A stretch of DNA of 31,752 nucleotides from a virus, in the IMG/VR virus record IMGVR_UViG_3300035701_000172, positions 1 through 31,752 of that record; one strand, written 5' to 3'. The stretch's first letter is position 1. Each line of letters opens with the position of its first letter. The notes beneath the pieces are model-generated. The model had not been told where the DNA came from and made no database searches. It worked only from the letters and a program-made list of their open reading frames with translations. The position numbers and the translations under genes were made by a program. Shown here piece after piece: positions 1 through 31,752 of this stretch.

Positions 1-2040
1 CAAGTGACAGAACAAACCGGACTAACTATGACAGGTGATGCAATTGAAACAGATCCATTAGAAGAATTTACACTTACTGTCACTACAGATGGCGAAGTCG
101 GAGAAACAAGGTCATTCGTGTGTTCTTTAAATAACACATCAACTAAATACATAAGAAAAGTATTGGGAACCAGCATTTTCGACAAGAATGAAACCAATTA
201 CCCAATATATGTTTTTGAATCATATCCAAAATTTGCTGAAGCATTAAAAGACCGTGGATTAATTAGAGGTCTAAGTGTAACTCCAATTTATCATAGTGTT
301 GACGAAGACTTTTTAACTACATGGCAAACGGCAGCTTCACCATATGTTGTATCAGAAGTACGAGGCGGAGTTGTTGCTGATCTATTTAGAGTAATTGCTA
401 TTTCTGACGGAGATGCATCGAATGTTCAAGTTAAAATCAGTATAATAAACATCGACCTTGATACTGCCGAATTTGATATTCTTGTCCGTGATTTCAATGA
501 TACAGACGAAAATATGGTTACACTTGAAAGATTTTCAAGATGTTCTATGAATCCGGATTTACCTGGATATATTGCATTGAAAGTTGGAACATCGGACACA
601 GAATATGAATTAAGATCAAAATATATTATGTTGGAGATGGCAAATGATCATCCTACCGATGCTATTCCTGCAGGATTTAGAGGATTTACTACTGATCAAT
701 TAGATACATCCGTATTAGGAGGAGTTTTATTTAAAACTGAATACAATAATGCTGGCGATGCTGTTACATATACATGGGATGGAATACAAGAAGACTATTC
801 CGGAGATAAAATCAGAAGAGTTATGTTAGGATTATCCACTCAAATAGGATACGATAATAGTATGTTTAAATTTAAAGGTAAAAACGCTAACACAACAACG
901 CCTGGATTCCATTTATCTTCTCAAGCAGCAATATTAACAGGTAGTACTATTTCAGGTTTTGAATTTGATTGTACACCATATGATCTAGAAGGACAAACAG
1001 GAGGAGTCGATAATAAATTAATAGACATTACATATCGCAAATTTACATTTGCTTTAAACGGAGGATTTGATGGTTGGGACATTTACCGAGATGTAAGAAC
1101 ATTTGGAGACGAATTTAAATATGGCAAAGCAACTTATGATGACAATAATACTGATAATGGTGGCTGTTTTGATCCCAATATCGGAAATTCAGACTATTAT
1201 GCATATCTTGCGGGCATTACAACATTTGGTAATGCCGAAGCTATTGATATCAATGTTTTTGCTACACCAGGTATTAATTTTTATGATCATTCTTCATTAA
1301 CCGAAGAAGCCATAGATATGGTTGAGGAGGACAGAGCCGATTCTCTTTATATAATTTCGACACCAAACGTTCAAACAGTTCTTGAAATTACTGACTTGGT
1401 CGATACAATTAATCTCGACTCCAATTACTCGGCTTTATACTGGCCATGGATTCAGATAAGAGATAATGAAAATTCAACACAACTTTATATTCCACCTACT
1501 GGCGAAGTTTTAAGAAACATTGCTTTGACAGACAATGTTTCTTATCCATGGTTTGCAGTAGCAGGATATTCAAGAGGTATTGTAAGCGCCATTAAAGCGG
1601 CCAAAAAATTAACCCTTGACGAAAGAGATGATCTTTATAGAATGAGAATTAATCCAATCGCCACATTCTCGGATACCGGTCCAATTATTTGGGGTAACAA
1701 AACTCTTCAGATTAGAGAGAGCGCTTTGGATAGAATTAATGTTAGAAGACTGTTACTAAGAGCAAGAAAATTGATTGCTGCGGTCGCTGTAAGATTATTA
1801 TTCGAACAGAATGATGAACAAGTAAGAGCAGAATTTGCAAGATTGGTTAATCCAATTCTTGAAGCAATTAAGAAAGAGAGAGGACTATATGACTTCCGTT
1901 TGGTTGTTTCCAATGACCCTGAAGATATCGATAGTAATACTCTTAGAGGTAAGATCTACATCAAACCAACAAGATCTCTCGAATTTATAGACATAGAATT
2001 TATAATCACACCAACAGGAGCATCATTTGAGAATATTTAG
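1..2040 (+). CDS. Tail sheath protein (T4 gp18-like), 5' end outside window
   Basis: Contractile sheath subunit that polymerises around the tail tube and shortens on infection. The frame is open to base 1, so the true start is probably upstream. In-frame GTG at 4 and ATG at 28 are possible but unsupported starts. At least 678 aa are visible, against about 659 for T4 gp18. The conserved C-terminal half is clear: a YWPWIQIRDN segment near residue 479, PWFAVAGYSRG near 514, IIWGNKTLQ and then SALDRINVRRLLLRARK near 560-590, and a final strand region ending SLEFIDIEFIITPTGA. This order (aromatic-Pro-Trp segment, PWFA.AG, ALDRINVRRL) is the hallmark of phage sheath proteins. The N-terminal part is divergent and probably forms the surface domains. 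A strong terminator follows the stop, as expected for a highly expressed late gene. I am confident of the family; the length and start are not determined. Confidence 0.95.
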   Translation, partial: QVTEQTGLTMTGDAIETDPLEEFTLTVTTDGEVGETRSFVCSLNNTSTKYIRKVLGTSIFDKNETNYPIYVFESYPKFAEALKDRGLIRGLSVTPIYHSVDEDFLTTWQTAASPYVVSEVRGGVVADLFRVIAISDGDASNVQVKISIINIDLDTAEFDILVRDFNDTDENMVTLERFSRCSMNPDLPGYIALKVGTSDTEYELRSKYIMLEMANDHPTDAIPAGFRGFTTDQLDTSVLGGVLFKTEYNNAGDAVTYTWDGIQEDYSGDKIRRVMLGLSTQIGYDNSMFKFKGKNANTTTPGFHLSSQAAILTGSTISGFEFDCTPYDLEGQTGGVDNKLIDITYRKFTFALNGGFDGWDIYRDVRTFGDEFKYGKATYDDNNTDNGGCFDPNIGNSDYYAYLAGITTFGNAEAIDINVFATPGINFYDHSSLTEEAIDMVEEDRADSLYIISTPNVQTVLEITDLVDTINLDSNYSALYWPWIQIRDNENSTQLYIPPTGEVLRNIALTDNVSYPWFAVAGYSRGIVSAIKAAKKLTLDERDDLYRMRINPIATFSDTGPIIWGNKTLQIRESALDRINVRRLLLRARKLIAAVAVRLLFEQNDEQVRAEFARLVNPILEAIKKERGLYDFRLVVSNDPEDIDSNTLRGKIYIKPTRSLEFIDIEFIITPTGASFENI

Positions 2041-2060
2041 TCTCAATATAGATTTAAAAT

Positions 2061-2090
2061 AAAGAGTAGGAAACTACTCTTTTTTATTTT
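2061..2090 (+). terminator. Rho-independent terminator after the sheath gene
   Basis: A 9-bp perfect stem (2061-2069 pairs with 2074-2082, AAAGAGTAG/CTACTCTTT) is closed by a GAAA tetraloop at 2070-2073. A T-rich tail follows to 2090. It begins 21 nt after the sheath stop codon. Confidence 0.9.
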
Positions 2091-2343
2091 TGAAAAATTT
2101 CACCCAGGATCATACTAGTATACTTCTAGTATATATATGTGCTAGCAGATCTCTGGTCCATTTATGCTTTTGGGCCTATTAATAAAAAATATTTTACTGG
2201 ATTCTAGTATTTGATCCTCTATGGTTGGGCCGAAAAATACGAAAATTTTTTGACAAAATCAAGTAATTGTAAAAATATTTTTAATTTTTTTATATTTTTT
2301 TCTACTAACGCGATAGCAATATAAGATTATTTCGATCTGATAG

Positions 2344-2351
2344 TATTTATA
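2344..2351 (+). promoter_or_regulatory. TATTTATA box, distal to tube gene
   Basis: A TATTTATA followed by TTAAAC, 126 nt before the tube start. It matches the recurring box of this phage, but its distance from a start codon makes it less certain than the others. It could give a longer leader for the tube mRNA. Confidence 0.35.
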
Positions 2352-2437
2352 TTAAACATATGATCTATTTACTGGTCCACAAATTTACAAAAAAAAATCG
2401 GAAAAGTCAAATAAATAATGTTTTTTAAAATTTAATA

Positions 2438-2445
2438 TATTTATA
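2438..2445 (+). promoter_or_regulatory. Candidate late promoter of tail tube gene
   Basis: TATTTATA within TATATTTATAATAAAA, 32 nt before the tube start codon. The same box occurs upstream of several other structural genes here. It is the reverse complement of the T4 late promoter box TATAAATA. No TTTG is found at the -33 spacing. Confidence 0.55.
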
Positions 2446-2477
2446 ATAAAACAATAAAACGAATTAACTGAAATAAA

Positions 2478-2966
2478 ATGGCAGATTTACTAATGAAGAT
2501 GCCGGTTCCTTATGAACCGAAAAGAAAGAATAGATTTATTCTAAGATTCCCATCGAGTTTAGGTATCAATGAATGGTATGTATTCTCAGCAACAAGACCA
2601 AGTGCAAAAATTAATCCTGTGGAAATTCAATTTCTAAATACATCAACATATGTTGCTGGAAGATTTACATGGGAAGAGCTAAAAGTACAATTTAAAGATC
2701 CGATTGGACCGTCAGCCTCACAAGCCTTAATGGAGTGGTTCCGTTTACATGCAGAGAGTGTTACAGGGAGAATGGGATACGCTTCAGGATATAAAAAAGA
2801 TGTAGAGCTGGAAATGCTTGATCCAACAGGAGTTGTAGTTGAAAAATGGATTCTTCAGGGTACTTTCTTATCAACTCTCAATTTTGGGGATTTGGATTAC
2901 GGAAGAGATGATTTAGCAACAATTGATGCAACCCTACGTATGGATCGTTGTATACAAGTATATTAA
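2478..2966 (+). CDS. Tail tube protein (T4 gp19-like)
   Basis: Forms the inner tube through which DNA passes. At 162 aa it is close to T4 gp19 (163 aa). The pattern is that of the family: an N-terminal segment ending KNRFILRFPSSLGI, the strand-rich core with TSTYVAGRFTWEELKVQFKDPIGPSAS, a helix around ALMEWFRLHAES, and a C-terminal LQGTFLSTLNFGDLDYG followed by the final strand with IDATLRMDRC. The ATG at 2478 is preceded by the A-rich GAAATAAA context typical of this genome, with no Shine-Dalgarno. It follows the sheath gene after a long gap, as gene 19 follows gene 18 in T4. Confidence 0.93.
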   Translation: MADLLMKMPVPYEPKRKNRFILRFPSSLGINEWYVFSATRPSAKINPVEIQFLNTSTYVAGRFTWEELKVQFKDPIGPSASQALMEWFRLHAESVTGRMGYASGYKKDVELEMLDPTGVVVEKWILQGTFLSTLNFGDLDYGRDDLATIDATLRMDRCIQVY

Positions 2967-2983
2967 ATATTTTTGACATATCC

Positions 2984-3016
2984 TTGACATCCTAAAATAA
3001 AATCCGTATATTTATA
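2984..3016 (+). promoter_or_regulatory. Promoter region of the homing endonuclease gene
   Basis: TTG at 2984-2986, a 20-nt spacer and TATATTTA at 3007-3014 approach the Bacteroidota pattern TTTG-N19/20-TAnnTTTG. The same stretch contains the TATTTATA box (3009-3016), 15 nt before the start codon. A second TTGACAT lies 11 nt upstream (about 2973). I cannot tell which sigma factor would use it; both readings are plausible. Confidence 0.5.
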
Positions 3017-3031
3017 TAAAAATATAAGTAT

Positions 3032-4618
3032 ATGGATTTTTCATTTTTTACCGTTGACAATAAGTCAGGATATAAAACACAAGAAAAATGGTTTAGTAAA
3101 AATTATTTTATAGAATACGAAAAAATTCTTAATTATTCTAATAAATTGAATATAGAAATGAACTTCAAAGAAAAAATTTGGTTTTATTATAATAATTTAA
3201 TAGAAAGACCTAAATGTATAACATGTGGAGGTGAAATTAAGTTTAGAAATAGATTTGATAAACCATATGGCGAATTTTGTTCATTATCTTGTATTAATTT
3301 AAATAAAGAAGAAATGATAAAAAGGCAAAAAGTAACTTTTCAGAAAAAATATAACATTAATTTTTATCCCCAACATAAAGATTTTCTTAGTAAACAAAGA
3401 AAAACCAAACTGGAAAGATATAACGATGAAAATTATAACAATTCAAGAAAAATGATCAACACTAAACTTAAAATTTACGGATCTGAAAATTATTGTAATC
3501 ATAATAAGTATGTTGAAACTTGTAAAGAAAAATATGGCGTAGAAAATTTTTCAAAAACAAAAGAATTTAAAAATATAATGGATGAAAGATTTCAAAAATT
3601 ATATTTAAATGTTAATATTATAAAAATATTAAAAAATAAAATTGAAATTAAATGTGATATATGTAATAAAATAAGTGAAATTGAAAAACATTTATTATAT
3701 GGTAGAATAAAACACGATCAAATTATTTGTCCCCTTTGTAACCCAATAGGCCAAAGTCAAAAGAGTGGTTATGAAATTAAAATATCCGAGTTTCTTGATG
3801 AACTTTTTATAAAACACATATCATCTGACAGAAAAACATTAACTAAACAAGAGTTAGATATTATTGTGCCAGAATTTAATTTAGCAATTGAATTTGATGG
3901 TGTGTACTGGCACAACGAATTATTTTTACCTTTCGATTATCATTTAAAAAAAACAATAGAATGCCAAGAAAAAAACATAGAATTAATTCATATTTTTGAA
4001 GATGAATGGGTAAATAAAAAAGAAATTGTTCAATCAATTATAAAGAATAGGTTACAAAAAACAGACAATACTTTATTTGCACGAAAATGTAGGATCAAAG
4101 AAATAGATCCAAAAATATGTAAAATATTTCTTGATGAAAATCACATTCAAGGAAATGTTAATTCCAAAATTAAAATCGGATTATATCATGATGATGAATT
4201 AGTGTCTGTTATGTCATTTTCAAAAGGTAGAATACTAATGAGTGGAAAAGCCAATGAATGGGAATTAACTAGATTTTGTAATAAAATAAATACTAACGTG
4301 GTGGGAGCAGCAGGAAAACTTTTTAATTATTTTGTTAAAAACTACTACCCAACAAAAATTGTATCATATTCGGATATTAGACTGTTTAATGGAAATATGT
4401 ATAAAAATTTGGGATTTGAGAAAATATCTCAGTCAAAGCCAAATTATTGGTATGTTATTAATGGAATAAGGTATCATCGATTTAATTTTAGAAAATCGAT
4501 TTTAATTAAAGAAGGATTTGATGTAAACAAAACAGAAAAAGAAATAATGTTTGACCGAAAGATATATAGAATTTACGATTGTGGACATATTCGATGGGAA
4601 TACAATGTACTTAAATAA
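3032..4618 (+). CDS. Free-standing homing endonuclease, EDxHD/Vsr-like
   Basis: A selfish DNA endonuclease inserted between tube and baseplate-assembly genes. Domains in order: an N-terminal zinc ribbon (C62, C65, C83, C87); about four short repeats with a YG-x-EN/NF core at residues 105-182, of the kind seen in DNA-binding arms of phage homing enzymes; a second zinc site (C208, C211, C233, C236); a Vsr/DUF559-like nuclease core (SGYE with E248, QELDIIVPEFNLAIEFDGVYWH with D276, D289, H294); and a C-terminal domain around 346-505 with a VSYSDIRLFNG-x-MYKNLGF signature shared by many phage homing enzymes. The assignment to the EDxHD group rests on the spacing of E, D and H. The gene is visibly more AT-rich than its neighbours and has its own promoter-like sequence, both signs of recent arrival. 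Neither neighbouring gene appears broken. Confidence 0.88.
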   Translation: MDFSFFTVDNKSGYKTQEKWFSKNYFIEYEKILNYSNKLNIEMNFKEKIWFYYNNLIERPKCITCGGEIKFRNRFDKPYGEFCSLSCINLNKEEMIKRQKVTFQKKYNINFYPQHKDFLSKQRKTKLERYNDENYNNSRKMINTKLKIYGSENYCNHNKYVETCKEKYGVENFSKTKEFKNIMDERFQKLYLNVNIIKILKNKIEIKCDICNKISEIEKHLLYGRIKHDQIICPLCNPIGQSQKSGYEIKISEFLDELFIKHISSDRKTLTKQELDIIVPEFNLAIEFDGVYWHNELFLPFDYHLKKTIECQEKNIELIHIFEDEWVNKKEIVQSIIKNRLQKTDNTLFARKCRIKEIDPKICKIFLDENHIQGNVNSKIKIGLYHDDELVSVMSFSKGRILMSGKANEWELTRFCNKINTNVVGAAGKLFNYFVKNYYPTKIVSYSDIRLFNGNMYKNLGFEKISQSKPNYWYVINGIRYHRFNFRKSILIKEGFDVNKTEKEIMFDRKIYRIYDCGHIRWEYNVLK

Positions 4619-4633
4619 AAATTTTATGTATAA

Positions 4634-4641
4634 TACTTATA
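4634..4641 (+). promoter_or_regulatory. Variant late box before the gp26-like gene
   Basis: TACTTATA followed by ATAAAATA, 15 nt before the ATG at 4657. It has one mismatch to the TATTTATA box but the same spacing (13-16 nt) seen at 3032, 7562, 18579 and 29904. Confidence 0.4.
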
Positions 4642-4656
4642 ATAAAATAAAAAGAC

Positions 4657-5409
4657 ATGGAAGAATTTAAAATTGACCCTTCAATAGCGTATGACGTTGT
4701 TGAATTACCAAGTAAAGGGATTATGTATCAAAACAATAAAAAAACAGTTCGAGTGGCATATTTGACCGCCGCAGACGAAAATGTTTTGGCATCACCAAAT
4801 CTAGCATCAACTGGTGGCGTTGTTATGGAATTACTAAGAAGAAAAGTATTAGATAAAGATCTGATGGCTGAGGATATTGTGGAAGAAGACAAACAGGCAA
4901 TATTAATTTTTTTAAGAAACACATCTTTTGGCTCCGAATATAAAATAACATTAACAGATCCGAAAACCAGAGAAAAATTTGAAACGACAATAGATTTATC
5001 TTGTCTTAAAATAAAAGATTTTTCGTTGGTTGCCGACATAAATGGTGAATACCCATATTATCTCAAAAAGTGTGGAATTGATATTACGTTTAAATATTTA
5101 ACACAAAAACAAGAAACGGAACTTAAAAAGATAGAAGAAAGCTGGAATGGTATTGGAGCGGCCCCCATTGTAACAAAAAGGATCGAAATGATGATTAAAT
5201 CTCTTGGAGGAAACAGAGATATTATGCAGATACATAGTTTTATTGAAAATAAAATGCCTATTGTTGATTCTCAAGAATTCAGAAAATATGCAATTGAAAA
5301 TAAACCAGGAGTTGATTTAACTCAAAAAGTAACTACCCCATCAGGAGAAGAGATCCAAGCTGAGATTGGGTTTGGGGTGGAATTTTTTCGTCCTTTCTAC
5401 GGAATATAG
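4657..5409 (+). CDS. Baseplate/tail assembly protein (gp26/gp51-like), short form
   Basis: The 250-aa zero-frame product. Its plan fits the T4_baseplate (gp26/gp51) type of protein: an N-terminal VVELPSKGIMYQNNK entry, an LTAADENVLASPNL segment, a helical region, ILIFLRNTSFGSEYKITLTDP around residues 85-107, a DLSCLKIKDF strand pair, and an ITFKYLTQKQETELKKIEES helix. It sits between the tube and tape-measure genes, where long-tailed phages encode their tail assembly chaperone. The frame ends at TAG 5407-5409. The next frame over is open through this end and encodes a helical domain (see the 5390-5539 entry), so this ORF is probably one of two products. The family call is moderately sure; whether it acts as hub component or chaperone is inference. 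Confidence 0.75.
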   Translation: MEEFKIDPSIAYDVVELPSKGIMYQNNKKTVRVAYLTAADENVLASPNLASTGGVVMELLRRKVLDKDLMAEDIVEEDKQAILIFLRNTSFGSEYKITLTDPKTREKFETTIDLSCLKIKDFSLVADINGEYPYYLKKCGIDITFKYLTQKQETELKKIEESWNGIGAAPIVTKRIEMMIKSLGGNRDIMQIHSFIENKMPIVDSQEFRKYAIENKPGVDLTQKVTTPSGEEIQAEIGFGVEFFRPFYGI

Positions 5410-5539
5410 AGAAAGTCAATTAAAAGAAATTTTTATGTTAGTTAAACGAGGATTTTCTTACGGAGATATTCTTGTTATGCCAATTTTTGTAAGAAGATAT
5501 TATTTTAATTATATCATCGAACAGGAAAATAAGAAATAA
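5390..5539 (+). CDS. +1-frame C-terminal extension of the gp26-like protein (programmed frameshift)
   Basis: The +1 frame is open from about 5336 to TAA 5537-5539. From the proposed slip site it encodes 49 residues beginning VLSTEYRESQLKEIF and continuing MLVKRGFSYGDILVMPIF, then VRRYYFNYIIEQENKK. This resembles the short helical domain (L..I...+..FSY..+..MP...R+) that I recall as the tail of phage baseplate/tail assembly proteins. The likely slip is on TTT TTT CGT (5383-5391): tRNA-Phe reading TTT can move +1 onto TTC, pairing better at the third base, before a CGT codon. The fusion would be 293 aa. A -2 slip on the T6 run gives the same frame. An internal ATG at 5435 would give only 34 aa and would cut the conserved motif, so separate initiation is less likely. 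A sequencing error or real frameshift mutation remains possible. Confidence 0.7.
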   Translation, partial: VLSTEYRESQLKEIFMLVKRGFSYGDILVMPIFVRRYYFNYIIEQENKK

Positions 5540-5541
5540 TC

Positions 5542-5549
5542 TATTTATA
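5542..5549 (+). promoter_or_regulatory. Late box immediately before tape-measure gene
   Basis: TATTTATA just 3 nt after the end of the frameshifted frame and only 4 nt before the ATG at 5554. If it marks a -10 region, the mRNA would start at or next to the start codon, giving a leaderless or nearly leaderless transcript. Confidence 0.45.
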
Positions 5550-5553
5550 TTAT

Positions 5554-7518
5554 ATGGGAATTACTTCTAAATTAATAGATATTGCAAAAGGTGGGAAACA
5601 GAATTGGCCAAATTTTCTTTCTGAGTGGACGAACAAAATAGATCCGCATGATTCTCTGTTATATGAGGCAGAAACAACAAATGCTCGGATAGCCTTTAAC
5701 GCGTTAACAAATCAAGAAAAGGCGGATGTCGCTAGTCAAAATATACTTAAACCAACAGGAGTAGGAACAGGAGGATTTATCAATCGAGCAATGGCCACTC
5801 AGTATGCTCCTACAACAATGAATTTGCCTGAATTTGGAACGATAGAAGGCGGAGAAAAAATTATTGGAGGTCTTGTTGATATATTTTCAGGAAGATGGGG
5901 CGCGGGTTTAAAAAAAATAGGAAGTATTCTTCAAGGCGAGGTTCTTTTATATCTATCACAAACTAACAAGCTTTATCGAGAGATTAATGAAAAAGCTATG
6001 ATGACAGGGGAACTTGCTGAAGCGTTTAGAGGTGAAATTATGGAAGCTTCCCCCTGGATAACAAAATTAGGTATAGGATTTGAAGAATTTTCGGAATCTG
6101 TTGGAAATTTAGTTGCAAACTCAGGAAAATTTAAATTACTTAACGAAGACACAATGAAAGACATGGCTTTAGCAAGTAAATTTACTGAAAGTATGGGAGC
6201 TTTTGTCAATATGGGAAAAGATTTCGAAAGAATTGGATTAGGCGTTCGTGATATGTCTACTTTAATTGAAAAAATGGCAATGAGATCTCTAGCTCTTGGG
6301 TTAAACGGAAAAACAACAGTAGCCATGGTTGCCGAAAATCTAAAAAAGATCAATCAATATGGTTTTAAAGATGGGGTAGATGGTTTAGCTAGAATGGCTC
6401 AAAAATCGGTAGAATTCAGAATGAATATGCAAAATGTGTTCACGTTGGCCGAAAATGTCTGGAGTCCAGATAAAGCACTTGATATTGTTGCAAATTTACA
6501 GGTTATTGGTGGAGCATTTGGAGATTTAAATGATCCAATTAAATTAATGTATATGGCAACAAATAATGTTGAGGGATTACAGGACGCGATAATTGGAGCA
6601 ACGAGATCGTTAGTAACATATAATGAAGAACAAGGCAGATTTCAGGTAACGGGAGTTCAACTTAGACAGGCAAAAGCAATGGCCGATGAACTTGGTATGA
6701 GTTTGGAAGAGTTAAGTGATACTGCCATTGCTCAGGCGGAGAGAACTGAGGCGGCTTATGATTTATCGGGGTTAAGTTTTAATATACCAGAAAAAGAGAT
6801 AGAATTTTTAACTAACTTAGCTCGAATGGAAGGTGGTAAAATGATTATTGACATTCCAAAGACATTACGAGATGATTTAAAAATGAATAACGACCAAACT
6901 TCGTTAGCTCTAGATAGTATGACACAAGAACAAAAAGAGATAATTATAGATCAACAAGAGCTTCTCACAAAAATGGATCCAAAAGACATACCAAGACAGC
7001 AAGTTATGGCTCTCGAAAATATTCAAAGAGACATGTCTGCGTTGAGAGGATATATGAGAGTTACGATTGGTCACAATGCAGCGGATATAGTAGAGAAAGC
7101 CCTAGGAATAGATGGTGATCTTGTTAAAAAATTATCTGAGGGTCTTTCAGGCATAGGAATGAAACAAATTGAAGGATTTGATAAATATGCAGAAGAATCA
7201 ATTAAACAATGGGATGGACTTGTAAATATCGGTGAAATGGCGTCAAATTGGGTTGATAATCTTAATAAGACGAATGAAAGTAAGGAAGAAAAACAAAGAG
7301 GAGAAGTAAATACAGGAGCAAATTCAATGAATGTTGTTGCAGCGGAAAAATTGGGCCGTTCAGAAAATCCCGTAACGCCGTCTTCTACCGTTGAAAGAAA
7401 AATTATTGATATAAATATTGTTCCAACGTCAGCATCGATGGATCGAATTGCACAAATATTTTGGGGAGATCCAAGATGGCAGGCTAATTTAAAAGATAGT
7501 TTTATAAATCCAAATTAA
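5554..7518 (+). CDS. Tail tape-measure protein candidate (gp29-like position)
   Basis: 654 aa, almost wholly helical by inspection, with long heptad-like amphipathic runs and few cysteines. A glycine-rich, moderately hydrophobic stretch occurs near residues 100-135 (EKIIGGLVDIFSGRWGAGLKKIG). The middle region (about 215-360, with GLGVRDMSTLIEKMAMRSLALG and FTLAENVWSPDKALDIVANLQVIGG) resembles proteins annotated as tape measures in large phages of Bacteroidota. The C-terminal tail after about 570 is polar and low in complexity. The position fits: directly after the frameshift gene and before baseplate genes. If residues scale at about 1.5 angstrom each, the tail would be near 100 nm, like T4 (gp29, 590 aa). 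This is an inference from length, composition and order; no catalytic domain is visible. Confidence 0.72.
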   Translation: MGITSKLIDIAKGGKQNWPNFLSEWTNKIDPHDSLLYEAETTNARIAFNALTNQEKADVASQNILKPTGVGTGGFINRAMATQYAPTTMNLPEFGTIEGGEKIIGGLVDIFSGRWGAGLKKIGSILQGEVLLYLSQTNKLYREINEKAMMTGELAEAFRGEIMEASPWITKLGIGFEEFSESVGNLVANSGKFKLLNEDTMKDMALASKFTESMGAFVNMGKDFERIGLGVRDMSTLIEKMAMRSLALGLNGKTTVAMVAENLKKINQYGFKDGVDGLARMAQKSVEFRMNMQNVFTLAENVWSPDKALDIVANLQVIGGAFGDLNDPIKLMYMATNNVEGLQDAIIGATRSLVTYNEEQGRFQVTGVQLRQAKAMADELGMSLEELSDTAIAQAERTEAAYDLSGLSFNIPEKEIEFLTNLARMEGGKMIIDIPKTLRDDLKMNNDQTSLALDSMTQEQKEIIIDQQELLTKMDPKDIPRQQVMALENIQRDMSALRGYMRVTIGHNAADIVEKALGIDGDLVKKLSEGLSGIGMKQIEGFDKYAEESIKQWDGLVNIGEMASNWVDNLNKTNESKEEKQRGEVNTGANSMNVVAAEKLGRSENPVTPSSTVERKIIDINIVPTSASMDRIAQIFWGDPRWQANLKDSFINPN

Positions 7519-7539
7519 TATGAATTTTCAGATAGTTGG

Positions 7540-7547
7540 TATTTATT
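7540..7547 (+). promoter_or_regulatory. Late-box variant before the 1648-aa baseplate gene
   Basis: TATTTATT followed by ATTAAAAGTATAAG, 14 nt before the ATG at 7562. It has one mismatch at the last base of the box, and its downstream A-rich context resembles that of the 3032 and 18579 boxes. Confidence 0.45.
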
Positions 7548-7561
7548 ATTAAAAGTATAAG

Positions 7562-10500
7562 ATGCCAAGCTATGTAGATTTTAATGCTAGTAAACGTTTC
7601 AGGGATTTTGTTTTATCTAAAACTTTAAAGGCCCCAAACGGCCCTCAAACATTTAATGAAAGTAATTATAGTGTTAGTAATTTAAACACATTCGCTAATG
7701 TAGATCCTGGAGACGTTGAAGATACACGCTCGCCCGAATTATTAAGATCACAAACCATAAATACATTTAAACCAATTGAATACTTTATAAATGAAAATCT
7801 TAATACATTCGCAAGAAGGGCAAATCTAGCTCTATATCCATATTTTGTATCACAAACGCATAATTTAATTGGTATAATGAATACCAGTAGTTATGAGGAC
7901 GAATCGGAATTAATGAAATTTGCTTCATGGTATATAAGGGAATCTGAATACGGCCCGGTTTATTCAAGATTGCAACAAAATTTATATGCAACAACATATG
8001 GTAGACTTAGAATTCTTGATGCGTTAGAAGGTAATACAACAACAGCAATAAACATATTAACAGGTAGAGAACCCCTAATCGAAAGTAATCCACGAATTAC
8101 GGTTGCTAGTACATTAGTGGGAAAAGGTATTGATTTTATGCAAACTGTTGCCGGCGTTGAATTTCCGTGGGCAGAGATTCCTGGAGACTATTTATCAAAC
8201 CCGCGCAATCCGGTTGGCAGCGGAAATATTAGACCTGAAGCGCAAACCGAAGGAGGAAGTGCTTCTCAAGATGCAACAGGAGCGGTAGGATCCTTATTTG
8301 GAATTGGAAGAAGACCGACAATTACAAGAAAACCTTCCGATTTGTTTATTGAATATATGGGTCAAAGACAAAAAGCAACCTTATTTGATAATCTTTCGTA
8401 TTCAAAATATGCCCCCAACTATACCACGACAGCAAGATCACAAAACACATCAAAAATATTTAATTTTGTTGATAAAACAGCACAGTCAGTAAAAAATTTC
8501 TTAGGCGTCGAAGCGCCAGCGGGTATTGCATATATTGGTGACGATAGAGGAAATGATGTTAAAAACGCAATGAATATTGATGATAGGCCAGTAAAAAGTA
8601 GTTATTATCTTTCTTTGATGTTTGATCCTATACAAGCAACACTATTTCAAAGAACAAAGAACATTGTTGATGGAGGAGGATCTGCAGGTAAATTAACATG
8701 GATTAGTACGAAATCAAAAAATCTATTAGACAAAACAAAAACATATGTTGGGGTATTAACAAATGAAGGGGAATCAACCGAATCGTATAAAAGAACGCAT
8801 GGTATTTCTCAATATGATGATTCAGTATCAACAAAATACAATTTTAAAGATGGATCAATTTTAGGATTAACACAAGAAATACTTGAAACAATGCCGGCTG
8901 ATGGTGGAGCCGCTCGTTCTCATGTTGCTAATGTTATTGATCAGACAAGTAGAATTTTTAGGGAGGGCGACACATCAATGTCAAGGGGTTCTGCTATAAA
9001 ATATATTGATCAGTATAGCGGACAAGAAAGAGGCGTTGAATATTGTAGAGTATGGACAAAAGACATTTCCTATATGAATTACTCAGATACCATGAAGAAA
9101 TCCGGTAATTATAGGAAATTTGAAAGTAGCGTTTTAACAAACTCATGGAATTTAAATATATATCCTAATTCAAACGCAAAGGGTGAATTTGATGCCAGCT
9201 CGTCTAATATGGCACAAAGAGAAGGAGGGTTTTTTGCTAAGAAATATATGTTCTCAATAGAAAATCTTGCGTGGAAAACATCAAATACGCCAGGATTTAC
9301 ATACGCGGATTTGCCGTGTTGTGAAAAAGGTCCAAATGGCGGAAGGGTTATGTGGTTTCCTCCTTATGACTTAAAGGTTACGGAGCAAAATAACGCAAAA
9401 TGGGAAGAAAATTTCTTTTTAGGTAGACCCGAACCAATTTATACATATAATAACACATCTAGAAGTGGTCAAGTGTCATTTAAAGTTATTGTAGATCACC
9501 CAAGCATATTAAATCTTCTAGTAAAAAAGCATTTTGAAGGTATGTCGGATGCAGAAGCTGATAACTATATTAACGCGTTTTTTGCTGGATGTCAGGATGT
9601 TGATTTTTATGGTTTGGTAAGAAAATACACAACATTAACGCCTGATGAAGTTAAGGCGCTTTTGGCGTATCTAAATCAAAGTAAAAGTCCACAGGTTGTA
9701 ACAAGAAATAAAACAATATTTATTGATCCGGTTTCAGATACGCCAGTTCCAAAAAACACACCGTCATTGCCAGAATTTACTGTAGATTGCTTTTTTGAAA
9801 ATGATAAGCCATCTGTAACTGTACAACAGTGGTCTTATTCGCCAAAATGGATCACTTCGTTAACTGCCGGTGAACGAGTAATTAGTGGTCTTTCGGGCCC
9901 ATTATATTCGAATATATATTATACTTCACACTATTATGAATATCTCGGTAAAAAAGACAGTATTATTGAAATGTTACAAAAAGGAATAAAAGATTTAAAA
10001 GCATCAACAGTTTGGGGCAATAATCAGATACATGACTATTATCTTTTATCAGGTCAAATAACAGAGGTGAATAACAAACCATCAGATACTGCGTTTGAGG
10101 ATATAAGCGCTTGTTCGGTAGATACGCTTAACAATGAATTTAATCATATGGTGAAAAATTTTGATGATTATGTCACAAATATGACAGAAATAAAAAGTTT
10201 ATTGGAGAGCGATAAAATTAAACAAATAGGCGTTAGAGTTTCTTCAAGTGCAAGCGCGCCAGACGACCAACATTCTAATCTAGAATTGGCTTATCGTAGA
10301 AGTAGTGATGTTTTAAATGATATTATATTCAGATTATGTAAAGATCCAGATATGGCATGGAACGTTCTAGAAAGTATACCGTGGACATATAAAAACACAT
10401 CAAAATCAGATGCCCGTATGGTAGAACCCCAAATGGAAATTGCGTTAAAAGATTTGGGATATACAACAGATGGAGTTTTAAGAATATTTGAAACAATAAA

Positions 10501-12508
10501 TGAAGGCGAAACACGAACAGTACTTTCAGATATAACCTCTTTAGTCAATATTGATTGCGCCGACGGGTCTAATTTTTTAACATCAGAGGAACTTAAAAAA
10601 TCTGCTCCAACCACTTTTTTATGTAGAAACGCTAATTGTAAAATCGTATATGAATTGAAAGATCCTGACGACCAAACAGAAAAAGCAGAGGATGCAGATG
10701 CTGCCGCACAGGCAACAGCGGCACAACGACAATCAGTTGAAGTTCTTGATTCGCCAACAGGAGTCAAATTGGCACCACCAATTGATGAAATAAAAAAAAT
10801 GATAATGAAAACATTATCAGAATGTTATTATTTTAAAAAACTTGAGGAAGATTCGCCATTACAATTTTCATCATTAAAAGAAAAATTAAAATATTTTCAT
10901 CCGGCATTTCATTCAATGACGCCAGAAGGATTGAACGCAAGGTTAACATTTTTAAATCAATGTGTTAGACCAGGGGACACATTACCAATCAAAGGAATAT
11001 CAGATGATCGTGATTTAAATGCAAGAAACACAACATTTGGACCTCCACCGATATGCGTAATGAGAATCGGAGATTTTTATCACTCCAAAGTTGTTATTAG
11101 GGACGTAAATATAACATTTGATGAGAATATTTGGGATTTAAATCCGGAAGGAATTGGAGTTCAGCCCATGATTGCCGATGTTACTTTACAAATAAGCTTC
11201 ATTGGTGGTCATGGATTAGAAAGACCCGTAGAAAGATTACAAAATGCGTTGTCTTCTAATTTTTATGCTAATACTGAAATGTATGACCCAAGGTCAACAG
11301 CAACAGAAGATAGGAAAGAATTTTATACAAAAGAATTTCTGGACGATTTAAATCAAAGATTATCCTCAATAGGTACAAATTCAAATGATTTATTATCGTC
11401 AACAGATAATGTTATTGACGGCCCATATATAGGAAAACCAGCTATATCTGGCTATCAGACAATGGGATTTGGAGCGGGAGCGGTTACCACTCCAGTTTTT
11501 GGAATATTAGATTATACTTCAGTAATTGATGAGGTCTTTTCTAATACAAACCAATATATTAGTACATTTATGTCATCATATAATAACGTATTAAAGACAT
11601 ATGATACAAAATTAGGAAGTTTAATATTACATCCAGAATATAGAACAATAAAAGATTATAATGTTCAAATAGGGGCAAGCACAACCACAATTGAACTATT
11701 AGGTAACTATCCTACGCGCAAAGAGTTAGAAACATTTGCATTAAATTTTAGAAATATAATATCGGGTAAGATACAAACAGAAAATATTACCACATTGATA
11801 GGAATTGGCAGCGATATGACCGCGCCCATAATTACAAGATCTGAAGAAATTCTAAAACCATATGTATTGGAGACTGTTGTGGGCATGATAAATGATTTAC
11901 CAAAAAACATATCGTATTTAAAGGCCGCTGAATCTGCAAGAAATAAACTTATTGCGGTACTAGATAAATTAAATTTTCTTATTGAATATGGTTATGACGG
12001 TAAAATAGAAAAAACTGTTTACACTCGAGCAAATATCTCTGAATTTACGGGCAGTGTGTTTTATCAAAATTATAGTAATGCAATATCATTCATACAGGCA
12101 AATCAATCTAAATTTACTGAAGATCTAGATACAACCTATAATTTTTATGGTTCTACAATGACATCCGATGATTTATATTATTTTCTATCAATTTTATTAA
12201 GAGATAAAAAACAAGAAATTTTGAATTTATATCAAAGAGATCCTTTTAATTCTAATATACAGAAAAATATTAAGAAAAGATTAAATAAATTTTTTGAGCC
12301 GGCACCAGAGAATAAAGATTTTAAAATTACTAAATACCCAACAAGAAAAGATAGTAACACTATTGAATTTGGTAGTTCAGACCCGGCAGAATCTATAATT
12401 ACTGATCCAACAGTAATTCAAAATTTAACAAACGTACACAGAACAAGTGGAAATAAAACAACATCTGTACTAAATTATTACAGATTGGCTACCGGCACAG
12501 GCGGATAA
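7562..12508 (+). CDS. Giant baseplate structural protein (1648 aa)
   Basis: A very large structural protein in the baseplate cluster. Two segments look like tube-type beta domains as found in baseplate tube/initiator proteins. One is around residues 590-660 (MWFPPYDLKVTEQNN, then FFLGRPEPIYTYNNTSRSG and VSFKVIVDHPSILNLL). The other is around 1165-1245 (VVIRDVNITFDENIWDLNPE, GIGVQPMIADVTLQISFIGG, then LQNALSSNFYANTEMYDPR). The second pattern is common in baseplate proteins of large contractile phages. A GYQTMGFGAGAV stretch (about 1299-1310) echoes GFQTVGFGMGSV in the 1900-aa neighbour. An Ala/Asp/Gln-rich low-complexity segment lies near 1040-1058. There is no signal peptide or membrane segment. 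It is longer than any T4 baseplate protein (gp7, 1032 aa), suggesting fusion of modules. Exact role (gp48/gp54-like tube initiator plus wedge parts) is inference. Confidence 0.65.
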   Translation: MPSYVDFNASKRFRDFVLSKTLKAPNGPQTFNESNYSVSNLNTFANVDPGDVEDTRSPELLRSQTINTFKPIEYFINENLNTFARRANLALYPYFVSQTHNLIGIMNTSSYEDESELMKFASWYIRESEYGPVYSRLQQNLYATTYGRLRILDALEGNTTTAINILTGREPLIESNPRITVASTLVGKGIDFMQTVAGVEFPWAEIPGDYLSNPRNPVGSGNIRPEAQTEGGSASQDATGAVGSLFGIGRRPTITRKPSDLFIEYMGQRQKATLFDNLSYSKYAPNYTTTARSQNTSKIFNFVDKTAQSVKNFLGVEAPAGIAYIGDDRGNDVKNAMNIDDRPVKSSYYLSLMFDPIQATLFQRTKNIVDGGGSAGKLTWISTKSKNLLDKTKTYVGVLTNEGESTESYKRTHGISQYDDSVSTKYNFKDGSILGLTQEILETMPADGGAARSHVANVIDQTSRIFREGDTSMSRGSAIKYIDQYSGQERGVEYCRVWTKDISYMNYSDTMKKSGNYRKFESSVLTNSWNLNIYPNSNAKGEFDASSSNMAQREGGFFAKKYMFSIENLAWKTSNTPGFTYADLPCCEKGPNGGRVMWFPPYDLKVTEQNNAKWEENFFLGRPEPIYTYNNTSRSGQVSFKVIVDHPSILNLLVKKHFEGMSDAEADNYINAFFAGCQDVDFYGLVRKYTTLTPDEVKALLAYLNQSKSPQVVTRNKTIFIDPVSDTPVPKNTPSLPEFTVDCFFENDKPSVTVQQWSYSPKWITSLTAGERVISGLSGPLYSNIYYTSHYYEYLGKKDSIIEMLQKGIKDLKASTVWGNNQIHDYYLLSGQITEVNNKPSDTAFEDISACSVDTLNNEFNHMVKNFDDYVTNMTEIKSLLESDKIKQIGVRVSSSASAPDDQHSNLELAYRRSSDVLNDIIFRLCKDPDMAWNVLESIPWTYKNTSKSDARMVEPQMEIALKDLGYTTDGVLRIFETINEGETRTVLSDITSLVNIDCADGSNFLTSEELKKSAPTTFLCRNANCKIVYELKDPDDQTEKAEDADAAAQATAAQRQSVEVLDSPTGVKLAPPIDEIKKMIMKTLSECYYFKKLEEDSPLQFSSLKEKLKYFHPAFHSMTPEGLNARLTFLNQCVRPGDTLPIKGISDDRDLNARNTTFGPPPICVMRIGDFYHSKVVIRDVNITFDENIWDLNPEGIGVQPMIADVTLQISFIGGHGLERPVERLQNALSSNFYANTEMYDPRSTATEDRKEFYTKEFLDDLNQRLSSIGTNSNDLLSSTDNVIDGPYIGKPAISGYQTMGFGAGAVTTPVFGILDYTSVIDEVFSNTNQYISTFMSSYNNVLKTYDTKLGSLILHPEYRTIKDYNVQIGASTTTIELLGNYPTRKELETFALNFRNIISGKIQTENITTLIGIGSDMTAPIITRSEEILKPYVLETVVGMINDLPKNISYLKAAESARNKLIAVLDKLNFLIEYGYDGKIEKTVYTRANISEFTGSVFYQNYSNAISFIQANQSKFTEDLDTTYNFYGSTMTSDDLYYFLSILLRDKKQEILNLYQRDPFNSNIQKNIKKRLNKFFEPAPENKDFKITKYPTRKDSNTIEFGSSDPAESIITDPTVIQNLTNVHRTSGNKTTSVLNYYRLATGTGG

Positions 12509-12521
12509 AATAATATATGCA

Positions 12522-12845
12522 ATGAACGATCAATATTTTGATAGATATCAGTATTTTATAAATGATGGAGAGTTTAAAATTGTTCCAGGAATTGAAATAC
12601 CAATTAAATCAACTGATAGATATATTCAATTTAGACGTAATAAAGATAGATTGGATAAATTATCACAGGAATATTATAATTCTCCTTTATTTGGGTGGAT
12701 AATATTACAGGCAAATCCAATTGTTGGCGGTATTGAATTTGCAATTCCTAATAATTTTTTACTTAGAATACCGTTTCCTCTTATTCCGACTTTACAAGAT
12801 TATAAAAAAAACATAGAATTGTATAAACTATATTATGGGGAATAA
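12522..12845 (+). CDS. Baseplate wedge protein, gp53-like (LysM-type)
   Basis: 107 aa. Residues 33-67 (RYIQFRRNKDRLDKLSQEYY, then NSPLFGWIILQANPI) have the LysM-like pattern D.L...YY..P..WW.I...N, which in T4 gp53 and P2-type gpX small tail proteins links baseplate parts. The C-terminal FLLRIPFPLIP strand is followed by a short helix. The start at 12522 is chosen because the ATG five bases earlier is closed by TGA after two codons. It lies 13 nt after the preceding stop and overlaps the next gene by 11 nt, so the three baseplate genes are probably translated from one mRNA. Confidence 0.72.
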   Translation: MNDQYFDRYQYFINDGEFKIVPGIEIPIKSTDRYIQFRRNKDRLDKLSQEYYNSPLFGWIILQANPIVGGIEFAIPNNFLLRIPFPLIPTLQDYKKNIELYKLYYGE

Positions 12846-15800
12846 TAATTTAAAAACGACAAATGACATTTTGGTCAAAGTCGATCATAATAATCTTATA
12901 TACATTGATCCTAACAGTGTATTAGTTGACGGCGCTGTTGAACCAAGAGCGGTCGAACCAGAAAATTTAGTTATGTATGTTAATCTAGAGGCCGACTTGA
13001 TTCCGAGATCAACATTGATTGCTGACGGAGCCAAAAGTACGTTGGTGTCTGTAGCCGAAGGCACTTTGAATTTTATGAAAAATTCGAATGGCGCGGACTA
13101 TGATACGCAATGGACAGATAGTTTCATAGGTAAAAACCCAACTGGCACAGGATTTCAGACGGTTGGATTCGGTATGGGATCTGTAAATATTCCAATTGTG
13201 GATAAGTTTACTCAAAATGACGCATCATCACAAAGCTTTGGAATAGAAAACATATCAATAAAAGTTATGGGGGCAAACTTCATACCTAGAGTAGATATAA
13301 AGTTTATTGATGTTAGAGGGAAAACATTATTTGAGTCGCCGGCAAATTCGCCATACGCCGCGTTTTTTCATATACCGTGGCCAATATTTTATTTAACAGT
13401 TAAAGGATATTATGGAAAAGCGATAAGATATAGGTTGCATATGATTAAATTTAACTCAAAATATAATTCTGGCAATGGTAATTTTGAAATTTCTTGTAAT
13501 TTTGTTGGATCAACTTATGCATATCTGGCCGACATATCAATAGAATCGGTATTAAATGCTCCGTATTTTTATTTATCCGAATCTGTCGAAGACGCGAAAT
13601 ACAACGAAAAAACCGGGCAACGCGAGAAAACACTTTTTAAGACGACAAAAGGATATAGAGTTTTAAGATCAGTATATCAAGAATATATTAATAAAGGATA
13701 TTTAACAAAAAATTTTCCTGTAAGAACTCTTAGAGAGATTATTGTCCTTGCGGGTAGATTAAGTAAAATACTAGAACAAAAAATTTTTTCAAAGTTTATT
13801 AGTCATCACACACTATCGGCGATTAAAGATTATGAAGATACTATTACTGTTCTCAAAAAAAATGTTCAATTATGGGCCAATAAATATGTATCGGGTTCGG
13901 TAATAACACTGCCAGAGGAAGCAGGATCAACGAAATGGTCAGTAATAACTCAAAGTGACAAAAGTAGCACAGTACCAATATCACAACTTGAAAATATAAT
14001 AAATAAGTCGGTAACAAAAATGGAAAGTAATGAGGCTTTCGGTTCCAACGCGCCAAAGAAAGACGATAAAATTGTTACTAATACCATATCATGTGCAGAA
14101 TTAAAAAACATAAATTCATATTATAGAACAATTACAGAGATTTCGGGAGTTGTAAACGTGATCAATATCGAAAAATTACTGGATCAAATAGATGTTATTG
14201 CCAGAAACTATAATGAGCAGAGGAATAAGGTCGAAGTGGAGGTTGAAAAAATAATGAACGAAACGATTGAAAACGATCTTGATATTGGTATAGGATTTAA
14301 ACCTTCTGTTAGAAACATTATAGCCATACTTCTTGCCAATGCTGAAACATATATTAGATTAATGAAAGATGTACACGAGAAAGCGTTTGAACAGGCAGCC
14401 GAAAGAAAAAGGATATTTGAAGAAAACATTGTAAAAACATCAGGAATATTAAGAGACGGTGGAAATATGATTTTTCCGTGGCCAGAAGTTAAAGAAACAA
14501 CGCAAAAAGGGAAAGAAATTGTTTTAGTATATCCAGGTAGTAGGGAAATGGAGAAGAAGCTAAGATCCAATGATAAAGTTTTATGGCCAGAAGTTGATTT
14601 TGTTGAAAATTTTTACGCAATTGCCTTAAAGATTAAAGATAATTTGGAATCAAAAGAAGGTAGTGTTGATAATTTTCAATATGTTTTTGGGGATTCGGTC
14701 AACGATACCAAGAAAGACATAAGCGTATTGACGAATATGATGAATTATATACCATATACAGATAAATCAATGTCATCAATTTTGTACGAAATATATGAAA
14801 GATCAAAATATACAACATCGTTAAGTCCTTTTGATACTGATTCAATACGAGAGCTAGCCGAAATTGAATACTCAAATTTAAAAAATCAGGTTGCCAGCGA
14901 TATTGATGTTGTCGATTCACTGAAAAGAAACGCAACCTCATATTCGGAATTAATATCGCACATGGAATCAATTATGACAAAATATCCATATTATTTGGAC
15001 CAGATACCAACAACAGATTATATAGCGGACGGACTCGAACACGACTTTAGTATTTCAAAATATAAACAACTAACAAGCACAACAGGTAGCGTTAATGATT
15101 ATTTAAAATTATCAAAATTTTTGAAAGAATATAAGCCTGAAGAATATAGGAAAGAAATATATCCATTCAACACATCAACATACCTCTCTTCATTAAGTTC
15201 AACAAGCGCCGCCGCAAATAACTCACAGTTAAACGGTATGTTAAAAGTTAATCCGCCAAATGACTTTATATCTTCCCCCTTAGATCCCAAAATGTGGACC
15301 AAAGACGGATTTACATCAAATATGTTTACGAACACAATTAAAATAAATGGTATTGATAAACACATGTTAAATACTCCATATTTTCATAAACAGTTATACA
15401 ATGATTTTATTAAAACACAATCGCTTGAAAAATATGTGGGATCGTCTTATCTACTTTTAAATTCACTACCATATAAAGATTTAGACGATGTAATCACATC
15501 AGCAGGATCTAATACATTAATATCAACCATTTTCAGAGAAATTGGGGCGACACACTATATCCCATATCATTTGATGATAAAATGGGGATCAATATATCAT
15601 CGATATAAAAAATATATAAATGAGGGTATCGATATTATAGAAGGTGTCACAGAACACATCGATGGGTCATTATTTTTTGATAATAATAAAGGATTAACTT
15701 TTATTACTATACCAGATTGGATTCACCCAGGAACCATAAAAACAGTAAATAGATTGGATCAATCTGATATTGGATTTCATCCATATTATGAAACAATTTT

Positions 15801-18537
15801 TCATCAAATTGCTAATGGTTACGGATTTTTAAATATCGATTCACAAGTAGATAGTTATTCGGAATCGCTGTCGAGCGGATTGGTTAGACTACGTAACGGA
15901 TTGGCCTATGGATTAAATACATGGACAAGTTTAATAGATCAATCAAAATTTGACATAAATGATCAAAGATATGTTTTATTGCCAACTAACGGAAATAGTA
16001 TGTCTTACGGAAATGATTTTACTCTGTCAGAACAAGAAAACTTCAGAATTCTTTGGGGAATAGGAACAAATTATATTGATAATGTTGATTATACAGAATA
16101 CACCTTCCCGACATATAAAGAATATTTAAAAACAACGACAAATGAATTTTCATTATCAACAAATTATAAAAAGGTTATTGATTTGGTTGCGGCATTTAAG
16201 CCTGAAATATTGGAAGCGTTTGAGTTGGCGTTTTTAGATTTTTCATCTGAAAGACTAAACGAATCTAAAACATATAAGCCATACGAAGCCGCCTATACTA
16301 AGTTTCAGGATTTTTTAATGGCTATTGTTTCGGTAAAAAAAGACGATAGCGAACCAACGAATGATTTTGGATCAATTGAATTTTTTAATATGATAAGAGA
16401 TAAACAAGGGGCGGAATTGATGAACATCAGTACAACGTTACAGTCTAATGATAATATGATAAGATTGACGATGTCAAATCCAAGAGAAACCAATGATTAT
16501 GTATTTGGAGGATTTACAAAGACAGATGTTGAGCATTTTTCAATTGATCCTTACAATCCCGATCAACTTATAGAAAATATTGGTAATATTGAATTATATT
16601 TGGGGGAGGATATGGATGGATATTATCGTGATTTCTTTTCCGTAAATGATGTTGCATTAAATGAAGAAAACATAAAACAATTTAGGCCATTAATATATAT
16701 GTATGCAGGACAAAGATATAAAGGAGATAATCCAACAAAGTCTGATTTTGTCAATTATTTGAAAAGTACAATTATAAATCCATCGACGAATGAAGGGTCT
16801 AAGGTAAAATCTCCGGAAAATAGGCTAATAGAATTTATTAATCATATAACGCACAAGATACGAAACGATCTCAAAGCAGAGATAGAAACACAACAAGTAT
16901 CTGGCATATATCGAGGATGGAATGACGATCCAACGGTTAAATTAGAATTATATAATTATTTTAAATCATTTAACGATAAATGGACAGCTGGAAATTCTAT
17001 CGGGCAAAGATCATTAATAGAAGAATTTTTATTCCTAGATAGGGCAAATAGGGATATTGGTGATGAAGTATATCTTAGTTTGGATAAGCTGTTAAGACTC
17101 GGACTGAAAGAAAATGCTAATATTACTTTATATGGTGCGATTTCTTTACTGGTTCAAGATAGCGGATTCGATATCAGAGCATTGCCCGCATACGTTAATT
17201 TTTACGGAACCAATGTTTCCAATGCGTCAAAAATTATTCCATCTAAAGATGTAGCAAGAAATATGTTTGGATCCTTTCTAGATGTTGATTATCAGGAATC
17301 ATCGCCGAAAATTATATTACAATATGTTGGACCGAGTTCTCAACATCCAGACATGAAAGATATTAGTAAAAAGAAATATCTATTTAATGATGATGGATTT
17401 GATATTGGCGACGTAAACAATAATCCTGTTATTGTTTCCCCTAATATTTTTGCGTCGACAGATTTCACAAAGTCAAATAAAGTAGTAGCATTTGAGGTAA
17501 GTTTTGGAGATCAGAACCAATCAATTTTTAAAACGGTTGAATTGGACCAATCGACAATAAGAAATACGGCAGAATCTTTCATTGTCTTGGAAAATTTGGG
17601 AAAAAGTGAAGGCGGCGATAGCGTTGCCCAGGTTGATATTGGATTATGGAACATATATAGACAAGCATCGTATCAGTGCGGAGTAACTTGTATGGGTAAT
17701 GTAATGATACAACCAACAATGTATTTTTATTTAAAAAATGTTCCACTATTTAAAGGATCATATTGGATCACCGAAGTAACACACGATATCAAATCAACAG
17801 GCATCGAAACGTCATTTAAGGGATCAAGGATTCCTCAGAGGGCTCTGCCTATTCTTAGCGATACATTTATAAAGGCGTATCGACCATTATTTGATAAGGT
17901 TGTAAAGGACGCAATTCATAAAGTTAAAGAAGAAAATAAAGCAGCTCAGACTCCAACTACTGAACAAACAGTTGTAACTAATTCCGGATCGTATTCCACA
18001 GATACCGGCGGTAAAAGATTTCAGACTGAAGAAAAAATAAATAAACAATCTTCAGAACCATATTGTATATCATATAATGGATTTGATAACGAGCCAAACA
18101 TTGAAAAAGTAAAATATAAAGGAATAGAATGGCTGAGAGCAAAAGTTATTGAAATGGGAACTAGTAAATATCCAATACCAGATAATCGTACTATGGGTAT
18201 TATATCAAGAACAAGGTTAGCTCCAGATATAAAATGGGGCGACATTAAGAAATTAGAATTGACTAGCGATTTTTATGAAACCAAGTTTAACGCGAATAGA
18301 TTACCAGACGGAAATGCTAATATTTTTACAGACAAATATACAACAACCGAATTTTTAAATCCTAATAATGGCAATTATTTGCGCGTAACAACAGTTGTTA
18401 ATCATTATTTTAAAGCATATCAGGGTCCGGTTAGCATAGGCCCAGAAATTGATGGATATGGTATTGGAATGTCGAAGTCATTAATGAGAAAGTTAAAGTT
18501 ATCGGATGGCGAGATTGTGTTTTTTAAATTAACATAA
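12835..18537 (+). CDS. Giant baseplate hub-like protein (1900 aa)
   Basis: The largest protein here. An N-terminal region (about 35-60, NLVMYVNLEADLIPRS) leads into a domain at about 136-248 with FIPRVDIKFIDVRGKTLFES, PWPIFYLTVKGYYGKAI and FEISCNFVGSTYAYLAD, a signature I recognise from baseplate proteins of large contractile phages. A long helical stretch with heptads lies at about 330-560. Residues about 1644-1675 (WITEVTHDIKSTGIETSFKGSRI) match the C-terminal strand of gp27/gpD-type tail hubs (V.H.I..G..T.FKG.R). After a Thr/Ser-rich linker (about 1702-1740) a separate domain of about 160 residues ends YGIGMSKSLMRKLKLSDGEI; I do not recognise its function. The ATG lies within the end of the preceding gene (11-nt overlap), suggesting coupled translation. 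Hub assignment is moderately supported; no lysozyme or peptidase motif was found. Confidence 0.68.
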   Translation: MGNNNLKTTNDILVKVDHNNLIYIDPNSVLVDGAVEPRAVEPENLVMYVNLEADLIPRSTLIADGAKSTLVSVAEGTLNFMKNSNGADYDTQWTDSFIGKNPTGTGFQTVGFGMGSVNIPIVDKFTQNDASSQSFGIENISIKVMGANFIPRVDIKFIDVRGKTLFESPANSPYAAFFHIPWPIFYLTVKGYYGKAIRYRLHMIKFNSKYNSGNGNFEISCNFVGSTYAYLADISIESVLNAPYFYLSESVEDAKYNEKTGQREKTLFKTTKGYRVLRSVYQEYINKGYLTKNFPVRTLREIIVLAGRLSKILEQKIFSKFISHHTLSAIKDYEDTITVLKKNVQLWANKYVSGSVITLPEEAGSTKWSVITQSDKSSTVPISQLENIINKSVTKMESNEAFGSNAPKKDDKIVTNTISCAELKNINSYYRTITEISGVVNVINIEKLLDQIDVIARNYNEQRNKVEVEVEKIMNETIENDLDIGIGFKPSVRNIIAILLANAETYIRLMKDVHEKAFEQAAERKRIFEENIVKTSGILRDGGNMIFPWPEVKETTQKGKEIVLVYPGSREMEKKLRSNDKVLWPEVDFVENFYAIALKIKDNLESKEGSVDNFQYVFGDSVNDTKKDISVLTNMMNYIPYTDKSMSSILYEIYERSKYTTSLSPFDTDSIRELAEIEYSNLKNQVASDIDVVDSLKRNATSYSELISHMESIMTKYPYYLDQIPTTDYIADGLEHDFSISKYKQLTSTTGSVNDYLKLSKFLKEYKPEEYRKEIYPFNTSTYLSSLSSTSAAANNSQLNGMLKVNPPNDFISSPLDPKMWTKDGFTSNMFTNTIKINGIDKHMLNTPYFHKQLYNDFIKTQSLEKYVGSSYLLLNSLPYKDLDDVITSAGSNTLISTIFREIGATHYIPYHLMIKWGSIYHRYKKYINEGIDIIEGVTEHIDGSLFFDNNKGLTFITIPDWIHPGTIKTVNRLDQSDIGFHPYYETIFHQIANGYGFLNIDSQVDSYSESLSSGLVRLRNGLAYGLNTWTSLIDQSKFDINDQRYVLLPTNGNSMSYGNDFTLSEQENFRILWGIGTNYIDNVDYTEYTFPTYKEYLKTTTNEFSLSTNYKKVIDLVAAFKPEILEAFELAFLDFSSERLNESKTYKPYEAAYTKFQDFLMAIVSVKKDDSEPTNDFGSIEFFNMIRDKQGAELMNISTTLQSNDNMIRLTMSNPRETNDYVFGGFTKTDVEHFSIDPYNPDQLIENIGNIELYLGEDMDGYYRDFFSVNDVALNEENIKQFRPLIYMYAGQRYKGDNPTKSDFVNYLKSTIINPSTNEGSKVKSPENRLIEFINHITHKIRNDLKAEIETQQVSGIYRGWNDDPTVKLELYNYFKSFNDKWTAGNSIGQRSLIEEFLFLDRANRDIGDEVYLSLDKLLRLGLKENANITLYGAISLLVQDSGFDIRALPAYVNFYGTNVSNASKIIPSKDVARNMFGSFLDVDYQESSPKIILQYVGPSSQHPDMKDISKKKYLFNDDGFDIGDVNNNPVIVSPNIFASTDFTKSNKVVAFEVSFGDQNQSIFKTVELDQSTIRNTAESFIVLENLGKSEGGDSVAQVDIGLWNIYRQASYQCGVTCMGNVMIQPTMYFYLKNVPLFKGSYWITEVTHDIKSTGIETSFKGSRIPQRALPILSDTFIKAYRPLFDKVVKDAIHKVKEENKAAQTPTTEQTVVTNSGSYSTDTGGKRFQTEEKINKQSSEPYCISYNGFDNEPNIEKVKYKGIEWLRAKVIEMGTSKYPIPDNRTMGIISRTRLAPDIKWGDIKKLELTSDFYETKFNANRLPDGNANIFTDKYTTTEFLNPNNGNYLRVTTVVNHYFKAYQGPVSIGPEIDGYGIGMSKSLMRKLKLSDGEIVFFKLT

Positions 18538-18557
18538 TAGTTTAATAAAATGTTAGA

Positions 18558-18565
18558 TATTTATA
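18558..18565 (+). promoter_or_regulatory. Candidate late promoter before gene 18579
   Basis: TATTTATA in GATATTTATATAAAAATATAAAG, nearly identical over about 20 nt to the sequence before the homing endonuclease gene. It is 13 nt before the ATG. No TTTG is present at the -33 spacing, unlike the host-type promoters. Confidence 0.58.
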
Positions 18566-18578
18566 TAAAAATATAAAG

Positions 18579-18779
18579 ATGGATAACATAGACAAGACAT
18601 TAGATGATTTCTTGGACAAGGGAACAATAACCAAGACGATTTCACCTGATGGAAAAGAGGAAGAGGTTTGTGATTTAACAACTGGTGAGTGCTATATCAT
18701 TAGATCTAGAGACGGCATAGTTGAAAGAATTAATAAAAGATATATTACTGAAGACGGTAGACAATTATTACAAGACTAA
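18579..18779 (+). CDS. Small hypothetical protein (66 aa)
   Basis: Not recognised. The protein is acidic and polar with no membrane segment. The second half contains short alternating strands (EVCDLTTGECYIIRSRDGIV), suggesting a small beta fold; two cysteines (C-x6-C) bracket a turn. It starts a two-gene unit behind a late-type box and is followed 12 nt later by gene 18792, so it is probably made late and may be a minor virion or assembly protein. Confidence 0.7.
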   Translation: MDNIDKTLDDFLDKGTITKTISPDGKEEEVCDLTTGECYIIRSRDGIVERINKRYITEDGRQLLQD

Positions 18780-18791
18780 TAAAATAAAAAT

Positions 18792-19493
18792 ATGGAAATG
18801 AAAAACATAAATGAGGAATTAAAGCGTTTCAATGCGATAAACAAATATGCAGAGAAACTAATAATTGAACAAGAACCACCACTTCCTGCTCCGCCTGCTG
18901 GGGCGCCGCCCGCAGGTGCGGGCGCAAATGCTCCATTACCACCGCCACCTGGTGGAGATGCCTCAATGGAGATGCCGCCAGAAGGCGCCGAAGAATTTAT
19001 GCCGCCGACCGGTAATACTGAGACTCCCGAAGCATCTGCTGAAGAATCAGGTGAGGATGATACGACTGAAGAATTAGATATTACTGATTTGGTTAATATG
19101 ACTAAGAGCATTAAGAAACAACTCGATGATACTCAAGGTCAGGATAAAACCGGAGCAGTAACACAACAAATGGACGCTGTTTTTAATAAATTAGGAGAAC
19201 TGGAAGCTAAATTAGGAGAAATGGATAATGTTTTGGCTAAAATCGACCAGTTAGGGGCACAAATTCAAGAAATAAAGCCAAAAACGCCCATGGAAAAACT
19301 TGAAATGAGATCTTTAGATTCATATCCATTTAATCAAAATCCCGCGGAGTTTTTTAGTGGAAAACAACAGGAAATGAAGGCATCAGGAAAAAATGAGTAT
19401 GTGCTGACCAAGAACGATGTTGAAAATTATGGAAAATATCAAATAATGAAATCATTTAATCCAAAAGCCGAAGAAAACGATTATATGTTTTAA
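18792..19493 (+). CDS. Pro/Ala-rich coiled-coil protein, putative virion or scaffold component
   Basis: 233 aa with four visible zones. Residues 1-27 form an amphipathic helix ending KLIIEQ. Residues 29-75 are a proline/alanine/glycine-rich linker (nt about 18876-19015, strikingly GC-rich for this genome). Residues 84-97 are acidic. Residues 98-162 form a coiled coil (DITDLVNMTKSIKKQLDD, then LGELEAKLGEMDNVLAKIDQL). A C-terminal part with YPFNQNPAEFF and a YVLTKNDVENYGKYQI helix follows. An alternative ATG two codons in (18798) cannot be excluded. The N-terminal helix followed by IIE-Q resembles the capsid-targeting peptides that T4-type prohead protease removes after [LI]-x-E. No family recognised; a structural role is inferred from the late box and position. 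Confidence 0.72.
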   Translation: MEMKNINEELKRFNAINKYAEKLIIEQEPPLPAPPAGAPPAGAGANAPLPPPPGGDASMEMPPEGAEEFMPPTGNTETPEASAEESGEDDTTEELDITDLVNMTKSIKKQLDDTQGQDKTGAVTQQMDAVFNKLGELEAKLGEMDNVLAKIDQLGAQIQEIKPKTPMEKLEMRSLDSYPFNQNPAEFFSGKQQEMKASGKNEYVLTKNDVENYGKYQIMKSFNPKAEENDYMF

Positions 19494-19519
19494 TATTTAA
19501 AAATATTTTGAAAAAAAAG

Positions 19520-19549
19520 AGAGTCTGGTTTTGTAATCAGACTTTTTTT
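19520..19549 (+). terminator. Rho-independent terminator after gene 18792
   Basis: Stem AGTCTG (19522-19527) with CAGACT (19538-19543), extended by a G-T and an A-T pair, a 10-nt loop (GTTTTGTAAT) and a run of seven T (19543-19549). An A-tract precedes the stem. It separates the late structural block from the replication block. The loop contains the -33 element of the next promoter. Confidence 0.85.
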
Positions 19550-19561
19550 ATGTATATTTTG
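19530..19561 (+). promoter_or_regulatory. Bacteroidota-type promoter of the gp32-like gene
   Basis: TTTG at 19530-19533, a spacer of exactly 19 nt, then TATATTTT (19553-19560) and G, close to the consensus TTTG-N19-TAnnTTTG. It lies 40 nt before the start codon at 19601. The -33 element lies in the loop of the terminator, and the spacer covers the 3' arm of the hairpin. Confidence 0.65.
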
Positions 19562-19600
19562 ATTAATAAACTTTTTTTAATAAACTAAATTACATTTTTT

Positions 19601-20443
19601 ATGGGAACATTTGAAGCCGTACAAGCACAGTACGAAAAAAACAAGAACGCCGCAAGCGGCAGCAAGTTCGCCTCTCAAGAGGAACGAATGAAGAAGTATT
19701 TCACCACAGTATTACCGAAAGGTGTTACTGAACAGGAAAGAAGAATACGCATTTTACCAACAAAGGACGGAACATCGCCGTTTGTTGAGGTTTATTTCCA
19801 CGAAATTCAAGTGGATGGAAAATGGGTTAAATTATATGACCCGAAACAAGAAGGAAAACGGTCACCATTAAATGAGGTTCATGACAGTTTAAAAGCAACT
19901 GGCGTTGAATCTGATGGAGAGCTGGCGAAGACTTATCGTTCACGCAAATTCTTTGTTGCTAAGGTTATCGATAGGGATCATGAACCGGACGGACCAAAAT
20001 TCTGGAGATTTAAATTTAACGCCAAGCAAGAAGGCATTATGGATAAAATTTGGCCGGTTTTCCGTACCAGAGGAGACATTACCGACATTGAAAAGGGCAG
20101 AGATTTAATTCTTTCATTATCATTAACCAAATCAGGCAAAGGTAAGGACTATACACAGATTAGTTCTGTACTGGACGCAGATCCAAGTCCATTGAATAAA
20201 GATGCTGAACAACTTAAAAAATGGGTCGAAGATTCATTAGTGTGGTCTGATGTTTATACTAAAAAACCAGAAGAATATCTTGAAATGGTAGCTAATGGAG
20301 AGACACCAAAATGGGATAAAGACAATAAGAAATGGGTTTCTACTTCACAATCTGAAATAGTAATTGGAGGAGATTCTGGAGGAGAACCAATGCCAGAGGA
20401 TCCACAAGCGAATGATGAACCCGAAGAAGAGCTTCCTTTTTAG
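19601..20443 (+). CDS. Single-stranded DNA-binding protein, T4 gp32-like
   Basis: 280 aa, close to T4 gp32 (301 aa). It coats ssDNA during replication and recombination. The N-terminal part is basic, as expected for the cooperativity domain. An OB-fold-like core runs from about residue 33 to 215 (TTVLPKGVTEQERRIRILP, VEVYFHEIQVDGKWVKLYD, SRKFFVAKVIDRDHEPDGPK and FWRFKFNAKQEGIMDKIW, then KGRDLILSLSLTKSG). Aromatic/basic DNA-contact residues are plentiful. The protein contains no cysteine at all, so the zinc site of T4 gp32 is absent. The C-terminal tail is acidic and ends EEELPF, like the DDDIPF tip of bacterial SSB. It has its own promoter and is closed by a terminator, giving a monocistronic unit, which suits a highly expressed protein. 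Confidence 0.85.
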   Translation: MGTFEAVQAQYEKNKNAASGSKFASQEERMKKYFTTVLPKGVTEQERRIRILPTKDGTSPFVEVYFHEIQVDGKWVKLYDPKQEGKRSPLNEVHDSLKATGVESDGELAKTYRSRKFFVAKVIDRDHEPDGPKFWRFKFNAKQEGIMDKIWPVFRTRGDITDIEKGRDLILSLSLTKSGKGKDYTQISSVLDADPSPLNKDAEQLKKWVEDSLVWSDVYTKKPEEYLEMVANGETPKWDKDNKKWVSTSQSEIVIGGDSGGEPMPEDPQANDEPEEELPF

Positions 20444-20473
20444 AAGGGAAAAATTACCTTTCTGATATGATAG

Positions 20474-20504
20474 TTGCCCGTATTCCAAAAATACGGGCAA
20501 TTTT
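20474..20504 (+). terminator. Terminator after the gp32-like gene
   Basis: An 11-bp perfect stem TTGCCCGTATT (20474-20484) with AATACGGGCAA (20490-20500), CCAAA loop and four T. The stem is GC-rich for this genome; the T run is short, so read-through is possible. Confidence 0.8.
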
Positions 20505-20521
20505 AAAAAATCTATTAAAAT

Positions 20522-21190
20522 ATGTCAACAACCTCATTTATAGACCAAGAATTAGAATATCAAATCGAACATAGTGTTACTGATGACTTTCGTAAAAAGG
20601 TGTCAAAAATTCTTGAAAAAGGAAGTGAACGCATCAAAAGCGAATATTTATACGGATCTCTTACTCTTGATGAGGCGTATAAAAAGGTAACTGTTCATGT
20701 TAGCAATAATAGTGGAAAGTATGAATGGCACACCCCAAAGAAGTTTGTTGATGCGGCAAGAGAGGTTATGGGAAATATTGATTTAGACCCCGCGTCATCG
20801 GAAATAGCAAATAAAGTTATTCAAGCTGATATCATATTTACAGAACAGGATAGCGGTTTGGTTCATCCTTGGAGCGGAAATATATGGATGAATCCACCGT
20901 ATAACAATTCATTGGTTAGAGAATTTACGAAAAAAATGGTAGAAGATCTACCAAACATAAATCAAGCATGTGTTTTGGTAAATAATGCAACAGAAACACG
21001 ATGGTTTCAACACATATCAGGAAAATGTGATATGATGTGTATGGTCTCTGGAAGAATAAAATTTCTTGATGAAAATGGAGAAGCTACGGGATCATCATTA
21101 CAAGGACAAGTTATTATGTATTTTGGTAAGAATGTAGATAAATTTCATGAAGAATTTAAAGTATTTGGAGAATGTTGGACGAGAAAATAA
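20522..21190 (+). CDS. dam: DNA N6-adenine methyltransferase, phage Dam type
   Basis: Phage DNA N-6-adenine-methyltransferase family (PF05869-type). About 60 N-terminal residues of unknown role lead into the conserved core: EWHTPKKFVDAAREVMG at 68-84, the DLDPASS loop at 87-93 and the catalytic IWMNPPYNNS (NPPY 124-127), followed by CVLVNNATETRWFQ, MVSGRIKFLDENG and SSLQGQVIMYFG. The family methylates adenine in phage DNA, usually to resist host restriction; some members act on GATC, others are non-specific, and specificity cannot be read from sequence alone. It lies between the gp32-like gene and uvsX. A TATTTATA inside it (20645) is judged a chance match. Confidence 0.93.
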   Translation: MSTTSFIDQELEYQIEHSVTDDFRKKVSKILEKGSERIKSEYLYGSLTLDEAYKKVTVHVSNNSGKYEWHTPKKFVDAAREVMGNIDLDPASSEIANKVIQADIIFTEQDSGLVHPWSGNIWMNPPYNNSLVREFTKKMVEDLPNINQACVLVNNATETRWFQHISGKCDMMCMVSGRIKFLDENGEATGSSLQGQVIMYFGKNVDKFHEEFKVFGECWTRK

Positions 21191-21211
21191 AAAGAATTAA
21201 AAATAAATAAT

Positions 21212-22243
21212 ATGGCAATTAAAAAAACAGATTTTTCAGAAATTGTAAAAAAATATTCAGCTGAAGCGTCATTTAAACCAGATAGATACTTTGATCTAGG
21301 CGACGCGTTTTTAGATGCTTGTGGCATTCCGGGCCCCGCTATGGGTCATATAACCATGCTTTTAGGTCACACCGACACAGGAAAAACCACGGGATTAATC
21401 AAAACTGCAATAGATGCACAGAAAAAGGGAATACTTTCTGTTTTTATTATAACCGAACAGAAATGGAGAATGGAACATGCAAAACTTATGGGTTTTGAAT
21501 GCGAAGAGCATATTGATGAAAAAACAGGAAATTCAAGTTGGAAAGGATTTTTTATTTTCAGAAATGATTTTAAATATATTGAAGAGATTACAACTTTTAT
21601 AAATGATATGCTTGATGCGCAAGCAAAAGGAGAGATACCTTATGATTTATGTTTTTTATGGGATTCCGTGGGTTCCGTTCCATGTAAAATGACATATGAA
21701 GGTCGCGGAGGTAAAATGCACAATGCTGCCGTGTTGTCAGATAAAATAGGAATGGGACTAAATCAGAGAATTGGTAGTTCAAGACATTCTGACGAAAAAT
21801 ATATGAATACAATGGTTATATGTAATCAGCCATGGGTTGAACTTCCTGAGCCAAATAATCCAAAAGGCCAGCCGAAGATAAAAGCCAAGGGCGGTGAGGC
21901 AATATGGTTAAATTCAACATTGGTATTTTTATTTGGGAATCAAAAAGGTGGTGGTATAACTAAGATATCAATTACAACAAATGGTAGAAAAACCAAAATT
22001 GCAACAAGAACTAAAGTAAGCGTTATGAAAAACCATCTCAATGGATTAGGATATGAGGATGGTAAAATTTTAATAACCGCTCATGATTTTATGCGTTGTA
22101 AAAATGAAACAGAAGAAAAAGCGTCTATTACGGAATATAAGAAAATTGCAGGAGCATATATTAGTGAACGATTAGGAGTTCCGATTGATGATATAGATAA
22201 TGCTAAAATTGAAGAAGAAGAAATCGACGCGGCGTCAGATTAG
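21212..22243 (+). CDS. uvsX: UvsX/RecA-like recombinase
   Basis: 343 aa ATPase that forms filaments on ssDNA and drives strand exchange and recombination-dependent replication. The Walker A motif is GHTDTGKT at 52-59, and Walker B is LCFLWDS at about 146-152. The L2-like region (about 215-245, KIKAKGGEAIWLNSTLVFLFG) is as in phage UvsX. The acidic C-terminus (IEEEEIDAASD) recalls the tail of RecA/UvsX. The start is preceded by AAATAAATAAT, and the gene follows dam by 21 nt. A homing-type HNH gene sits directly downstream, but the recombinase itself contains no intein or intron. Confidence 0.93.
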   Translation: MAIKKTDFSEIVKKYSAEASFKPDRYFDLGDAFLDACGIPGPAMGHITMLLGHTDTGKTTGLIKTAIDAQKKGILSVFIITEQKWRMEHAKLMGFECEEHIDEKTGNSSWKGFFIFRNDFKYIEEITTFINDMLDAQAKGEIPYDLCFLWDSVGSVPCKMTYEGRGGKMHNAAVLSDKIGMGLNQRIGSSRHSDEKYMNTMVICNQPWVELPEPNNPKGQPKIKAKGGEAIWLNSTLVFLFGNQKGGGITKISITTNGRKTKIATRTKVSVMKNHLNGLGYEDGKILITAHDFMRCKNETEEKASITEYKKIAGAYISERLGVPIDDIDNAKIEEEEIDAASD

Positions 22244-22255
22244 TAATTTAAAATA

Positions 22256-22921
22256 ATGTCAAAGAAAATTTGTTGTAAATGTGAAATCGAAAAAGATTTT
22301 TTCGATTTTGGTAAATCATCAAGAAGTAAAGATGGATTAAATTATTCTTGTAAGGAATGTAATAATAAACGTAGTAAAGAATATTCCAAAGAGAATTATG
22401 ATAAAGTTTTAATGGCTCAACGAATATGGAGACAAAAGCATCCTGATTGGGTTAGTGATCGTAATAGAAAAAATTATATAAAATTTGGCGAAAAAAATAA
22501 ATTACGGGTGAAAATTTGGTATAAAAATAACCCAGAAAAAAAGAAAGAATATCGTGAGAATTATAATCCAAGAAAAAGAGAACGAAAAAAAGAAAGACAA
22601 CAATACGATCCAATTTATAAAATTACTAATAATATGAGATCTAGTTTACATAAATATATAAAAAAATTAAACATAACAAAGAGAAATAAAACATTTGAAA
22701 TTGTTGGAATATCACCATCAGAATTAAAGGAGTATTTAGAAAACCAATTTATCGATGGAATGAATTGGGAAAATCACGGACAATTTGGTTGGCATATTGA
22801 TCATAAAATACCATTAGATTCAGCAAAAACAGAAAATGAATTATATGAATTATGTCATTACACAAATTTACAACCTTTATGGTGGCTAGATAATATTCAT
22901 AAGTCATCTAAAATCGTTTGA
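22256..22921 (+). CDS. HNH endonuclease, free-standing homing type
   Basis: 221 aa. The N-terminal zinc-binding pair is C6-x2-C9 with C32-x2-C35 (CKCEIEKDFFDFGKSSRSKDG, shortened: CKC…YSCKEC). A very basic, Lys/Arg/Asn-rich middle (38-120) probably binds DNA. The HNH core is at about 178-215: WHIDHKIPLD (H180, D182, H183), N204 in YTNLQPLWW and N213/H215 in DNIHKS. The layout matches phage HNH homing enzymes. It is inserted between uvsX and the RNase H gene, 12 nt after uvsX, in a more AT-rich composition. Its stop codon overlaps the -33 element of the next promoter. Confidence 0.88.
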   Translation: MSKKICCKCEIEKDFFDFGKSSRSKDGLNYSCKECNNKRSKEYSKENYDKVLMAQRIWRQKHPDWVSDRNRKNYIKFGEKNKLRVKIWYKNNPEKKKEYRENYNPRKRERKKERQQYDPIYKITNNMRSSLHKYIKKLNITKRNKTFEIVGISPSELKEYLENQFIDGMNWENHGQFGWHIDHKIPLDSAKTENELYELCHYTNLQPLWWLDNIHKSSKIV

Positions 22922-22947
22922 TTTCTCAAAAAAATTATGTATCTTTA
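22917..22947 (+). promoter_or_regulatory. Bacteroidota-type promoter before RNase H gene
   Basis: TTTG at 22917-22920, a 19-nt spacer and TATCTTTA at 22940-22947, close to TTTG-N19-TAnnTTTG. It is followed by an AT-rich leader of about 45 nt, with an ATTTATAATAT run, before the ATG at 22996. The TGA stop of the HNH gene (22919-22921) overlaps the -33 element. Confidence 0.62.
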
Positions 22948-22995
22948 ATAATATATAATATACGATTTATAATATATTCACGAATAACAAAATAA

Positions 22996-24012
22996 ATGTC
23001 TACGACGCTTCTCGTTGATTCTGATAATTTACTAACGATCGGATTTTTTGGCATAAAAAATTATTTTTATAAGGGAGCACATATTGGGGGAATTTTTCAT
23101 TTCCTCAATACCCTTAGATTATCATTTGAAAATTATCATTTAGATAAAATTGTTGCTTTTTGGGATGGAGAGGACTCTTCAAGATCCAGAAAACAAATTT
23201 ATCATCATTACAAAGAAGGTAAACATAGTAGATTTAAGACAGAAGAAGAGGAGGGGTCTTATAATTATCAGAGAAACAGAATTAAACAGTATTTAGAAGA
23301 AGTTTATGTTCGTCAAGGAGAATATCAATATTGCGAGACAGACGATTGTATTGCGTATTATACTCAGAATTCCCCAAATGAGAAAAAAATTATATTTTCG
23401 TCAGATGGCGATTTAACTCAACTTGTTTCAAAAGACACACAACTATATAACCCATCACACAGAAAGTTATATAAACCAAAAGATATGTTTGTGTATGACC
23501 ACGAAGAACTTTTAATTGAAAACATTAAATTGGCTAAAATGTTGTGTGGGGATCCTTCCGACAATATCGCAGGAATTAGAAATCTCGGAGTTAAAAGACT
23601 CATGATGCTTTTTCCTGAAATTGTAACTCAACCTCTAACAATGGATTATATAAAACATAAAGCAAATTTTCTTTTTGAACAAGATAAAGAAGATAAGCTC
23701 GTTCAAAATCTATTAACTGGGGTTACTAAATATGGGGTATTTGGTGACGAATTTTATCATATTAATAGTAGTATTGTTAGTTTAGATAATCCACTCCTAA
23801 CAGATGAAGCAAAGGAGAGTGTAAAATCATTAATAAACGAAAATCTTGACACCGAGGGTAGATCATATAAAAACACAATGAAAATGATGATGGAAGATGG
23901 AATATTCCAAGTATTACCCAAATCGGATGATGCATGGATAAAATTTTTAAATCCCTTCCTCAGATTAACCCGAAAAGAAAAAAATAAACGCTACTTAAAT
24001 TTTAAAAAATAA
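22996..24012 (+). CDS. rnh: T4-type RNase H / 5'-3' exonuclease (FEN-1-like)
   Basis: 338 aa (T4 RNase H is 305). Removes RNA primers and flaps behind the replication fork. Metal-binding acidic residues typical of the fold are visible: LLVDSDN (D8, D10), AFWDGEDSSRSRKQIYH with D57, ETDDC (E114, D116, D117), SSDGDL (D137, D139) and GDPSDNI (D186, D189). A helix-turn-helix clamp IAGIRNLGVKR follows at 191-201. The HHYKEGKH arm region at about 70-77 matches the helical arch entry. Translation overlaps the next gene (TAATG at 24010-24014), so the next gene is probably translationally coupled. Confidence 0.92.
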   Translation: MSTTLLVDSDNLLTIGFFGIKNYFYKGAHIGGIFHFLNTLRLSFENYHLDKIVAFWDGEDSSRSRKQIYHHYKEGKHSRFKTEEEEGSYNYQRNRIKQYLEEVYVRQGEYQYCETDDCIAYYTQNSPNEKKIIFSSDGDLTQLVSKDTQLYNPSHRKLYKPKDMFVYDHEELLIENIKLAKMLCGDPSDNIAGIRNLGVKRLMMLFPEIVTQPLTMDYIKHKANFLFEQDKEDKLVQNLLTGVTKYGVFGDEFYHINSSIVSLDNPLLTDEAKESVKSLINENLDTEGRSYKNTMKMMMEDGIFQVLPKSDDAWIKFLNPFLRLTRKEKNKRYLNFKK

Positions 24013-24464
24013 TGATTATGCAAAATCAAGACATCACTAAAATGGAATTTCTCTTAACTTTAGAGAAAAATATTGTTATACAGAGATTTTTTAATGTTAT
24101 TAATTATAATCCAGAATCGAGAAATTCATTGGATCTATATGAATGTGTAAAAGACATTTGTAATGAAATTTCCCAAGATCTCAAAACAAAAACATTGGAT
24201 TATTTAAATGAAAATCAAAATTATTTTTTTGATATTAATAGTAATGCCGAAACAATTGAAAACAAAGAAGAATATTTTTTATTACAAATAAAATTGGGGG
24301 ATGAACTATTTATTTCTAGAATATTTCCAGCTCATGTATACCACCCCAAAGTAAGATATGCTGTAGATATTAGACCAAAAGTTAGGAAAATTTTAGCAGA
24401 TCTAACTGATGTTCTTTCATCTAGAAGTCTGATCAAGAAATATCTTCAATATGAGCTGAAATAA
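24012..24464 (+). CDS. Unidentified 150-aa replication-cluster protein
   Basis: Not recognised. Its start shares a base with the stop of rnh, and the replicative helicase gene begins 24 nt after its end. A second in-frame ATG at 24018 could be the real start. The protein is mainly helical at both ends. A middle strand pair (YFLLQIKLGDELFISRIFPAH, residues about 87-107) is followed by a conserved-looking basic helix (RPKVRKILADLTDVLSSRSL). In T4 the interval after rnh holds dsbA, 33 and 59 (late transcription and helicase loading), so a role in helicase loading or late transcription is possible. This rests on position only; no sequence match to those proteins was visible. Confidence 0.72.
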   Translation: MIMQNQDITKMEFLLTLEKNIVIQRFFNVINYNPESRNSLDLYECVKDICNEISQDLKTKTLDYLNENQNYFFDINSNAETIENKEEYFLLQIKLGDELFISRIFPAHVYHPKVRYAVDIRPKVRKILADLTDVLSSRSLIKKYLQYELK

Positions 24465-24488
24465 ATGGAAATAGAAAGGTAAAAATAT

Positions 24489-26132
24489 ATGAGTGAGAAA
24501 AATTTTGGTCATTTAGGGACGACGTTTCAGCAGGGACTCCTTAAAACTATCATCGAGGATAAGAAATTTGCCGTATTAATTATTGATGTTATAAAAAGTT
24601 CATATTTTGATGGTCCATATTTCAAGTATCTTATGGAAAACATCAGGGAATTACACGAACTTTATAAAGTAATTCCAAATTATGACACATTGCAACAAAA
24701 AATAATGTCAGAAAATCTTAATACTTCTGGAAAGGTTCATTTAGATACTCTGGCAGAAATAAAAAAATTAATACTTGAAGATAGTAGTTATATTAAAGCG
24801 ACTTCCTTAAATTTTTGCAGACAACAGGTATTAAAAAGGGCATTAAAGGAGTCGGATGAAATTATACAGAATGGAGCATTTGAAGAATATAATAAAATTC
24901 AGGGACTTATAACAAATGCTTTACAAATTGGAGCACATACCGACGATATTTCAGAAATTAGCGAAGGCGTTCGAGAATCATTACAAAAAGATGCAAGAGT
25001 CCCGTTTCCAACAGGAATTAATGGGATCGACAATTTACTTAAAGGCGGAATAGCTCGCGGAGAATTGGCAATCATTCTCGCCCCAACGGGGATCGGGAAA
25101 ACTAGCATGTTAACTAAAGTTGCCAATACAGCATATAATTGTAGTGCGAATGTTTTACAAATTTTTTTCGAAGACAATTCTAATGAAATTCGTAAAAAAC
25201 ATTATACGATATGGACAGGAATTGCTCCTGATAATCAACAAGCAAATGAGGATCTTGTTGTACAGAAAGTAGATGAAATTACTTCAGGCAGAAAGAATCG
25301 TTTATATTTATTAAAATTATCACCTTTTGGAATTTCAATTGCAGACATCAGGAACAAAGTTAGAAAACTCGAATCTGAAGGACATAAGATTGATTTATTG
25401 GTTCTTGATTACATTGATTGTATTTCACTTGAGAAATCGGTTGAGGGTGAAGAATGGAAGGGAGAGGGAACGATTATGAGAAGTTTGGAAGCAATGTGTG
25501 ATGAATTTAATATTGCAATATGGACAGCGACACAAGGTAATCGCGAAAGTATGAAATCTGATGTTGTAACATCAGACCAAATGGGCGGTTCAATTAAAAA
25601 AGCTCAAATTGGACATGTTGTAATTTCAATAGCAAAAAGCCTTACACAAAAAGAAAATAATTTAGCAACAGTTACATTACTTAAAAGCCGTATCGGTAAA
25701 GACGGAATTGTTTTTCAAAATTGTAAATTTGATAATGAATTACTTGAATTCGATACGGACACACAGAATACACTACTTGGTCACGAAGAAGAAAGGTCAG
25801 AAGCAAGAAAACAACACGCAGCGGAAATTTATAAGGATTCGTTGGAAAGAAAATCTAAAATAAAACAAGAATTTAAACAAGATACCAGGCTCGACATGGA
25901 AATAGCGGTAAGTAAAGTATTCGCAGAAAAAGAAGAGGAAAAAGAAAACTTAAATCAACTTCAAAATTTCGAAAATCCGGTAGAAACAAAAATTGAACTT
26001 CCATCTGTTGATCCTATCGAAATCACAGAAAAAATGGCGGAAAAAATCGTAACAGGAAATCCACGACAAAGAGCCGCCGAAGTATATAAAAAGAAGAAAC
26101 TTCAAGAAATAAAAATTAATAATACAGGATAA
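24489..26132 (+). CDS. Replicative DNA helicase, DnaB/T4 gp41-like
   Basis: 547 aa hexameric helicase moving 5'-3' on the lagging-strand template. A helical N-terminal domain (1-150) precedes the RecA-type motor: PFPTGINGIDNLLKGGIARG leads to Walker A APTGIGKTS (198-206), a glutamate-bearing FFEDN (H1a-type) at 226-230, Walker B LLVLDYID (303-310), an IWTATQGNRES segment (H3, about 341-351), MGGSIKKAQIG, and a C-terminal LLKSRIGKDG arginine-finger-like strand (about 398-407). Beyond about residue 430 is a charged helical tail, longer than in gp41, with two copies of a short motif (RKQHAAEIYK and RQRAAEVYK). The start is preceded by GAAAGG, one of the few purine-rich upstream elements here. 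A primase gene is not in the window. Confidence 0.9.
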   Translation: MSEKNFGHLGTTFQQGLLKTIIEDKKFAVLIIDVIKSSYFDGPYFKYLMENIRELHELYKVIPNYDTLQQKIMSENLNTSGKVHLDTLAEIKKLILEDSSYIKATSLNFCRQQVLKRALKESDEIIQNGAFEEYNKIQGLITNALQIGAHTDDISEISEGVRESLQKDARVPFPTGINGIDNLLKGGIARGELAIILAPTGIGKTSMLTKVANTAYNCSANVLQIFFEDNSNEIRKKHYTIWTGIAPDNQQANEDLVVQKVDEITSGRKNRLYLLKLSPFGISIADIRNKVRKLESEGHKIDLLVLDYIDCISLEKSVEGEEWKGEGTIMRSLEAMCDEFNIAIWTATQGNRESMKSDVVTSDQMGGSIKKAQIGHVVISIAKSLTQKENNLATVTLLKSRIGKDGIVFQNCKFDNELLEFDTDTQNTLLGHEEERSEARKQHAAEIYKDSLERKSKIKQEFKQDTRLDMEIAVSKVFAEKEEEKENLNQLQNFENPVETKIELPSVDPIEITEKMAEKIVTGNPRQRAAEVYKKKKLQEIKINNTG

Positions 26133-26192
26133 GGTTTATTATGAATAAGAAAGGATTAAGACAATAATATTTTAAATAAAAAATAATAATTC

Positions 26193-29100
26193 ATGATAGA
26201 AAAAAATTACCAAGCCTATACCAAACAAGAAGTACTAAAAGCAACACTAAAATATTTTAATGGAGATGAATTAGCAGCAGATGTTTGGATTAAAAAATAC
26301 TGTTTAAAAGATGATAAAAATTATTATGAGTTAACTCCAGATGATATGCATCATAGAATCGCTAAAGAATTAGCGAGAATTGAAGCAAAATATCCCAATC
26401 CACTTAATGAAGATTATATTTATAATACTCTTAAAAATTTCGAAAGAATAGTTCCGCAAGGTTCACCAATGTCAGGAATTGGAAATGATTTTCAAGTGGT
26501 ATCACTTAGTAATTGCTTTGTGATCGGAAATGATGGCAATTCTGATAGTTATGGTGGAATAATGAAACTGGATCAAGAATTGGTACAATTAGAGAAAAGA
26601 CGAGGAGGGGTTGGATTAGATTTATCATTTGTTCGGCCAACAGGTAGTCCAGTGAAAAATAGTGCTATTACGAGCACAGGTGTTGTTCCATTCATGGAAA
26701 GATTTTCGAATAGCACAAAAGAGGTTGCGCAAGATGGTCGTCGAGGAGCATTGATGGAAAGCATATCAATAAAGCATCCAGATTCGGAAAAATTTATTGA
26801 TGCAAAATTAACACAAGGTAAAGTTACTGGCGCAAATATATCAATTAAATTGGATGACGATTTTATGAATGCAGCCATGAACGGAACGATGTACACTCAA
26901 CAATATCCAATAAAGGGAACTCCAAAATATATTAAAGATATAGACGCTCAAAAGCTTTGGAAAAAAATTATTTTTAATGCTTGGAAATCAGCCGAGCCAG
27001 GAATTCTTTATTGGGATCAAGTTATGCGTGAAAGTATTCCCGATTGCTACTCTGATTTGGGATTTACAACGGTGTCAACCAATCCTTGTCTTCCTGATAG
27101 TACATGGATTATGACACATATTGGACCTAGGCAAATTAAAGATTTGTTAGGAGAGTCGTTTTTTACATTAACAAACGGCATCAAAGATTTATCAACACAT
27201 AAAGGATTCTTTTACACAGGTAATAAAGAAACTTTTAAAATAAAAACTAAAAAAGGATATATTTTAGAAGGAACAGATAATCATAAAATTAAAGCCATTA
27301 AAAATAAGACGAGATACGGAAAGAAATATGAATGGTCTGAAATTAAAAATTTAAAGATTGGTGATAAAATATCTTTGGGTAATAATCGAGATGTTAAATG
27401 GGAGGGTGAAGGAAATTTTGAAGTTGGATGGCTTCTTGGAAATTTTGTTGGGGATGGGACTTCGTCAGGAAATTCTTATTCATTAAAATATTGGGGGACT
27501 AATAAAACCAATATGAAGGAACAAGCCGTTAATTTTATTAAAAATAATTTAAATTACAGATCTGATTTAGGCACTGATAAGAATATCGATATTTTAGTAA
27601 AAGGAGTAAAAAGTAGTGAATTAAAAATTATTGGAGAAAAATTTGGGGTGTTTTCAAATAAAGAAATTAATAATGAAATAATCGAAAGAACATCTTCTGA
27701 TTTTTATAGTGGATTCATCTCTGGATTATTTGATGCTGATGGAACTGTTTTACACAACAAAGATAAAGGAATTAATGTTAGATTATCGTCATCCAAGATA
27801 GAGTTGTGTAAGTTAGTTCAAAGAATGTTATCAAGGATGGGAATAATATCAACCATTTATGAAAATAGAAGAGACAAACAAATGAGAGCAATGCCCGACG
27901 GAAGAGGAGGAAGTAAGGAGTATTTAATGCAGTCGTGTCATGAATTGGTCATATCCAAAGATAATGTTTTAGAATTTCAAAAAAGAATAAATTTTACGGA
28001 TGAAGAAAAATATAGTAAATTAGATTTAGCAATTTTGAGTTTGGACATAAGAGGATTATATTCTGAATCATTTGATGACGAAATAGTATCGATTACTCCA
28101 TGTGGATTTTCCGATGTCTATGATTGTCAAATAATTAGAACACACGAATTTGACGCAAATGGAATAATTGTTCATAATTGTGGCGAAATCCCGCTTTGTC
28201 CTGATGATAGTTGTCGCTTACTGGCAATAAATTTATTTGGGTATGTGGAAAATCCATTTACCGAAAACGCCGAATTTCAATGGGATTTGTTTGCTTGGGA
28301 TGTTGAAGCAGCTCAAAGATATATGGATGATATAATTGACTTGGAACTCGAAAAGATTGATGCAATATTAGCAAAAATACAATCGGATCCAGAAGATGAG
28401 TTTTTAAAGTTATATGAGATCAAGCTTTGGGAAAGAATTAAGGATAAAACAATAAGAGGTCGAAGAACTGGTCTTGGAGTAACAGGAGAAGGTGATATGT
28501 TGGCGGCTTTGGGATATAGATATGGTACTGATGAAGCCACGGATTTTAGTGAAGAAGTTCATGAAAGTCTGAAAATGTGTGCTTACGAATCCTCAATGAT
28601 AATGGCAAAAGAGCGTGGGACTTTCCCAATATTCTCCGCAAAACGTGAGGAGAATAACCCATTTATTCTCCGTATTAAAGAGAAAAATCCTTCATTTTAT
28701 GAATCAATGAGGAGAAATGGACGCAGAAATATTGCTTTACTTACAATTGCCCCAACTGGAACAGTTAGTTTAATGACACAAACAACTTCTGGTATTGAAC
28801 CATGTTTTTCACCAGTTTATATGAGACGTAGAAAGATTAATCCACAGGAAAAAGATGTTCGTGTTGATTTTGTCGATGAAGAAGGCATTGCGTGGCAAGA
28901 ATATCCTGTATTTCATCATAAATTTAAAATATGGCTTGAGGTAAATGGATATGATGTTGAAATGTTAAAACACAACAAATTAGGTGATCTTCAAGAAATA
29001 ATAGAAACATCGCCATACTATAAAGCAACAGCAAATGATGTTGATTGGGTTAAAAAAGTTGAAATGCAAGGAAGATTACAAAAGCATGTCGATCATAGTA

Positions 29101-29846
29101 TATCAGTAACCGTTAATCTTCCAAAAGAAACGACAGAAGAAATGGTCGCAAAGGTATATGAAACAGGATGGAGAAGTAGTTGTAAAGGAGTAACAATATA
29201 TAGAGACGGATCTCGTAGTGGCGTGTTAGTCGATGCAGAAAAGAAAGAAGAACAATTTCATGAAATTCACGCCCCAAAACGTCCAAAGAGATTAAAAGGA
29301 GAAATTCATCGTTTTCAGAATAATCTTGAAAAATGGATAGCAGTTGTTGGATTGAAGGATGGAAGGCCATATGAAATATTTACAGGAAAGCTTGAAAACG
29401 GACTGATTGATTTACCATCAACAATTAAAGAATGTGAAGTTGTAAAAAATGTTATAGATGTTGAAGAATGTATGGAAAATGGTGTGTTGGTTAAGATAAA
29501 AAAGAAAAGATATGACATTGAATATGTTGATGGCGACGGTAATAAGCAAATTCTTACGGGTTTAAATCATGCATTTAACCCCGAATTTTGGAATTATGCT
29601 AAATTAATATCGGGAGTTTTAAGACACGGTATGCCCATGGTTTATGTATATGAGTTAATTGATTCTATGACATTTAAAGAAGATTACATCAATACATGGA
29701 AAAATGGCGTGGCTCGTGTTGTTAAAAAATACACTAAAGATGGAGAAAAAGCCAAAGGTAAATGTTCTGAGTGTGGCAGCGAGCATCTTGAATTCAAAGA
29801 AGGTTGTTTAACATGTATGGCGTGCGGTTCATCTCGGTGCTCCTAA
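26193..29846 (+). CDS. nrdJ: Class II (B12-dependent) ribonucleotide reductase with intein
   Basis: Reduces ribonucleotides to deoxyribonucleotides using adenosylcobalamin. The precursor is 1217 aa; removing the intein (residues 299-662) leaves 853 aa, a normal NrdJ length. Family marks: VPQGSPMSGIGND then SLSNCFVI (C108, reducing cysteine), KRRGGVGLDLSFVRPTG, QDGRRGALMESI, and STNP joined by splicing to CGEIPLCPDDSCRLL (thiyl-radical C at spliced 299, partner C at spliced 310). RTGLGVTGEGDMLAALGY, LTIAPTGTVSLM and SGIEPCFSPVYMRR follow. The C-terminal zinc-type Cys motif CSECG…CLTCMACGSSRCS carries the redox-active pair. The enzyme is inactive until splicing because the insertion precedes the radical cysteine. 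No class I subunit is visible nearby. The stop is followed by a 57-nt gap without an obvious terminator. Confidence 0.93.
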   Translation: MIEKNYQAYTKQEVLKATLKYFNGDELAADVWIKKYCLKDDKNYYELTPDDMHHRIAKELARIEAKYPNPLNEDYIYNTLKNFERIVPQGSPMSGIGNDFQVVSLSNCFVIGNDGNSDSYGGIMKLDQELVQLEKRRGGVGLDLSFVRPTGSPVKNSAITSTGVVPFMERFSNSTKEVAQDGRRGALMESISIKHPDSEKFIDAKLTQGKVTGANISIKLDDDFMNAAMNGTMYTQQYPIKGTPKYIKDIDAQKLWKKIIFNAWKSAEPGILYWDQVMRESIPDCYSDLGFTTVSTNPCLPDSTWIMTHIGPRQIKDLLGESFFTLTNGIKDLSTHKGFFYTGNKETFKIKTKKGYILEGTDNHKIKAIKNKTRYGKKYEWSEIKNLKIGDKISLGNNRDVKWEGEGNFEVGWLLGNFVGDGTSSGNSYSLKYWGTNKTNMKEQAVNFIKNNLNYRSDLGTDKNIDILVKGVKSSELKIIGEKFGVFSNKEINNEIIERTSSDFYSGFISGLFDADGTVLHNKDKGINVRLSSSKIELCKLVQRMLSRMGIISTIYENRRDKQMRAMPDGRGGSKEYLMQSCHELVISKDNVLEFQKRINFTDEEKYSKLDLAILSLDIRGLYSESFDDEIVSITPCGFSDVYDCQIIRTHEFDANGIIVHNCGEIPLCPDDSCRLLAINLFGYVENPFTENAEFQWDLFAWDVEAAQRYMDDIIDLELEKIDAILAKIQSDPEDEFLKLYEIKLWERIKDKTIRGRRTGLGVTGEGDMLAALGYRYGTDEATDFSEEVHESLKMCAYESSMIMAKERGTFPIFSAKREENNPFILRIKEKNPSFYESMRRNGRRNIALLTIAPTGTVSLMTQTTSGIEPCFSPVYMRRRKINPQEKDVRVDFVDEEGIAWQEYPVFHHKFKIWLEVNGYDVEMLKHNKLGDLQEIIETSPYYKATANDVDWVKKVEMQGRLQKHVDHSISVTVNLPKETTEEMVAKVYETGWRSSCKGVTIYRDGSRSGVLVDAEKKEEQFHEIHAPKRPKRLKGEIHRFQNNLEKWIAVVGLKDGRPYEIFTGKLENGLIDLPSTIKECEVVKNVIDVEECMENGVLVKIKKKRYDIEYVDGDGNKQILTGLNHAFNPEFWNYAKLISGVLRHGMPMVYVYELIDSMTFKEDYINTWKNGVARVVKKYTKDGEKAKGKCSECGSEHLEFKEGCLTCMACGSSRCS
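27087..28178 (+). mobile_element. LAGLIDADG intein in nrdJ (364 aa)
   Basis: A self-splicing protein element within the reductase. It starts at Cys (TGT 27087-27089, CLPDSTWI), has the block B TxxH motif as TDNH in YILEGTDNHKIKAI, and ends with block F/G YDCQIIRTHEFDANGIIVHN at 28176-28178. The +1 residue is the Cys of CGEIPL. Two LAGLIDADG helices are present: WLLGNFVGDG (about residue 411 of the precursor) and FISGLFDADG (about 508). The homing endonuclease therefore looks intact. The flanking extein STNP/CGEIPL is a known favoured insertion site in reductases. All splice residues (C1, block B T and H, penultimate H, terminal N, C+1) are present, so splicing is expected to be active. Confidence 0.95.
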
Positions 29847-29879
29847 GATATCCCACAATAACATTTTGTTTTTTACGTA

Positions 29880-29887
29880 TATTTATA
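29880..29887 (+). promoter_or_regulatory. Candidate late promoter before gene 29904
   Basis: TATTTATA within GTATATTTATATTATAAA, 16 nt before the ATG at 29904. The first ten bases repeat those before the homing endonuclease gene. It suggests that the last three genes form a late-expressed unit separate from nrdJ. Confidence 0.55.
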
Positions 29888-29903
29888 TTATAAATCATGC
29901 GTT

Positions 29904-30623
29904 ATGAAAATAACAGATGTTCTAATTACTATTTTGTACGAAGAAAGCATTAGAGAGATAAATGATATTATCCTCGAACAAGAACAGCAAAATATAAGAG
30001 AATTAAGTGACGAAACAAAAAAACAAATACAAGAAATTGGTGGTTTATTCGGCAGAGGATATGCCAGATGGATAATAATACGATTAATGGATAAATCACT
30101 AAAAGAAGAAGACATATACAAATATAAACAATTTTTTAAATATTTTGAAGAAGGAAAAAAATTAGGTCATTTTAAAGAAAATGACATACTAAAATATAAA
30201 AATCCTATCGTGTTCGAAAAAGAAGTAATTAAAAGTCACGAAGCCATAACAAGATATCAAGGTAATGAGTTAGTAAATACTAAAAATTATGTATCAATAT
30301 CCCAAATTCAACAGTTAGAAAAAACCGGAATTAAATTTCTGGGAATTACGGCCAACGGATATCAGGTATTTAAAATTCCTAAAGGATTGGGTAAAAATCA
30401 AGAAGCGTTCCAAGCACAAAAATCCCTGTTAGGAAGATGCAAAGGAAGACAATCAGGTGAAGACATTTCAATCTGTACAATGGGAAATATTTCTCATTTT
30501 AATAATTATTTATCTACGGATGATTTATATGTTTTTTTTAATTTGAATGATGATCTATCACCATATCAATTTCATTATGCATCAAATAGCTTTATGGATA
30601 AAAACGATCATTCAATAGTATGA
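29904..30623 (+). CDS. Unknown 239-aa phage protein (YQFHY-FMDKND family), putative virion protein
   Basis: The N-terminal 27 residues form an amphipathic helix (ITILYEESIREINDIILEQ) like the start of gene 18792. A helical middle (35-120) follows, with GGLFGRGYARWIIIRL at 46-61. The C-terminal domain (about 140-239) has KFLGITANGYQVFKIPKG, LLGRCKGRQSGEDISICT, NNYLSTDDLYVFFNLNDD and SPYQFHYASNSFMDKND. The last two segments are a recurring module in large phages (LYV..N..D…YQFH….FMD.ND), often next to or fused with leucine-rich-like repeats as here. Its function is not established to my knowledge. An ATG at 29897 is out of frame and quickly closed, so 29904 is preferred. The gene ends 9 nt before the first repeat gene. 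Confidence 0.75.
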   Translation: MKITDVLITILYEESIREINDIILEQEQQNIRELSDETKKQIQEIGGLFGRGYARWIIIRLMDKSLKEEDIYKYKQFFKYFEEGKKLGHFKENDILKYKNPIVFEKEVIKSHEAITRYQGNELVNTKNYVSISQIQQLEKTGIKFLGITANGYQVFKIPKGLGKNQEAFQAQKSLLGRCKGRQSGEDISICTMGNISHFNNYLSTDDLYVFFNLNDDLSPYQFHYASNSFMDKNDHSIV

Positions 30624-30632
30624 AACATATAA

Positions 30633-31079
30633 ATGAAAGAAGATCTTGCCAAATATTTTTTTGATTTTTTAGATCAAAAGGAAGAAAGAAAAATTCCTTT
30701 CAGATTAAAATTATTGCATTTTCCAGAAAAAATAACAAAAGATGATTTATCGGTTGGAGGCGATCTCGATTTATATGGAACGCCCATAACTTCCCTGCCA
30801 GAAGGTTTATCGGTTGGAGGCAATCTCGATTTATGGAGAACGCCCATAACCTCCCTGCCAAAAGGTTTATCGGTTGGAGGCCATCTCAATTTACGGGGAA
30901 CACCCATAACTTCCCTGCCAGAAGGTTTATCGGTTGGAGGCTATCTCAATTTATATGGAACGCCCATAACCTCCCTGCCAGAAGGTTTATCGGTTGGAGG
31001 CAATCTCAATTTACGGAGAACGCCCATAACTTCCCTGCCAAAAGATTTATTGGTTAAAGGTAAAATATATCATAAATGA
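30633..31079 (+). CDS. Leucine-rich-like repeat protein, copy A (148 aa)
   Basis: An N-terminal cap of 38 residues (MKEDLAKYFFDFLDQKEERK, then a basic strand and FPEKITKDD) is followed by five perfect-length 20-residue repeats (39-138) of consensus L-S-V-G-G-x-L-x-L-x-x-T-P-I-T-S-L-P-[EK]-G, then a degenerate half repeat LLVKGKIYHK. Regular L/V/L/L/I/L spacing predicts a beta-solenoid or leucine-rich-repeat-like rod. Variable residues fall at repeat positions 6, 8, 10 and 11. There is no signal peptide or membrane anchor. The TGA stop overlaps the ATG of copy B (ATGA). Function unknown; a binding surface is inferred from the variability pattern. Confidence 0.85.
   Translation: MKEDLAKYFFDFLDQKEERKIPFRLKLLHFPEKITKDDLSVGGDLDLYGTPITSLPEGLSVGGNLDLWRTPITSLPKGLSVGGHLNLRGTPITSLPEGLSVGGYLNLYGTPITSLPEGLSVGGNLNLRRTPITSLPKDLLVKGKIYHK
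30747..31046 (+). repeat. 60-nt coding tandem repeat, array A (5 units)
   Basis: Five units of exactly 60 nt with most bases invariant (core TTATCGGTTGGAGGC and CATAAC[TC]TCCCTGCCA). The differences cluster at the codons for repeat positions 6, 8, 10 and 11, mostly at first or second codon bases. The array ends in a degenerate unit at 31047-31079. Confidence 0.95.
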
Positions 31080-31752
31080 AAGAAGATCTTGCCAAATATT
31101 TTTTTGATTTTTTAGATCAAAAGGAAGAAAGAAAAATTCCTTTCAGATTAAAATTATTGTATTTTCCAGAAAAAATAACGAAAGATGATTTATCGGTTGG
31201 CGGCAATCTCAATTTAGAGGAAACACGCATAACTTCCCTGCCAGAAGGTTTATCGGTTGGAGGCAATCTCAATTTAGCGGAAACACCCATAACTTCCCTG
31301 CCAAAAGGTTTATCGGTTGGAGGCAATCTCAGTTTAGCGGGTACACGCATAACTTCCCTGCCAGAAGGTTTATCGGTTGGCGGCAATCTCGATTTATATA
31401 GAACGCCCATAACTTCCCTGCCAGAAGGTTTATCGGTTGGAGGCAATCTCAATTTAGCGGAAACACGCATAACTTCCCTGCCAGAAGGTTTATCGGTTGG
31501 AGGCTATCTCAGTTTAGCGGGAACACGCATAACTTCCCTGCCAGAAGGTTTATCGGTTGGAGGCAATCTCAATTTAGCGGAAACACGCATAACTTCCCTG
31601 CCAGAAGGTTTATCGGTTGGAGGCTATCTCAATTTAGCGAAAACGCCCATAACTTCCCTGCCAGAAGGTTTATCGGTTGGAGGCTATCTCAGTTTATGGG
31701 GAACGCCCATAACTTCCCTGCCAGAAGGTTTATCGGTTGGAGGCTATCTCAG
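31076..31752 (+). CDS. Leucine-rich-like repeat protein, copy B, 3' end outside window
   Basis: Starts at the ATG that overlaps the stop of copy A and runs open to the window end (225 full codons). The first 38 residues match copy A apart from one change (LLHFPEK becomes LLYFPEK); at nucleotide level the first 114 bases differ at only two places. Nine full 20-residue repeats and the start of a tenth follow. Compared with copy A, position 13 is variable (P or R) and position 10 is mostly Ala. The overlap ATGA suggests translational coupling. It is clearly a tandem duplicate of 30633-31079 that has since expanded. Confidence 0.9.
   Translation, partial: MKEDLAKYFFDFLDQKEERKIPFRLKLLYFPEKITKDDLSVGGNLNLEETRITSLPEGLSVGGNLNLAETPITSLPKGLSVGGNLSLAGTRITSLPEGLSVGGNLDLYRTPITSLPEGLSVGGNLNLAETRITSLPEGLSVGGYLSLAGTRITSLPEGLSVGGNLNLAETRITSLPEGLSVGGYLNLAKTPITSLPEGLSVGGYLSLWGTPITSLPEGLSVGGYL
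31190..31752 (+). repeat. 60-nt coding tandem repeat, array B (at least 9 units, continues)
   Basis: Nine complete 60-nt units to 31729 and 23 nt of a tenth. Same core as array A. Position-6 codons vary only in the first base (AAT, TAT here; GAT and CAT also in array A); position-13 codons alternate CCC and CGC. Units 5 and 7 encode the same peptide, which suggests recent duplication or gene conversion. Confidence 0.95.

Follow-up and report, generated by a model that had tools for sequence, protein, structure and literature searches.

The window (the whole 31,752-nt stretch of DNA analyzed here) carries genes for the tail sheath, the tail tube (2478-2966, + strand; phrog_4542, E = 1.1e-25) and an HNH homing endonuclease upstream of a gene that is predicted to be read in two frames of the + strand. 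Frame 0 encodes TAC-N, a putative short tail assembly chaperone of 250 aa (4657-5409) that ends at TAG 5407-5409. No stop interrupts the +1 frame between 5333 and TAA 5537-5539, and TAC-C, the predicted +1-frame C-terminal extension (5390-5539, +; 49 aa and the stop), is supported by pN/pS, a phrog_150 match and hhalign comparisons, all given below. Joining the two frames yields a product of 293 aa, TAC-NC. The predicted shift site is TTT TTT CGT (5383-5391, +), in which the putative P-site codon UUU (5386-5388) overlaps UUC (5387-5389) and CGU (5389-5391) would occupy the A site. The dual-coded stretch at 5389-5409 (+) reads RPFYGI-stop in frame 0 and VLSTEY in the +1 frame, and its DNA is near-invariant among relatives. 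Upstream, GGGGTG at 5374-5379 (+) is a candidate stimulator, of which the GGG at 5374-5376 is common among relatives. The original prediction had given the frame-0 stop, the T6 site and the end of the +1 ORF, and all of these coordinates are correct. It had also named the next gene (5554-7518, +) as tape measure. This name agrees with the position of the gene and with the annotation of the same slot in LIS04 and, one short ORF later, in immuto, but no Pfam or PHROG family matched the gene, and we refer to it as a putative tape measure gene. The HNH homing endonuclease gene (3032-4618) sits between the tube and chaperone genes, as it does in three relatives, while in two others with an identical chaperone protein only a 54-aa stretch resembling its N-terminus remains.

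The frame-0 protein matched PF12322 (T4_baseplate; E = 1.2e-8, 35.4 bits against a cut-off of 24.5) and phrog_150 ('baseplate hub'; E = 2.2e-10, 41.4 bits, columns 15-233), which represent the family containing T4 gp26 and gp51. The joined 293-aa protein scored 48.0 bits against phrog_150 over columns 15-281 of 282, a gain of 6.6 bits with the tail, and the added tail covers the columns to which the C-terminus of T4 gp51 aligns; T4 gp51 itself spans columns 13-280. An AF2 model of TAC-N alone (mean pLDDT 86) resembles the predicted structures of SP-15 and other gp26-type proteins; a fold search of the PDB with this model gave no significant match, the HK97 chaperone 2OB9 ranking fourth with E = 1.9. 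Tail-to-tail profile comparisons with hhalign gave 99% between the clade of the window and the Mel-JY01 clade, and the Mel-JY01 clade gave 96% with a Gram-positive set, 90% with KVP40 and 75% with the cyanophages. The cyanophage tail in turn gave 98% with KVP40 and 68% with the C-terminus of T4 gp51, and the direct comparison of the window tail with T4 gave only 1%. These profiles indicate that TAC-C is homologous to other TAC-C domains, with the T4-like link running through intermediates. Judged from sequence, the best explanation of the locus is the tail assembly chaperone of a T4-like myophage, and its products would have the corresponding roles.

To define the conservation of the layout, we compared relatives from IMG/VR. 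A first scan gave seven loci with 64-100% identity, all of which share the two-frame layout of the window, and more than 150 further loci came from scans with a profile and with a DNA pattern; the latter is biased toward the motif, while the profile includes only GFG[VA]EFF of the motif plus an N-terminal peptide. One scan confirmed 506 relatives, and a scan of genome contigs confirmed none. The resulting comparison set holds 135 distinct IMG/VR genes in ~45 clusters at 70% identity. The tail lies in the +1 frame in all 135, and complete tails are 45-65 aa long; in one relative (L049) the contig stops 16 nt past an apparently short tail, which was set aside as an end artefact. The sequence TTT TTT CGN is present in 134 of the 135, and TTT TTT in 142/142 relatives when near-identical copies are still included. 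The exception to CGN (L070) has TTT TTT CAG, and CGN is therefore not strictly required. The frame-0 stop falls exactly six sense codons past the shift codon in 134/135, and 27 of the 135 genes have a +1-frame TAG directly ahead of T6, which confines the shift in those genes to ~27 nt. The two-frame layout and the T6-C-G site of the original prediction are thus conserved across the 135 distinct relatives, with CGN in all except one.

Purifying selection acts on the tail as read in the +1 frame and in no other. In 416 pairs of relatives, its pN/pS is 0.285 in +1, close to the 0.305 of TAC-N in frame 0, whereas the same DNA gives 1.27 and 1.93 in the other two frames. Likewise, none of 116 relatives has a stop within 38 tail codons in +1, against 115-116 of the 116 in each of the other two frames. 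Codon choice at the shift site is also constrained: both Phe codons of the site are invariably TTT, whereas TTT and TTC both occur in other conserved Phe columns (70:46 and 86:25), and this fixation concerns sequence upstream of the shift, where the DNA is not dual-coding. For a single sequence with the base composition of the window, the probability of 43 open codons is ~0.015; the 8-mer TTTTTTCG occurs nine times in the window against 5.0 expected and is not rare, but only 2 sites in ~10,000 codons carry UUU_CGN in frame. The case rests on conservation and not on the rarity of the motif, and the layout is far above chance because the same arrangement holds in 135 distinct relatives.

The +1 layout is also found in distant phages with other junction sequences, namely Flavobacterium immuto (TTT CTT), the 484-kb LR756508 (TTT CTA), Streptococcus GXN1 (TTC TTT CGT), Bacillus SP-15 (TTT TTT CAC), Rhodothermus RM378 (TTT TTT TGG), Listeria LIS04 (TTT TTT AGT) and Microcystis Mel-JY01 (TTT TTT TGG), the last with 65 IMG/VR relatives. 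Among the relatives of Mel-JY01, 62 have TTT TTT TGG and three CTT TTT TGG, and two further ones have TTT TTT TAC. All of these distant phages except LIS04 have UUU_Y at the junction, so that peptidyl-tRNA-Phe can re-pair cognately after a +1 shift. The AGT in LIS04 violates UUU_Y unless the first UUU slips, and this counts against the P-site model.

Separate initiation, sequencing error, -2 frameshifting and transcriptional slippage could each be invoked for such a locus, and all of them fit poorly. The reading of TAC-C as a small separate gene, started for instance at TTG 5366 or at an ATG farther downstream, agrees with its annotation as a separate ORF in some records (Mel-JY01, KVP40, P-SSM7), and 99 of 130 relatives do have a +1-frame ATG, GTG or TTG ahead of the shift. 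However, only five of these 99 starts are ATG and their positions are scattered, 31 of the 130 relatives lack any pre-shift start, and in 14 relatives the first possible start comes at codon 29 of ~49, within the conserved domain. Separate initiation therefore cannot be general; no conserved separate start was found in the 130 relatives, and such a start would leave the invariant T6 and the fixed frame-0 stop unexplained. We regard this reading as very improbable. That a gene uninterrupted in reality was broken by a sequencing or assembly error is suggested by the metagenomic origin of the contig and by the proneness of T6 runs to indel errors, but two frames are present in all 135 distinct relatives, none of which is continuous or joins the frames by an indel, as well as in isolate genomes that were sequenced independently and differ at the junction. 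The relatives refute this reading, and its probability is practically negligible.

The remaining two readings depend on the T6 run. The original prediction left open a -2 shift as in phage Mu, which would also lead into the +1 frame but add one Phe, and in the window and its close relatives re-pairing after -2 slippage on T6 is indeed perfect. At the junctions of GXN1, immuto and LR756508, however, a -2 shift would put tRNA-Phe on TCT, GCT or ACT, whereas a +1 shift puts it on TTC. The +1 part of that prediction is supported and the -2 part is a poor alternative, highly improbable in our judgment, because the divergent sites bar -2 re-pairing yet permit UUU to UUC. Slippage of RNA polymerase on T6, so that the mRNA is already frame-changed, would suit the T6-T7 run of most relatives; GXN1, immuto and LR756508 keep the two frames without a T6 run, and transcriptional slippage usually requires runs longer than T6. 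We consider this, too, extremely unlikely.

Programmed +1 ribosomal frameshifting that gives both a 250-aa TAC-N and a 293-aa TAC-NC, as originally predicted, is therefore supported by the comparative evidence of two coding frames, the shift site and 135 relatives, and we infer from these sequences that it very probably occurs. Most ribosomes would stay in frame 0 and make TAC-N. In a minority, peptidyl-tRNA-Phe would rest on UUU 5386-5388 during a pause while the A site holds CGU, a seldom-used Arg codon (103 of the 407 Arg codons in the window are CGN). The tRNA-Phe would slip one base forward from UUU to UUC, and translation would go on in the +1 frame to give TAC-NC. UUU_YNN is reported to be especially +1-prone in bacteria (PMC5009743). 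By analogy with lambda G/GT, TAC-N may coat the tape measure protein and TAC-C may recruit tail tube subunits. The upstream GGGG may act as a stimulator and boost the shift: GGG encodes the Gly at 5374-5376 in 130/142 relatives, though GGA is the usual Gly codon, and GGGG is absent from one divergent subclade and from the Mel-JY01 clade. An anti-SD role for it is doubtful because none of the window's 20 gene starts has an SD-like sequence; their leaders are A-rich and Bacteroidota-like. RNAalifold on 30 diverse sequences found no 3' RNA stimulator downstream of the site (z -0.4 to -1.4); over -30 to +30 it gave a weak hairpin on the shift site itself (z -3.5), which we did not take as functional. 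Searches of the window returned no phage tRNAs and no Rfam matches.

In other T4-type phages the tail lies in the -1 frame. Eighty cyanophage-type genes have TTT TTC, one sense codon and a stop in frame 0, with the tail in -1, and the -1 layout is also found in KVP40, Aeromonas 65, Yut3, ACP17, Ci1, OspM_OC and P-SSM7; the 595-kb LR756511 also appears to have it. Of 79 complete cyanophage tails, 77 have their first ATG three to six codons in, so that separate initiation is harder to exclude in the cyanophages. T4 itself has two genes, 26 and 51, whereas the window has one gene with its tail in +1. Vladimirov and colleagues reportedly describe frameshifting in several T4-like groups. The +1 group, by contrast with the -1 layout, comprises the window and its 135 relatives and includes phages of Flavobacterium, Microcystis, Bacillus, Listeria, Streptococcus and Rhodothermus. 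We lean toward the interpretation that one TAC family reversed its direction at the same Phe-Phe pair, between -1 in cyanophages and other T4-type phages and +1 in this large group, and that the +1 branch converged on the UUU_CGN of influenza A and amalgaviruses.

Frameshifting of tail chaperones is widespread, as in lambda G/GT, P2 E/E' (-1) and Mu (-2) (Xu, Hendrix & Duda 2004), all of which differ from the window in direction and slippery sequence. Atkins et al. 2016 except T4 and list HSTV-2 as very likely +1; this halovirus has, like the window, a myovirus tail chaperone with a predicted +1 shift (PMC5009743, PMC8211752) but infects archaea. T4-like TAC genes were identified by Vladimirov, Gautam & Davidson (2022, Virology 566:9-15), a study that PMC12846349 cites for -1 poly-T signals and PMC10885494 for T4-like phages with separate short and long genes. 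As these papers cite it, a frameshifted chaperone in T4-like phages is already known and not new, and because of this work the original statement that no frameshift was described for the gp26/gp51 family fails. The T4-like TACs 26/51 and their frameshifted kin share with the window phrog_150, a short and a long form and, in many relatives, the genomic slot. The +1 direction at UUU_CGN may be new to the TAC family. UUU_CGN is the +1 signal of influenza PA-X and the amalgaviruses (PMC6356274, PMC3498833), and an in-frame UUU_CGN opens the conserved +1 overlap in 134/135 relatives, matching that motif definition. Influenza A PA-X (UCC_UUU_CGU) and the amalgaviruses are alike in UUU_C, a CGN A-site codon, the +1 direction and the lack of a clear 3' stimulator, but they are eukaryotic RNA viruses with unrelated genes, and the E-site codon is UCC in PA-X and UUU here. 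In YopN-TyeA (UUU_YNN) and prfB (CUU_UGA), the P-site tRNA slips +1 onto an overlapping cognate codon, as proposed here. However, prfB depends on both a stop codon and an SD element, and the window has neither in that form: the A-site codon is CGN and not a stop, and the upstream GGGG is clade-limited.

Past the TAC-C stop, TATTTAT occurs within 45 nt in 126 of 127 relatives, right before the next start (5542-5549 in the window). The 8-mer TATTTATA also lies ahead of the starts at 2478, 3032, 18579 and 29904; it is no more frequent in the window than expected by chance, and TATTTAT/TATTTATA is a candidate late promoter or start signal. The public records of seven relatives either list the C-terminal part as an ORF of its own (hypothetical protein or gp51) or omit it. 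In several sequenced relatives, then, the C-terminal half of the chaperone is filed separately as 'hypothetical protein' or 'gp51', or is unannotated. Forward shift sites that do not lie at a stop codon easily escape notice, and the bacterial examples on record are few. A large natural set of 135 distinct genes with a fixed UUU_CGN could reveal how bacterial ribosomes slip forward, and the same set could show how a gene switches from -1 to +1 without loss of function.

What the first reader, a model, noticed from the sequence alone, without database searches (positions are those of the whole stretch)
30747..31752. Repeat arrays with variation confined to one face of a predicted solenoid
Seen: at least 14 complete 60-nt units share an almost fixed backbone, yet amino acids vary freely at repeat positions 6 (D/N/H/Y), 8 (D/N/S), 10 (Y/W/R/E/A), 11 (G/R/E/K) and 13 (P/R). 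These alternate with the fixed L7, L9, T12 and I14. The changes are mostly at first and second codon bases, while third bases and the rest of the unit barely change. Inference: alternating residues on a beta-strand face outward, so the variable set would line one exposed surface. The array looks like a recombining, diversifying binding surface, in principle like other repeat-based recognition proteins. Ligand unknown.
Basis: partly seen in the sequence, partly recalled or inferred. Interest (0 to 1): 0.76.

Follow-up and report, generated by a model that had tools for sequence, protein, structure and literature searches.

The report
Phage leucine-rich-repeat proteins with variable face
The repeats are two side-by-side phage genes for small horseshoe-shaped leucine-rich-repeat proteins whose inner, target-gripping surface varies while the frame stays fixed; they belong to a large, little-described gene family of uncultured phages (at least 36 copies in one 270-kb virus) that probably binds changing host proteins.

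Summary
There are 14 complete 60-nt units plus one partial unit, in two tandem, translationally coupled ORFs: A, 30633-31079, and B, 31076 to the contig end. Each unit is a 20-residue leucine-rich repeat (LRR). The five variable positions are the exposed positions of the LRR strand: 74% of differences between A and B units fall in these 5 of 20 codons, while the N-terminal caps differ at 2 of 114 nt. An AlphaFold model (pLDDT 92) is an LRR solenoid.

New here: the genes belong to a large phage family (241 IMG/VR contigs, few isolate relatives) arranged in co-directional operons; one 270-kb phage has at least 36 copies. In relatives the same positions evolve with dN/dS about 1.0, against 0.3 for the backbone: lack of constraint or diversification, not proven positive selection. 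No reverse transcriptase was found in 12 phage records, arguing against a DGR.

The gene just upstream (29904-30623) is a conserved partner: it precedes LRR genes in four other phages, is fused to the LRR in a fifth, and has a homologue annotated as a virion protein by mass spectrometry in phage PA5oct.

Most likely: intracellular, possibly virion-delivered binders of variable host proteins. Target and delivery are inferred.

The parts
29904..30623 (+). Partner gene, 239 aa (called CT domain here after its ICTM/WCT motif)
   Evidence: 36% identical over 233 aa to the gene upstream of the LRR gene in L047; same order in L125, L129, L133 and fused to an LRR array in L131; PA5oct homologue annotated ESI-MS/MS virion protein
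30633..31079 (+). LRR gene A, 148 aa, complete
   Evidence: ORF; Pfam LRR_1 21.8 bits, cut-off 20.6
30633..30746 (+). N-terminal helical cap of A (38 aa)
   Evidence: 2 of 114 nt differ from the cap of B; helices in the model of B
30747..31046 (+). Five LRR units of A
31047..31079 (+). C-terminal end of A (LLVKGKIYHK, stop)
   Evidence: short form of the IKG.IY end seen in relatives
31076..31752 (+). LRR gene B, at least 225 aa, cut by the contig end; its ATG overlaps A's TGA (ATGA)
   Evidence: Pfam LRR_4 37.7 bits, cut-off 27; AlphaFold pLDDT 92
31076..31189 (+). N-terminal helical cap of B
31190..31752 (+). Nine complete LRR units of B and a 23-nt partial tenth

Best explanation
Genes A and B encode small single-domain LRR solenoids, probably intracellular (no signal peptide is apparent in the sequence), of a multigene phage family. 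A fixed frame (L1, V3, L7, L9, T12, I14, L17, P18) carries a concave face made of positions 6, 8, 10, 11 and 13. Point changes at these codons, plus duplication and recombination of units and genes, produce new faces. The proteins most likely bind variable host proteins during infection, such as defence or takeover targets. They probably work with the protein encoded just upstream, whose homologue is annotated as a virion protein, so the module may be carried in the head and ejected with the DNA, as T4 internal proteins are. Shown: predicted fold, position of the variation, family size, operon structure, partner conservation, a partner-LRR fusion. Inferred: binding, host target, and delivery of the LRR proteins themselves.
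For: LRR fold: Pfam, AlphaFold and Foldseek/VIA matches. Variation on the exposed LRR positions in the window and in relatives. Unit gain/loss and cluster turnover between close relatives. Tandem, coupled operons, 122 of 122 neighbouring pairs co-directional; at least 36 genes in one phage. Partner conservation and fusion; virion annotation of the partner homologue; head-gene neighbours in relatives.
Against: Family-A face dN/dS is about 1, so relaxed constraint is not excluded. The window's LRR proteins have no protease-like N-terminal targeting peptide, and their cap is internal in the L131 fusion. In the 270-kb phage the partner is not beside the LRR islands. Partner fold and function unknown. 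No target known.
Confidence: 0.45

Rival explanations
1. Early-expressed host-takeover or anti-defence binders: same recognition role, but made in the infected cell and not carried in the virion.
For: The LRR gene of Edwardsiella phage Edno5 lies between the CI repressor region and exodeoxyribonuclease VIII/RecT, and that of EBPR podovirus 1 lies upstream of RecT/exo. In the window and L004/G005 the genes are by replication genes. Window LRR proteins lack a targeting peptide.
Against: Head-gene neighbours in many relatives, partner homologue annotated as a virion protein, targeting-like N-terminal peptides in families B and C.
Confidence: 0.35
2. Virion-surface or tail adhesins: the variable face binds cell-surface receptors and sets host range.
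For: LRR adhesion proteins exist; a diverse LRR-like protein in the tail module of a vibriophage has been proposed to act in host interaction (PMC10945359); a weak match lies in a Lactobacillus phage c5 protein annotated 'putative antireceptor'.
Against: Small stand-alone proteins in tens of copies per genome in dispersed islands; in the window they are far from the tail genes and beside ribonucleotide reductase; no tail-attachment domain in A, which is complete.
Confidence: 0.12
3. Face variation is mainly neutral: exposed residues are free to drift while duplication and conversion keep the frame uniform; no adaptive diversification.
For: Family-A face dN/dS 1.03, not above 1; overall nonsynonymous share in the window as random (P = 0.44).
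Against: Other exposed positions stay much more constrained (backbone 0.31, positions 2, 5, 15, 16 invariant in the window); family B 2.99 against backbone 0.52; rapid cluster turnover between relatives.
Confidence: 0.25
4. Diversity-generating retroelement target: adenines in face codons are mutagenised by reverse transcription.
For: Codon 6 shows NAT and codon 8 shows changes at A.
Against: No PF00078 reverse transcriptase in the window record or 11 related records (several are fragments). Variable columns with no A at all: codon 10 bases 1 and 3, codon 13 C/G. Variation is spread over many units and genes.
Confidence: 0.02

Closest known systems
LRR protein in the polar flagellar motor structure 8z5u/8z5w/8z60
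   Same: Closest solved relative of the repeat subtype: phmmer E 4.5e-38, VIA Z 23.6 over 173 residues, 38% identity
   Different: A cellular motor component; its repeats are diverged, not near-identical with a variable face; function not comparable
Bacterial 20-residue LRR domains of the SspH/SlrP/IpaH/YopM class
   Same: Same repeat length and LP..L..L.L....L framework; structural matches with Z about 15-18
   Different: Those are effectors of bacteria with extra catalytic or secretion parts; gene A is a complete 148-aa protein with none
LRR proteins annotated in uncultured phages and Edwardsiella phage Edno5
   Same: Same LRR subtype
   Different: Annotation only; no description of the gene family, its operons or its partner was found in the papers searched
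Plant NLR and jawless-vertebrate VLR receptor LRRs
   Same: Variation on the exposed LxxLxLxx positions with a conserved core (PMC8226289)
   Different: Host immune receptors with signalling domains or somatic assembly; here phage genes with neither
T4 internal head proteins (IPI, Alt) and phiKZ inner-body proteins
   Same: Working precedent for phage proteins injected to act on the host (PMC9026906; PMC13282480)
   Different: No sequence relation; targeting peptide not found on the window's LRR proteins

Membership tests
Leucine-rich repeat superfamily | Repeated LxxLxLxx(N/T)xL motif in tandem | tested here: met
   14 units; LRR_4 and LRR_1 over cut-off; T replaces N at motif position 9 and G stands at position 1
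Leucine-rich repeat superfamily | Solenoid fold with parallel strands | tested here: met
   Predicted only: pLDDT 92, matches to solved LRR structures
IpaH/SspH-type LRR effectors | C-terminal E3 ligase domain after the LRR | tested here: not met
   Gene A is complete at 148 aa without it; the end of B is not in the contig
Immune-type diversifying LRR surface | Variation concentrated on exposed strand positions | tested here: met
Immune-type diversifying LRR surface | dN/dS above 1 at face positions | tested here: inconclusive
   Family A 1.03; family B 2.99 with p = 0.11; window units 0.365/0.091 but not independent
Diversity-generating retroelement target | Reverse transcriptase in the genome | tested here: inconclusive
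   None in 12 records, but the window and several others are fragments
Diversity-generating retroelement target | Substitutions confined to template adenines | tested here: not met
   Variable columns without A at codons 10 and 13
T4-type injected internal head protein | N-terminal capsid-targeting peptide ending at a protease site (I/L-x-E in T4) | tested here: not met
   A and B: no such site in the N-cap by reading the sequence, and the cap is internal in the L131 fusion. The partner gene does have LYE-13 and ILE-26, unproven
T4-type injected internal head protein | Present in the virion | not testable with these tools
   Only a homologue of the partner is annotated as a virion protein (PA5oct EST35_0205); no data for LRR proteins

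The most novel reading that the evidence does not exclude
Uncultured large phages carry a virion-delivered repertoire of tens of LRR proteins with hypervariable binding faces, renewed by recombination of units and genes, that recognise and neutralise variable host proteins on entry: a viral counterpart of immune LRR repertoires.
Probability: 0.22. Interest if true: 0.87.

Novelty: new variant of a known kind. Interest (0 to 1): 0.6.

Why it matters
A binding scaffold known for hypervariable recognition in animal and plant immunity appears here on the attacking side, as a large operonic gene family in phages with almost no cultured relatives. If the faces bind host defence proteins, the family would be a catalogue of evolved binders and a handle on unknown defences. 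The partner gene gives a concrete, testable link to the virion.

Tried and rejected
DGR: no reverse transcriptase and no adenine restriction. The N-cap of the window's LRR proteins as a capsid-targeting peptide: rejected, because the cap is internal in the L131 fusion and has no protease-like site. T4-type late promoter TATAAATA: 9 hits against 7.6 expected, uninformative. Fold of the partner domain: no match better than Foldseek E 2.8 or VIA Z 4.8; the model is only moderate (pLDDT 81, pTM 0.54), so a known fold is not excluded. PADLOC: nothing. NCBIfam: only type III effector LRR models, far below cut-off. Pfam IS4 transposase hit on the partner (E 0.007, below cut-off): taken as chance. Literature on 8z5u: none in the library. 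Per-residue accessibility could not be measured because model coordinates are not exposed. The three-unit difference between L006 and L021 could be an assembly collapse at the 67-nt identical copies.

Full report
What is there. The window is a whole 31,752-base IMG/VR record, probably a fragment, of a contractile-tailed phage: tail sheath, tail tube and baseplate genes, then single-strand binding protein, methyltransferase, UvsX-like recombinase, exonuclease, helicase and a ribonucleotide reductase with an intein. At its right end lie a 239-aa gene (29904-30623), LRR gene A (30633-31079) and LRR gene B (31076 to the contig end). A and B overlap by ATGA. They share a 38-aa N-terminal cap that differs at 2 of 114 nt, while their first five units differ at 34 of 300 nt. 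A has five 60-nt units; B has nine and part of a tenth.

Is the pattern more than chance. Nonsynonymous differences concentrate in codons 6, 8, 10, 11 and 13: pN 0.365 and pS 0.091 there, against 0.016 and 0.078 elsewhere. Fourteen of 19 distinct substitution states fall in these five codons, and no random placement out of 20,001 equalled that. Between A and B, 235 of 318 unit differences (74%) lie in the 25% of nucleotides that make up these codons. Units arise by duplication and conversion and are not independent, so these numbers show position, not strength of selection; the nonsynonymous share overall is no higher than random (P = 0.44).

What it is. Pfam LRR_4 (B) and LRR_1 (A) pass their cut-offs. 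The AlphaFold model of B has pLDDT 92 and pTM 0.84, with short strands at unit positions 2-3 and 7-8 and a helical N-cap. The best sequence and structure match is an LRR protein in a cryo-EM structure of a polar flagellar motor (8z5u; E 4.5e-38, Z 23.6), followed by LRR domains of SHOC2, SlrP, YopM, IpaH and SspH1. In LRR numbering the variable positions are 3, 5, 7, 8 and 10, the exposed residues on and beside the concave strand; the leucines between them point inward. This array is used to predict binding sites in plant immune receptors (PMC8226289). I could not compute accessibility from the model, so exposure is inferred from the motif and DSSP.

The family. Two scans of IMG/VR gave 35 and then 241 related stretches. 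In 65 non-redundant loci there are 187 LRR ORFs; all 122 neighbouring LRR pairs are co-directional, most with 1-nt or 4-nt overlaps, the arrangement seen in the window. L010 has a run of eleven such genes. A 270-kb phage record has 66 LRR matches and at least 36 genes in several islands on both strands; two 107-kb records have 39 and 37 matches. In 50,697 isolate phage records only Edwardsiella phage Edno5, EBPR podovirus 1, a 1.9-kb Escherichia phage record and, weakly, Lactobacillus phage c5 matched. Three common N-terminal types occur: the window's helical cap (A), MIKLLDLLENKILVPRRS.EER (B) and MKKIKLTESDLYRIIKQVL.EQ (C). In one 256-kb phage, N-termini like type C also begin two proteins that are not LRR proteins, so that peptide looks like a movable targeting signal. 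This is a lead, not a test of delivery.

How it evolves. Entropy over 178 units of 29 genes is highest at positions 10, 11, 6, 13, 2, 19 and 8. In independent best-match pairs, face dN/dS is 1.03 against 0.31 for the backbone (37 family-A pairs; N:S contrast p = 6e-11) and 2.99 against 0.52 (three family-B pairs; contrast p = 2e-4). These are best matches, not proven orthologues, and the family-A N-cap (0.69) is not significantly different from the face (p = 0.16). Two 12.6-kb stretches from different contigs differ at one base, which is at LRR position 11; another pair has one of 11 differences at position 8. L006 and L021 differ by a 180-nt, three-unit block bounded by 67-nt identical copies, as expected for recombination between units, though assembly collapse is possible. 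Between L010 and L015 the flanks are 82-89% identical but the LRR cluster is rearranged. No reverse transcriptase was found in 12 records.

The partner. The gene upstream of A is 36% identical over 233 aa to L047:3950-4651, which also sits between an intein-bearing ribonucleotide reductase and an LRR gene. Homologues lie directly upstream of LRR genes in L125, L128 (the same contig as L047), L129 and L133, and in L131 the partner domain and an LRR array with a cap like the window's form one 361-aa ORF. A more distant family with a WCT motif (pairwise E 0.002) lies a median 3 nt from LRR genes in eight loci; that the two families are related is not firmly shown. In L130 and L122 the partner domain is followed by other, apparently helical, repeats. 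A profile of both families together hits 6 of 7 LRR phages; I have no rate for phages without LRR genes. The homologue in Pseudomonas phage PA5oct, EST35_0205, is annotated 'structural protein, ESI-MS/MS'. LRR clusters in relatives are often near major head protein, head maturation protease and portal genes.

Mechanism. The best reading is a set of intracellular LRR binders whose faces change to follow changing host targets, possibly delivered with the partner in the head. T4 IPI, an internal protein that blocks a host restriction enzyme, is the working precedent (PMC9026906). The steps 'binds', 'host target' and 'delivered' are inferred. The window's own LRR proteins lack a cleavable targeting peptide, so delivery would need the partner or another route; early expression in the cell is nearly as likely.

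Novelty. LRR proteins in phages are known by annotation, and one diverse LRR-like vibriophage protein has been discussed (PMC10945359), in a paper that also cites a survey of LRRs in double-stranded DNA viruses, which I could not read. The multigene operonic family, its variable face and its fused, virion-linked partner were not found in the papers searched, a library that lacks most subscription journals. I rate it a new variant of a known kind.

Noticed in passing
window 26193-29846: Ribonucleotide reductase large subunit interrupted by an intein with a LAGLIDADG domain; the same enzyme, also with an intein, precedes the partner-LRR genes in L047.
   Followed up: partly
L122:1479-3902 and L130:4001-5266: The partner domain is followed by other repeat types (HP.A...L...L-like and LSE.FI..-like repeats) instead of LRRs, suggesting a general partner-plus-solenoid arrangement.
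   Followed up: partly
L010:4135-4836: An iron/manganese superoxide dismutase gene (Pfam Sod_Fe_N and Sod_Fe_C) lies beside the eleven-gene LRR cluster.
   Followed up: no
L044:4956-6149 and L066:4986-6119: LRR arrays fused to related C-terminal regions (motif ..YRIITGAC...Y.VRE.I..TRGQYG) with no Pfam match over cut-off other than LRR.
   Followed up: no
L005:4417-7383 and L150: LRR arrays embedded in long, multi-module proteins, with targeting-like peptides inside; they read like polyproteins.
   Followed up: no
window 3032-4618: A 528-aa ORF between the tail tube and baseplate hub genes that reads like a free-standing endonuclease (own reading of the sequence, not searched).
   Followed up: no
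window 22256-22921: A 221-aa ORF between the UvsX-like and exonuclease genes that reads like an HNH endonuclease (own reading, not searched).
   Followed up: no
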